Shown: positions 1-64,000 of the stretch, piece after piece
Position numbering within the stretch: the stretch's first letter is position 1
Layout of the letters: every line of letters begins with the position of its first letter
DNA from: Pyrenophora tritici-repentis
Taxonomy: Eukaryota > Ascomycota > Dothideomycetes > Pleosporales > Pleosporaceae
Assembly: GCF_003171515.1 (NCBI RefSeq)
Contig: NC_089390.1
Span: forward strand, 5,022,001-5,086,000
DNA length: 64,000 nt
Direction of reading: 5' to 3'
Notes under the pieces: model-generated
What the model saw: only the letters and a program-made list of their open reading frames with translations
What the model was told of the DNA's origin: nothing
Database searches by the model: none
Program-made: the position numbers and the translations under genes

Positions 1-257
1 TGTTTGGGCGCTGAACAATACGGTTCCGTGGTGTAGCCCAGAGATATCTTCACAGCCACGCAGCCGCAGCCACACTTTTGAGCCACTCGATGCATAATCA
101 CCAATGACGTACGTGTCATCTTTCAATGTTCTGCCCTGCTTGTTTGTCGCATGCAGATCTGTCCCTAGGATGACAGCTGCATAACGATTGAGCTTCAATT
201 CCTCTCCTTGTGTCCTACTCTAGGTTCGAGATTGCCTTAATAAGCCAGGCGTTAATT

Positions 258-1939
258 ATGAGGCACCGACTCTCCGCGCTGGCCTCGCTCCCGCGCGTCA
301 CGACATTACCATCAACACGCTGTGCGCCCTATTTCGCACGCAATTCCCCCAGTATATTATCACGACATGGCGCATCCTCACGGCTTCAAAGTCTCGCAAA
401 CAGGTCGAGAGGCTTACGAACGCGTGCCGACAGTGTCAAGTACGGCGACTACAGCAACTCCAATGCCAGACCTGCTTCAGAGCTAAATGAGAAGATTACA
501 CAAGAAGAGAAGGATCATTTTGCAAAGAAGCTGCAGGAAGACAAGGGAAAGCAAATACGGACACCATGGCATAGAGAAGGAAGCGACACGCCGCCTGTCA
601 AGCGGCAGAGGAGCGCTGGAGCGATGACCAAGGGTACGTTTTCGCAACCCATCAACAGCCCGGTAATTGACATGAAATAGGCAAACTACTCACCACACCC
701 TCACGTATGCTCAAGATTATCCTTCCACTAGTGACGACCGACCACAACACCGACCGCAAAGACATCGAGCCGCTAGCACTCCTGGTACACCCACAACAAC
801 CCATCTCCTACCTCGAACGATTGATACAAGCCGAGCTCCCTACCATCAAGGACAAGGATGGGCGTGAGAGACAGCCTAACGTATACTTTCGTGCCGAAGA
901 CTCAATGCAGGAAGAGGCAGAGCCCGAGGAAATGGAGAGCACCCCAGTCAGCATCGACAAGGAAAGTCTAAGCCAACAAGACGGCGAAGAGGACTTTGAG
1001 CAGGTCGACGAGATCCGCATTGACGGAAAGACGCAAAAGACCGGGAAGCTGAGCAGAGATCGGAAGACACCGGAAGAGGCAGAGGAACTGCGAGGCGGAC
1101 CCGGAAAAGGAGGGGTGGAATCGTACTCGGGACAGGGTCACGATGCGCCGGCGGATAAGCAAGGATCACGCAAGTTCGTACGATGGTCTTCCTCAACCGA
1201 GATTGGCGACTTTATCAGAGATGCCGCTCGAGGACAGGAATTCGCTATTGAGATTGAAGGTGCGCCGCAAGAGATCCGCGTAGGTGTTCCCAGCTTCGCA
1301 GACCGGACATACTATCTGCGCATGCGTCTGCGGAAGACATCGCGCAAGATTAGTTCCATGGCAGATATCAAGAAAGAGTGCGATGACCTGGCCAAGAACG
1401 CAGCTAAGAACGTCGCAAGGGCTGGTTTCGCCGGCATTGTAGGATGGTGGTGTGTGGTTTACTACCTCACGTTCCAAACCGAGCTGGGCTGGGATGTCAT
1501 GGAGCCCGTCACCGTAAGCATTTTCAATATCATTCCTGAAGAAGTTATCTAACATCGCCCATAGTACCTTGTCGGTCTCTCCACACTTATCGGCGGTTAC
1601 GTATGGTTCCTCTACCACAACCGCGAAGTTAGCTACCGCTCAGCCATGAATTTCACCGTGTCGCGTCGACAGCAAAAACTCTACCAACAACACAACTTCG
1701 ACTTGCCCAAATGGGAAGCGCTGATTGAAGATGGAAACGCGCTCCGAAAGGAGATCAAGGCCATTGCCAACGAGTACGATGTCGAGTGGGACGAGCTGGA
1801 CGAAGAGAAGGACGAGAAGGTGCAACATGCGCTCAAGAAAGAGCGCAAGAGGAAAGAAGATAAGAAGAAGGAGAAGGATGAGGTGGATGAGGATGAACCG
1901 GAGCATGAGGAGCCTAAAGAGAAGAAGGATGACAAGTGA
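258..1939 (+). CDS. MCU: Mitochondrial calcium uniporter pore subunit
   Basis: Three exons, 258-633, 681-1513 and 1565-1939, joined by GT-AG introns (GTACGT...ATAG and GTAAGC...ATAG) give about 527 residues. The protein starts with a basic, hydroxylated mitochondrial presequence, followed by an acidic linker. Near the C terminus are two membrane segments (about 374-392 and 404-420) flanking the pore motif WDVMEP (about 396-401), the MCU selectivity filter with Asp and Glu. The C-terminal tail is charged and coiled-coil-like, rich in Lys and Glu. MCU conducts calcium into the matrix across the inner mitochondrial membrane. Length and the two-helix pore match fungal MCU homologues. ATG 258 was chosen because the presequence begins there; an in-frame ATG at 210 is possible. 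I see no partner such as MICU nearby. Identification is from the pore motif and topology. Confidence 0.93.
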
Positions 1940-2116
1940 GATGGGATTGTTTGAGGCTATTATAGCGATTCCCTGGGTTCATTTTTGACTTTATTGTTTG
2001 AGCGCGGCGTTTGATTGCATCCAGCAAGGTCGACATATCCCGTCATCACAGACTGAATATCAAATATACAAAACAAGATCACATCACCGTCACAGCAATT
2101 TCCCTTTTCCCACCCA

Positions 2117-2980
2117 CTACGTCTCAAACCACTCCAACGCATCCGCCTCCCCAAAAACCGCCCTATAAACCCTATCCCCATCTTCTTTCACAACCTCCTC
2201 AGTATGTATACTATGCAAACTATACTCCCTCTCCTCCAACTCACTCCCATCGGTGCCTTCTTTCGGTCGCCCAAAGATCCGAATATGGATGTAGCCGTCG
2301 TCCAGCGCGGGCAGCCGCACCTTGCCGAAGAGGTGCAGACCGTAGGCCGAGATGGCTACGCGCACGCTGGTTAGGTCCGCGGCGGTGAAGGAGGTTAGGT
2401 CGGAGTTGGGGAGGTGGTGGACGCGGGAGAAGTAGGTGGGCTCGTGTTCTAGAGGTGGGAGTGTTAGGTTGGTGGATGAATGGGTAGGGGGGAGGGGAGG
2501 GGAGATGAGATGAGATGAGATGAGATGAGATAGTAAGCAGCGAAAAAAATCCTCCGACAATCTTCTCTGCAAAGCAGCGTAGCGTAGCTGATCAAACCAA
2601 CAACACCGTCGCTTCTTTCCGCTCACGGGGGTGTCATAAAAGACCCGACACCGTGCATGTAGACTTCAGCATAGTGTCAAATTTTTTATGACATCCCCGT
2701 GCGCTGATGACGTGAGGCGACGGATGAGAGGTAAAGGTGAAGAAGCTCAGTAGAGCTCTCGTCAAAAGCGACAGATGCGATGCCATCAGTGTGTGGGGAA
2801 ACAAGCCACGGGAGAGAGAATGCGGGGAACGGAACGGAACCACCACTACTTACTATCATGATCATGCCTCAACTTTACAAGTTCCTCCTTTACACTGTCT
2901 AGGATTGAGGCGAATGCATCGATGGAGCCTTGATGGGGGGCGTGCGCTGGGCCTAGATCTACGGTTTCTGCCGTTGCCAT
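2117..2980 (-). CDS. Small unrecognised protein, two exons
   Basis: Exon 1 runs 2980-2854 and begins MATAETVDLG. A perfect GTAAGT donor lies at 2853-2848. Exon 2 is 2448-2117, after an acceptor at 2450-2449. The join is in frame and gives about 152 residues. The C-terminal half reads like a compact beta-rich fold, with the strand YIHIRIFGRP followed by an acidic stretch and an ending on ALEWFET. The YIHIRIF strand recalls cystatin/stefin strands, but the cystatin QxVxG loop is not seen, so I give no function. The intron is unusually long for a fungus (405 nt) because it holds a 78-bp inverted-repeat insertion and a GAGAT repeat. The exon pairing is inferred from splice signals and phase; exon 2 alone could instead be a longer single-exon frame reaching 2626. 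Confidence 0.6.
2502..2531. repeat. (GAGAT)6 microsatellite
   Basis: Six perfect copies of the 5-base unit GAGAT. They lie inside the predicted intron of the minus-strand gene at 2117-2980. Confidence 0.9.
2624..2701. mobile_element. MITE-like 78-bp inverted-repeat element
   Basis: The left end CACGGGGGTGTCATAAAA (2624-2641) is matched on the opposite strand by CACGGGGATGTCATAAAA (2701-2684), with one mismatch in 18. A further GACAC match inside lets almost the whole unit fold as a hairpin. The flanks are CGCT on both sides (2620-2623 and 2702-2705), a candidate 4-bp target duplication. There is no coding capacity. It sits in an intron and explains part of that intron's length. Confidence 0.65.
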
Positions 2981-4249
2981 TGTGTGGGGTAGCGTGTGTG
3001 TGGGTGTGAGTGTGGACGGATGATGGGCGGACACGGAAGACGGAACACAAGAGCCAAGAGTCGTCTTGTTTTGAGCACGCAAGCTGACGAAGCTTATGGT
3101 CGCAACATCAAGTTGTACATTAGTTATGATAAGAGTAACCGTAAAGGGTGTTCGGTAACGCTGAATTGCTGATCACTTATGTTTGATGATACGGTTCAAC
3201 TCCACATGAGTACCACAGTTGCTGGAGGAACACAAGAGCACACGTGGCGGTGGTTTCTGATTGGTGGTAAAGGGCGTGAGTGTGATAATATAAGTTCAAT
3301 ATCGGTAGTTATACGATACTATTTTTGTTCGTTTCTCTAGATGCTGTGCCGAGGCGAATGGTATGACTCGTTTTGTGTAGTATATCTGCGAGGGCGATAT
3401 GATTCAAATAAGAATGAGGATGAATGGGCTTGTCTTGTTATTTATTTAACTTTTAGACATTGTCAAGGACAACATGACTATCTTTCTTGGAAGGCAACTT
3501 GTGTATAGTACCCACGGGCCTCATTATGGTATGCTATCCCCCTCCGATCCAGGAGTCGATCCAGATACATACAACCATGCAGATGGAACGACTCTTCGTG
3601 CAGACTAGTACACATATACATTTTCGGGCGAATTTGTTCGCTTCTGCCAAATCTCCTGTGGCCGGAATTCGCGGAATCTGGATCTTGTCCCGACGCGTGC
3701 CTGCGTCCGTATAGCTAAGTTACAGGGTGTACCCCTCGGCCCGTTTATCTGATTTCTAATTAGAAACACCTAAAAAACGCCTAGGTACCTTTTGTGAGTA
3801 AGCCAGTGTTTGGAAACATAATACATAATCTGGGGGCTGATCTAGTGCCGAGAGATCCGACTGGGTTGAAATACGAAAATGCGGTGGTTCTGTTGGTACG
3901 TACGTCACTTGTACATATGCACGCCTCCTTCTCGCACTGCTGAATACGCATGAAATTGCACAGCCCATGATTCGGCTGGACTCTCGGTCGTAAGATGACC
4001 ACCTACCTACCTAGGTACTGACATTTCTTTGGTGGCTCGAGTTTTTGACACCGCCTCTCGGTCGCTTCCACCTTCTTAGAATCGTTACCTTCCCAATTGG
4101 AATACGAAAAGTACCTGGGGATTAATGCGGGTATTTATATTACCACAGAGGTTGAAGATGTATATAAGACTGGCTGTGTTCGCGCTCATCAGAAAAGTAC
4201 CCACCTCTTCCACCACTATTCCCTTAAGCTACTTACTAATCTATCCAAC
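2981..4249. other. Intergenic, divergent promoter region
   Basis: I see no convincing gene. Short open frames on both strands lack conserved-looking sequence. The stretch separates the minus-strand gene at 2117-2980 from the plus-strand secreted protein at 4250, so it should hold both promoters. Confidence 0.6.
4161..4168 (+). promoter_or_regulatory. TATA box of the secreted-protein gene
   Basis: TATATAAG lies 89 bases before the ATG at 4250, a normal TATA-to-start spacing for a highly expressed fungal gene. Confidence 0.6.
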
Positions 4250-4918
4250 ATGCGTCTCATCGCTCTCGCCGCCAGTCTCCCTCTTGCGACTGCATTCTGG
4301 AATGGCGACTTGTGCAAGGGCGCAGGCGGGTGCATCAACATCGGCGTCCTAGTCCGCGACCCCTTTCGCTGCCCCGACGGCAGCTACGTCAAGCTTCCAG
4401 ACTTTGGCAATGACGAGGACGCAGCTGGCAGAGAGGACGCGACTGTCGTTACCAAGGAAGAGTTCCCCAAGACGTGCTTCAAGGGCGGCGTCCCTCGTGC
4501 GACCTCTAAGCTTGTTGTAAGTTTGAAATCTACTTATGATTCATCAAGTCACTACAGTCGAATTTGCTTGCTGACAATGAGACACAGCGCACCAAAGCCC
4601 GTGGCGGCCAGACCATGTACCACTTCGTCGACGAGACTTGCAACAATGCCAACCCGGTAAAGAAGGATTGCTACCACTACAACTCCAACCCATCTACGTA
4701 AGGCCCGCCCATCCGAAAGATCGCAGCCGATCATACTTGATGAAATTTCAACTGACTTATGCATCTGTAGATTCACGTTTTGCCAGATGATTGATTCGAA
4801 GGGTGGACAATGTGTCACGAACCCCAATGCCGGCAAGTGTGAGCGCTGGGGTAATGACATTCGGCCCGAGTGCAACTACTGGAAGCCGGGACTGCAGGAT
4901 CTCCCAGATGACAACTAG
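4250..4918 (+). CDS. Small secreted cysteine-rich protein (effector-like)
   Basis: Exons 4250-4516, 4588-4697 and 4771-4918 join in frame through GTAAGT...ACAG and GTAAGG...GTAG introns to give 174 residues. MRLIALAASLPLATA is a clear signal peptide, so the product should be exported. The mature part has ten cysteines (even number, suggesting five disulphides), many Gly and Asp, and no membrane segment. Small size, a signal peptide and many cysteines are the usual profile of candidate fungal effectors or antimicrobial proteins. I do not recognise the family, and no activity is visible in the sequence. A TATA box sits 89 bases upstream. Upstream in-frame ATGs (4097) are ignored because the signal peptide starts exactly at 4250. 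Confidence 0.82.
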
Positions 4919-5615
4919 GAGGCCAGACAGTGTGGCTGCACGAGGTTGAAGTGTATATATTGTGCCAAGTAACCGTTTGTATTCACAACCTAATAATCAA
5001 TGTATATACATCGTCTGACATTGCGATAACCGATTTCTTTTCATTGCAAGAGTAGGGATACCCGGTTGATCAAGCTCTGTGAATCTTGTCCGCTACATGT
5101 GTGATGGTGTAATTGATGCCGTAGTAGCCGTCTCCAGGATTTTTATGGGCAAGTTCGCGCGCAGAGCAACCTGTTTGCAGAGTTACACCGGCCCATCCCT
5201 GCATGAAGACCCTATTCGGGTGAACTGTGACGATCTTAGTGGACTCAGTCGCTTTACCTTCCTTCTAACAAGCTACCAACTTGTCAGCGTGAAAGGCCCG
5301 ATGGCACTCTTGAACTAGTCAAATGTGATTGGGAAACATATCTAGAGTTTCTGGTATAAACGTGTCTACGCCCCCTGTGAGTTCAAGGGGCATCAACATC
5401 TGTTCAAGGTACAAGGTATCTCGATGAGATATTCTGCCAAGCTCCTACATCAGCCTTTCCATGATTCTGTAGACTTCAGTCAGCGCTCACCCATGGCGCA
5501 CCAGCCAAACCAACAAACCGACGCTTACTTGATATTCACGAAATCTCCGTCATGTTTTTTCGAAGTCATCTTCTCGCCCCGTCATCATTCTGTAAATTCC
5601 TTGTCACCACAGGTA
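4919..5615. other. Intergenic, no gene seen
   Basis: This stretch lies between two convergent genes. The open frames present (for example 5079-5318 on the plus strand) have no domain-like content. Confidence 0.6.
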
Positions 5616-5960
5616 TCACCGAAACAAATGAACAGGCACACCCCCGAAGACAAAGTAATCAGCATACTTGACTTGTTTGGGCGGCTTTGCGAAAAACTCA
5701 ATCCGGCACACGGGACAAGTGTTGCAGTCGCGCATCCATCGTGTCAAGCAGTTGCGACCGAAAATATGTCCGGATTTCTTGATTGCAACCGCTGGTTCAG
5801 TCGCATCGGAGGTAACAAAAGGGAAACGAGAGTTTCGGACAGCGTCAATGCTACGATTCCATGACTCGAGGCAGATGGGACATGTTGGCGGAAGCTTGTC
5901 GTCGGCTGTGGTGGGGCGGATGGCGCTGGCACGGATGCGAGCGTAAGTTGTGGAGAACAT
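5616..5960 (-). CDS. Small RING-finger-like protein with incomplete zinc ligands
   Basis: A single-exon frame of 114 residues. It contains CPIC (Cys27/Cys30) and, after a 30-residue insert, SGHIFGRNCL (His65, Cys71) followed by W75 and CPVC (Cys82/Cys85). This spacing is that of a RING domain of E3 ubiquitin ligases. The third ligand, normally Cys, is Ser63 and the fifth is Gly68, so zinc binding at one or both sites may be weak or lost. RING proteins recruit E2 enzymes for ubiquitin transfer; whether this one still can is doubtful. No membrane segment or substrate-binding domain is present. It could be a fungal RING variant or a decaying copy. Confidence 0.7.
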   Translation of the reverse strand: MFSTTYARIRASAIRPTTADDKLPPTCPICLESWNRSIDAVRNSRFPFVTSDATEPAVAIKKSGHIFGRNCLTRWMRDCNTCPVCRIEFFAKPPKQVKYADYFVFGGVPVHLFR

Positions 5961-6186
5961 TGTAGATGCGTTTTGGAGTTTAGGTAATGAGAGGAAGTTA
6001 GGATGAGGCTGCTAATCATGATGTAGGCGAGATTGCGGAGGTGGGTCTGTCTGCGGGTCGCTGCGTGATATGTCACGCCACACCATGTCGTATCACGTCT
6101 TCCGATCTTCTAACTGCCCCGCGACAAGGCCCACGATCTAACTACCAGCCTTGCTAATCGCTTTCAGCATCTCGAACGAACTCGAT

Positions 6187-6849
6187 CTACACATCATAGA
6201 ACTCCGAGCCAGAATCATCCGCGCAGAGGTTCACCGATGAGACATCCTCCTCCCCAACGTCCCGGTCTTCTCCTTCCATGTCCATGTCCAGATCCACCTC
6301 TATCTCTCTCTCCTCATTCTCACCCTGCACAACCGCGTTCATAACCTCTTGCCCTAGCTCTCCAAAATTTGCAATCACGTAATCTCCAAACACCTCCTTC
6401 CCATCTCCGTCCTCCCACTCTTCAATCCAAAATTCTAAATCGTCAATTTGCTTCTCCATAGCATCCTCATAAGCGTCTAGATCATACGCACCCTTGTACG
6501 TCTCGCACCAAACCTTTTTCTCCCAGGCTGTTGCCAGGTCCGACAAGGGTTCTTCTGCGTAGAGCAACAGTGCAGCGGTATTGAGTACATCCAGTAACTT
6601 GATGTAGTAGCAGTCTCGGTAGCGTTGCACTTTATCGTCGAGACCTTCGGGGTATTGAGAGAGGGTTAGATCGTTCCATGCTGATGCTAGATCCGCTAAG
6701 TTGTCCTGATCTTGGGCAGGGGAAACGGGGAGGGTAGATAGAAGGGAGGCGCGGCGAGTGGGGGAAATGGAAGAGTGGTGAGGGATGGCTCTCTTACGGA
6801 GAGGTAGGGCTAAGGCGCTGGCGCGGGAGGAAGATGTAGAGTGTGCCAT
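6187..6849 (-). CDS. Unrecognised acidic protein with W-rich repeat (family member A)
   Basis: About 220 residues from the ATG at 6849; an earlier in-frame ATG at 6978 would add 43 residues that look like leader DNA. The N-terminal 40 residues are Ser/Arg-rich. Then come two copies of a helical unit. The first begins LADLASAWNDL. The second begins LSDLATAWEKKVW and ends with D-L-x-x-Y-x-D ... D-D-L-x-x-W-I-E-E-W-E-D. The last 50 residues are strongly acidic. The second unit matches segments of the protein at 10757-11572, so the two are paralogues on the same strand 4 kb apart. No known domain is recognised and there are no signal or membrane segments. A nuclear or cytosolic scaffold is only a guess. 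Confidence 0.75.
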   Translation of the reverse strand: MAHSTSSSRASALALPLRKRAIPHHSSISPTRRASLLSTLPVSPAQDQDNLADLASAWNDLTLSQYPEGLDDKVQRYRDCYYIKLLDVLNTAALLLYAEEPLSDLATAWEKKVWCETYKGAYDLDAYEDAMEKQIDDLEFWIEEWEDGDGKEVFGDYVIANFGELGQEVMNAVVQGENEEREIEVDLDMDMEGEDRDVGEEDVSSVNLCADDSGSEFYDV

Positions 6850-7396
6850 GTTGATGGTATCAACGGCTAAGAATGCGATGAGTTGTTGAGTTGAGTCAAG
6901 GTCACGGTTGAGAAGCAAGGTTGTTGGAAAAAGAACCACGGAGCTCATGTTATGAAGGAAACTATCTAACCCCGTCATGTGCTATCCACCAGGCTCAAGT
7001 GACTTTTCTTGTCAGAGCGGATGAAGCAATCAACCTTTGTAAAACAATCCGCAAAACTCCTAAAACAAGACGATCCGGGTATATCCGATCCACTCAAGTG
7101 AATGTCAGCAAAAACGCCGGTGTACTAAACACTCCGGAACCCCATTGTCTATCCTTGTTGTACAAAACTCCCAATCTGGACGAAAGCCACAAGACAAAAC
7201 CTATCAAACTCCTTCCCAGACGCTACTCCGACGACCAAATTTACAAGACTCTCATGAATAACCGACTAAGGCACCAAAACAGGAGACACTCCGATCCGAG
7301 TGGTCGTCCCAACCGTCCAATCCAACGCCCCATCCCGCGCCCAACCTCACAAAGTGCAGTCACCAACCAGCCTCACCTCTACACACGACCAACGGG

Positions 7397-7499
7397 GCAA
7401 ATCAACAAAAGCTTAACCCACCATCAGTCGAACGGCGCGCGACCGCAACGTCTTCCGAGTCTCATAGCGCCAGTTTTTCTGATTTAGGGGAGCGATCGT
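7397..7499. repeat. Direct repeat copy 1
   Basis: Begins GCAAATCA and ends GGGGAGCGATCGT. It matches 7581-7684 with roughly a dozen differences over 103 bases. On the minus strand, copy 2 is open in a frame that copy 1 breaks with a TGA, so one copy may derive from coding sequence. Confidence 0.8.
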
Positions 7500-7580
7500 A
7501 ACATCGCCTAGTTTTCAGTATGTATCGGATCAGCCGGGAGTCTAGCTCGCCAACTTCACCCCCGCAACACCTCCCGCAAA

Positions 7581-7684
7581 GCAAATCATCAGAAAGTTCA
7601 ACCCACCATCAGTCGAACGGCGCCAGACTGCAACGTCTTGCGAGTCTAATAGCGCCAGTTCTTCTGATTTAGGGGAGCGATCGT
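7581..7684. repeat. Direct repeat copy 2
   Basis: Second copy of the segment at 7397-7499, 81 bases further on. It shares the core AACCCACCATCAGTCGAACG and the end GGGGAGCGATCGT. Confidence 0.8.
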
Positions 7685-7856
7685 CAAATTTGCTTTGTGT
7701 TTGGTGTGTGGGGGATCCGTTAGCTGGTTCGTGGACAATGCTGTGGTTGGGGTTGGGATTGGGGGAGTTGAGGTGGTGATCGGGGAAATGATCGCGGTAC
7801 CACTGTGTGGGGGAGATGTCTCATTGTATGGCGGCGTCGTTGATCTGAGAGGGTGT

Positions 7857-10779
7857 TCAGTCGAATTTCAAGGCGTTGGCCCTCGCGATCAGTTGATCAT
7901 AAGCAGCGTCGGCCATGGGGTCGGCGCAGCAGTCCTTGATCAACGCACGCTGTGCGTCATCAACCGCCAGATCGTCAGAAATCTAATAGTGGTTAGCATA
8001 GTTCAGTCAAACTATCGCGCAGGCGAAATTAACTTACTTTGCGTGGGAATGGAAGAATCGGAAACATAAAGGCCTGGTGTCTAGCCTCAATGAGATCGTG
8101 GAAAACCGTGAGTGACGTGCTGGACATATGCTCCAAGCCCTCGTGGAAGGGGAAGAGTTGCTGCAGGGCCTTCAGAGAGGCGAGATACACGCCATACATG
8201 CCAAGGAGTTCGTGAAGCTCTTCTCGAACGCCTTCGCGCATCCTCATACCAGCAGCATCCTGGTTTTGAGCCTCACTCTCGTAGTATTTGCGACGCGTTT
8301 GCGTGCCTTCGCTCGCCTTGTAGATATACGTATCGTAAACAAGCTTGTACTCCCGAAATTTATAGGCGTCGCGGCGGAAGGTGGCGTCATAGTCGCCGTT
8401 GAAGGCCTCCCGAAGAGCTTTCAAATGGTTTGCGGTAGTAAGGAGTTGTTCCCACTTGCGGGCAATGACCTCCAGGTTCTCGATTGTGGTATTTTGGACG
8501 GAGGGCTCGGGGTCGTGGGTAAGTAGCTCTTCGGCAATGTTGATGAGCGCTCGAGGAGTGCCGTAAAAGTTGTACTCCTTCATCCAGAGATTTTTGGAGA
8601 CGGCGATATCTTTGAACAACTCATCGAACCTAGGGGAGGCTTTGGGAACAGAAGATTCAATCGTCTCCTCTTCCTGTAGATTTTCACTATCAGGTTGCTT
8701 CTTACCCCCGACAGGCTCCTTGTCCTTGGAGTCCGTGCACTTCTGTTTCTTGACCTCAGGCTTATCTTCAGTTGCCGTGGTTGCAGACCCAGGCTTCTCT
8801 TCAGTCGCCTTGGTTGCAGACTAGGGCATCTCCTCCGTCGCCTTGGCTGCAGAATCAAGCTTTGCAGATACCTGCACTGCAGAAACGGGTGCGTTGTCGG
8901 TCGCCTTGATTGAGTTCTCGGGCATCATCTCAGCCGCCTTGGCCACGGGCTGCTGCTGTGTCTTGCTCTCGATATGCTCCTCGTACTTGGAGTCTTCAAC
9001 CTTCTGGGGCGTCTCAACTTCAGGCCGCCTCTCCTCGACTACCGGTGCCGTCGTCTTGGTGTTTAGGGGAACCGGGCTGGGTTGCTTGAATATTTTCTTG
9101 ATGGACGCCATGAGACGGCGCCCCGCCTGAAAGTCGTCTTTGCCAAAGATATCGGAGTCATCGTTGCGCTTCTTCTTTAGAGCGTGGTCCAGCTCTGTCG
9201 TGGACAGGCATGCTCGGAGCGACTTGAGTTCCTCCATGGCGGCAAGGAAACGATCCACCGGGGAGACCACTTCTTTGATTGAAGTCTCAAAAACGATGGT
9301 AGACTCTGCAGACGTCTTATCTACATGAGTTTCGTTGGGGGCAGTTAAGAGCTCATCTGATACCTCGTCTATATGAGGTTCTTTGGAGACGCCGTTAACC
9401 TTAGTGGGGACGGGCGAGGTCGAGACGGTCTTGTTTGGAGCATCTGCCTGATTCTCAACTGCTGGTGTCTCGACGTCACCATTATTGGTATTGCAATCTA
9501 CGGTCTCAGTTGCCGTCACTGGAGTGGCAGGTTCCTCAGTCTGAGTGTTCTTGGCGATTTCGGATGATGATGCTGGAACCTCAATAGCAGCCTTGGATGC
9601 ACCACGCTTGAGCATACTCGAGAAATCGGGGATAGGGCCACAGAAGTCGCAGACAGACTTCGGCGCTGGGATTGTAGTAGCTAGTCCATTGCCGAACTTG
9701 ATGCCGGTCAAGCTGAAATTTGGGTTCGATGCTGGCTTCGTACCGGTTGGTCCACTGCTGACCTTGGTGCCCTCTGGACCGAAGATTGGTTTCTTTACTT
9801 CCAGCTTCGCTTTAGCCTCTGGATGATCAGTCTTCGCTGCAATGCCGCCAAGGATGGTAGGGGTAGGAGCAGGAGCAGGAGCAACGGAAAAGGTAGAGGT
9901 CACGGGCTTTCCCGCAAAGCCGCCAAAAGTAGCAACCCCAGGAGGGAAGGCAGGGCTCGCTGGCTTTTCCGTGTTCGCCACAATACCGCCAGATGTAGCA
10001 GAAGGGGCGACGAATGATGCGGGAGAGGGGGCGGACGCGGGGGCGGAGGAAAAAGGAGAGCCTGCAAAGACAAATCCTGAGGAAGGCACAAGCGTAGACT
10101 GCTTGAGAATTGAGACTGGTACCTTTGGGTCCGTGCCGAAAATGTTGGAAGCACCAGCGACAAGACCAGGAAGAAATTGGACTTTCTTCGTGTCCGTGGC
10201 ACTGATCTCAGTGACTGGGATGATGGTACCAGCAGTGGGCTTTGGCAGTTCGTCTGAGGTCATACAAATGTCCTCGACAATCTGGTCTTTGGCACTAGAG
10301 GAGGGCATAGATGCTGCCTCGCCCATCTCTGTATCACCCGTGATGGTTGCGGTGGTAGTGGTTGGTTCTTGCGAGGGGGGCGGAACGGTGGATGACTCGC
10401 CCATCTCAATATCCTCGACGGGAACAGCAACGATGATAGAGGGGGCATGTTCTTGTACCTGTGTTATCAGAAGCTGTTCCACTGTACGATGATAATCGAT
10501 GCCATCCATTTCTTGGTTCTGGGAGGAGGAGGTAATAGGTTGGGCGGCGATGGGAGTCGTGCTGGTGTGGATGACAGCGTGATCACCAAGGGCTGGATCC
10601 AAGACCATCTCTTCCGAAGAGGCTTGTGGTACACAGGCTTGGAGAGACGGGTCCACAGTCTCATCGTCTTCGAAAGCTTTGAGAATGATGGCTTCGAGGG
10701 AGAGGTCAGCGCAGTCAGGAGACTCTTCGGGTTTATCCTCAGCGCCAGATGTAGGGTCATTTCCCCCCAGCGAGATCAT
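7857..10779 (-). CDS. Large unrecognised low-complexity protein, C-terminal helical domain
   Basis: Read as exons 10779-8872, 8820-8038 and 7982-7857 this gives about 938 residues. The last intron (GTAAGT at 8037 to TTAG at 7983) is clear, and its downstream exon reads on to a TGA with ordinary helical sequence. The first intron is a proposal: the frame is open throughout except for one TAG at 8823-8821, which would be the acceptor of a 51-nt in-frame GT-AG intron. The first 640 residues are disordered, rich in Ala, Pro, Thr and Glu, with scattered FG/FAG dipeptides that faintly recall nucleoporins. After short repeats of the type SAxKATEEKP, the last 200 residues are helical and well ordered. 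The function is unknown. The start at 10779 overlaps the end of the upstream gene by 23 bases, and both may be one gene. Confidence 0.65.
8821..8871 (-). other. Possible 51-nt in-frame intron (or premature TAG)
   Basis: The segment starts GTATCT (8871-8866) and ends CCCTAG (8826-8821), is a multiple of three, and removes the only stop codon of a long frame. TTGAT at about 34 bases before the acceptor is a weak branch site. The segment itself encodes the same short repeat as its downstream flank (SAAKATEEMP against SATKATEEKP), so it looks like exon sequence. Confidence 0.5.
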
Positions 10780-11572
10780 AAAGCTCCTCTTCGAGGTTGG
10801 AGTCTTGGCTGGGTGTGGTGGGTAGATAGTAGGGCGAGTTGTTGTTGTTAGCGTCTTGATTGTAAGGAGACCTAGCAGGAGAGGGTGCCCTGTAGAGCTC
10901 TTCATCCGACTCGCCCTCAGCGTCGTCATCTATGCCAACGCCTGTGGCTGTAGTTGACGGGGCGATGGTTGGGAGACGGAGGTGGACATCTGTTTGATGG
11001 TACCTCATCAAGTACGCGCGAAACCTATCTTGGCCACTCTCGGTCTGATCGTTCAACGCCCAGTCCTCTTTCCACTCACGGAGGTCTATGAGATGGTCTT
11101 CGACTGCATCCCCGTAGATGTTGACGTTGCCGTCCGCCCCATAGGCGTCTTGCCAAAACCTTGCTTCCCAGGCAGTGGTCAAGGTGGCTTGGTTGATGGA
11201 GGACATCGGGTCCCCGGGTGGGAACAAAGCCACAATCCCTTCGATGCATCCGCGGATCAATGTACGCTTGGACTCGCGCAGGCTCTCGTAGCGATCAGCC
11301 GGGCGCCTTGGGTCTGTTGGCATTTCGGTGCATATCGAGTCGACATGTAGGTCGAAGTTTTTACGACCGGTCCAACCCTGGCTATCCTCAGGACCGTCCC
11401 AATGCTCTAACCATGCGTCCATGAGATTGAGGGCCTCAATGATGAAGTCCCTATAACCGTTGAGGTCCTCTCCCTCATCTTTCACTCGTCTGTGAATCAT
11501 CGCCTCCCACGCCTTGGCGAATACGGCAGTCACACAAAGCATGAACTCATTACCATCTGTCATAATCGACAC
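10757..11572 (-). CDS. Unrecognised protein with W-rich repeats (family member B)
   Basis: An open frame of about 271 residues carrying two copies of the helical unit shared with the gene at 6187-6849. One starts at FAKAWEAM and ends LMDAWLEHWDG; the other starts TLTTAWEARFW and ends LIDLREWKEDW. A further coding-looking stretch lies upstream (ATG at 11714, reading MSTRTSEDGV and rich in Ser/Thr) in another frame, so the true start is probably 11714 with an unresolved intron or frameshift near 11570. The C-terminal tail is acidic and Asn/Pro-rich. The frame ends in a GGGGGG tract (10768-10763); losing one G would fuse it to the gene at 7857-10779. The function is unknown. Confidence 0.65.
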   Translation of the reverse strand: MSIMTDGNEFMLCVTAVFAKAWEAMIHRRVKDEGEDLNGYRDFIIEALNLMDAWLEHWDGPEDSQGWTGRKNFDLHVDSICTEMPTDPRRPADRYESLRESKRTLIRGCIEGIVALFPPGDPMSSINQATLTTAWEARFWQDAYGADGNVNIYGDAVEDHLIDLREWKEDWALNDQTESGQDRFRAYLMRYHQTDVHLRLPTIAPSTTATGVGIDDDAEGESDEELYRAPSPARSPYNQDANNNNSPYYLPTTPSQDSNLEEELYDLAGGK

Positions 11573-11753
11573 CGGCCCTGCGCCGCCTACGCAAAGGCTG
11601 GAGATGACGAGACGGGGTAGGTGTGGAGGATGTTGTGGCTGCGGACTGGGAGGCTGTTGTGGGAGAGGAAGCCTTAGAGCTCTCCACTCCGTCTTCAGAG
11701 GTGCGGGTGGACATGATGAAAGGACAGTCGGTGTAGAGGGTATGTGGTGTCGG

Positions 11754-11756
<3 letters not shown>

Positions 11757-11814
<58 letters not shown>
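11757..11814. repeat. (TG)29 microsatellite
   Basis: 58 bases of uninterrupted TG. It lies about 45 bases upstream of the likely ATG at 11714 on the minus strand, so as (CA)29 it falls in the leader or core promoter of that gene. Confidence 0.95.
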
Positions 11815-11818
<4 letters not shown>

Positions 11819-14238
11819 TGTAGCAGGCCGCTATAGAGATATTAGAGACTGGAAGCAGTGGATAGGATCGAATTACTCACCTCTATGTGTGGCCGCGGAC
11901 AATCGTCTGTGTGTCGAGATCAAAACAGGTCGAACCTGTATTGAGCTGGGTTGCTGCGGATACACTTGGGTGTAGGCGCAATGGCGAGTACGCAAGCTTG
12001 TGTAGCGAGCACGGGGGTTCATGAGCAAACAAAGAACTGAAGCCTTTGAAAGAATTGATTGAGGTGTTGTGTGCTGGTGCTTGTGGGTGCAGGAGAAAAT
12101 GTGAGCAGAGTGGTCAATTTGCGGCCTGCGGGGGAGAGAAGTGGGTGCAAAGCTGTGTGGGAAAGACTTTATTGTCTTAGGCGGCAGCAATCGCAGCAAT
12201 GAAGAAACAGAAAAATAGCGGGTGGGTGGGGTACGTGGTGTGCGCGCGTGGGCAGTGAAAGTGAAAGAGAGTCGTTGCGTCGTGCACCTTGGAAAATGGA
12301 AATCGGCCACCACAGCAGGGCACCACTATATACAAGAGACAATAGAGAGAACTTTTGCTATATACGGTTCGAAGGAGACTATCGCATTGTGAGAGAGAAA
12401 ACTGTAGAAATGCTCAAGATGTACGGCCGCAAAGTCACGTGCGACTCTCAACTGGAGTGGACGAAATCTCCACGGCTCTGCAGTGGCCAGTAAGGTTTCG
12501 AAGTCACCGCCTATCTCAGCCCCTGACAGTCCAGCTCTTCCGGAATTTGGGCTGGAGGATTGCCTGTGTGGTGATGCAAAGGCTTCTCATGGTGTGTCGG
12601 AGTGGAGAGGGACGGGATAGATGGGCAAGAGTAGCTTCACAGTTTGATGCTTGAATATATACGAGAGACCGCGCAGAGAGAGAAGATAGGCTGCTTAGCA
12701 TCTGGGAATACTGCTTGCGATTGCTTCGTTTCAATGTAATGGGCCTGATTGCCTTGAGAAAGGCGGCCAGGACCATTCAGCAGCCCAGTGACCGAACCCA
12801 TTGGAATGATATGCGCCCAATCACATCTTTCTCATGTTTATGGCGACTAGGAAGGTCGCAATCTCTTGCAATGCGAGCCCGTTTTCCTCTGCTGTTTACA
12901 TGGTGGCTGTCTCAGCAATACATCGTGACTCGCCACAGGTCCCACGTGATAGGAAACGGATTCTAGTCTCTTGATCTTGCTTTTCCTGCGTTCAGAATCT
13001 TTCCAAGGTGATTTTCCGATTTTTAGTCTCTTGGATAAGAACTGATGGTAGTGGAGCGATTGCAGAACAAAGCCAGAGTGGTCGGTCAAGCAAAGCGTAT
13101 GAGGGGAAGGCTTGAGACTTACGGCCAGTGTGCCTTTGCCTTTGCCTTGGATATTGTATAGGAAAAAGCAGCTGTCAAGGCGCGGCGGGCGGACACTGTA
13201 TGGAAAGGAACGATGTGGTTGCGGAAGCAACGTTTGCGCCGTATGGAGCAGTATGTCACATGGCAAATATTTGTGGCTTCTTCGTATCGAAATGCATCCA
13301 AATCAGATGCCCATCCGCCTTTTGTACCCTTGTATTTTCCACGCGCTTCTTGTAACAAACTCTTGGTACCTACCAGAAAAGTGATTGGAACGCTTAGTTT
13401 CGTCGTGTTTTCTGATTGCGCATGACGCAAGAATGTTGCAGCCATATGTAGCTAGCATTTGAACGCGTCTCCAACGTTCTCATGGGTGTCTTGTACACGC
13501 GTCTTCCTTGACACAATGGCGTCTTGAGAGTATAGGTTTAGTTCGCAGCCAGCTTACGTTGCTCCAAACAGCACAATACCGACATCAATTTGAACAGCAA
13601 GATACCAGCGTCTTCCGATAATATCAAGATTCAGTAGCATACAATGCGACGAACGAACAAGGCAAAGAATAGTTGCGAGAGAGAAGAGTGAAGTTGGGAG
13701 ATTTGTGGGGCATGATGACGGCCAATGAGCAGCGCCCCAACCCCGCTGCTGAGCTTATCTCGCCATCTTGGCCGAGCCCATGCGCCAATGGCTGTGACAG
13801 AGGCCTGCATCTTCACATTTTTAGCCACGGGAAGTGCTGCAGGAACAGGGTAGTCAGCTGGCATGGCATCGATCCTCACTACGAGACTACTGCTGGTCAT
13901 CACGCAGCCCGCAACCCATCACTCAAAACTTCCAACGGCGATCGTCCATATTCGGCCCGGACCAGGAAGATCAAGCCGAGATAGCCTGCAGCTAACGAAA
14001 TTTCCTGGGCCTAGGGACGGCAAGGGACATGCGCCAAGTCCACCTTATTATACATACCACCGTCTGCCATCCAAACTTCCAGCAATCGTCGCGCAGATCA
14101 CAGTACCGCTCCACTGCTTTTACATTCAAGACCGTCCGTTAGAGCCTTTGGAACCGTTGGAATCGCCGCTGGAGCTGGAGTAGCCTCATCTAAGCTTCGT
14201 CCGCCGTGACAGCTTTAGCTCCCGCCTAAACAACACCC
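11815..14238. other. Long intergenic region, no gene supported
   Basis: About 2.4 kb with only short overlapping open frames on both strands. None has domain-like content or good splice structure. It contains the promoters of the divergent genes at either side. Confidence 0.55.
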
Positions 14239-17200
14239 GTGCATCCTGTCTCCAACCACTCTCACCCTCGATGCGGGGAAGTCATACAAGCCACAGATAC
14301 TTCAATGCAGCTCACGAACAGCCATTGTGCTGCCTTCTTTCCAAAGGCTGACGCTGCCGTCCTTTTGTCGAGACATGCTGCGCCCGCATTAGCTGAGCGT
14401 CCTACCGCGACCGCACCAATTCTTGATCCAGAGCATGCCCAACTACCGCTTGATACGCTTTCCGAAGAAGCTCTCGAGTCTGTATATCCGGAAAAGGACA
14501 ATGATTGGGCGCCCGCGCCCATCCCTAGCCAGACGCAATGTCCTTCTGAATGCAATGCCAGCCAATATCTCTTCCCTGCTCTGGCCCGCAATGAGAGGCT
14601 GAGGCTAACCATGGTCTTCTACTACACCCGCGGCGCGCTTGGGGACGAAGAACTCATGTCTCGTTTACAGGAAAAAGTCCTCATCGCTCATGAGACAGTA
14701 GGATGGGACTTCGCCATCGCCGGTCTTTTGAATCACAACACGTATACTCGCATGGTGACAGTGAATCTTCCACTCGCTGTCTTACCGCGTCGTGAGAGTA
14801 CTTGTGCCCACACTATCAACCAATCGCCAGGTGTGGGTTAAATCTAATATTCCATCAAACCGATGCTAATTAGTATAGACAATTTTCGCATTACCCAACA
14901 TGGTCGAAGACTGGCGTTTCAAGCATTCGCCTCACGTCGAGCAAGGAGGCTTACGTGCATACGCTGGCGTACCGCTCAAGTTTGAAACCGAGTTTGGCGA
15001 ACACGTGGCCTTTGGTTCCCTCTGTGTCGCTTCAAACTCCCCTCAGGAACTCTTGTCCAGAACAGTGCAGCAATCTCTAGCCCGTCTCGCCGATTGGATC
15101 GTCGCCGATATCGTTCACAGCGCAAGAGGTAGACGTCAACGCGAACGTAGGAGGATGCTAGAGCTGCTTTCTTATGCACAGCAGCAGTGCGACGAATATG
15201 CTGACATGGAACAAGCCATTCCAAACATGCTCCGCCAAGTCTACCCGGATGCCCAAGTAACCATCACTCAGGCAATAAATGGCCAAATTATTCTTGATAG
15301 TGGTACCACTTTCCTGTCCTCCAAACTGGAGCAGGGCCTCTGGGAAGACACTGCATATTTCGACTATGCTATCAAGACCATGAATCACCTGGACATGACC
15401 GCTCCCCGGGCTGTGCGTGCCATTGCTGCACAGTGCACCAGTCAACGCGCGCCCACCTTTCTTGTAGTAGCTTGCAATGACCTCAAAATGGTGTTTGACG
15501 ACGTCGATTCTTGGTTTGTGAACACGAGCGCGGTAAGTAGTAAGCGATACGGAACATAAGCATCATACACTAATTCAATAACCCTTTGCATAGACAATTT
15601 TGAGTCAATATTGGCAAGGCCTTGCACTTCGAGAAGCACTTGCAGCCAAGGAGCAATTCCTCCGCGGCATCACACATCAGCTGCGAACGCCCATACACGG
15701 CATTCTTGGGTTCAGTCGAGCTCTTGACGGAAGAGTTGAAGATGCGACATGTGATTCTCCCGACAGCCGCGTCATCACCCAGTGCAAGCCCGAGCATGGA
15801 ACAGCTAGATCCACATACCTATATCCAGACGATCAAGTCCTCGGGCGAGAGATCTCATCTCGACTGTCAACAGTCTCATCAAACTAAATCAATGGGCGTA
15901 TATTGCACAAGCAGAACGCGTACTAACCCTGCAAACCGTTTCCGAAATTGAGGGTGCCCTGCTCAAAGAAACCCTATTGGGGCTGCCAGACGATATAGCG
16001 AAGCGGCCATCCATCATCATGATACATCACCTGCCACCGAACTGCAACATGCTAGCGATCGATGTACGGGTGTTCTTGGATTGTATTCAGCCACTGATGG
16101 TAAACGCGGCCCAACATTCCGCCGGCGGTGTAGTGGCAGTATCCTTGTCGGTTGCAGAAGGACTGAAGTCGCTTACCATCGATGTTCAACATAACGGAGG
16201 AGATATAGCTACGAGTCACTACAAACGCATGATCGATGTCAATGGGAAGGTTGATCTGAGCACAGCAGAATCTGCGTTGGGATTGACGATAGCATGCAAA
16301 GCGGCAACGCTCCTTGGTGGTCAGATTACGCTGGCGACTTCTGACCACGGCGTGGGCTCGCACGCCACAGCTACTTTCAACGATCCCATCTGTGCCAGCT
16401 CCTTTCCACGAGTTCGCCCATTGAAGGAAAAACTAGTTCAACTCCCGCAAAAATTCTGCCGACTTACGTCCGAATCCCAAACATCGTCTTTGGGACATTA
16501 CTTTGGCCAGTATCTCTCAGACTCTGGATGGCTAGAGTCCACGGAAATGAAAGAAGCCTTCATGATCGTGGACTACACACCAAATCTCGCACAACTTTAC
16601 AACACTACCTGGAGTATCGCTGCCGACCAAGTTGCGATATGTCCCGTTCCCGAGAATGCATGCTTCCTTGACTTCCAAGAAGAACGGATCCGACGTCAGA
16701 ACAATGTTCTATACGTCCAGGGCCCATTCAAAAATGACATAATCGAACAAGCACTAGAGCTTGCAGATGCGATTCTTGCCGAATTTAGGCCGTTTACTCT
16801 GGAAACAAAGAGTTGTTCTATGTGGGGCATTTCTACAAAGTCCACCACCTTGCTCATTTCTCCAAGATCAAACAATCACCCAAAAACCTTGTTAGAGCGG
16901 CCTTCAATGTTTCCGGAAAAGTTGCAAACGGAGTTGGCGAAAGCTGTGCAAACTCTGCACATCCAGGTAACCGCTACGGTGCCTACTGTCGAGATCCATA
17001 AACCGAAGATAAAGCCCATGTCACTGCTCGTCGACGATAACGCCGTCAATCTGCGCCTGCTAGAAATGTACTGCACTCGCCGCAACATTCCGTATCGATC
17101 GGCAAGTGATGGGCAGCAAGCTGTGGAGCTGTTCTCTGCAGCACTCCTATTCAGGAACGATCTGTCATCACAGCAGAAATCAGACGAGAGGCCCTTTGAT

Positions 17201-17443
17201 TTGATCCTCATGGATCTACAGATGCCGGTTTGCAACGGCTTCGAAGCGACAAGACAGATACGACAGCTAGAGAGAGAGCAAGGATGCGAGAGCAGTGCTC
17301 TGTTCATTGTCACCGGCCAAGACTCGCCAGATGATCGAAGGGGCGCAGAAGAAGCAGGCGCAGACGAGTTCCTCGTGAAGCCAATAGGACCCAAGTTTCT
17401 CGATACATGGGTGAAGAAGTGGTTCCCCGACGCCGACATCTGA
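14239..17443 (+). pseudogene. Hybrid histidine kinase / response regulator with two frameshifts
   Basis: Exons 14239-14832, 14879-15532 and from 15594 join cleanly in phase. In order they give a GAF-like sensor region, a helical linker, the phospho-acceptor H-box THQLRTPIHGILG, an ATPase domain and a C-terminal receiver. The ATPase domain has an N-box (VNAAQH), a G2 box (ALGLTIAC) and a degenerate G1 box. The receiver has all key residues: the DD pair in LLVDDN, the phospho-Asp in LMDLQMP, Thr in IVTG and Lys in VKPIG. Such proteins pass phosphate from His to Asp in fungal stress signalling. One extra T at 15711-15712 and one extra G at 15843-15845 shift the frame twice, directly inside the conserved H-box helix and the helix after it. 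Sequence on both sides is conserved with no gap, so an intron cannot explain them. They are either inactivating mutations or sequencing errors. Confidence 0.8.
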
Positions 17444-18139
17444 GAGTTGTATAGACTGTCGATGGTCTACAGCATTTCTCGGCTAATAGCACATCCGGAT
17501 TTGAAAAGGATAACTGCTTTAGGCGACTTCGTATTGAGCATTCTGGATGCGAGAGCCGACTTGCCCGAAAGCAGGACTATCGGATGGCACTCACCCACAT
17601 CCACATTCATCCTGAATCTATGGAACGTATTCATGTTTGAGTTAGTATCTTCTTCATTAGGTTATTTTTGGAGTCCGTCAAAACTCTGCGGAGGATTTGT
17701 ACGGCTGGAGGTGGAGTAATATTACAAAGATCTTTTGATCAGTTTAGTCGTGTGCAGATGGACACAAAAGATGATATATCATAGCGATTCAGCAGTGGCA
17801 GATTCTGTACTTATACGCTTTAATGATAACGACAGTTCCGAGCCTTACAAGAGTTGTACGCATGTGGCAGCGATAGCAATTGTGAAGGTGGACTATGACG
17901 TCATTCATTTGTGATCCTTGGTCGTGCTCGTGCGATATATCAAGCGACGTCTCTCTTGCGATGGCTATCCCGGTCATCGCTGGGGAAGATACGTCTGATA
18001 TTACGAGAAGATAGGCCTCCAAGTTAGGCGCCCACGATGCTAAGATAACATTGCCTCTCCGTACTCTAGGCGCCAACGTAGCCATAACACCACAACACCA
18101 CAACACCACAATACCACAATACCACAACACGACGTTAAC
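17444..18139. other. Intergenic, promoter of the FAD oxidase
   Basis: No gene is seen. The only notable content is an 8-base tandem repeat at 18089-18128, directly before the oxidase start. Confidence 0.6.
18089..18128. repeat. Five tandem copies of ACCACAAC/T
   Basis: Units of eight bases (ACCACAAC or ACCACAAT) run to within 12 bases of the ATG at 18140, so they form the 5' leader of that gene. Confidence 0.9.
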
Positions 18140-19801
18140 ATGGCTCTCTCATGGGTTGCATACACATGCATAGGTATTCTGATCGCCTCAGTATACATCA
18201 GAAAGCGATTTGGAAAACTCTCTTCCCAGCTTGAATGCGATGCACTAGCCGAAAAGCCCGGTCGTGTGAGGCTCGATGATGGCTTGACAGCCTCTGCGCG
18301 GCAATTGAGGACAAAGCTCACTGCGGCCATCCCGCACATCGTCATAGGACCCGAGAAAACCGAGGAACATGAAAAGTCGATGAATGGGTACTGGGACCAA
18401 AAGGCTTGCGAAGTACCACCAGCGTGTGTCGTACGACCCCGCAATGTGTGGGAATTGGCGCAGGCGGTCAAGATTCTAAGGCGGGAGTTTGATCTCCGCA
18501 GCGAGAGAGCCAAAACATCCAGAGAAGACGTCGAACCGGTATTTGCGATCAGAGGAGGAGGGCACTCTCCCATTCCCGGTGCGTCGAGCATCAGAGGCGG
18601 CGTGCTCATCGACCTATCGCTCTTCAATGAAGTTACCCCAGCGGAGGGCGGGAAAAGTGTGATTATCGGCGCAGGAAATAGATGGATCGATGTGTACCAA
18701 GCCCTCGAAAAAGAAGGCCTTGCAGTAGTCGGGGGACGTAATGCTGCTGTTGGTGTATCTGGCCTGACGCTTGGGGGAGGATTATCTTTCTTCTCTCCGC
18801 GCTATGGGTTCGTGTGCAACAACATCCTCGAATACGAAGTCGTACTTGCAGACGGATCTATAGTAACGGCATCCGAACATGAGAACCCGAATCTCTGGAA
18901 AGCGCTAAAAGGTGGAGGAAACAATTTTGGCATCGTAACACGCTTCACTGCCCGCGCTTTTCCGTCAAAGAATGTCATGAGCGGCTTTCTTTACTTACGA
19001 TCATCGCAAGCCCCCAGAGTCTTGTCATTATTACATTCTTTCGTCTCACGCACCATGTCCGGCGAAGTCAACGAACGATACGACCCCAATGCCGCCGGTC
19101 CACTCGTATGCTTTACCTACCTCCATTCTCTACGCCTCCAAGCCATCGCCGTAAACCTCGTCCACACATCCCCCACAGCCAAGCTCCCAGGATGGCCAGA
19201 AAGCTGGCAGAGTTCCGATTTTACACGACTACGGCGCATCTGGCACACATGCAAAGTCCGCAGTCTAAGCGATGCGACAGACGAGCTGAGTGTCCTGAAC
19301 CCACCGGGCAGAAGGCAAGAATTCGCCACTACGACTATCAAGAATGACCAGAAGACGCTGGAGGCCGTGCATGCGGCGTATCGAGATGCGATAGTGAAGA
19401 TTAAGAAGTTTCGCATCAAGGGCATGAGCTGGACCCTTGTTCTACAGCCTCTGCTCCCATCATGGACACACAAAGGCGACTCGAATCCACTCGGCCTCGA
19501 CGAAAGCAACGAAGAACCGATGGTGATTGTTAGTTTCACCGTCAACTGGGCGTTGAGCAAGGACGACGACATCGTCCAAACCATCACTCGCCAAGCTATC
19601 GAGCAAATCGACACCTTCTCCCTACAAACCGGCACGCACCATTGTTACCGGTACCTAAACTATTGCTCAGCATGGCAGAAGCCCTTTGAAGGCTACGGAG
19701 CCGAGAATCTAGAGTTCCTGCGGCGAGTGAGCAGGGAGGTCGACCCCGAAGGCATGTTCCAGCGCGGCTGCAACGGTGGATTTAAACTTGGAATGCAGTA
19801 A
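18140..19801 (+). CDS. FAD-dependent oxidoreductase (PCMH/BBE-like), membrane-anchored
   Basis: A single exon of 553 residues. An N-terminal hydrophobic helix (about 5-20) is followed by basic residues, which suggests a membrane anchor facing the cytosol or the ER. A FAD_binding_4 domain follows. IRGGGHSPIPG carries His142, the usual 8-alpha-histidyl FAD attachment site, and GVSGLTLGGGLSFFSPRYG is the second FAD loop. The Cys used for bicovalent FAD in berberine-bridge enzymes is absent at the equivalent place (NAAVGVSG). The C-terminal YLNYCSAWQKPFEGYG and the final NLEFLRRVSREVDPEGMFQ resemble the BBE tail. Members oxidise alcohols, sugars or secondary metabolites; the substrate cannot be told here. 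The gene is complete and undisturbed although it borders the mobile-element island. Confidence 0.9.
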   Translation: MALSWVAYTCIGILIASVYIRKRFGKLSSQLECDALAEKPGRVRLDDGLTASARQLRTKLTAAIPHIVIGPEKTEEHEKSMNGYWDQKACEVPPACVVRPRNVWELAQAVKILRREFDLRSERAKTSREDVEPVFAIRGGGHSPIPGASSIRGGVLIDLSLFNEVTPAEGGKSVIIGAGNRWIDVYQALEKEGLAVVGGRNAAVGVSGLTLGGGLSFFSPRYGFVCNNILEYEVVLADGSIVTASEHENPNLWKALKGGGNNFGIVTRFTARAFPSKNVMSGFLYLRSSQAPRVLSLLHSFVSRTMSGEVNERYDPNAAGPLVCFTYLHSLRLQAIAVNLVHTSPTAKLPGWPESWQSSDFTRLRRIWHTCKVRSLSDATDELSVLNPPGRRQEFATTTIKNDQKTLEAVHAAYRDAIVKIKKFRIKGMSWTLVLQPLLPSWTHKGDSNPLGLDESNEEPMVIVSFTVNWALSKDDDIVQTITRQAIEQIDTFSLQTGTHHCYRYLNYCSAWQKPFEGYGAENLEFLRRVSREVDPEGMFQRGCNGGFKLGMQ

Positions 19802-20133
19802 AACTTTCACATACGACCACAGGACATCGAAAATAGCATCTCCCTCGCGATCCGTCAATTCTCGTTGTAACGCTTCGAGGTCAATTAACTGGTTTGGTGA
19901 CCGTTTTCGGTCATCGCGATCCTGTTGTCAGTTTACGGCACAGCGCCCACCACAGCCCACTTCAGACTATTAACGGACATTGAGCACTGGAAAATGCATG
20001 CGCTTTGGATCTTAGTGTATGCTGTTCTAATGATGGCGCCCGTCAACTTTCTAACAATGACCCGCCTCCTTATTCCTTATTCCACAACATTCTCCCTCTC
20101 CTATTATCGAGTCTCTCCCCTTCCAACATCGAA

Positions 20134-21546
20134 ATGCCTCCCAAGAAAAAGTCCAAGGTTGATCTGTCGCATCTGCGCTCTCTTGTCCATCAGGAGAACG
20201 CACCTGCTCCGCTTACAGCTGATCACATCAAAAATATGATGATCCCGTCGAGCTTCAAGGCACACCAGTATATAATGTCTCTGTGGGCAGAGTAAGTACC
20301 TATACCCGTAGACATGTTAAATACCTTCGTTAACAATATAGCTTCACTAGATCAGTTCTGCAAGAGCCTATTAGTTCTAGGATTAAATCAGCACTAACAG
20401 TGTTTCGCATCTAGCTATTCCTTCGCTAGCTTGCAGCAACGAGAACAGGGCAGCTAGAAGAAAACATCACAGATACGACGATCCGAAATATGTTATCATC
20501 GCTCAAACAAGCTATAAAACTATATACCAGCTACCAGTACAGCGTATTATAGAACAAGGATCTCGACAATTTCATTTAGAAAGACCTCGTGCAGAAAAAT
20601 AAGCTTGCAACTAGCGTTTACACGAAACTAATTGCTCCTTTGCTAGTAGCAGAAGACCTAATTCAGTTTATGTGGATGTGCGATGAATATTAGCACCCAC
20701 ATCTACGTGCACGCCTACAACTAGCGTTCTTAGTCGTGCTTATAACTCTATTAGGCAGCCGCCCTGGTGAGTTCATTAAGTTAGGAGCATAGAAGCACAA
20801 CAACGAAGGACTTCTCTACGGCGATATCGATCTAGTGCGATACTAGAACGGCACATATATAGGGTGCCTTCTCTATCTACGGTTGCGTAATCGCAAGGGC
20901 CATCGGAATAATAAGAAGCATTCGTAAGCATAAGTTGTTACAGAGGTTATTCTACTAGACGGCTAACTAGCGAAGTCCTATTATGCTTTTATACGAAGAA
21001 GCCACAATGCGATCTATGTATCTAGTCACTTATTTTATAGCCTTAACTCTAGCAGACGGTGTCTTTGACAGTTGCAAGACCTTCGAGGATATTAAAACGA
21101 AAGAGCTACTACTAGGAAGCTTATTGTACAAATATCGCTACAAGCTAGAAGCGAAACAAAGGCTAATATTGCGAAGCATTAGCCCTAATGGCACAGTCTC
21201 CGAGAACGACATTCTAATATACAATTACTTCAACAATATGATGAAGGGAATTAGGCAACGGGCTGGGTACGAAGAGAGGCTAAGCGCATACTGCTTTCGC
21301 AGGGCCTATGCGAAAGTAGTAGAAAGTAAGAACCAACTTATATAATGCGATGTCTTGATAACAGCTAACCATTTCATAGAAACAGCTACACCTGCCTAGA
21401 GGAGACTGCTGATAGGTTATACCAACGATGATACAGTTATGTACTATATATCTAGTCTCGTTGGAATTAACAGTCAATCCATAGTCTATCGGAGAGAGCA
21501 AAAATTAGAACTTATCGACGAAAACACCTCTATTGTCGGATCGTGA
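20134..21546 (+). pseudogene. Decayed DUF3435 tyrosine recombinase (Starship-captain family)
   Basis: The frame opens with a basic MPPKKKSKVDLSHL and has a GTAAGT donor after it (20292). Then come fragments in DUF3435 order. One is the helix with the catalytic Arg in LLGSRPGEF (about 20760), followed by EGLLYGDIDL and LYLRLRNRKG. Next is the segment 20983-21345 with LADGVF and the second catalytic Arg region SAYCFRRAY. The last is a C-terminal piece, from 21409, with the nucleophile-type Tyr in VMYYISSLVG. Several in-frame TAG codons stand where Trp is expected (20788 and 20845 regions), the TGG-to-TAG change that RIP makes. DUF3435 proteins are tyrosine recombinases that mobilise Starship giant elements and related Cryptons. 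This copy is inactive. Its last codons run into an LTR-like sequence at 21534. Confidence 0.8.
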
Positions 21547-21724
21547 GTATCGGTAGAGACGTCGGCTGCTTGACACTTCGGCCCGACTTCGGCCCACCTT
21601 GCGCAGAGCTTAGGTATACCTTCGTAGCAGCTATGTTCGTAAACAATCAATCAGAACCACCGAACAGAATGCATTCCTAGTTATCGTTATTTCCCTTTAC
21701 GCACTTAGTGCAAAGCCAACCAAC
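21534..21724. repeat. LTR-like direct repeat, copy A
   Basis: Begins TGTCGGATCGTGAGTATCGG and later contains CCGAACAGAATG and ATCGTTATTTCCCTTTA. The same blocks in the same order occur at 22935-23112. The TG start and the position next to the recombinase fragment suggest an old LTR insertion. Confidence 0.5.
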
Positions 21725-21968
21725 ATCTATGATGTTAAAACGAAACCTACTAGCACCTATACTACCTAGATCTTAACTTACGGATCGCCTAAGTAGGAAC
21801 GCGGATTTAACTAATAGCCCGGTCGTTACTCTTCTAGAACGTACTCCAAGCTAAGAGTATGCATTACGCCGCCAATCAAGAACGGTTGCATACCGTAAGC
21901 AGCGCGGAGACTTCTTTAATGGGAAGCTGTTAGCTCCTAAGTACGCAGTCACAGCATCTTACTAAACG

Positions 21969-22238
21969 GCTTCGGATTCTGAAAGTACAGGCTCGACTCC
22001 TCTACGCTATCCATCGCGTTATCTTAAGGCGCTATGGAAATTTGAGCCAGAACGGGAGAGAATCGCAAATTTGATGTACTCCTACTCCAGGAATAGCGTT
22101 GCGCCAGACAACAGCACAGCGATTAGCAGGAAAGAAATTCCACTTAGCGATATTCTCCAGCCTATGACAAAACTAGCTCACCCGGAAAAAGAGCGATACG
22201 TATATCAATCCGCTGGGCCGACAGAGGATAATTTGTAG
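21969..22238 (+). pseudogene. Unidentified coding remnant between LTR-like repeats
   Basis: An 89-codon open stretch without a start, ending TAG. It reads ASDSESTGSTPLRYPSRYL and on through a charged helical segment (WKFEPERERIANL) to ISRKEIPLSDILQPM. Upstream in the same area there are many TAG/TAA codons. It looks like the C-terminal end of an element-encoded protein inside a decayed LTR element. The family is not recognised. Confidence 0.4.
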
Positions 22239-22934
22239 CGGTGTGAGGAGAGGAGGAGGACTGCGTTGCATTGTGTAGCTATGGAGGAACTGCAGCTATA
22301 TAGGTGTGTGTGATGAGAAAGTGTGGTAGCAATAGCCGTACCCAACTCTCACCTAAGTTGGTCTTGGCAAGGTCCAAACCGTTACAATATCTACCGTAGC
22401 TATCACGAATGTTAACTAGTGGTAAAAGAACAGGCTAATAAGTTGTCGGTACGTAAGAAATGTATCGGCTTACGCCCGCAAGTTTTTGCTATAGATGGCT
22501 ATGATGATGTGTATGTCACTGGCGCCTTGGCATGGGGGATATGGGCGGGATCTTCGGGTTTTGTGATTGGGGTAACGTACCTCACGGCTTCGCCGCCACT
22601 ACCAGTTAGCCACCACTTTTTGCTAAGCCCCACTAAAACCACAAGCTACTCACGCACAGATTGCACGTTGACAAGACCTTGGGCAATTTTTAAGATATCG
22701 AATATCAAGACGAATTTAGAGACGAAAGAAACACCAGCCATTATACCCGCTGAAATGCGCTGCTGCATAGCAATCACGTGGGGTTAGCGTCTATCTCATG
22801 AATCCACCAACCGGCGCAAGCCGCTTAACTAGCGCCAACGTGTACTAAGCATGCTGCAACTTCGTGTTGGTTTGCACATAAGCTGGTGATCACAACAAAG
22901 CCCTATGATCGTATGTGGAAGAAATGATGGTCTC
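22239..22934. other. Degenerate repeat DNA
   Basis: AT-rich, TA-rich sequence with no gene I can support. A 122-residue open frame at 22419-22787 has no recognisable content and ends in a repeat (22755-22866) that recurs at 30562. Confidence 0.5.
22755..22866. repeat. Direct repeat flanking the pepsin-like pseudogene, copy 1
   Basis: Starts ATGCGCTGCTGCA and includes GGGTTAGCGTC, AATCCACCAA and GCTGCAACTTCGTG. About 75-80% of bases match 30562-30677 in the same orientation. Confidence 0.7.
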
Positions 22935-23112
22935 TGTCGGATTACAGATGTTAATCACGGGCCGCGTCGGTCCTACTTTGGTCTGACTCGTACTAACCCC
23001 GCGTATATCTTCATAGCAACCTAGAGATAGAACAATCACAACAATCACCAAACAGAATGTATTCGTAAATATCGTTATTTCCTTTCAGCACTAGTGCTAT
23101 AGACCTACCAAC
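22935..23112. repeat. LTR-like direct repeat, copy B
   Basis: Begins TGTCGGATTACAG and carries the same ordered blocks as 21534-21724 (CCAAACAGAATG, ATCGTTATTTCC, a closing CTACCAAC). Divergence is high, in line with old RIP-mutated copies. Confidence 0.5.
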
Positions 23113-23283
23113 AGTCTCGAAAATTATAACTAAAGTTTCAGGTGGATGACAGCCTGTTCTTCCTAACGCTCTCCGTCCCCACGCCTTTTAAGTACTTATT
23201 CCGTCTACGACCATGCCTTATACTCTTACAGAACCTGGTTGCAGGGCTATGTCTAACGCTATTATACATTACGTAAGTGATAT

Positions 23284-24975
23284 CTATACTCTACTACCAT
23301 TAATGGCTCTACCGTCTAGTTCTGTTACATCATACCGTTCCACAGGAAGTTCCAGAGGTCCTGCTGGCGCCATACTATACGTAGGCAATTTTACATCCAC
23401 AGTCTCCATATCTTGTTCCCCTGCGATCCTTGTTGCAGAGTCGCCTGATCTTCGTCTCCGATGCAACAAGAAGCCAATGATGGCGAGTATAGCAATACCT
23501 CCCACCGCACCCGCAGCTATCCCGCCAATTGCGCCACCCGATAGCTTTGACTCTTGAGTTTGTGGAGGAGATGTACTAGAAGACGTAGGCAAGGGTACAG
23601 TCTTTGACGAGCCGTCCGGAGAGTCCGCGCAAAACTCGCTGACAAAGTTGTTTTGTTTATCCACCGCGACGATTTCGGAAGTCTTTGATCCGGTGTTGGC
23701 TTGCCAGACGGAGAACCTCCCAGCTTCTTGGTTGACCATTACGTAGGCAGAGCTCATGAACAGTCGGCCAAGGACTGGTAGATCGTTGTCATTCTCGGAC
23801 TGGAGCGAATTGATCACGACCGATGTGTTCGTCTGAACTGCGCCATCGGCGGCGATATATGTGTCGGGGACGACTAGTTCGGTGTTGGGAACATTTATAG
23901 AAATGCTGTTTTAAAGCTTGATTGTCAGACCGCCGTAATAACTACATCATGATGATTAGCTGTATGTTTGGCGAACAGAATTGGCACGGCACTTACACAT
24001 TATTCGGGTCGAAAAGCATTGTGAAGTAATTAATACCGAGACTTCTTGCTTCGCTCCTCCCATCTGGAGGAGTTCCGCCTGCGAGTGACCGGAAGTTGTC
24101 GTAGTATCTCAATGGAAGGGACATCAGCCCTGCAAAACTAGGACTAATACACGCTTGTATGACCGCTGACTGCGATCCCATGAAGATGCTCATATCGGTA
24201 CCATTCGGCCAGTTGAGAAGGATATCGCTTATCGTTACCACCATGCCTGTCCCACACTTTCCGCCCTGGAACAGCGGCGCTGTGAAATTGATGTTTTGAT
24301 CCGCGATCAACGATTTGTCCAGGCCACCAAGAACAAGTGAACCTGTGGTCTGCTTTTCAGCGGGACCACCGACTAGCCCCCAGAATATGGAGTATGCTCT
24401 TGTGCCGATATCGCCGGCGGATAAGAGTGCTTGCAGAAAAGATGAGTTGCTGCCTAAGCCGAGTTGAGATTGGCTGGTGAAGGCTTGATTGAGGTCCTGT
24501 CTCGGCACGCCGAACTTAAATGATGATAGCGAGGTGTTGGTGCCAAAGCTCAGAGTATCTTCTGTCCAGTCCGCTTCGAAACCTGCACTATTCTTTCGGT
24601 TACCGATCGATCTGTCCGTGGAGGATTTTGTGTATGCGCCGCCGCGGAATGTTACGCATGCTCCAGATGAGTAGGTATCTGTACAGTACCCGTTTGTTCC
24701 GTAAATGTAGGTCTCGTTGTTGTCACTATAAGGGGTGTTAGTCAGCTATGCCAGATCCTCTAGCTCGCCGAGATTTTAGTATTTTCCATCACCACAAACG
24801 AGAAGATAGAAAGACCGGTTGTAAGAGACTTGCAATCTGTATTTAAAGACGTACCCACTAGCGAAGAATGATATGTTCTGCTTATTGGAGCCAACAGTCA
24901 TGGAAACCCCTCTTACAAAGGCTCCATTAGGCAAAGATACATTCTGAATAGGGGCGACAACAGGCAGAGGCTGGC
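23284..24975 (-). pseudogene. Pepsin-fold (peptidase A1-like) membrane protein, interrupted
   Basis: Exons 24975-24855, 24725-23997 and 23941-23284 join in phase through GTACGT...ATAG and GTAAGT...GTAG introns. They cover the pepsin fold, a Ser/Thr stalk, a membrane helix (GGIAAGAVGGIAILAIIGFLL) and a cytosolic tail with RRRR. Where catalytic pepsins have DTG or DSG, this protein has FFASG in the first lobe and LFDPNN in the second, so it was probably not a protease. Such proteins may act as surface receptors; this is inference. Two defects are seen. A Copia element at 24976-30317 cuts off the N terminus, whose remnant lies at about 30323-30520. A TAA codon at 23913-23911 breaks the last exon in a conserved strand (GLTIKL, stop, NSISINV). 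Confidence 0.8.
24971..24975. repeat. Target-site duplication CTGGC (left)
   Basis: CTGGC directly before the left LTR; the same five bases follow the right LTR at 30318-30322. Confidence 0.92.
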
Positions 24976-25201
24976 TGTCAGATTGTGATGGGTTATCAAA
25001 GACGGGGATAATAGTATAATAATATGATTGGGATCGATTGTATTGTTCTGGTCTGATGTCGTGTGTTCTGTTGTCCAACGCTGTTCGATCAGTTGGGTCG
25101 CGGTGGATTGTGCGCGCTGACTAATTTAACTGATCCACAGAATCCACAGCTCCGAACACCCGGATTTTGTCCACCACCCAAAATATGCCCATATTCTGAC
25201 A
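24976..25201 (-). repeat. Copia 3' LTR (left copy)
   Basis: 226 bases starting TGTCAGATTGTGATGGG and ending ATATTCTGACA. By reading it matches 30092-30317 base for base. Confidence 0.95.
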
Positions 25202-25212
25202 CACCCCCTCAG
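25202..25212 (-). other. Copia polypurine tract
   Basis: On the element strand the bases directly before the 3' LTR read CTGAGGGGGTG, a purine run at the place where plus-strand priming is expected. Confidence 0.6.
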
Positions 25213-25232
25213 CTCAAGAGCCTTGAGCTGGA

Positions 25233-28200
25233 TTAACCACAGCTAAGCTGCTCTAATTGAGCTTGGATCTCTACAACAGGTGACTGATTGTGTGGCTCTC
25301 GATCCCTAACTTCGACCAGCCCTAGTTGGATCAGAAAGCCCGTCCACTGGTTTACTGGGAGTACTTTGGTGAGGCCATCAGCTATCATCTCAGAGGATTT
25401 TGTGTATACTACTTTGATCCTCTGGTTCGTCACTTCCTGTCGGAGCCAATGGTTGTGGATATCTACGTGTCGGAGCTTCGTGGTGAGTCTTGATACTGCT
25501 TGAGTTACAAGACGGATCGTCTGTTGATTGTCGCATTGGATAGTGATCGTAGGACTCGGTAGCTTAACCTTAAGTTCACTGATCAATCGTGAGGTAAAGA
25601 TCGCTTCTTTGGCTACTTGTGAGAGTGCTAAGAGCTCTGCTTCAGTTGTTGAAGTAGTGACGGTATCTTGCTTGCTAGATCGCCAGGCGATCAGCCCGCC
25701 GAAGAGTTTAATCGCGTAGCCCTGAGAGCTTTTGCGATCCAGAGTGTTGTCTGCAAATGATGCGTCACTGGCTACCTGCATAGCGGTGCCGCCACCCAAT
25801 CGTAATGTCAGCCACTTAGTGTCGGATAGGTAGAGTAACACTCGATCCGCAGCCTGTTGGTGTTCCTGACTTGGGTTGGCGAGAAATCTGGCTAGTCTAG
25901 ACGTCGCAAAAGCAATATCCGGGCGTGTATTGACAGCGGCGTAGAGGAGAGAGCCAATCTTCCGCTGGTATCGATTGATCTCAGACGGGGTAGCTAGTCC
26001 TTCTCTGGGCATGAGCTCGCTGGTCGCCATAGGAGTATCGTGGCGGATTGTCTGATCGTCCACTAGTCTATTGATCTTTTCATAGTAGGCAACCTGGGAG
26101 AGGTGGATCAGTTGTTTGGATCGATCCCTGATCACCTCGATCCCAAGGAACCACTGTAGATCGTCTCCACCAGTGATGGAGTATCGCTGCTTGAGCTGAT
26201 CCATTGCTTCTTGAGCCTTCTTGGATTGATCCTTGCCATAGGCTAGGATGATATCGTCTACGTAGTAGAAGATGATGATTCCGTCTTTGATCATACAGCA
26301 GGGCTCGTGGGGTACAATCTGGAACCCAAGTTGAGTGAGCGTCGCTGTGAGATCCTTCTGCCAAAGGAGTGGGGATATTCTTAGCCCATAAAGAGCTTTC
26401 TTGATCCGTAGGATAGTGCCGGGCTTCTGATAACCCTTTGGCATCCGCATGTAGACCTCTCGATCTAACGATGCGTGGACGAAGGCGTTGGTAACGTCGT
26501 ACTGTTTTAGTTCAAGATTGTGTTTGGCAGCGATTGCCATAAGTAGTCGAAATGATCGGCTAGCTAGAGTAGCGGCGTAGGTGTCTTGGGAGGTGATATT
26601 GCGCTGCTGATCACCCCGCACAACTAATCGAGCTTTGCACTTAATGAATTGATTGGCTTTGTTAAATTTGTAGACATACACCCACATGCAGTCTAGAATC
26701 TGGTGTCCTTTAGATTTAGCTGCTTGGTAGGGTACTTCTTCCCACGAATTGGTGACTTTGTGGCTGTCGAGATGTGCACGTTGTGCTTCTTTAAATAGCT
26801 CTCCTAAAGGGTGCTGATCAAGATCAGTCCTGGCTGTCGGTGGATCAGGAAGTTGTGATTGATGGATCTTGACTCCTTTGGCGAGTAGCCGGTGAAGTTG
26901 TGCCTTGTCGATTGGGCTTCCATTGTGAGTGCCTATAGTCCCTGCCTTTAATCCAGCCATGAACGCTGCGGCCCATGGAACTGTTTTGGATGATTGGATC
27001 TCAGGAGTGGATCGAACATTTCCACTCATAAACTGGGCGAGCAGGACTGCTGGTGGAGGTGTTGATGGAGGAGTTGGGTAGTGATCTTGGATCTTTCGAC
27101 CATTGTAGTACCCTGGCGGATCTTCTTCCTCCTCTGTGGTATTGATGCTTTCGTCGTCTTCATGAAACGACTCCGTCCCGGTGTCTGGGATCGGTGGTGG
27201 GAGCTCGATAGTCCTAACGTATGCTGCGATCTCTGAAAGAGTGCTGTGCATAAGGCTATCCATTAGGTCTTCAATTGTCCCATCAAATATTGTATTTTCG
27301 TCGAAGGTCACGTCTCTTGTGCTGATGACTTTGGCGAGTGATGGGATCCAAATCCGATAGATATTGGATGATTGATATCCAACTAGGTAGCCGATCCAGG
27401 CTTTTGGATCAAGCCGCTGTAGTCTTGATTTGCCTCTGTGGGTATCATCAGTCATCGCAAAAGCTTTGCACCCATAGGCTTTGAGGTATGCTAGGTAGGG
27501 CTTCTTGATCGACGTGACTATCCCATTTGCTAGTGATACGCGCGTGAAGAATACTTCGTAGGGTGTTTTCCACTGGTTACTGTAGTTTGGCGTTCGATTG
27601 TAGAGGTGTACAGCAGCCCGAGTGATCTCTGGCCAGAGTTCCCATGGTAGATTGGCGTCAAGTCTCATTGTGCGTGCCTTCTCCTTATTCACACCCCCTG
27701 AGCGTTCAGCTCCACCGTTTTGAGCTTGAGTATCTGGTGCTGAAGGCTCGACAGCAATGCCTTGGCCTCTGATCCATCGCTCGACGTCTGGTTTGACTGT
27801 GGTGATCTCGTTGTCGGTTTCGATCACTTTTGGGGTGATGTTGTATTGGTTTTGGAGGAAAGTGAGGAAATTGGATAGTACTCGGATGATCGATTTCGCC
27901 GTTCGGTTATCTGTGAGATAGAAATCCCACTGAAATCGCGAGTACCTATCGGTAATTAGCAATTGGCTTTTCTCTTTGTTGTAGGATTGATTCTCATAGG
28001 AGTGGAAATCAATGGCGAGCCTCTCTGCGGGTCCCTGATCATTGATCCGTGGAGCGCGGCTGATCTGTCGTCGGATTTTCGCTCGGCCACACGCATCGCA
28101 CTGCACTGTCGTTACCCCTTTAACTCGCACCCCCTCAGCTTGCTGGACTAGGTGCTCGATCGCTGCTGGCCCTGGGTGTCCCAGTCTTTTGTGCCAGAGG

Positions 28201-28697
28201 AGAGCAGGCGCCTGTTGGGGTCGCCGGCGCGTTCGGGACGTTTGTGAGTGGGCGTGTAGGGCTACTCTGTCCTCTGATCCATTTGGCCGATACTCCAGTA
28301 CCCATTGACCATATAGCTCTGCCAGCTCGCAGACGGTTGATCCATCTGATCGCTTGACCGCTGTGGGATCCGATTGGGTATCCCACCAGAGTCCTTGCTT
28401 TCTCAGTACTCTAAATGAGACGATATTGCAGAGGATGTCTGGGCAGATTGCTACGTCGTGGAGCACGAGTTTCTCTACTCTCTGTTTATGTTCAAGCTGT
28501 ATGACTATTGATCCATATCCCTTGATCCAAATCTGGCTATTGCCTGCCCATATGAAATCTCCATGGATCGGTGGCCGATAGTTGTGGATCCGATCGGGGT
28601 TGTTCGTGATATGGCACGTCGATCCTGAGTCAAAGATGAAGGAGTTGCTTAGTGGGTAATCGTGCCGATTCGATAGGGAGGATACAGCGGCGAACAT
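25233..28697 (-). CDS. pol: Copia pol polyprotein
   Basis: A 1154-residue frame. The order is aspartic protease with FDSGST; a GAG-pre-integrase zinc region (WHKRLGHPG ... CDACGRAK); and a DDE integrase core with Asp in LAIDFHS, Asp in ETDNE and Glu in GGAERS. Then come reverse transcriptase with YYVDDI and RNase H with DASFAD and TSTTEAELLAL. It makes the enzymes for cDNA synthesis and insertion inside virus-like particles. The ATG at 28697 is only 33 bases after the gag stop and lies in the same frame. Pol is therefore probably made as a Gag-Pol fusion by reading through that stop, not from its own start. No internal break is seen, so the element may be active. Confidence 0.93.
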   Translation of the reverse strand: MFAAVSSLSNRHDYPLSNSFIFDSGSTCHITNNPDRIHNYRPPIHGDFIWAGNSQIWIKGYGSIVIQLEHKQRVEKLVLHDVAICPDILCNIVSFRVLRKQGLWWDTQSDPTAVKRSDGSTVCELAELYGQWVLEYRPNGSEDRVALHAHSQTSRTRRRPQQAPALLWHKRLGHPGPAAIEHLVQQAEGVRVKGVTTVQCDACGRAKIRRQISRAPRINDQGPAERLAIDFHSYENQSYNKEKSQLLITDRYSRFQWDFYLTDNRTAKSIIRVLSNFLTFLQNQYNITPKVIETDNEITTVKPDVERWIRGQGIAVEPSAPDTQAQNGGAERSGGVNKEKARTMRLDANLPWELWPEITRAAVHLYNRTPNYSNQWKTPYEVFFTRVSLANGIVTSIKKPYLAYLKAYGCKAFAMTDDTHRGKSRLQRLDPKAWIGYLVGYQSSNIYRIWIPSLAKVISTRDVTFDENTIFDGTIEDLMDSLMHSTLSEIAAYVRTIELPPPIPDTGTESFHEDDESINTTEEEEDPPGYYNGRKIQDHYPTPPSTPPPAVLLAQFMSGNVRSTPEIQSSKTVPWAAAFMAGLKAGTIGTHNGSPIDKAQLHRLLAKGVKIHQSQLPDPPTARTDLDQHPLGELFKEAQRAHLDSHKVTNSWEEVPYQAAKSKGHQILDCMWVYVYKFNKANQFIKCKARLVVRGDQQRNITSQDTYAATLASRSFRLLMAIAAKHNLELKQYDVTNAFVHASLDREVYMRMPKGYQKPGTILRIKKALYGLRISPLLWQKDLTATLTQLGFQIVPHEPCCMIKDGIIIFYYVDDIILAYGKDQSKKAQEAMDQLKQRYSITGGDDLQWFLGIEVIRDRSKQLIHLSQVAYYEKINRLVDDQTIRHDTPMATSELMPREGLATPSEINRYQRKIGSLLYAAVNTRPDIAFATSRLARFLANPSQEHQQAADRVLLYLSDTKWLTLRLGGGTAMQVASDASFADNTLDRKSSQGYAIKLFGGLIAWRSSKQDTVTTSTTEAELLALSQVAKEAIFTSRLISELKVKLPSPTITIQCDNQQTIRLVTQAVSRLTTKLRHVDIHNHWLRQEVTNQRIKVVYTKSSEMIADGLTKVLPVNQWTGFLIQLGLVEVRDREPHNQSPVVEIQAQLEQLSCG

Positions 28698-28727
28698 GGC
28701 GTCGATCTTCGATATCTGTCGTCCATT

Positions 28728-28733
28728 TAGTCA
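28728..28733 (-). promoter_or_regulatory. Candidate gag-pol readthrough site UGA CUA
   Basis: On the element strand the gag frame ends GAT GAT TGA CTA AAT GGA and continues open in the same frame into pol. UGA followed by CUA is a known leaky stop context. It is the only stop between gag and pol. Confidence 0.6.
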
Positions 28734-30044
28734 ATCATCAATAAGATTAGGTGTAGGAGTTTGGGACTGCTTAAGTCTTGGAGTATGAGTCCTTGGGCGA
28801 CCTTGGGCTCTCAGGAGACTCTGAAACTCAGCGTCATGTTCTCGTCTGAGCTCCACGAATTGGGCTGTTCTTGGATTGGGTTCCCACCACTCCGGAGCTT
28901 TCTCAGTATACACGTAGAAGCAATCACGGAGGGCATGCCCCATGTCACATGCTGGACATTTGGGGCCTCTGGCGTCTGCGATCACAGTTTTACCAGGCAC
29001 GGCGTCCGCTTTGGCGGAGTTACCGTAGGCGTACGATCTTGCGCTTTTGCCTCTTCCTCTTGGAGGGATTGAAGAGCTTGGAGGTTCGCGATCGCCTTCC
29101 TCTATAGCTGTACGTTGATATCGGGGTCTGCCCCGTTTTCTGACTTGAGAGTTTCCCGTTTCCACATGGTGGGTGTCCCCATCCACGCGCTGGTCAGCGT
29201 TGCTGTTCGCAGCAAGAAATACAGATGGATCATCCACTGCAAAAGCTGCCTTTTGGCTTCTGTTTCGCGTGATCGGATGATTCAGCATCATATACTCTCG
29301 GAACCGTCTCATCATGTCCTTCTGGGTTACCCCAGGTTGATCCATCCCATTGGATTGGAAGGTTGCTGCCCATATTGGGGCTATTTTGTTTACTGCCGAC
29401 ATAAAGTCTACAGCTACTGATCTAAACTGAGTAGTATCAGGCACCTTAAGTGTCTCCGCTTCAGTTACAGCTTGATTGTACTCGGCGAGCCAGGTATCCC
29501 AGTTATTCGCGGATCGAGGTGGTTTAAGAGCACTGTAGTATCGCTGTCGCGCTTGCTCTCGTTCGGTTTCGATAGTGATGCCCACATGGGCTCGAAGGTT
29601 CTTGATCCAGTCTCTGATCGATCCATCTGGCGGACAGCAGGTGCGCTGTAGGTGAACCGCGACGGTAGATTGGACGAGGATCATAATGTGTTGGAGATTG
29701 GTTATCTCAGTCTTGTATCTGGCGTACTTTGTTTTGTATTGCTCCATTTTGAGTTTGTAGATCTCAAGATCGTCCTTGTAGGCTCGTTGTCCCGCTGAGG
29801 ATAGATCTGATAGTCTAGTTGGATTGGCTCCTGCAGGGAGTCCAGTCGATGGCGCGTAGTCGGCGCACTCCGGGAGCTCCGGAGGGAACGGCTCCATCAG
29901 TGGCAGCTTTGTCCCATCAGGATTGACCTGTTCCCATATATTGTAGGTGACACAGCGCGCTTGGAGTTGGCTGTACCAAGCGCGATAGTCGTGCTCGTCG
30001 CGTAGGAGCACTGTCGCGTTCTGTTGGTTGGCTTGAGCGGTCAT
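28731..30044 (-). CDS. gag: Copia Gag
   Basis: 437 residues from an ATG 48 bases inside the 5' LTR. The N-terminal two thirds are helical and capsid-like, with the segment YRAWYSQLQARCVTYN typical of Copia gag (UBN2-type). A basic region and a zinc knuckle CPACDMGHALRDC follow; its spacing is CX2CX3HX4C, one residue shorter than the usual CX2CX4HX4C. Gag forms the particle shell and binds the element RNA. The frame ends with UGA at 28733-28731, in frame with pol. Confidence 0.9.
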   Translation of the reverse strand: MTAQANQQNATVLLRDEHDYRAWYSQLQARCVTYNIWEQVNPDGTKLPLMEPFPPELPECADYAPSTGLPAGANPTRLSDLSSAGQRAYKDDLEIYKLKMEQYKTKYARYKTEITNLQHIMILVQSTVAVHLQRTCCPPDGSIRDWIKNLRAHVGITIETEREQARQRYYSALKPPRSANNWDTWLAEYNQAVTEAETLKVPDTTQFRSVAVDFMSAVNKIAPIWAATFQSNGMDQPGVTQKDMMRRFREYMMLNHPITRNRSQKAAFAVDDPSVFLAANSNADQRVDGDTHHVETGNSQVRKRGRPRYQRTAIEEGDREPPSSSIPPRGRGKSARSYAYGNSAKADAVPGKTVIADARGPKCPACDMGHALRDCFYVYTEKAPEWWEPNPRTAQFVELRREHDAEFQSLLRAQGRPRTHTPRLKQSQTPTPNLIDD

Positions 30045-30081
30045 AGCGATTTGGTTGTTGGATTATTGGTAGGGCGGATGA

Positions 30082-30091
30082 GACTCTTAAT
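30082..30091 (-). other. Candidate primer-binding site (half-tRNA type)
   Basis: The ten bases next to the 5' LTR read ATTAAGAGTC on the element strand. They are complementary to GACTCTTAAT, the anticodon stem and loop of a tRNA-Lys(CUU). Copia elements are known to prime with a 5' tRNA fragment cut in the anticodon arm; the tRNA match here is from memory of conserved loop sequence. Confidence 0.45.
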
Positions 30092-30317
30092 TGTCAGATT
30101 GTGATGGGTTATCAAAGACGGGGATAATAGTATAATAATATGATTGGGATCGATTGTATTGTTCTGGTCTGATGTCGTGTGTTCTGTTGTCCAACGCTGT
30201 TCGATCAGTTGGGTCGCGGTGGATTGTGCGCGCTGACTAATTTAACTGATCCACAGAATCCACAGCTCCGAACACCCGGATTTTGTCCACCACCCAAAAT
30301 ATGCCCATATTCTGACA
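30092..30317 (-). repeat. Copia 5' LTR (right copy)
   Basis: 226 bases, TGTCAGATTG...TCTGACA, matching 24976-25201. As the 5' LTR of a minus-strand element it should hold the promoter. Confidence 0.95.
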
Positions 30318-30322
30318 CTGGC
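30318..30322. repeat. Target-site duplication CTGGC (right)
   Basis: CTGGC directly after the right LTR; pairs with 24971-24975. Confidence 0.92.
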
Positions 30323-30530
30323 ATTGGCTTCTCGCAAAGGAAGATAAATGTATAAGCCCCCAGAATAGTTAGAATAAGCTTGTGGAGGGACCCATTGCAA
30401 TACTCGGTTTTGAAGATTAACTTGCAAGGGAGGGCTAAGAAGAGCAAGGAACTGCTGGTATAAGGCAACAACGAGGCGGCAAGGCCATCGCAGGAGATAA
30501 GATCTGAATGAGTGGAGTACCATATCCAAA
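30323..30530 (-). pseudogene. Displaced N-terminal remnant of the pepsin-fold gene
   Basis: Minus-strand sequence open in two overlapping frames with signal-peptide-like content (TSSSLLFLALPC in one frame). None of the frames joins the downstream exon without a stop or an unproven intron, so this end may have decayed in addition to the Copia insertion. Confidence 0.4.
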
Positions 30531-30561
30531 TTTAACTTCGATGTTGTACTTGCGTATAGTT

Positions 30562-30677
30562 ATGCGCTGCTGCAGGGCTATCACCTAGGGTTAGCGTCAG
30601 CCTCATCAATCCACCAATTGGCGAACGCCGCTTAGCGCCGCCTAGCGCCGACGTGGGACGTTTTCTGCAACTTTGTG
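30562..30677. repeat. Direct repeat flanking the pepsin-like pseudogene, copy 2
   Basis: Matches 22755-22866 in order and orientation (ATGCGCTGCTGCA, GGGTTAGCGTC, AATCCACCAA, CTGCAACTTTGTG). It lies just upstream of the pseudogene's 5' end. Confidence 0.7.
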
Positions 30678-31103
30678 GACGATTAAGAAACGGGTCGGTC
30701 TTTGCCTGTTTCTAATTCGTTGTTGCAATCAGATTTTGCGATAATCGCTGGGATACAGGCCTGGCTCACGTCCGACTGCCGTGTCGGTGTCTTAATAAAG
30801 CTGAGCTGTGCAGCAATGCTACATCGTAAGATTGCGCGCTGCGATAATTGTCTCCTTCTCTTCTTTGCAAGAGACGCATTTCGGGTTCCCTTATAGGATA
30901 TGTCTTAGGCCGTGCGACCCAGTTGTTCTTCGCCGTCTCTAAGCATTCCATATCACCCGCGTACGCTACAACCACGCATCGGAGTCGCGATCGAGAGAGA
31001 AATCAGAATTTGTGCGCGAGGAAAGCTCGAAACGAATACCTGAACCGAGTTGTCACATGTTCATTTCAATCACCTCTCGAGTACCCCATCAACTTGCCAA
31101 ACC
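30678..31103. other. Promoter region of the DUF3431 gene
   Basis: No gene is supported. The sequence is of normal composition again after the repeat at 30562-30677. Confidence 0.5.
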
Positions 31104-32173
31104 ATGCTGCGCTCACGCAGAAAAATTGAGGTCATTGTGGTAGCAGTGTTCTTACTTTGCGCATGGTTCCTCTTTGACGCCCATTTCCATGATCTCCAAG
31201 AAGAAAGCGTCGAGGCTAGCGCGGCTAAGAAGCTATGGAGATATGAGGCAACAAAAGCAGGAAAAGAGCAAAAGACTATAGAGCAGGAAATTGCGCATAG
31301 CACGACGAAAGAGGAAACATCGCCGACCTCCACTGTCCCGCAACATTCAAGCACATTAACGCACAGTACCACAGTCGCGACACCCAGCCCATCGTTACCT
31401 GATCGTGTTGTGGTAATGGCAAAGCTTCCCGAAGATGAAACAGACTGGGTACAAACCGACCTGCAAGACTGGCAATCAGCCATCTACAACATCGACACCG
31501 AAACGCCACACAACACATCGACTCTCGATCCGCTCACCAACAGCACCTTACGTACCCTTCGAAACAAGGGGATGGAAGCAAATGCATACCTCGCATACAT
31601 TGTGCAAAATTACGACAACCTGCCTTCAACAATCGCGTTCATTCATCCGCACAAAGATGGCTACCCGCTCGCCTGGCACACCGACAACAGCGAACATTCC
31701 AACGTGGTATCTCTGCAAAGCCTCAACATCAACTTCATCCAAAGCAATGGCTATGCGAATTTACGTTGCGTCCACGATCCCGGTTGTCCGCATGAAGTGA
31801 TGCCGTTCCGAGACCCACCTGAGGATCATCGAACGATCGAGGCAGCGATGCCGGATGCGTGGCGAGATTTGTTCAATAATAACGATGTGCCGCACATACT
31901 GGCGACTCCTTGCTGCGCGCAATTTGCTGTGTCGAGCAAGCAAGTGCAGAAGCGGTCTTTGGACGAGTACAAGAAGTTTTATACGTGGTTGATGGAAACT
32001 TCGCTGAAGGATGAGACTAGTGGAAGGGTGTTTGAGTATCTTTGGCATATACTGTTTGGTCAAGACCCTGTTTAGTAAGTACCAAATGAGGGGATTGGGA
32101 TCCGCAACTGCTGACTTTGATAAGCTGTCCTGCATACGAGAAGTGTTATTGCGATGTTTATAACAAATGTTGA
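31104..32173 (+). CDS. DUF3431 protein, single-pass membrane, lumenal domain
   Basis: Exon 1 is 31104-32074 and exon 2 is 32125-32173. The 50-nt intron (GTAAGT...ATAAG) restores a proper Cys-rich end, YCPAYEKCYCDVYNKC. The product is about 339 residues: a short basic cytosolic tail, a membrane helix (IVVAVFLLCAWFLF), a Thr/Ser-rich stem and a DUF3431 domain. The domain shows DWQSAIYNID, NKGMEANAYLAYIV, FIHPHKDGYPLAWHTD and ATPCCAQFAVS. Type II topology is typical of Golgi glycosyltransferase-like proteins, and DUF3431 is thought to be related to them; the activity is unproven. Without the second exon the frame would stop at 32075, losing the final cysteines. The gene is intact although it lies inside the mobile-element island. 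Confidence 0.9.
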
Positions 32174-32792
32174 TAACGCTCTGCATTTTGGACTGACTGA
32201 ACAATCTTGGTCAGCTAAATCTTCAGTTGTCTTGGGAGAGCCAAGCCGATATTGAATCTGGGACGGGCCGAGATCTCGGCTGTCATACGAAACCGCACGC
32301 ATCACGGAGTTAGTCCGACGATAACGTGCCTTGGCTGAGTCCGTATCAAGGCCTTAGATATCGGTTTCAGGCCACGAAGGTTTCAAGATTTGGATGTGGA
32401 GCTGCTGATATTTCGCTCAAACCAAACATCGACGTTATAAAAGAGCCCTAAGCTTGTTGGTTCCGCTCCAGCTTATGATCGCGATACGATCGTGTAACGG
32501 GCTGAGCCCGAGGTCACATGACTAGGCTGCTGGCCTAGTCGCTTCCTTCCCTTCTGTCCCTCACCTTGCCTCAGCTGCACGCGGACCGTGCGTCAACCCA
32601 AACAAAAGCTGAATGGCCGCCCACTTTCTTCTTCTCTTCATCTCGACTGTAAATAGCATCTGGGTTAGGTAGCTGGAATACAGTACCTACAGACCGTTCA
32701 CATCACCACCCCTTCGCAAAGTGAGCGAACTGGGATTTGGCGACTCCGAAGCAACTCCGAAAGACGAGCACAGAATCAAGGGACGTCTGAGT
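32174..32792. other. Intergenic with LTR-end-like motif
   Basis: No gene. At 32493 the sequence TGTAACGGGCTGAGCCC resembles the start of the solo LTR at 37267. An 8-bp inverted repeat GACTAGGC/GCCTAGTC lies at 32520-32540. The far end of such an element is not found. Confidence 0.45.
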
Positions 32793-33824
32793 TTATTTGA
32801 TATATTTACCCTTCAAGCATGACAAATGTTCATCCTGCTTCAAGAAATCTCCACCGTCTTGGTACGCCCTGAGAATTCCAGAATTTCGCTTGTGCACTTG
32901 CGCGACCATGCGGTCAATAGCATCCGTAGTCTGCTCCTCGAGGATTTTCTCATTTGCCTCTTTCGCTTCTTCACGAATTTCATGGAGACGCTTGAGCCAG
33001 TACATCCATCTCCATGGGGTGAATCCAGTTGGTGATCGCTTCCCGAATTCGGATTCTAGAAAGTTATGCCCACCCTGCCCAATCTTGCTGGGACAATCAT
33101 TCCATGAGACATCGCAGAGTTGGACAAGAACGTGACCAGCCTCTTTGACCCACACACACACAGCCGGCATAAGCTGCATCAAATCAAGAGTCGAGATCCA
33201 CTGATGTGAAGCAAGTTCATCTGGCTCCCCTCCGACAATCACGCGTCTTTCCTCAAAAGTAGAGGAGAACAGAACAAGACCGATCTGACAGATTCGATCC
33301 TTGCTAACGCGGGTCGACGCCAGCTTAGCTAAGAAGGACGCGAGATTGAGTCGCTGAGCGTTTTTCAAGGTCGCGCAATTGTTGATCCAGAATTCGGTCA
33401 TGTCCGTGGCCAGGAAGGGGAGGTCATTCCACACCGTGCCATCGACTGTTCGTGCGATATCGATGCCGTAGTTCCCAGTCACGGGCCTGGTCAACGGTCC
33501 CAGTCCCTGAATTCGGACGATATCGAGGACCAAGCGGTCGTGATCGTACGTATCATGTGCCGTGTGCACACTAAGCTGGTAGTACATGTGCCACATAGAA
33601 TGAATGTGGTGTACCAGAGAATCTATACCATCTCCTAGGCTGCAGTATCGATTGCTGACAACCCCAGCTCGATTATAGAAAGCTGCTCCGCGGAGCTCAT
33701 TAAATTCCCCACGCGCCACAGATTCACGAACGCTTAGCATATCCTTAGCCATTTCGTCTAGCTTGTTGAGTTCAGGAGGGCCCTCTGGCGAGGGGCTTAG
33801 TAGAGCATCACGGAGGTGATGCAT
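32793..33824 (-). CDS. DUF3632 family protein
   Basis: A single exon of 343 residues. The C-terminal half carries the DUF3632-type core: GGHNFLESEFGKRSPTGF, then PWRWMYWLKRLHEI and a Glu/Ala-rich helix ending DAIDRMVAQV. The middle has FWINNCATL and a helical repeat-like region. There is no signal peptide or membrane segment, so it is probably cytosolic or nuclear. Members are widespread in filamentous ascomycetes as uncharacterised cytosolic proteins and their role is unknown. The frame is complete with no RIP-type stops. The family name is from recognition of this motif order. Confidence 0.78.
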   Translation of the reverse strand: MHHLRDALLSPSPEGPPELNKLDEMAKDMLSVRESVARGEFNELRGAAFYNRAGVVSNRYCSLGDGIDSLVHHIHSMWHMYYQLSVHTAHDTYDHDRLVLDIVRIQGLGPLTRPVTGNYGIDIARTVDGTVWNDLPFLATDMTEFWINNCATLKNAQRLNLASFLAKLASTRVSKDRICQIGLVLFSSTFEERRVIVGGEPDELASHQWISTLDLMQLMPAVCVWVKEAGHVLVQLCDVSWNDCPSKIGQGGHNFLESEFGKRSPTGFTPWRWMYWLKRLHEIREEAKEANEKILEEQTTDAIDRMVAQVHKRNSGILRAYQDGGDFLKQDEHLSCLKGKYIK

Positions 33825-35002
33825 GTCGAGTTCGCGGTGGTGTTTGTGTTGTTCAATAAGTCAGTAGAGTGCAGGAAGAAGGATAAGAGAGAAAGGAAAG
33901 TACTTCCGGACATGCTTTTAAACCTAGTCTTCTTGTGACGGTTTGGGTGGCTAATAGACCAAAATCCCATAGATCCACCTCATCCTAATGTAGATTAGAT
34001 TGGAGCTTGAACGCTGTTGATCAGGCCTCCTGAGTGGGCCACTATTTTGTTCTAGCGACGTCAGCACCCGTATGAGCCTTCTGATAGCGTCCGCGGGGCG
34101 CGTGAAAGTCATGCTGATCCCTATTGCTGGTGTCTGCCTTGCCTCAGGGTGTGGAGTAGTGTTTGGCATAGAGAAGCAAGGGACCAAGCAGCGGCAAGAC
34201 TCAGTAATACGGGAGGTCAAGAGGCCCCTGCATGTATAGGCACGCTTGACCCTTGCACAGGATGCAGGTGCAGTGCACATCGACTTGCTGAAGGTGCGAC
34301 AGCTCCACCTCACAATTAGCACTAGCTCGGCAGAATCCCACCGGGGATTACACCAGCCTTGGTCTTAATAGTAGAGGAAAGGTCGGCATGAGTCTGTTGC
34401 TAGGAAGGTGATAGGACTTCGGGAACTTGGCAGATAGTGAACAAGCTATGATTGGTAAGAAGCGACCGCAAGTTCAAGCGTTATTCAGAAATTCGCCAAA
34501 TATTGATGCACAACTCCGCGATGGCTCGTTCAACTATCTCGGTCAGCTCTTCCAAGACGCTTCAAATACCAATGGGAACGGGGGCGCATGCCGTTGTGGT
34601 ATGATCGAGCATTGATAGCTCGATCGAATACAAATATTAGCGCCGCCTTACCTTCACAATTACTTGACCTCTTCATTACATGTTTGTGTGATGACTCGGG
34701 CCACGGTAATGTTATTACGAAGCGAATAATTTATTAGTCAATCGATGAGAGATTTAGTCCATTGCATTGAGTACAATCTAAGACTATACCGTGACTGGCC
34801 ACATGTTGAGCCACCCCACCAACATGTACATGAAGTTAGATATGAAGCTGTAGAGCCACTGCAAATCGTGATTATATTGCGATAACTTGGCGTTGTGCTA
34901 TGTACATGCTTGCGAAACTTTTATACTATGAAGATTTTTTTTGGTGCTGTTATTAATCGTGTTCGTGTCGTTTTGGGTGGAGCTGGCGATGCAGGTTGCG
35001 CC
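33825..35002. other. Gene-free stretch next to transposase remnant
   Basis: Short open frames only (for example 33951-34322 minus and 34427-34615 plus), with no recognisable domain. It ends in a run of ten C (about 35011-35020) just after the transposase frame. Confidence 0.5.
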
Positions 35003-36240
35003 TCAACAGCCCCCCCCCCCAAACGCGATTATCACTCCTCCGCTTTGTCTGTCGACCTTTAGGAGGCTTTGAAGCTGTTCTGTTGCCTCTTTGGAATTGT
35101 TGTAGAGCTTATTGAGAGTTGCGATCTCGTTTTTCTTGCTCTTTTTGGGCCCTCCGCGCGGCGGCTTCAGCCGCCTTTTTGCGCTCTTCTGCCCGGGCTT
35201 CTTTCGCACTTTCTCTCGCAACGCCTTTGCTTCCTCAGCCATCTTTCTCTTATACAAGGTATTTGCGACTTTTAGCTCTCTCTTCTGTGCTTTTTGGGGT
35301 TTTTCTGCTTCTTCTTCTTGATGTTTTACTCGCTCGCGAATCTGGGCTTTGCGGAGCTTTGAAGGACTCCAGAACACTGCACTACTATGATACTCTTTGC
35401 GCTGTTGAAGGTCTAGAGGCTTGCTCCTCTTCTTGTGCTTCTTTCTAAGTGCAAGAGCTTGGCGTAAGCACTCGTCTTCGGTGTTGAGTATATCGTTATG
35501 CGTCTTGAGGGAGTGAATGGACGTGCTCTTTTGTTGATTCATCTGTCTCGTCTTTTACCGTAGCATTGAATAAATTTCGGAGCTAAATCCAGCTGCTCTT
35601 GTTGCCCTTTGGCTCTGATCTTAGACTTTCATCTCAATCCGAAGCGGTGTTTCTAAAGCGCTTCAAGACTGCGTCGGCATTTGATGGCACCACCCCTGTG
35701 GCTTTAAAGGAATTCATGATGTTCTCAGAGGTAAAGGAAATGTTCCAGGTAGGCCAGAAAAGTGGGAAGAATTCTTCTTTACTAACAGGAGTGAGTCCTT
35801 GGCTGCGATAGAGAGAGTTGGTGGGTTCGGACGAGTACGCACTAGAAAGAGGCTTGAACATCACCACATCTAATGGCTGAAGACTGTGGGTCGAATGAGG
35901 AGGAAATACGATAAGGAGGATCTTGTGTTGATCGCAATATTCAATAAAATCCATAGTTAGATGATCCATGGCCGTCAAGGATCAAGAGGCAGTAACTTGA
36001 GCGCGCTTTCTTCCTAGTGCTTCTCTCGAACACCAGTTCAAGCCAAGCTAAACCAATTTCATCGTTCGACCATCCAGATGGTGAATTAGAGACGAAAACC
36101 TCGTGTTTGTTGACCTCTACATCCTCTACCCAGCCATTTCGAAGTGCTCCTTTACCTTGGTAGATGATTGCGGGAGGAATCTTTGTTCCATCAGCACAAA
36201 TGCAAGCTAGGAGCGTTATCCATTCCGGATACTTGGCAAG
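35003..36240 (-). pseudogene. pogo/Fot1-type DDE transposase remnant
   Basis: Read from 36240 downwards. A DDE_1 core begins at YPEWITLLACICADG and PPAIIYQGK and continues to LLILDGHGS at about 35980. Near there a small deletion shifts the frame into HLTMDFIEYCDQHKILL, FPPHSTHSLQPLDV and onward. After a further break at about 35600, a Lys/Arg-rich tail with RKEYHSSAVFWSPSKLRKA ends at 35003. This order is that of Fot1/pogo transposases of the Tc1-mariner group, which cut and paste DNA at TA sites. The N-terminal helix-turn-helix and the first catalytic Asp are missing: unrelated DNA starts at 36241. It cannot encode an active enzyme. Confidence 0.85.
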
Positions 36241-37151
36241 CTAGCTGTTGTGGCAAAAGAGGCTGTACATGCCCATGTTACGTAAGGGCAGTACGGGCGT
36301 AATAAAGTCCACTATGCGGTTAAGCGCTAGGCTCCGCGCTAATAGGGTACTAGGTAAATAGGGGTGTTCCGTAGACCTACAGCGGGCTAGAAATGCTAGT
36401 AGTATACAGCGCAGTAACGCTAGGAATATACAGCGTAGCAACTTTAAGATAAAAAATACGTTAAGCTATTCTGTAGAAGCTTATTAAAACTATATTAGGT
36501 TGTTATTAAGCGTCTTAGACCTACGCTCCGGTATGATAAAGTGTAACCACGTGACTAAAGTCACATGATATCCTATTGTAGCAGGCACTGCCCGGTGGGC
36601 AAGTGCACTTACCTCTGAGCCGAGAGCTCTTGTACACAGATATCACAACACGACAACAGATAGCAATACAATCGTTGATCCACAGCCTCCGACCCGACAC
36701 TGCTCACGCAGTTACAGGATAAGTTTGTCTCACCGCTGAGAGAGCGGTGTGGCAATGTGGTGGTAATGAAGTAACCAATGTATTGATCTGTATGTGTGTG
36801 TCTAGGTGGCCCTTTATAGGGTAACCAGAAGGCTGTGTTTACATGACGTATCTATGATACGATTGAGTGTAGAAAGTGCGGACCAAGATGAGGGAGGAGC
36901 ACCAGGACCAACATGTGGTAAGTGAGGTGCTCTTACCCAAGGCACATCTGGCCGGTAACAGTTTGTCTTGCTGTCGAGACGCGGTGAGAGCCTTCACTAG
37001 TATTCACGGTGAATCAGGCTTCCCGTGCTCTGATTGGCCAGGCACTGATTAGTCAGCTGCTCCGTGCGCGCACCATAGATATTCTCCCTTCTCCCGTAGC
37101 TCCAATACAACAAGTTCACGCACATTTCTCCACCTTCATCACTTGCACGAC
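36241..37151. other. Repeat-derived DNA at the ABC pseudogene's 5' edge
   Basis: No gene. TA-rich to about 36540 (RIP-like), then sequence starting TGTAACCACGTGACTAAAGT at 36541, with a small palindrome GTGACTAAAGTCAC. It resembles LTR leader DNA but I could not find both ends. It replaces the first membrane domain of the transporter that follows. Confidence 0.45.
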
Positions 37152-39056
37152 ATGAACTTCTCATTGACCCGAAGCTCACTCACTATGGTGGTTGGACCTG
37201 TTGGTTCGGGAAAGTCCACCCTCTGTAGGGCGCTATTGGGAGAGCTACCATTTATTCAGGGCCATGTGTAACAGGCTGAGCCTATTACATGCGCTACGCT
37301 GTGTGCGTAGCTGTCGTCATGCGATTCCTTCGAGATACATCTATAGGTTTCTGTCATCATCCATCTAATTCTACTTCGGCCCATCTTCGGTCCGCTCCTG
37401 TATTTATGTACAGCTAGTATCCTTTTGTAGCTCTTTGTCAAATCCACTCTGTTACAAGGCATCTCTTGATCAGTCATCTGTGTATCGTCATCGATACGGC
37501 CGCTGGGGTCTAGCCCCTTACACCATGTGGCGTTCAGGTCGCATCACAACCATATTGGCTACTGCGATCAGACTGCCTTTCTCTTCAACAAGTCGGTGAG
37601 AGAAAACATCGTGGTCTGTTCACCATTTAACCCGGCAAGGTATGCCGAAGTTATCAAAGCGACCGCTCTCATTTACGACTTTGCTACGCTCCCTCAAGGA
37701 GATGGCACTAACGTTGGATCTGACGGAATCACGCTCTTTGGTGGCCAGAAGCAATGTGTTTCTCTCGCTCGAGCTTTGTATCTACAAGCTGATCTGTTTA
37801 TCCTGGATGACGTATTTAGCGGATTAGATGCCGAGACTGCGGAGCATGTATTCAACCAAGTCTTTGGACCAAACGGCCTGCTGCGAAGACGGCGGACTAC
37901 CGTGGTATTATGCACTCATAGCATGCTGCACCTTCCCGCAGCGGACCACATCATTGCACTGGGAGACGGCACCGTCGTCGCGCAAGTCAGTTTCGACCAA
38001 CTGAAAGCTCATGAAGGTTTTCAGCTTCACGCGCTGTCACAAAGGTCGACATTCACGACGTCCATGGAGCCACAGCCAGAACCACAATCGCAGCTTGCCG
38101 AGGTACCGAAAACACATAGCATATCACTGGTGCCAGCCGTAGGTAGTGCGCGGCAGTATGGGGACCGAACAGTATACAAGCAGTACATTAAAAGCATGGG
38201 CGTGTTTCTAGCAGTGTGCTCTAGCTTCCTTGCAGCGCTTTGGGGATTCTTCACCAACTTTTCAACCGTCTGGCTCACGTTCTGGACCAAAACTCTGAAA
38301 ACGAAAGGACAAGCGCACTTGGACAGCTTTTACATAGGCATCTATGGCCTGCTCCAGGCCTGTGCTCTTGTATCACTACTCTTCCTATGTATCGCCATCT
38401 TCATCATCTCGGTCAAGAAAGCCGGCGCAAATATACACTGCGATGTCTTGCACACTATAATCAGGGCACCGCTTGCTTTCTTCACAAAAACAGATACCGG
38501 CGTCATCACGAATTTGTTTTCGCAGGATCTGAATCTCATTGATACCGAGCTGCCAGAAGCATCCATCATTGCACTTCTGACACTCGCTCAGACAGTTGGA
38601 CAACTTGCTGTTATTCCCACGTCATCAGCATACCTTGCAATAAGCTATCCGTTCCTTGTTGTACTGCTGTATGCTGTGCAGCGATTCTACCTACGCACTT
38701 CGCGCCAGATCCGGCAGCTTGACCTCGAGGCTAAGAGTCCCTTGTACACACATTTTCTCGACACGGTCAGGGGCATTGCGACACTGCGGGCGTTCGGCTT
38801 CATGCACGACGAGATTGAGAATAACTCTCGTCTAATCGTGTCTAGCCAACGGCCATCTTATTTGCTGCCCATGATCGAAGAGTGGCTGAATTGCGTGCTC
38901 AATGTTGTAGTCATAGTCATGGCAGTTTTGCTAACAACGCTTGCCGTGCGGTTGCACTCCAAGTCTGGGTTTGCCGGCGCTTCTCTCTACAGCCTCTTGA
39001 CTCTCGGAGAGAACCTTTCAGCCATCGTCATCTACTGGACTAAGCTAGAATACTAA
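37152..39056 (+). pseudogene. ABCC (MRP-type) transporter fragment, truncated and interrupted
   Basis: The left piece, 37152-37266, holds the Walker A motif GPVGSGKST and ends LPFIQGHV. A 256-bp solo LTR follows, and the reading resumes in frame at 37527 with HIGYCDQTAFLF. Walker B is ILDDVFSGLD. The signature motif reads LFGGQKQCVSL instead of LSGGQKQRVSL, two changes that damage ATP hydrolysis. Membrane domain 2 follows up to VIYWTKLEY, where a TAA and AT-rich DNA replace the second nucleotide-binding domain. The first membrane domain is missing as well. Complete ABCC pumps export drugs, toxins or conjugates; this copy cannot work. Spliced removal of the LTR is not indicated because it has no proper intron ends. 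Confidence 0.88.
37267..37522. mobile_element. Solo LTR (256 bp) inside the ABC transporter
   Basis: Starts TGTAACAGGCTGAGCC and ends GGGGTCTAGCCCCTTACA, so it has TG...CA ends with an imperfect inverted repeat. It is flanked by CCATG on both sides (37262-37266 and 37523-37527), a 5-bp target duplication. It has no coding capacity. Removing it together with one CCATG restores the reading frame of the transporter. Confidence 0.85.
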
Positions 39057-40591
39057 CAAAACAATGTTACTATATAAGTGGGAGGAATCTTTGTAATAAT
39101 TGGTAAATTCTAAGCGCTATAGGTTTGGCGACCTTTACCTAAAACAAGTGGGCTGTACCAAGATTTAGTAGAATTGTGATTATGAATCTTGAGTGCCGCT
39201 GTCTTACGATATTTCGGTGATAATACTAAGATGCTGACTATATGATGAATCCGGGTTTCTGAAAGCGTAAAAAGAGATTCCAAGAGCCAAACCTCCGCGA
39301 TAATCCCCATCCGAGGAAATTCAGACGAACCCCTAGATCTAATTCACTACAAGAAAAGGAAACCCAAACAACCGCACCTAAAGCCCAAATAGCTTCTTTG
39401 TAGGCAGACACCGAGCTACCCACCGAGAGCTCACCGCTACATACACAATGTTGCTTGGTGAAGCTGGTGAAGCTGGGGCGAAATGCGCTGACACTATCGC
39501 GATCTGCGCCTACTACGCATTGTCCTGGTACCCAAACACGAATTACTTTGTCACGACGATGCACAATACGGACGCTGATCGTGTCTGTTAATTGCAAACG
39601 CGGCGGTTGGTAAAACTAGTCCGGCGCCGACAGTGAGGATGGCAGCAGTGAAGCTTGAGATGGCGAGGAAACTAAGGACGGGGTGAGTGTGCCAACGCTG
39701 ACATCGGACATAAGCTCAGCACTCCGGTCCTCGCTCTACTTACTCTCAGACCATGCGAAGTGAAAGGAACGAGCTACAAGAGTCAGAAATGGCGTGTGTC
39801 AAACAAGCGGAAGAAGAAGAAAATCTCAAACTCATGCGACCATCAAGTTAATTGATAATTCCGACAAGATCGAAAGATGTTTATTCCTCCAATAATGTTA
39901 TCAGATCGGAAAGTGTACCGGGATCATGGGATGCCGATCGCAATCGGGCCGTGGAGTATCTTGGTCGTGTTTCGGTACTTTGTCGGCTCGTATACTTTAT
40001 CGCCACTGCACTCACGTTCCTGCGCGTCATGGGCGGAAAGTTCGGTCCGGGGGTGACCATTCCGATTGGCTGGATACGGATTCGAGAGGTTGGGTGTTGA
40101 AGGCGGTGGATGTGTACATCCATCAGGAGAAGACCATACGTGGTCCCGATCGTCAGGCGGATTCTCAGGCTAATGAAACATGGCATTGGTGTGGACTGGG
40201 ATAGATTGTGGAATTGAAAATCCTGCAGTGACGTGTCTCAGTGTCCTGGGCACTTTCGAGATGATCCAAGATAATTATATTGGGCCACTAAACACTCTGC
40301 GAAATTGTGAGAGGGATGTGCCACTAGGGTTTTGAAGTCGTACGTTTTCCAATTTCCTAGCGTAGGTCTAGTTAGCACTCTTCGCTTGTGGCCAGCCTCG
40401 GCCGATCCAGTGTTCAGCTCGAAACTCCAGTCCCTGAAACGGAAGGCTGATGAGAAAAGCAGCTTGTCAACGTTGGTTAGTATTCTTTGTGGCCTGCGAC
40501 GGATGAAGTGGTCCAATTCCACGATGAATGTGCTACCATGCAGGTTCTCCTGAATCACCTCTTGTCAGTAAGACTCATCTGTATTCACTAT
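39057..40591. other. Gene-poor edge of the island
   Basis: About 1.5 kb. AT-rich near 39060-39250, then ordinary composition. A 106-residue minus-strand frame at 40238-40558 (containing AFRFRDWSFELNTGS) might be a gene remnant, but I do not recognise it. Confidence 0.45.
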
Positions 40592-41647
40592 CTAAACAAA
40601 GCGCACTAGCTCTTTCCTGGATCGGTCAACTTTTAGGTCAAACACGTCCAGTCGCTGATAACCTCCTACAACATCATGATATTGTTTACCCTCGATGCAG
40701 TCATCTAGGTTCATATCGGCATAGAGTATGTCCTCCTGGTCTTGCAACGCACCCACATACTCTTTGTCTGAATTCTTGTAGATGAAGCTTCGAAGTGGTG
40801 CGCCCGTCGGATCTAGGAAGAAGGTTGCGGCTCGTGGCATAACGCGCAAAGTGTCAGCCACTACATCAGGCTGGCTTGCACCGTCGACGATGGTTTCAAT
40901 CGCATCTTCTCCCAAGTGCCCGGAACATGCGACACCAAAACATTTTGCCTCGAAGCAATGAGCTGCTGCGCGCGTTCTGTTGGCAGCTAAGTTGTCATAA
41001 TTTGCTCCACTAGTAGTGGAAGATTGATCTTCGCCGCCCAGCTGGCTCACCTTATGTGGTGTTCTTGTCGGCCATACCGCCGGCCAGGTAGAGATATGCA
41101 CCTGCTCGGCCTGCGCAATCAAAGCGTACCTTGCAAGCGCATTCGTGTTCTCGTCACAGATCAATGTGCCAATGCGTCCGAACTCTGTCGCAGCGATGCG
41201 TAGACCATGGCCGTCACCGGGGCTCCAAGTAAGCTTTTCGAAGAAGGTCGGGACCAGTTTGCGGTGATGCACCAGTACCTCACCTTGCGCTCCGATAGTC
41301 AGGTTCGAGTTATATAGGCAACCGTTGCTCTGTCGCGACTTCTCGCTGAAGCCAATGCTGACCAAGATGCCGTTAGACCGCGCCGCTTCACGAATTGCTT
41401 CCATCTCATCTCCGTCTGCGTAGATCGACTCTTTCACCATGCGCTGGAACAAGGAGTGATTCTCCGTCGGTGCCCTTACAGAGCTCCATACTGGGAAAGC
41501 AGCAATGTAGGTTTCTGGGAATACCACAAGGTTGGCCTTTCTTGAGGCAGCTTGCTTGATGAGCGATATAGTTTTGTCAGTCGTTCGAGATGCGCTCAGG
41601 AATACGGGCGATACGTGGCAAGCTGCGACACGTAGGATGTTCGCCAT
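40592..41647 (-). CDS. Nitrilase (carbon-nitrogen hydrolase)
   Basis: A single exon of 351 residues covering the whole nitrilase fold. The catalytic triad is visible: Glu45 in FPETYIA, Lys130 in HHRKLVPT and Cys164 in TLICDENTN. HISTWPAVWP and the C-terminal GHYQ-like end (QYHDVVGGYQRLDVF) are typical of fungal nitrilases. These hydrolyse nitriles to carboxylic acid and ammonia in the cytosol, often forming spirals. The closest group is plant/fungal aromatic or aliphatic nitrilase rather than cyanide hydratase, but specificity cannot be set from sequence. The usual CGEN near the active Cys is CDEN here. The gene is complete and lies at the border of the repeat-rich island. Confidence 0.92.
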   Translation of the reverse strand: MANILRVAACHVSPVFLSASRTTDKTISLIKQAASRKANLVVFPETYIAAFPVWSSVRAPTENHSLFQRMVKESIYADGDEMEAIREAARSNGILVSIGFSEKSRQSNGCLYNSNLTIGAQGEVLVHHRKLVPTFFEKLTWSPGDGHGLRIAATEFGRIGTLICDENTNALARYALIAQAEQVHISTWPAVWPTRTPHKVSQLGGEDQSSTTSGANYDNLAANRTRAAAHCFEAKCFGVACSGHLGEDAIETIVDGASQPDVVADTLRVMPRAATFFLDPTGAPLRSFIYKNSDKEYVGALQDQEDILYADMNLDDCIEGKQYHDVVGGYQRLDVFDLKVDRSRKELVRFV

Positions 41648-43721
41648 ACTAGGTCGGAGCTGATATAGTGGTATAACGGGACGGAGCTTGAGTGTAGGTT
41701 AGCGATAAGGACCCCGCACGTGGCTCGGTCGTCCCCCGCAGCCTTTGATGACAAACAAACCCAGGTACATACTCACATACTCTTTTCGCTACCCACCCTA
41801 ATTAGAAGTTTGTTCCAAAAGGAAGGTCCAAACCTTTGTCTGGCTCCCACGGTCCTCCGGGTAAATCATGCCTCTCTATAATACTGTCCCGTCTAGTATT
41901 GGAGCATCCAGGGTAGGAGATCCTTCTCGTTCTTCTCCAGATGTAGTCGCCGACGCCACCTGGGCTTAATGAGGGCAACTGGCTAAATGCATATGCCCTT
42001 GGAAGTTTCGCACGTTTGTCCACGAAGGTACACACTATCGAAGCATATCCGGAAATTGAACACGCTGCGGCTGGCTACATGATGGTAGTGAGCCCAAAGA
42101 GGGTCTCTCTTGACCGACACTTGAGCGATCTCGAGTTTAGCCCTGCAGTACGTTTGCATAAAATTGTTCGGTCAGTCTGCTTCTTGTGGAATGCACCCGG
42201 CATAGTGGCAGTGCACTACGAAATAGCCCGCGCAACATATTCAAACATCGGTCAACAAAGTACAGCCTCAATTTAGTTGCGAGAATAATCATGCTGTTGA
42301 TATCGTAAGCAGAGCATGATATATAGAGCGAGAATTGTGAGGGCGGAGGGCGGAGATTCGGCCGTCTAAGGATCCGGGCCTTTTTCATGGCGCAGTAACG
42401 TATGTAAGACGGGCGTTCCCTCGGCCGCCGCAGATCAAGCTTTCCAGGCATGGTGCGCTTGATACTTGATGCTTGTTAACGGACGGTGACGGGTGTTTGG
42501 TGTCTTCCAGAAGAGTGGTAGTGGAAGTAGAGTTCCAAGGTTGGTGAAGAACATGACGACGTGCTGGGGCTGTCGCATGCTCATGCCATCCGACATGAGA
42601 CTGCACAAAAACACGTTTCGCAGCAAAAAGACTAACGCCTTTGATGACGGCGATGGATACTTAAAGAAATAATGCTAGTAGTTCTTAGACAGCGCCTAAG
42701 GCCCAGCTCGGAATCGCTAGCCGACCGTATTATGCAAGGCTATCGGAACACCTGCAGCCACAGGACGTTCGTCTTGACAACGAGGGAAGTTGCATATATA
42801 TGGCCCGAATATAAGTAATCTGTGCCCAGGTACTGCATGGGTCGCATCCGCATCATGGGTACTACCATCCGATCGGACCAAAGCCCCCCACCCCAATCCG
42901 CCAAGGATCGTGTTCTTATCACCAACTTCCACTCCCCAGGGAACATCTCACGACCAAGGTATCAGAAGTTTCAACCTGATGGTTCTTTTGCCAGTGATGA
43001 ACAGGGTAGAGGCAGGCATGGGCGACATCCCAGGCGCGTGATCCGAGCATCCTAGCTAGCAGTACCACGGCAGCGACCGAAGCACCTTTCCCGTTTCGAC
43101 CTTGTCCCGGTACCGCAATCTTATGAAATTCTCTGTGATTCTCAACAATCCCAGCCAATCACAATACAACGATGGCGCCGTTTGAAAACGCCATTCCGTT
43201 GTGGGTCTCCCCAGGTGCCTGGACGTCAAAACCTGTCATCAACTAGTTCGGCCCGAAGCAGTTCTAGCGTCTGGAGCTTTCAATTCATGCCAAACAACAG
43301 CCTGCTCAACCGCCTCTGGATCATCTTGGCGGCGCATCTAAGAGATAACCCGACTCCACTTGTACGTTTTGCCAGGCATAGTCATATGATAGAGGCTATA
43401 ACGGCCCTTTTGCCATGACGCAATTTGTTTCGGCACTTAAGCTTAGCAGGCTATGCCAGTTGCACTGCAGTTTGGTACAGAAAGTGTACAAACAGGGTTT
43501 GGTTGACATGCAAGGTTGCAGGTCCTTATGCCAAACGTGACTGGTAAGGCGAAGTAGGCGGTATCTCGACCTCGAGGCGAATTGAGTGCCCCTGCAATAT
43601 TTCTTGTATGCGTGGCCTACCTGCCCGGAGTATAAGACCCTTCAGTGTATCCACGTTTATCCTCCAGCATCACAGTCGATCTTTCCTTCTCTCATACTTT
43701 CCTACATTCACTCAACTCAAG
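41648..43721. other. Intergenic, no gene supported
   Basis: 2.1 kb between two genes that face away from each other. Several short open frames overlap on both strands without domain content. It holds the promoters of the nitrilase and of the hydroxyacid oxidase. Confidence 0.55.
43631..43638 (+). promoter_or_regulatory. TATA box of the hydroxyacid oxidase
   Basis: TATAAGAC lies 91 bases before the ATG at 43722, followed by a pyrimidine-rich leader. Confidence 0.55.
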
Positions 43722-44888
43722 ATGCGTACCTCAGTCCTACTCTTCGCTTCGTGCGCCCTTGCTGCCAGTCCCTTCCTGGATGAACCAGACACTGGCATTG
43801 ATGCGCAGTTCGGTGCCTTCGTCGCCAACAAGACACTCCCTCCACTAAACTCTTTGGTCGGTCTGCCTGACTTCCAATGGGTTGGTCGCAACTTCATGAA
43901 CGCATCATCATTCACATACTACCGCAATGGCGCAGCGGGTGAATGGTCTTACCGCAACAACCTGGAAATCTTCCAACGCTTCCGTCTTCGACCACGCTTC
44001 CTGACGGATGTCACAAACGTCCCCAACACCATGCCAACAACCATCCTCGGCCACAACTTCTCCTCGCCGATCTTCATCTCGCCTTGCGCTCGCGGTGGAT
44101 ATGCCAACGACGCTGGTGAGGTAGGCCTCGCCAAGGGTGCTGGAGAGGCCGGCATCTTGTACATGCCATCGCTTTACTCATCCATTCCCATGGAAGACAT
44201 CTACGCCGCTCGCGCCAGCAAGGACCAAGTCATGTTCCAACAGATTTACCTCAACGGCAACTTGTCATCAACCAAGGCGCTATTTGACAAAGCCAAGTCA
44301 CTGGGTGCCAAAGGTCTTGTCATCACCGTCGACTCGGCTGGTAGTGCTATCAGGCACCGGGCTGCACGCTACGGTGTCGGATCAGCAAACACGCAGCTTA
44401 CCAAGCTTACATGGGAGGTGTTCCAACAGCTCCAGAACCTTACCGACCTGCCACTCATCCCCAAGGGCATCCAGACTGTTGAAGATACTCAGGAGGCAGT
44501 CAAGCAGGGCGTCAAGGCCGTTTTCCTCTCCAACCACGGAGGTCGCCAGATCGATGGATCACCATCAACCCTCCAAGTCGCAATGGAGATTCACCAGCGC
44601 GACCCCGAACTATTCAAGAAGATCGAAATCTACGCAGATGGCGGTATCCGATACGGCACAGATATCTTGAAGCTCCTCGCTCTCGGTGTCAAGGCTGTTG
44701 GTGTCGGTCGTCCTTTCATGTTCGCCAACATCTACGGTGCCGACGGTGTCAAGAAGGCCGCTGATCTCCTCAAGAACGAGCTCATCATGGACGCTGCCAA
44801 CATGGGTGTATCCGATCTGAAGAACGTCCCTCTTGACCTTATCGACTGGAAGGCTGCCTCCCCCTGGGTTGGCAACGACCAAATATAG
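43722..44888 (+). CDS. Secreted FMN-dependent 2-hydroxyacid oxidase
   Basis: A single exon of 388 residues. MRTSVLLFASCALAAS is a signal peptide. The rest is the FMN-dependent alpha-hydroxyacid dehydrogenase barrel. It shows PIFISPCARGGYA, the strand LVITVDSAGS, the Lys in LIPKGI, the catalytic SNHGGRQIDG with His272 and Arg275, and the phosphate-binding ADGGIRYGTDILK and VGVGRPFM. Enzymes of this family oxidise lactate, glycolate or other 2-hydroxyacids to 2-oxoacids, usually making hydrogen peroxide. Export would make this a peroxide source outside the cell. An in-frame ATG 38 codons earlier is ignored because the signal peptide starts at 43722 and a TATA box lies 91 bases upstream. Confidence 0.92.
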   Translation: MRTSVLLFASCALAASPFLDEPDTGIDAQFGAFVANKTLPPLNSLVGLPDFQWVGRNFMNASSFTYYRNGAAGEWSYRNNLEIFQRFRLRPRFLTDVTNVPNTMPTTILGHNFSSPIFISPCARGGYANDAGEVGLAKGAGEAGILYMPSLYSSIPMEDIYAARASKDQVMFQQIYLNGNLSSTKALFDKAKSLGAKGLVITVDSAGSAIRHRAARYGVGSANTQLTKLTWEVFQQLQNLTDLPLIPKGIQTVEDTQEAVKQGVKAVFLSNHGGRQIDGSPSTLQVAMEIHQRDPELFKKIEIYADGGIRYGTDILKLLALGVKAVGVGRPFMFANIYGADGVKKAADLLKNELIMDAANMGVSDLKNVPLDLIDWKAASPWVGNDQI

Positions 44889-46332
44889 GCGACGCTGGAG
44901 TTGACGCCGCTTGTTCATAGATTTTCTTTTCTACCTCTTTTCTAACTGTATATATTTTCATCCAATACCACGTTATTCCCTTTCACACCTATTCTCTGTT
45001 GTGCACTATAATAAAAACTGTGATATTACAAAGCCTTGGAAATAATCCCGCATCTCGACTTTTCAACATGAATTGGCACTGCCAGCCAAGGACTTCATCT
45101 GATATCCCCCCAAATCTCCGCACCAAATACCCTCGTCCCATGCAAGCACACTAGGTTACAGAAAGATCCTCCGGCCAGAACCCTTCGCATACTAAGGCCC
45201 GGAAGCCTTATAATCTCCGTATGCTCGGCCCACGCGCCCAGAAGCGGGATCTACCCGAAATGGCCATCATGCAGTCTATCCACCTACCACCTCTCACAAC
45301 AAGAAATCTAAAACACCACACACAGTCCAGCCCATGCAGTTGCTTGAAACAACACTTCCCATCTCCCATTTGGAAAAAAAAAGTGACCAACACCAAGAAC
45401 GCCCCCCCGAAACAACCTCACTCACACTCCCCCTTCTAGAACCCTCACCTACCCCATTTCATTCGCCGCCACACCACCTACCTAGCTCTCCTCCACCGGA
45501 ATTACCATAGCAACAGCGCTAGCAAACCTGTCACATCACGTCAAATTTGTCCGCCTACCGCACATATGCATGAACACCCCTCCGCTCCTTTCCCCCGGAA
45601 ATTTCCCCCCTCCCGACGTCTAAACCTCAGAGCGAGTAACATCTTTCCCGACAAGGAAACAGGCTCTAACCTGAGAGTCCAGTTGCTTTTTTGTCGCGGG
45701 CGGGCGCGGGCGAGAGGGAACGAATGGGGTGGTGGATGTCCGTTCGCTGGGCTGGGTGGTGAAACACGCTAGATTTTGGGACTAGTATGGGTACCCTTTT
45801 CTTTGCTTTTGGGTGGAGGGATGGGATGGGTCTAGAAGTGTGGTTGGGACTGGGGTGGAAGTGGATGGCATGGATGTTTGCGGGTTGTTATGGGCAGGGG
45901 GGACGCGTGTGGCTGTGCTGGGAGGGTATATGACGGAGGATTATTTTAGCGGAGGGATTAGAGTATGTCATTGAAGATTTTCGAATGGTGGTTTGGTTTG
46001 AGGATATGTTTTTGGAGGGTTGTGGTTGTTGTGCGCTCGAATATGGTACTGACTCTGGTATACCGTAGTTCAGCGAGGCAGGTGGCTAAAACTGCCGCAC
46101 CTAAACGACTTTAAACAACTACTATGACGCCCCAACTTTGTGATCGCAGAGCACTCCATTTGTGTTAGATTAATGGATAAATGGTATTTTGTTGTCTCGG
46201 AAATATGCCCACTATGCAAAGGATATATCCCCCTCTCATCTCTTCGATAACGCCGCCCTATAGGATCGATAGAAAAGGTACTAATATATACAACATCTCT
46301 CATTTCGTCTCATTCATCATCTCATAATCGCT
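44889..46332. other. Intergenic between convergent genes
   Basis: No gene is seen. It includes a C-rich stretch near 45400-45620 and a strongly G-rich stretch near 45700-46000. Confidence 0.55.
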
Positions 46333-47885
46333 TTAGTTGTATCCGGCGGCAATGGCTGCGAGCGCCCAGTCCATGAATCCAGCGTTGGTGTCGAGGATAT
46401 TACTGTTGAACTCGGATAATGTGGGGTAGAAGTTAGTGGCATATCCGAACTCCATGGTGACTGGCATCGAAGTCAGTATGATATATTGATATATAGCAAT
46501 TTCTGAGGTGCTTACATCCGTTGACCTTCTTGGCTCCTGACTTTGCGTAAACTCGGCTGGCGGCGTAGTCGTCGGAAGCGCCGGAGGTGGCGTAGAGACC
46601 GACGGATTGCATGGAGCTGTAGGAACGACCGCCTACTGCGCGCACTGGTCATGGTATTAGTACGGGGTCCGTGGAAGTGTGGTAATCAGTGGTACTCACT
46701 CGCAGTAGCAGTCTTGGCAGCGATGTTCTTGATGTTCGTTACGTCGGTCGAGGGCATGTACTCCTTGTATGTAGAGTCACCAAGACGACCCCTCTTTCCG
46801 TCATATGCGGTGTTGAGGAAGTTCATGGTAGTGGAGGTGCTCTGGGTCTCATCGTCACCCCAGTTGTAAAGGATATCGCCAGTTGCCGAGTGAATGTCCA
46901 TGAACCATCTGATGTTGGGGAAGCTGTCATAGACGCTGACATGGTTCTTTGTCTCCGACTCGGATGCTGCAGCCGAGCCGTAGAATGCTTCCGAGCTGGG
47001 CGAAGTGGATGCAGGGGAGGTGGACGGATCAAAGTACTTCCTGAAGTTCCAGAGGAAATCAAAGTTGCGGTTGATGTCCACGCCAACCGAGGAGCCGCTG
47101 CTACCGGAACGGGTGTTGCGGTTCTTGCGCCATAGGGAGCCAGTGGACTGGTCGTATGCGACACCGTCTGGGTTGACGAGGGGGAAGAAGACGATACCGG
47201 CAGCGAGGACGGTCTTGACCTGGGCGTTGGTGTAGGACTTGCTGCCGTACTTGAGCCCAGTTCCAGCCTTGTTGGCAGCGAGAAGGTCGGAGATCCAGTA
47301 GATGAGCTGATCGGGACCTCCACGTTCACGTGCGTGCATACCAGCGCTAAGGTACAGGCGGTAGGCGGACTTGTCTGTACCAGCACCGACGTATGCAGCG
47401 GTCTGGGTGGCACCGTTGAATGTCTTGTATGGTAGAGTGATGGTGGGCATGCTGTATGCGCTGGCGAGACCCTTGATTGCCGAGTTGATCTCGTTGACGT
47501 TCATGATGCTACTAATGGTCGAGCCGGCAGCCTTAGTGCCGAGACCAGATGGTGCGATAGCACCTCCCTGCCAGCGGTCACCAGAGCCGATGGGTGCATT
47601 ACCACCCTGTCGCTTGCTGAGATCGCGGCGATGCAGGCTGATATCCGACGAATTCTCATACTCCTTGGTCAGATGCGCGATTTGCTCCTCGGTCAGGTAC
47701 GCGTGGAGCTCAAAGTGACCCTGCTCGGTTGGGACCGCCTTGGGCCTGCAGCCAAGATCGTAGGTTCCATTGTTGACAACGTCAAGGAAGTGTGCTGGTG
47801 ACGGGGCCTTGAAGTAAACAGGCAAAAGGCTACCGAGAACGGTAGTACTTTGAAGAATCAAAGCTGCGACGATGGCGTACTTCAT
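46333..47885 (-). CDS. Secreted zinc carboxypeptidase (M14A)
   Basis: Exons 47885-46700, 46635-46516 and 46460-46333 join in phase to give about 477 residues. A signal peptide (MKYAIVAALILQSTTVLGS) and a propeptide come first, with a Lys-Arg processing site at SKRQGG (about 91-93). The catalytic domain has the zinc ligands His184 and Glu187 in GMHARERGG and His332 in FMDIHSATGD. It also has the substrate-binding NRNFDFLW and, in the last exon, the catalytic Glu in TMEFGY. The enzyme removes C-terminal residues from peptides outside the cell. The acceptor of the second exon could also be three bases further on, changing one residue. A TATA-like TATAAGG lies 95 bases upstream. Confidence 0.93.
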
Positions 47886-48795
47886 CTTGAAGACAGTTGC
47901 AAACGAAGGAATATGTGATAGCGAGAGGATGAGGTCTGCTTGATCTCCACATAATACTGTGGAATGAAGGGTACCTTATACTTCCTACATTCCTCCTATC
48001 CTGGTAGTACCATGATTTACCTTCCCCTAATGGCCGACAGCTGATGTTCTCCAGCATAGGCCCATCGGGGGGTGCTATGGTGTAATAGTGTGTGATTGGG
48101 CGACTTCGCGAATTGCGCCGGGCGCTAACTTGATCTCCTTCTCGTTTCGTCTCTTCTCCGCAGAAAGTCGTGATGCACCTGCCTGGGAGGATCAAGTAGA
48201 TCCAGGCATGCGTCACCGTGGCATTGAGCTGCCCTGTGGGCTAGGAGGTCAGATAAGGTAGATTAAGTCGTGACCAAAAGCATGGCATTTTGGCGAAGGC
48301 TAGAAATGGCAGGTCGATGGCTATCGCGTAGCGGTAATGTTATCTTGGCAAATCAAAAAGAACAAAGCCAAGATGGCCTTGGGTGTTCGAAACACTGTAC
48401 TGGTATCTACATGATGATTACATGTATCTGTATTTCCAAAAGTCCATAATACACACGATCTGTATCGGTGAATGTTTAATTCGGAAGCTGTGGGAGTTTG
48501 CCTCATAAGAGCATGGCGTTAGTTCGGAGCATATAATTGCCAAGTGTCCAAGACCGGAGCTAATGTGATGACGATCACTGCCGAGGCTCGACACGTACTG
48601 AAGCATTAGGCGGCAGAATCGTCCACTCGCTAGCTATGCGCCTCAACCGTCACAATGATCGTACATTTGGCTCATTCTCATCGTACTCTTGAGGATTTAA
48701 TGGTCATGTTAGAACAGCCGTTTCATTCATTAAGTCAATACTTAGTAATCTATGTCAACACGTTAATAAGTCATAGCCCGAATGCCTTCGGTTAC
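47886..48795. other. Intergenic, no gene supported
   Basis: Upstream region of the carboxypeptidase and downstream region of the adenylating enzyme. It has only short frames without recognisable content. Confidence 0.55.
47974..47980 (-). promoter_or_regulatory. TATA box of the carboxypeptidase
   Basis: TATAAGG on the minus strand, 95 bases before the ATG at 47885. Confidence 0.5.
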
Positions 48796-51700
48796 CTATG
48801 AGTCAAAAATCGCACCATATGCCGGAATTCCTCTCTTCTGCATGTCAAACACAATCTGCTGTGTAAACTGCTTGTTGCTGATGACCAGCACCGCCTCGGC
48901 ACCGCTCTCCTTGTATAGTTGATATGTCAAGAGGCTCATATCAGGCTTTCCAGACATACGGGTGTTGTGTATAACTGCATTCGGGTCTCGTCTGCGAACA
49001 TCATCGACGAGGGATTTCCCAAAAGTAGCTTCGTGGTTGGGTGCTGTCCAGAGAATGCGCATGGCGATGTGCTTGTATGGGAAGATAGAGAGGCATGGAC
49101 CAATACCGGATCCTGTTGCGACTACTACAACGCTCTTAAACAAGGTTGCAATTCGCAGAACGCCAGAAGTAGGGATACCGCGTCTCCAGATATGTGTAGG
49201 AGCAGTGTCGATGATGTGACCTGTGAAGTCTCCAGCTCGGCTGATGATTACCGAGTAACCCTTTCCTTCAGGCGCATTGGTGATTGTGGCAAATCCATGC
49301 CAGTCGCGAAGTGGATGTTGCGCAAGACGAACACCCTTACCTGGCACGATGGGCGAATCAAAATGCAGGCGAATAGCATGAGAGGACAGGACTTCGGGTC
49401 TGACGGAGACACGACGGAGGAATAGCCAGGGAAAGATGATGGCGCAAGTCGCGATCACAATGAGCCAGAGTGACGGGTTTCGCAGGTATGCCTCCGAGGT
49501 CGACATGCCTGATCCACGGCTCAGTTCCTTTGTAGACAGACCAACAAGCACCCAGTAGAGGATGAGTACCGTCCATCCACCGAAGCGATGCAGGTTCTCC
49601 CATAAGTCGTGGTATCGACTGCGAAGGACAGGGTGCGACAGTGCTGTCATCGCAAGGAGTAGAACAATGATGACGTAAGACAGTATCGCTGGTGCTAGTG
49701 AAAGAATTCTCACGTCAACGTCTTTGGCGATCTCGAGACTGGCACCGACGGTAAAGATGATGAACCAGATCACTGCGGCCATCGCGCAGCCGACATGGAT
49801 TCCGCCGATATGGAAGACGTTCGCACAGATGCGCCGTATCCCAAGGGGCACCCAAGTAGGAACCGAGGAGAAAATAGTAAACAAAAGATTGATGACCGGT
49901 TCCGACCGTACCAGAATCGCAGCGCAGAGGTTCGCAGCAGTAGCCGTTGCGGTCGACGAAAGTGGGTATTCCTGGCGTTTGATGTTGTCGTAAAGAAGCC
50001 AGCACGCGACTCCAATGTTTGCGAGAAAGACTGGAAGGAGAAGCCAGCGATAGGCGATGAGTCCTCGATGTCGTAGCCAGGCTTGCGTGGGGGAGCCCCG
50101 CACCTCTGGTAGTGTGATGGGTAGCTCGTACGGTCTGTCGCTTCCAGAGGAGGAGCGCTCCTCGATATTGTTGAATTGAGGTCCTTTCTCAAGGTCAACG
50201 TCGTGAGAAGATGCCCGAGTAACTTCTTCAGCAACCACGGAGTGGGTGTCTACAGGTTTCGCGGGTACTATCAGGGTGTCGAAGGCTGAGTCGTGTCGCG
50301 TGTGTGCTCCTCTGGTTGGCGCGACGTCTGGTTTCGAGACGGGGAATTCCGCAGCCAAAGCTTTGAGCTGAGTCTTGTCGACCTTGCCGTTGGGGTTCAA
50401 CGGGACGTCTTGAACTGATATCCATCGTTCAGGTACGGAGTAGTAGGGCAGGCACTTTCGAACATATGCGTCAAGCTCTTGTTCGACAATAGGGGTGGAT
50501 GATGCGTAGAAGCCGTAGAGTACTGAATCGATGACGAGAGAGGCCGCTCGTGTGATACCAGAGAATTGCTATGCCCGATTGTCAGCCCCGATCATGTCTG
50601 CAATGAAGGGAAATTACCTCAATGACAGCAGTAACTCCATCAAGCTCAACGCGGAAGCCCTGTTATGGTCAGCTCAACTGTTTGTGCTGTGATCCCCAGA
50701 TAAACAAACCTTGATCTTAACTTGATCATCCATTCGACCAAAAGACTCAAGTGTGCCATCTGCTCTCCAGCAGACGATGTTCCCGAAGTTGTACATCATG
50801 GATCTGGCTCAATGTCAGAGGGCTGAAGTTGTGGTGTTAGTTTTAGATTCTTGACTTACCCGTCATTTGCGAATTTGTCGAGGCGAAATTTCTCCGCAGT
50901 GGTGAGTGGCAGGTTGATGTAGCCTTTTGAGACACCTGCGCCCCCAACCCATAGCGTTCCTTTTTCGCCGACGCTCACAGGCTCTGCTGCATCATCGAGT
51001 ATGTAACATGTGGTATTGGGTAGTGGCCGACCAATGAATAGAGTTTCGCCCGGAATGTGTCGATGTGCAGAGAAAAGGAATGTCTCCGTCGCGCCGAGTA
51101 GATTGTAAAAGTTTCGACCTTGAGCCCAGTCATCCGCGAGACTACGCGTATGGTTAGAAAAGGCTCGATGGAAAGTTTTGATGGTCGACTCACGCTTGTG
51201 GGCACGCCTCTCCCGCTACGGCAATGGTCTTGATGTTTGGGTAACGCTGTTGATCATACTTTGAGAGTATGGAAGGGGTGCTGATCAAGATATCGATCTA
51301 TGGGTCGAGTTAGTCGAGTGGTATCGTGAATACCGCTGTAGGTACCGACCTTTTCTAATGTTGCCTCCCAATCTGAGCCCCGGAGGTATAGCGTACCACC
51401 GTTCATCAGTGATCCTAACATTTCCCATGCGCCTTGGTAGTATGTTAGCATATTTTATGACGGAAAAAAGTCGAAGTGCATACCCATCGCGAAAGAGATG
51501 CTCAAGACCTGTCCGATCTTTGAGCCGAGAGTAATACCCAGTCTTCCAGGTTCCGAAAGAAGTGGGTTAGTCATCGTGCCATGTTTGACGTCCACACCCT
51601 TGGGTACGCCAGTGCTTCCTTGATAAACCATTAATAGAGTTCCAGATATAGGGAGTGACCAGCTTACCTGATGTGTACATGGCAAACACGCCATCGTTCG

Positions 51701-52235
51701 TGGTGACTTCAATGTTTGGCCGTGAAGGAGGATAAAATGCTCCAGTAGTCATTCCCAGCTCAAGGACAATAGCTTCTTGACTCGCAAACTGCTTCACCCT
51801 GTCCCAGTATCTGGGGAGACATAATATGAACCGTGTCTCAGTGTCCTTGAAGATGTGCTGTAGAGCCTGGTCTGAGGCAACACCTCCGTCGATAGGAACG
51901 TATTGGCAACCAGCTTTAAGAATGGCTAAGAAGCCGACGAGCATCTCGATCGATCGCTGTACAACGAGACATACTCTTTGCCTGGGACAGAGACCTGAGC
52001 TGATGAGGTGGTGCGCCAGGCGATTGGCAGCAAGATCTAGTTGAAGATAAGTAATGCTGTCGTTTCCGAATATAGCAGCCACGGCGGTTGGGTGGTTGTC
52101 CACGACGCTCTCGAAAGCCTCGTGAACGGTGGCATGTGAAGTGGAACACCTTGGACCGCGCCCAAATCGAGAGACAAAGTTTTGGTCCTCTAATGAGAGG
52201 TTGTTCATGTTGCTGAATAGACCCAGTGTCTCCAT
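48796..52235 (-). CDS. Adenylate-forming enzyme fused to ferric-reductase-like membrane module
   Basis: About eight exons with short GT-AG introns, for example 51667-51619, 51483-51433 and 51349-51298. The N-terminal half is an AMP-binding domain, with core motifs MYTSGSTGVPKG split by the first intron, NLLGATE, GRMDDQVKIKGFRVEL and the catalytic Lys in NPNGKVDK. No carrier domain with a phosphopantetheine Ser follows. Instead, after a disordered acidic linker come about six membrane helices (in 48796-50400) with His residues in HIGGIHVGC and NLHRFGG. The end is a cytosolic FAD/NAD-type reductase with VVATGSGIGPCLSIF. The adenylation part should activate a carboxylic acid with ATP. How the electron-transfer half uses it is unknown; reduction or sensing of the activated acid at a membrane is only a guess. 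Confidence 0.85.
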
Positions 52236-55200
52236 AGTATCGGCGCAATTCTGAAAGCTCGAGGGGAGAGATGGAGCAGATGTGTTGGTGCCCGTTAGGT
52301 CGAAGCTACCGTCCGCTTGTATACTTCACAGACCTTATTCACAGACCACATGCAAACAAAGCCATTGCCCGTGAATATGGAGACACTGCGTAGTGCCGAT
52401 ATCGAAAGCTCATTTTATTGGCCCGCGAAGGGATCCCGTTATACCAAGACAGCTCTGCATCCTAGGATTGTACGGTGACTCTCCTCGCCCAAGAGGACCC
52501 TTCTGAGCCATTCCACCAATCTGAGCAACCAATGAATCAGGAAATTTTCCTAGCTAACCCATGAGAACAGATCCAGGCCTCGGAGATCACCTCAAGCAGG
52601 GTGTGGTTGCACTGGGTCCGGATGTGGCTGCCTGTGCATGAACATGCCTCAATGACAGACTAGCTAAAAGTTGCCGTTGCGCAAGCCTCTTGGAGAATCC
52701 ATTACGTTGGCGTAGCTGTGTAGGGAAGCCAAGTGCATTGGGGTCAAAAACGTCGCATGGATTAGAGTAGATCCTGTAAACCGCGGGGAAGTAGTCTATG
52801 GTAACATGCTACCGTCTCGCCGATATGCGTGTGCTGAATCGTTGATGCAATACCATTGACTAGCCTTGCAGGAGTATGCATAGTCCATCGCATACGGTTG
52901 TGTGGCGTGGGAAGACGGGCTGGATTCGAGAGTCAATTGCCAATCAGGGTCGATATAATCATTCTCGTGCCGAATACATGCTTACAATACCAAGATGGAA
53001 ACTTCACTCGTGGCTTTTACTAGCACCAATCGTAGTCTGGGAGCCGGCTGAGTGGGTGTGTTCAAGATTTCGAGGAACACGACTAGTGGTGTGGTTACGA
53101 TCCTCGGGCCAGGATAATGCCTCACTCCGACCAGGAAACCAGGTTCCGTATGTGGATTCCTCATGAAGACGCACTGATTTGCGCCGTGCATATGCTCGTC
53201 GCGGATGGAAGTGCCGGGGGAAGGAGTACAGTTCGGGCATAGCGAAAGACTCTCGAACACGTTAGTCGACATCGGGCAAGGAGTTGATTTGCCCAAGCTC
53301 GGATGTTAGGCCAACCTCACCGCAAGCGCGGCTCTACGGTCATCCCATCTTTCATCGCGGTGTAAATGCACAAGCCTATTGGTAACCCCACTAGTTGGTT
53401 GAGCGTCGGGCCGAAGTTGACATGTGTCTGCGCCCACACGGCACGGCACGCCTACGGCCGAGATGGGCACACCCCCTTCAGAGAAAAATGTAACACTGGC
53501 ACGCTGGCAATACATTCAAGGGAAACTGTAAAACTCCCAATAAGCGGTCCATTTCTGGGGGCGCGGGAAGAAGGGCGACACCCCGATCCTGTACGCAGGT
53601 CAAACCAGATCGATCTGCGGAAGGCTGCCACGTTCCTGCGTGGCTTATCCACCTTCGAGCGCCCGCTGTGTACTAAGCATGCGTTTTAGGAAAGAAGTCG
53701 ATTGAGTTGCTTGTCCTACAGCGGGTGCCGTATCCGGGCAAGGACTAGGCGCTGGAATCCTTGACCGCAAGTGTCGCTTGCCTGACGAGAACGTGCTGCT
53801 TGGTGTGCTGGCAAAAAGCTAGAGGATAGCGCAAGATTGATAATGAGCCGTTTGGTGTCTGGACGTTCAAGACGGCACCAGCCGACGCGCGTGCATGCTA
53901 AGTAAATACTGGGGCTTGTTTGTCTCCGGAAGTGGCGTTGATTAGCAAGATTTTCCTCTGAGCGTTCTTGAACTAGTAGCGAAAAAAAACTTCTCTGTCA
54001 GCTTGGCCGTCAACGGGAAGACCAGCACTGCTCGAAAGGGCGTGACGATGTGACTTGCGTTGCAGAACTAGATGCCACCCGGTGGGAGCGACAATATGAC
54101 GAATTGGCTAGCGTCTCTAGCTGGAGAAAACGTGGCTTAGTGACTTGGCGACAGTCCCACAACTATGCAAATCATCACTGCATCCCTCCGACGATCATCG
54201 AATCCTACACCACTCGCCAGACGTGAAAGGGGTACTCGCATGCTTGTCCTTCTCATTGCGCATGACACAGTCGTTGGCAAGAATTGGCGAGGTTATCGGA
54301 TCATGACCAGGTATTTGCTCGTCGCTGATACCTGTTGGTAGGCCTCCCGAGGGTCCTCGACGTTGCAACAGCCAGAGTCAGTACAGGCCCACCAGTCTTG
54401 GATATGTCGATCATCTCCATCAACGCCCATATGTAGATCCTCCATTCTGGGTCGCTTACTTCCGCCCACGGCTCCTATCTGCACGTTGTCTGAGTACCGA
54501 TCCAGCCTTTGTCCCCACACGTCGTGAAGAAAAGGGTCAGCTGGGCATCTCCCCAGCCACGCGAAAAACCCGGTTCCGTCATCCTAACACTATGTGACTG
54601 TCGGCGACAGCTAATCCGCTCCTTCGTCGGCTCGGGCTTGGTCCCATATCTGCACGCATCCAGTCGCTTCACCGCCAATGATACCCCGCTTTTCCCTGAA
54701 CAGGTGTTGCTTGTCAACTCACATGATGGCGCAGGAGGCTTAGACTCGCGAATATTCGGCGAGTTGGGATGCCATGATACTCACGGCCTCCCATGGCAGT
54801 GAACATCGGGCAATGGGTGGATATGTGCCACTACAAGGCGGCAGGGTGATAATTCTCTGCCAATACAATGCGTACACCATCTGAAGAGAACGTCGAACTT
54901 GCCGGTCTATTCCGATTGGGGCTATTCATCCTCCCATCACTGCCATTCTTGTCCATATTCACCAGTTGTGGGTCACACGACTCGTGATCGTCCTGGCCCT
55001 CTGACAGAACGGGCTGAAAAACAAAGCAAGACGACATATTGCTGCGCATGTATGAAGCAAATTCGGTCGTCACAATGTTGGTGGAGGTGGGTATGCCCCG
55101 TAATCCTGACTTCGACAGCTGACGCTTAGTGACATGTGTCTCGAGTGGCTGATCAGTGGCCGTCAAAGACAAGGAAGATCGGCTTCGCATATCATTGGAA

Positions 55201-56681
55201 CTGGTCATCCGGTGAACGATCCTGGTATCGATGCGGACAACGAACATGTTGGTGTTCGTCAACTCCGTAGGAGCGCCGACCCGTCCGACGTATGGGATCT
55301 TGTAGCCCAAATCACTGAGGTCTCTTAGTTTGTGATGATCAATACAGGTGTAGTTGCAGCTGGCTTCCTTCGGTTGTGTTTTAGACCTAAATTTTGGGGT
55401 CGACGATGAGAAGTTAAAATTAAGCGACTTACATCGAGGCAGCTTGTAGTAATGTAGACGTTCTGCCCAAAACGATTGGGTGAGTCGACTTGTCAATCTA
55501 CCATTGGTTGGAAGACTGCAACTCATTTGCACATTATCCTGTTGTACGCGCTGCGCGCGGAAAGGACGCCTGGTCTACCAGATAACAGATCATACGAGTT
55601 GGAGTATACGGGTCGCTTTACAATTTTCTTACCGCGAATGGTAAATTAGACTTACCCTGGTGTAGGATCGCTTCCGAGAATATCCGAGTAAAATTCCATT
55701 GGGTCCACGTCCTTCATCCTTGGCTACTACACCATACGGTAAGCATGTTCAAGTCCGACAATTGCCATTGTTCTGCCCTCCAATTCCACGGGAATACCCT
55801 AGAAGTCAATGAATAGGTCTTTACTCGGACGCTGATAGGGCTACCATGGACCAGACTGTCGCAATGACCTATGGATGCTATTGGATTACCTGTCCACCAA
55901 TGTTGGCAGGTATGTGCTCGCGCGCTTGTCTTTGTCGCAAACGGCGGGATGAAAGTCTGTGCAGTGCAACCTCGCCGCCTTAGCCAGTGTTCGTGTCGTG
56001 CGGGCGAGCGCTTCACAGCTCTTCTGATTCATGCGACGAAGACTTCTCAAGGCTGTTAGTACATACCACCGTCTCACACTTGAGTCCATACTGCCGTCTG
56101 CCATCTGCAATCTACAATCTGCTTTGCTACCATCAATGCTTCTAAGCTCAATATAGCCACTCTTCGGATACCCTACCTTGGCAATAGCCGCGCTATCGCT
56201 TTCTATCGTCACTCGTCTAGGTGGAATGGCGTACAGATCCATCGGATACCCGAGATACCTATCTCTTACTGGTGGTATTCAATTCTCTAGGAGTACTACT
56301 AGAAGCATGTGATACGATGAAATTCGACGCCCACCACGTTGCCGAGTTTGCATACAATATTGCGTGTCGATTTGGCACTCATGTGACGAGGCCTTGGCTC
56401 GAAGATACCATCCCCAGATCACCAATGAAGACGACGTATGGAGCAAGCTGTTTCTAGAAAATGTGATATCTCAATCACCTATCCTATGGAAATGCAACCT
56501 GATAGACTAGGAGATTTAGCATGGAACCGGATATTAAAGTTATTAGCCATCTATACCAAGAATCCGATAATACATACGCGAGAGAACCCCTACCTCACAC
56601 CGCACCTCTAATCCGGAACCTTTATAGACATACAATACAATTAACAATACTTTTACGAATCAACCTCCCCTGGCCACGCCA
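52236..56681. other. Gene-poor 4.4-kb stretch
   Basis: No gene can be supported with confidence. The longest frame is 54831-55532 on the minus strand (233 residues, Ser/Thr/Asn-rich, no domain or signal recognised). Smaller minus-strand pieces, such as 54293-54520 (with CTDSGCCNVEDP) and 55886-56242 (with PRRVTIESDSAAIAKVGYP), look coding-like but have no clear start or splice structure. They may be remnants of genes or elements. Confidence 0.5.
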
Positions 56682-58253
56682 CTAGAACCACGCTAGAAGA
56701 CTCTCATTGAACCGCAGCAAATACTCTTGCATCTCCGGAAAACTCATCGGTATATCACCCCAACTAATCATCTCAAGCAGCAGCAACGCCAAGTTCCTCG
56801 AGAACCCCTCAGAAAAGTTTGACTCAGCGACCCATTCGGCCTTCTTGCGCTTCATGTGTGTGAGCGAGCCCCGTGCAGACTTTTTCTGCTCTGTTGTCAG
56901 GGTTTGGGCGCAGAAAGCAGCTCTGGTGGTGGCGTCCCCTGTGAAGTTGGTCATTTGGCGGAATGCGACGATCTCTTTGAGACAGGTGAGAAATCTATCC
57001 AGGGCTTTTTGGCATGCTTCGTAAGCGTGGCCAAGAATGGTTCGGAGGCGTTGAGAATCGTTTTGCGATATCTTCGTGGTCAGTACGATTGTTTGTTGTA
57101 ACTCTTCGATATCGTGGGTTCCTGGGTCATGTCGCTCTAGGAGTAGAAGAATTATCGAATCGAGACACTCTCGTTCATGCTGGGAGTGATCGGATGGTGG
57201 AGGTTGGACGTCTGTTGCAGTCAGCTAGGATGAGAATGGAGGTATCTGAGAGCTTACCCCGTTCTTGATCTGTGCTGCTATTGGGTTTTTGTATCGTCCC
57301 ATTTATTTCAGATTCTGAATGCACTATTGTGAACTGATCTTTCTGTTTCTTCTGTCTGCGCGGTGGCTGGGGGTTGGTGTCTACTTTGTTTGTTGACCTA
57401 GGTCGCCCACGCTTCTTAACAGCTGGCGCAGGTGCTACCCTACTAGTGAGAGGATCAGTCAACAAGGCCTCTTTGCGGACTCCCTCCTCGAATCTTTGGT
57501 CGTGGGCATTGGATAGCGCCATGCGTGTTTTTTTGGTGGACGGCGGCAGGTTGACATTGGCCATGCGAGTTGGTGGATTACGTCGGGGCTTCTTTGCCTC
57601 CGGATCTACCAGGTCACCAAGCTCATCCATGCTATCATCATCGATATCCGGAAACGAAGCCACTTGACGACCCTGCCGATTTGGACGACGTATAACCACT
57701 GCTTTTGCAACACGCGGCTGTGTTGGTGGTATGTTATGCTTTCGTTTCCTAGGGCCGGTACGTCCCCATTCTTCGGATGTGCGACAAGCGCGCTGAACAA
57801 CCCATCCGAAGAGATGCTTTCGTATTCTAATTTGTATCATGTTAGTAAGAGAGCTTGCTAACACCATGTGGGATATACTTACATGTGCTGATCCTTACGG
57901 TTCTTAAAAACCAGATGTTTTGGGTACTTGGGTTTGTTGACTTTCGTGACAAACTTTCCATCTTTTACCCCATCATTCCAGATTTTGGGGCCGTAATCAC
58001 GGAGGTTATTGGTGATGTCGTAGAAAAGAGAGGGTCGGGCTTCAAGTGCGGCTTTGATGGAATTTCTTGTCTTGTATTGACCCGCAATCTGATGAACTTT
58101 GTCCCGTGTTGCACACCAGAGATTGAACGCGGCCAGAACACCCGTATCCTTTTTCTTCAAGCTGCGAACTAATCCGATACGGACTGTGTATGATGCGCCC
58201 GTTGCTCCCGCTCGTGTAGCTTCTTCAATAAGAGCAGTGATATCTGTATCCAT
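56682..58253 (-). CDS. Unrecognised protein with AT-hook
   Basis: Exons 58253-57883, 57826-57258 and 57211-56682 join in phase (GTAAGT...TTAG and GTAAGC...ACAG) to give 489 residues beginning MDTDITALIEEA. The first 125 residues are a mostly helical globular part. A basic, disordered centre follows, with the AT-hook core KKRGRPRS and several Lys/Arg clusters. The C-terminal 180 residues are helical, with LLLLERHDPGTHDIEEL and ending FPEMQEYLLRFNESLLAWF. The AT-hook binds the minor groove of AT-rich DNA, so a nuclear role is likely, but no catalytic domain is seen. The C-terminal helices resemble those of fungal transcription-factor-associated regions only in general style. Confidence 0.78.
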
Positions 58254-59659
58254 AGCTACTACATAATTATCATACTCAGGCTGGAGTTGTTGGTAAAGTG
58301 ACACTGGCGGAAGAAAGAAAAGCCCAGGTCGGTGTCTTGAGTAGATGGAACAATGAGAGAAGTTCAATAGAGTGTGGTAAAGTTATATAGTATGAACAGG
58401 CTTCCCCTATCATATGTTTGAAAGTATCTAAACGATAAGCCCGTGTCAAAATGGTGAGCGAAATAAACGGCGAGCAAACAACGTTGTACGATAGCCATTG
58501 TATAGCGGGCCTTGTGCGACGGCCCACGCGCCGTCAAAGGACGTCCCTCTCTTAAGCCACTCGAAGAAAAGCGAGCAAAAGTTCCAATGAAACCATTTCA
58601 ACCTATCTGATGTGCGCTCGCTTGAGCCCTTTCCGTGTGCATATGCGGTGTCGTGCAGCGGACCGAAACATTGACCGGTAACAAGGGGGATCCTTAAGGC
58701 ACACCGCCAACCAAGGAAATCGACATATTAGACGCAAAAGACTACGTATTCTTTGAGTCATTACAGTACTCATACGTGGCTGAACACTCATGTTCTCTGC
58801 GATAAATGGTGGTAATTTGTGAGAAACCAAGAGCCTTCTACTCGAGCATCGTCACATACGATGATCCGAAGAGGTCATAGGTAGCGTTAGCTTCGGGCGA
58901 TGCGTATGGCTACGCCGCAATTTGGACGGGCCGCGTTCGGCTAACTACCTAGCATAGGGAATCACTTCGTCGGCAGCCAGCATAGCCTACCAGTATTTGA
59001 ATCCTACTAGGAAATTAGCAATAAGCCAAGTTAAGCAGCCATGACAGTCCTTCAAAACTTTGTTGCTGCGGCGACCAGTGATAGTTGATGTGATCTGTCA
59101 ATTTGTGATGAACGATCCTGCCAACCCTCTTTCCACTGGCAAGCTTCAGCCTTCCAGCGCTCTATATAGCTAGTCTGTGATACTTAATTCCAGAATGGTC
59201 TTAGTCAACCATGTTTGCGTAAAGTGAGCTGTATCTTATATCCATTTTTCCCGATTTCTTGACGCCATAACTTTGAAGCACCCACACTTCCCAGATCTAT
59301 CTATTCTGCGGACTGGGGGAGTGCCGCGTGACATCATGGTGAGGATTTGAACAAAATAGCAAGGTCAACGAAAGCGGAAACTGCAATACAACCCCAAGAT
59401 AAATGAGAACTTTTGAATTCCCTAAACACTCCAATGCACTAATGCATGCAATATCCTACCATCAATCTTGAAAACCCCTGTGAAAACCCAAATACCTTCA
59501 ATTCCATCCCGAAAAACACAAAGAAAACAGCAGACCTCACCCAACCCTCACGATGACCTTTTCGAACACCCAAATGTCAACTCAACGTATCTCCAAAACA
59601 TCATCCCAACATGACCATCCAAGAGCTTTTCAGAATCCAATAACCCCCTTCTGCATCAA
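58254..59659. other. Intergenic, no gene supported
   Basis: 1.4 kb between two genes on the same strand. Only short frames (for example 58603-58830 minus) without recognisable content. Confidence 0.5.
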
Positions 59660-60862
59660 TCAAGTATCAGAATCCTCCTCCTTCACTCTAACCCTCTTGG
59701 CCTCTGCCACATCCACTGCGAAAGACTCTGCAAAGAAGCCCCTACGAGCAACCCTAGGTTCCACCGGAAATGCGTCATTCACGGCGCGCTTTGGGTAGAA
59801 GTTTGCCAATGACCCGTGGAGTGGGCGCTTTCGAAAGGTAGCGGGAGCGGAGGGAATATTGGAGTGCGGCGAGGTCTGAATAGTTCTCGTTGATAAATTC
59901 AGGGGCTCTGATATGCTAGGAAGCGGCCTGGTGATATACGGCGTAGTAGCACTATCCTCGCATTTAATACGAGTGTTGCTTGTGGGAATGTTGAAGTGCG
60001 GCGAGGTCCGAACAGCCCTCGCTGGTTTGTCCAGGGGCTTTGGTGTACCCTCGAACGGATTGGTGACATACTGTATAGGGGTATCATCTTCGAGTTTGAC
60101 ACGGGTGTTGCTTGTGGGCGATCCCGACTCGCGTTTGAGAGGTGGGGGGAATATAGGCCTGACGTTCGTAGGCAATGTCGCTTTGGGCAATGGTGCGGGC
60201 TTTCGTATTGCTTTGGACATGACTAATGCTGGTGGTGCTTTGGGAGTAGTCAGACCTGGGGTAGAGAGTAATTTGCTGAGGTCTGGAATTGTTCCGCTCA
60301 GGGAGATTTGATCGCTAAATCGAGATTCTGGCGCTTTTGGTCGTTCTTTCTTCTCCTTTGACCGTGGTACGACGTTATACTCCCTCAATAACTCAGACGC
60401 ACCACAGAACTCATACTTCTCGATTGTACCGCGCATAGGACCTGTCGCGTAAGCGGTGCATGGGTCATCAGTGTGAGCCGGGCGACCTCTGTTAGGCCGC
60501 TTGATAACTATGTTCCCAAATCGATCGAAGTCGAAGGGCCAATATGTTTGTAGTTCTTTTGTAGTGTAGGCATTTGAAGCATAAGTGGTGTAGCACGCCC
60601 TGTCATCCAGATACACGTAGTGTGGTGGTTCGTTCTTGCCCCGGATGATTGGAATAGGTACATCGCCATCATATAGCTTCCATGTTGGATGACCTCGTAC
60701 GGTTATTTTAGTATGCGGGATCAAGTTGTTACTTGGATCTCCATTCCCGTGACGTTTTTCCCACAAAACACGCATTCGTCTTCCGTCCCAAACCATGTTT
60801 GGTTTGGGGCCTGGAGGGTTGGAGACGAGGTCGCCGGGTTTGATGGGCATAGTTCCTTTCAA
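59660..60862 (-). CDS. Unrecognised Pro-rich protein with internal repeat
   Basis: A single exon of 400 residues. The first 165 residues look folded, with aromatic-rich segments (HPTWKLYDGDVPIPI, HYVYLDDRACYTTY, YWPFDFDRFG). The rest is disordered, Pro/Ser/Thr-rich and basic. Within it a unit of about 42 residues occurs twice, starting TSNTRVKLEDDT and TSNTRIKCEDSA and each ending TSPHxNIPS or TSPHxNIPT. The sequence VKLED/IKCED and the final VRVKEEDS are SUMO-acceptor-like (psi-K-x-E). That suggests a nuclear protein, but no known domain is recognised. A second in-frame ATG four codons in is equally possible. Confidence 0.75.
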   Translation of the reverse strand: MKGTMPIKPGDLVSNPPGPKPNMVWDGRRMRVLWEKRHGNGDPSNNLIPHTKITVRGHPTWKLYDGDVPIPIIRGKNEPPHYVYLDDRACYTTYASNAYTTKELQTYWPFDFDRFGNIVIKRPNRGRPAHTDDPCTAYATGPMRGTIEKYEFCGASELLREYNVVPRSKEKKERPKAPESRFSDQISLSGTIPDLSKLLSTPGLTTPKAPPALVMSKAIRKPAPLPKATLPTNVRPIFPPPLKRESGSPTSNTRVKLEDDTPIQYVTNPFEGTPKPLDKPARAVRTSPHFNIPTSNTRIKCEDSATTPYITRPLPSISEPLNLSTRTIQTSPHSNIPSAPATFRKRPLHGSLANFYPKRAVNDAFPVEPRVARRGFFAESFAVDVAEAKRVRVKEEDSDT

Positions 60863-61905
60863 TGGCCCGAAATTGTATGTGGTCAGGGGCGTATCAAGAT
60901 TGCTTGTGGGCTTTTGGTGCTTTTGGTACTTTTTGGCGCTTTGGGTCGGTCACTCTAAGAGTCATAGGCGGAATGAATGCGCGTCTGGGCTAAGTCAGGT
61001 GCTCATGGGTTTCGATGGCCAACGGAGTTGAAGCAGATAAGGCACAGTAGTCCAAAGACGACTGCTAGACCGAGTGGTCAGACCTGATCGCAGATTTGAG
61101 TCGGTCTATTAAATGACAAGAAAATGTGATGGAACTGTACCTACTTCATACGAGATAGAGAAATGGAAGTCGAAGTAGAGAATAAAGATGGAAGATGGAA
61201 AGTCAGGGCGAGAAGCATACAAAGTTGGGATAGGGAGTAGATAGTTAAGGTAGAAAGCAATGGAGGAGAGCAGATAATCAATGTCGACTAAGGATGGAGA
61301 GTAGATGGTCGAGAAGAGGAACAGGGAAGAGAGTGAGAAGAAGGAAGAAGACTGCATTGAGGAGTAGAACTACTGACCTATTCACAGGAAGTTACGTAGC
61401 GGCAACCTGGCGGTAAGAGTCGCCCCATAAAATACGCGATATAACGGTGTGGTGAGTGTTGCAAACAAGATTCCCGCTCTTTGGCCCACAATAATCAACC
61501 AGAATATCATCTGGGTTATATTTGACAATCTGAACCAAAAGAAGTGCATACCCAGAAACACAGCTTTGTTACACATTATGGTACTCACACCACCCATAGG
61601 GTTAGGTGAGTGTGTTTGCTGCAACTGAATAGCATGTACAACCTGCAATAGCTTAGGACAAAATACAATTTGTACGAGACGTTTAGTTCCACTTCTCACG
61701 ATGTTGACGTCTAGCTTGGTGTTTGGGCAATCGGACCTTCTGGCGGATTGATGTCAACGATGTGGGCTGAGCCAATCAAAGATGCCAAGAAAAAGGTAGG
61801 TCATCCACTAGCAACTTCACGACCGCCACCACCCGCATCGACTATCAAGGCTCGCCGGACGCCCGAGCATCAATTGAGCGAGACAACCCACTATTGCCCG
61901 TCACG
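60863..61905. other. Intergenic, divergent promoter region
   Basis: No gene. An A/G-rich strand-biased stretch lies at about 61120-61370. It separates the minus-strand gene ending upstream from the complex I gene. Confidence 0.55.
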
Positions 61906-63526
61906 ATGCTCGCAAGACACGCCCCCGCCTCGTCGGCCCTCAACGCAGCTGCCCACCGAGCTCTACCAGCAGTCTCGGCAGCCACCCGCTTCTCGAAGAG
62001 GGCGCCCAGGAACCAGACACAGAAGAGGACGCTTGCGACAGTGCAGGATGCACCAAAGAGGACATATGGTGGCCTGAAGGACCAGGACAGGATTTTCCAG
62101 AACCTGTACGGACACCACGGCGCGGATTTGAAGAGCGCGCAAAAGTATGGCGATTGGTACAAGACAAAGGAGATTCTGCTCAAGGGCCACGAATGGGTGT
62201 GTATAGCCGAAAGGGACGGCCATGTAAAAAGGCTGACAAGATCAGATCATCTCTGAGATCAAGGCTTCTGGACTTCGGGGCCGAGGTGGTGCTGGTTTCC
62301 CCTCTGGCCTGAAATGGGTATGCAACGCCTGGAACACGTATATGCCGAGCATCTACTGACGTCTACAGTCATTCATGAACTTCAAGGACTGGGACAAAGA
62401 CTCTAAGCCCCGATACCTCGTTGTCAACGCCGATGAGGGTGAGCCCGGAACATGCAAGGACCGTGAAATTATGCGCAAGGACCCCCACAAGCTCATCGAG
62501 GGCTGTCTCGTCGCTGGACGTGCCATGAACGCTACCGCCGCATACATCTACATTCGAGGAGAATTCTACCACGAGGCCACCGTGCTTCAGCGCGCTATCC
62601 AAGAGGCATACCAAGCCGGTCTGATCGGCAAGAACGCCTGTGGTTCTGGCTATGACTTCGATGTTTACCTCCACCGAGGAATGGGTGCATACGTCTGTGG
62701 TGAGGAGACTTCTCTCATTGAGTCACTAGAGGGAAAGCCTGGAAAGCCCCGTTTGAAGCCCCCGTTCCCCGCCGCTGTCGGTCTTTTCGGATGCCCCTCC
62801 ACCGTCGCCAACGTTGAGACCATTGCTGTCGCACCTACCATCTGCCGACGAGGAGGCAGCTGGTTCGCCGGTTTCGGTCGCGAGCGTAATCAGGGTACCA
62901 AGCTCTACGCCATCTCCGGTCACGTCAACCGCCCCTGCGTCGTCGAGGAGGAGATGTCCATTCCCCTTCGCGACCTTATCGAGAAGCACTGCGGTGGTGT
63001 TCGCGGCGGCTGGGATAACCTCAAGGCCGTCATCCCCGGTGGTTCATCTACCCCTATTCTTCCCAAGCACATCTGCGACGATCAACTCATGGACTTCGAT
63101 GCGCTCAAGGACTCGCAGTCTGGATTTGGTACAGCCGCCGTCATCGTCATGGACAAGTCAACCGACGTTGTCCGCGCCATCACCCGCCTTGCAAAATTCT
63201 ACCACCACGAGTCTTGTGGCCAGTGCACACCTTGCCGTGAGGGATCAAAGTGGACACATCAGATCATGGACCGTTTCTACAAGGGCCAGGCCCGCGAGCG
63301 CGAGATTGATATGTTGCAAGAATTGACCAAGCAGGTTGAGGGCCACACAATTTGCGCGCTGGGTGAGGCCTTTGCATGGCCACTCCAGGGATTGATTAGG
63401 CATTTCAGGCCAGAGCTTGAGGCCAGGATAAAGGACTATGGGTTGAAGAATGGTGGTGAGGCGTTGGCTGGTGGATGGGCACATGACTCTGCCAAAAAGG
63501 GGCTGCTTGTCTCGCCTGGGCAGTAG
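61906..63526 (+). CDS. nuo51: NADH:ubiquinone oxidoreductase 51-kDa subunit (NDUFV1)
   Basis: Exons 61906-62196, 62246-62317 and 62369-63526 join in phase to give 506 residues. A basic N-terminal presequence directs it to mitochondria. [14 protein letters not shown] opens the mature protein. The FMN-binding loop [13 protein letters not shown] spans exon 2 and the NADH-binding region follows ([14 protein letters not shown]). The 4Fe-4S cluster N3 ligands are CGQCTPC plus the Cys in TICALGEA. The protein takes electrons from NADH in the matrix arm of complex I. Both introns fall at conserved boundaries, directly before IISEIK and before SFMNFKDW, which supports the splice choice. Length and motifs are complete. 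Confidence 0.96.
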
Positions 63527-63809
63527 TTACTTGTGAGCATTAGCTGGAGGACGTCTTGTACTTTGCATTTTCCCTTTTTTATTGCGTGTTCAAATGTTTG
63601 CTGAGCTGAGCTGTATATAGTATCTCGGCGCAAATGAAGAGGGTTGAAATTCGTACTCGACTGTGCTAGACGAAATCGCCGTGGAAACAAGGTAACACTA
63701 ATACCGTATCCGCTATACGCCGCATACGCCATTCAAACAAAACCAGACTAGAAACATCCACAAGCTCTGACGCTGAATTGTTCAGTCGCAACATTGTCGA
63801 ACCACCTCC

Positions 63810-64000
63810 TCAAGTACCCATACAAATTTGAATAAACTCATCCCTGCTTATCGCATTATCATTGTCCATGTCAAACTCCTCAATCATAGCCACCAACTCA
63901 TCATGCGATAGCGCCTCTCCCAACTCACGCGCAACACGCGACAGATCCTGCAAGGTAATAGTGCCCTTGTTCCCTTCGTCAAACAATTCAAAAGCCCTCA
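63810..64000 (-). CDS. CDC31: Centrin (CDC31-like), C-terminal part, cut by window edge
   Basis: The last 62 codons of a minus-strand gene that continues beyond the window. The sequence reads AFELFDEGNKGTITLQDL, RVARELGEALSHDELVAMI, then the EF-hand loop DMDNDNAISRDEF and the end IQICMGT. The linker RVAxELGE and the two C-terminal EF-hands are those of centrin, which binds calcium and works in spindle-pole-body duplication and nuclear mRNA export. The first loop (DEGNKGTITLQD) has lost some calcium ligands, as is common in this lobe. Calmodulin is less likely because of the linker and the end. Confidence 0.85.
   Translation of the reverse strand, partial: RAFELFDEGNKGTITLQDLSRVARELGEALSHDELVAMIEEFDMDNDNAISRDEFIQICMGT

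What the first reader, a model, noticed from the sequence alone, without database searches (positions are those of the whole stretch)
28698..28760. Copia gag and pol separated only by UGA in a leaky CUA context
Most Copia elements make Gag-Pol from one continuous frame. Here gag (30044-28731) and pol (from 28697) are in the same frame, with just one stop, UGA followed by CUA, between them. UGA-CUA is a well-known readthrough context in viruses and some cellular genes. Together with an otherwise open and apparently young element, this suggests that readthrough sets the Gag:Gag-Pol ratio. A chance nonsense mutation is the alternative.
Basis: partly seen in the sequence, partly recalled or inferred. 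Interest (0 to 1): 0.75.

Follow-up and report, generated by a model that had tools for sequence, protein, structure and literature searches.

The report
Fungal retrotransposon with conserved leaky stop
A jumping gene in a wheat leaf-spot fungus keeps one stop signal, in a context known to be leaky, exactly between its two genes, and divergent relatives in the same genome keep it too, so the stop looks like a working part of how it makes a little of its second protein.

Summary
A young Copia element (LTRs 226/226 identical, 5-bp duplication) has gag and pol in one frame, separated by one UGA followed by CUA (28733-28728). It is not a chance nonsense mutation: of 89 gag-pol junctions read in the same genome (very probably Pyrenophora tritici-repentis), 87 have UGA at that place; the other two (UAA, CAA) lie in mutation-scarred copies. 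The 87 fall into six sequence types, pol about 57-100% identical to the window's, with mostly saturated synonymous sites. The next codon is CUA in 68, CCA in 18, CUG in 1. Right after the stop all types keep Gly-Arg with synonymous changes. One subfamily has no in-frame AUG before pol codon 175, beyond the protease. Two lack any AG before the conserved Gly, so no shared intron. This favours stop-codon readthrough making Gag-Pol. No stable conserved RNA structure was found, so local sequence may suffice. The primer-binding site places it in the published FunCo1 clade. The kind is known (Tca2, VdLTRE5, fission-yeast Tj1/Tosmo); the conserved UGA-C context in FunCo1 was not seen described in the papers searched. 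Efficiency was not measured.

The parts
30318..30322 (-). target-site duplication GCCAG, 5' side
30092..30317 (-). 5' LTR, 226 bp, TGTCAG...CTGACA
30081..30091 (-). primer-binding site ATTAAGAGTCT directly after the 5' LTR, the PBS printed for the FunCo1 clade
   Evidence: for the sequence; (PMC5445492 section 10) for the name
28731..30044 (-). gag open reading frame, 437 aa plus UGA
28920..28958 (-). zinc-knuckle-like CPACDMGHALRDC in Gag
   Evidence: read; motif name recalled, no Pfam hit above cut-off in Gag
28731..28733 (-). UGA stop between gag and pol
   Evidence: same place in 87 of 89 junctions
28728..28730 (-). CUA after the stop (readthrough context); CUA in 68, CCA in 18, CUG in 1 of the 87 UGA junctions
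28719..28724 (-). conserved Gly-Arg codons (GGA CGA here) right after the stop, with synonymous variation between subfamilies
25233..28730 (-). pol open reading frame in the gag frame, 1165 aa
28620..28631 (-). DSGS, protease-like active-site motif (pol codon 34)
   Evidence: motif name recalled
27735..28034 (-). integrase core (rve, pol residues 233-332; 31.0 bits, just under the 32.6 cut-off)
26070..26714 (-). reverse transcriptase RVT_2 (pol residues 673-887)
25202..25210 (-). purine-rich GAGGGGGTG before the 3' LTR (likely polypurine tract)
   Evidence: function recalled
24976..25201 (-). 3' LTR, identical to the 5' LTR
24971..24975 (-). target-site duplication GCCAG, 3' side

Best explanation
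The element is a recently transposed FunCo1-type Copia retrotransposon. Its mRNA is translated into Gag, which ends at UGA 28733-28731. A minority of ribosomes decode the UGA with a near-cognate tRNA, helped by the following C(U), and continue in the same frame to make Gag-Pol. This gives much Gag and little Pol from one transcript. Shown: the stop, its conservation, selection on both sides of it, youth of the copies. Inferred: that readthrough occurs, that UGA-CU is what makes it leaky, and that its rate sets the Gag:Gag-Pol ratio.
For: UGA at the junction in 87 of 89, in six sequence types with pol identity about 57-100% and gag identity about 38-100% to the window over the matched parts. 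Among 21 pairs of representatives dS exceeds 1 or is saturated in 20 at the gag end and in 19 at the pol start; C vs C' gives dN/dS of 0.21/1.18 (gag end) and 0.116/0.664 (pol start), so both sides are under purifying selection. Gly-Arg in nucleotides 7-12 after the stop in all 8 representatives, with GGA/GGC/GGT and CGA/CGC/CGG/AGA. No in-frame Met before pol codon 175 in subfamily B, protease motif at 35. Copies with the UGA have multiplied recently: eight window-type copies differ at 0-4 of 3,043-3,218 compared positions, and four LTR pairs differ by 0, 0, 0 and 1. 17 of 25 Gag homologues end within 10 residues of the same aligned point. CUA after UGA is enough for readthrough in the fungus Ustilago maydis (PMC4207609, passages). 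Fission-yeast Gypsy elements keep GAA-TGA-CT at the same place (PMC10085805, passages), and Tj1 with its stop removed shows virtually no transposition (PMC4600332, passages).
Against: No translation or protein data. Subfamily D (18 junctions) has CCA, so CUA cannot be required. The 300-nt junction of the Copia element Tca2, also UGA, gave no readthrough above control in baker's yeast (PMC2194720, abstract and discussion), so a UGA between gag and pol does not prove context-driven readthrough. In this host the GAPDH stop is UAG, one triosephosphate-isomerase-family gene has UGA-AUU and another UAG, and PGK has UAA: no UGA-CUA among these four. One old copy has CAA at the place (L067), and two B copies carry a second stop four codons further on (L023, L057). 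All junction DNA comes from one genome; copies within a type are not independent.
Confidence: 0.87

Rival explanations
1. Chance nonsense mutation in one element or one master copy, which kills or is complemented in trans.
For: The window alone would look like this; some copies do carry extra stops.
Against: Same UGA in six divergent types with mostly saturated synonymous sites, and UGA-bearing copies are the ones that multiplied.
Confidence: 0.02
2. An intron removes the UGA from part of the transcripts, giving Gag-Pol from spliced RNA. Public gene models join gag to pol this way.
For: Gene models such as P0005, P0006, P0041, P0135 and P0002 skip the stop. D and E have two GTRNGY sites each upstream, weaker GTR sites occur in all types, and B, C and D have AG right after the stop.
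Against: The models join at different points in different copies. A, B2, C and C' have no GTRNGY in the 300 nt upstream, and A and E have no AG between the UGA and the conserved Gly codon, so no shared splice-site pair exists. No RNA data were available.
Confidence: 0.04
3. Pol is made separately by internal initiation or from a junction promoter, as with the minor promoter found in Tca2.
For: The first in-frame Met of pol is at codon 12-14 in A, C, C' and D1, and at 19 in D2 and E, all before the protease motif. Tca2's junction has weak promoter activity.
Against: Subfamily B has no Met before codon 175, beyond the protease motif, and conserved codons begin before any Met.
Confidence: 0.04
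4. Readthrough is real but is driven mainly by remote sequence or by a structure or pseudoknot not seen here; UGA-CUA is only permissive.
For: D lacks CU; Tca2 precedent; pseudoknots and sites hundreds of nt away were not tested. D has a GGCC...GGCC hairpin beginning 6 nt after the stop. RNAalifold drew one 5-pair helix, 4 of its pairs with changes on both sides in some sequences, but 3 pairs are broken in 3 of 8.
Against: No fold stands out in any of 8 sequences (z -0.84 to +2.25), and the consensus structure is only -0.4 kcal/mol. In U. maydis CUA alone suffices.
Confidence: 0.25

Closest known systems
FunCo1 Copia clade of Pezizomycotina (PMC5445492; section 10 and passages seen)
   Same: PBS ATTAAGAGTCT directly after the 5' LTR; abundant in P. 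tritici-repentis (75 LTRharvest copies in their Table 1).
   Different: The held main text has no occurrence of 'stop codon' or 'readthrough'; the gag-pol arrangement of FunCo1 was not among the passages seen.
Copia element VdLTRE5 of Verticillium dahliae (PMC3441728, passages)
   Same: Filamentous-fungus Copia with gag and pol separated by UGA; authors infer leaky termination.
   Different: Two copies; authors looked for CARYYA and found none. Whether it has CUA or belongs to FunCo1 was not tested here.
Copia element Tca2 (pCal) of Candida albicans (PMC2194720, abstract and discussion)
   Same: In-frame UGA between gag and pol.
   Different: Candidate 3' pseudoknot; its junction did not direct readthrough in S. 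cerevisiae.
Gypsy elements Tj1, Tosmo1-3, Tcry1 of fission yeasts (PMC10085805, PMC4600332, passages)
   Same: GAA-TGA-CT(A/G) at the gag-pol junction, as in types B and C' here; Tj1 needs its stop to transpose.
   Different: Other superfamily (Gypsy), so the shared octamer is most likely convergent (inference).
UGA-CU(A) readthrough of fungal and animal metabolic enzymes (PMC4207609, passages)
   Same: Same minimal context.
   Different: Cellular genes gaining a peroxisomal signal, not Gag-Pol.

Membership tests
Ty1/Copia (Pseudoviridae) | integrase before reverse transcriptase in pol | tested here: met
   rve 233-332 (just under its cut-off) and RVT_2 673-887
Ty1/Copia (Pseudoviridae) | LTRs with TG...CA ends and 5-bp target duplication | tested here: met
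FunCo1 clade | PBS ATTAAGAGTCT | tested here: met
FunCo1 clade | position among reference FunCo1 sequences in an RT/RNaseH tree | not tested
   reference sequences not at hand; own tree only shows the UGA types in one clade (92/91) apart from three other Copia elements of the genome
Readthrough-expressed LTR elements | gag and pol in one frame with one stop between them | tested here: met
Readthrough-expressed LTR elements | measured Gag-Pol fusion or reporter readthrough | not testable with these tools
   none
UGA-CUA(G) readthrough motif | UGA followed by CUA | tested here: met
   window and 68 of 87 UGA junctions; not met in type D (CCA, 18) and E (CUG, 1)
UGA-CUA(G) readthrough motif | G after CUA | tested here: not met
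   window has A; B and C have G
MuLV/Tca2-type readthrough with 3' RNA structure | stable, conserved structure shortly after the stop | tested here: not met
   pseudoknots not covered

The most novel reading that the evidence does not exclude
The FunCo1 Copia clade and the fission-yeast Gypsy elements have independently settled on the same structure-free cassette, GA(A/U)-UGA-CU, as the dial of their Gag:Pol ratio, and subfamily D has moved to UGA-CCAG with a compensating nearby hairpin: a natural series for learning what makes a stop leaky in filamentous fungi.
Probability: 0.4. Interest if true: 0.6.

Novelty: new member of a known kind. Interest (0 to 1): 0.45.

Why it matters
It turns a rare, case-by-case remark (UGA between gag and pol in a few fungal elements) into a conserved feature of an abundant fungal Copia group, with several natural context variants that a simple reporter can rank. 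It also offers a reason why automatic gene models of these elements place introns at this point.

Tried and rejected
Chance nonsense mutation, splicing and internal initiation were tested on the sequences and rejected. A 3' RNA structure was sought and no stable conserved one found. Host genes with UGA-CUA: GAPDH, two TIM-family genes and PGK looked at, none has it. Relatives in viral contigs: 21 stretches matched a pattern, none confirmed. Exact tRNA-Lys match of the PBS: the 14-mer complementary to the PBS and the next three bases occurs at 11 places, whose coordinates lie next to window-type gag matches; a recalled 15-mer anticodon stem-loop is absent, so the tRNA-Lys link rests on the paper only. 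Rows not counted in the 89 junctions: L009-L014 (duplicates of window-type places already in L001-L008), L088 (no pol match), L024 and L068 (junction missing in the stretch). L001 and L003 are identical even in their short flanks and may be one insertion or an assembly duplicate; both are counted. Many further matches listed were not fetched. Of the 25 Gag homologues the 8 that do not end at the common point are P0122 (piece of the window's own Gag), P0128, P0134, P0138, P0135 and P0002 (gene models), P0143 and P0144 (shorter).

Full report
What is there. On the minus strand of the window lies a complete Copia element: 5' LTR 30317-30092, gag 30044-28731, UGA 28733-28731, CUA 28730-28728, pol 28730-25233, 3' LTR 25201-24976. 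The LTRs are identical over 226 of 226 bases, and GCCAG is duplicated on both sides. Pfam finds in pol Pol_BBD, gag_pre-integrs and rve (the last two just under their cut-offs), SH3_retrovirus and RVT_2 in Copia order; Gag has no family above its cut-off. The eleven bases after the 5' LTR, ATTAAGAGTCT, are the primer-binding site printed for the FunCo1 clade (PMC5445492, section 10 read). The window lies in an unnamed 40.9-Mb, 41-contig genome. Proteins named PtrM4 (Pyrenophora tritici-repentis) are listed on contigs whose lengths equal several of its contigs, so the host is very probably that fungus.

Is the stop an accident? A search with the first 732 residues of pol listed 65 matches, gag gave 168 matches, partly listed, and a second pol query listed 150; all three searches score only the best candidates. 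I fetched 92 distinct places (98 loci less 6 duplicates) and could read 89 junctions: 87 TGA, 1 TAA (L066), 1 CAA (L067). L066 and L067 lie in copies whose gag shows 20 and 34 extra stops, mostly TAG and TAA, the pattern of repeat-induced point mutation (interpretation recalled). The 87 fall into A (9, the window's type, CTA AAT), B (14, CTA GAA), C and C' together (45, CTA GAT), D (18, CCA GAA) and E (1, CTG TAT). Copies within a type are not independent, and L001 and L003 may be one insertion; the types are the independent evidence. Pol identity to the window is about 68-69% for B, 61-65% for C and C', 58% for D and 57% for E, with some partial copies outside these figures. Gag identity over the matched part is about 45% for B and 38-43% for C, C' and D.

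Selection. Among 21 pairs of representatives dS is above 1 or saturated in 20 at the gag end and in 19 at the pol start. The exceptions are D1-D2, nearly identical (dN/dS 0.012/0.014 and 0.007/0.032, too little change to say), and C-C' at the pol start. C against C' gives dN 0.21, dS 1.18 over 109 gag codons and dN 0.116, dS 0.664 over 180 pol codons. After the stop all eight representatives keep x-Gly-Arg with synonymous changes. So codons from 6 nt after the UGA onward appear to be translated in the gag frame, and the UGA itself is kept where silent sites have been randomised. Two B copies (L023, L057) carry a second stop four codons later and are presumably dead.

How is it passed? Internal start: in B the first in-frame Met of pol is codon 175, while the protease-like DSG is at 35; the other types have one at codon 12-19. 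Splicing: A, B2, C and C' have no GTRNGY in the 300 nt upstream (weaker GTR sites occur), D and E have two each, and A and E have no AG between the UGA and the conserved Gly. Public gene models that fuse gag and pol do so at different points in different copies (P0005, P0006, P0041, P0135, P0002), as expected of annotation artefacts. What is left is decoding of the UGA. In Ustilago maydis three nucleotides CUA after UGA suffice for efficient readthrough (PMC4207609, passages). Folding 100 nt from the stop in eight representatives gives z-scores from -0.84 to +2.25. The consensus structure is one 5-pair helix at -0.4 kcal/mol; four of its pairs show changes on both sides in some sequences, but three are broken in 3 of 8. 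I read this as no stable conserved structure; pseudoknots were not tested. Type D lacks CU but has a short GGCC...GGCC hairpin 6 nt after the stop, an untested lead; the same bases encode the conserved Gly-Arg.

Activity and age. Eight window-type copies differ from each other at 0-4 of 3,043-3,218 compared element positions. In four of eight both frames are open as far as read (all of gag and 543 codons of pol). Of four LTR pairs, three are identical and one differs at one base, each with its own 5-bp duplication. Elements with this stop have therefore transposed recently.

Beyond this genome. Of 25 Gag homologues, 17 end within 10 residues of the same aligned point; one of these is named, from Exserohilum turcicum (P0132). 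Five gag proteins share source and longest-contig length with separate pol proteins: P0124/P0018, P0129/P0076, P0133/P0004, P0139/P0009, P0140/P0042; that they share a contig is inferred. The stop codon itself cannot be read from these. In a 20-row tree all UGA types fall with those separate-gag relatives (92/91), next to relatives of unknown junction (P0099, P0086, P0094, P0109, P0115, P0104) and apart from three other Copia elements of the same genome, L109-L111. L111 has gag and RT domains in one 1525-aa frame; for L109 and L110 a joint frame is inferred from its length and the position of YVDD. Two of these three rows have long branches, E is only 20% filled and the root is a midpoint, so the tree is rough. 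In the same genome 31 of 81 PF14223 Gag matches lie in open frames of at least 1487 aa, that is, single-frame Copia families. A scan of viral contigs found no confirmed relative.

Against the reading. Host GAPDH, two TIM-family genes and PGK do not use UGA-CUA. The Tca2 junction did not direct readthrough in baker's yeast (PMC2194720). Type D does without CUA. No efficiency is known. All junction DNA is from one genome.

What is known. VdLTRE5 of Verticillium dahliae is a Copia element with UGA between gag and pol, for which leaky termination was inferred (PMC3441728, passages). Fission-yeast Gypsy elements share a strictly conserved GAA-TGA-CT (PMC10085805, passages), and Tj1 without its stop shows virtually no transposition (PMC4600332, passages). 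In mammalian work the bases before the stop also change readthrough strongly at a fixed UGA CUA G (PMC12233894, PMC9841425, passages). Two surveys of fungal elements gave no relevant passage for the terms searched (PMC3248453, PMC3562529). The FunCo1 paper's held main text has no 'stop codon'. My searches (listings only beyond the papers named) showed no paper describing the UGA-CUA context in FunCo1; Gao et al. 2003, the survey most likely to bear on it, is not held (its content is recalled only). The finding is therefore a well-supported new member of a known kind.

Noticed in passing
window 23284-25120 (minus strand) and the flank at 30323: The element sits beside, and may interrupt the 5' part of, a gene with a weak eukaryotic aspartyl-protease match (PF00026, E 0.0099, below its cut-off, in one of three pieces searched).
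   Followed up: partly
L061-L063, L071-L085: Subfamily D has UGA-CCA-G instead of UGA-CUA, yet several copies keep pol frames of 1243-1337 aa and its first 120 pol residues are 97.5-100% identical between copies, so it too seems recently active.
   Followed up: partly
P0005, P0006, P0041, P0135, P0002: Public gene models of these elements fuse gag and pol at differing points that skip the stop.
   Followed up: partly
L065, L066, L067 (contigs C4, C5, C8): Old window-type copies carry many TAG/TAA stops, the pattern of repeat-induced point mutation; L065 keeps TGA, L066 has TAA and L067 CAA at the stop position.
   Followed up: partly
window 31044-32075 (+) and 32793-33860 (-): Neighbouring genes match DUF3431 (PF11913) and DUF3632 (PF12311).
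   Followed up: no
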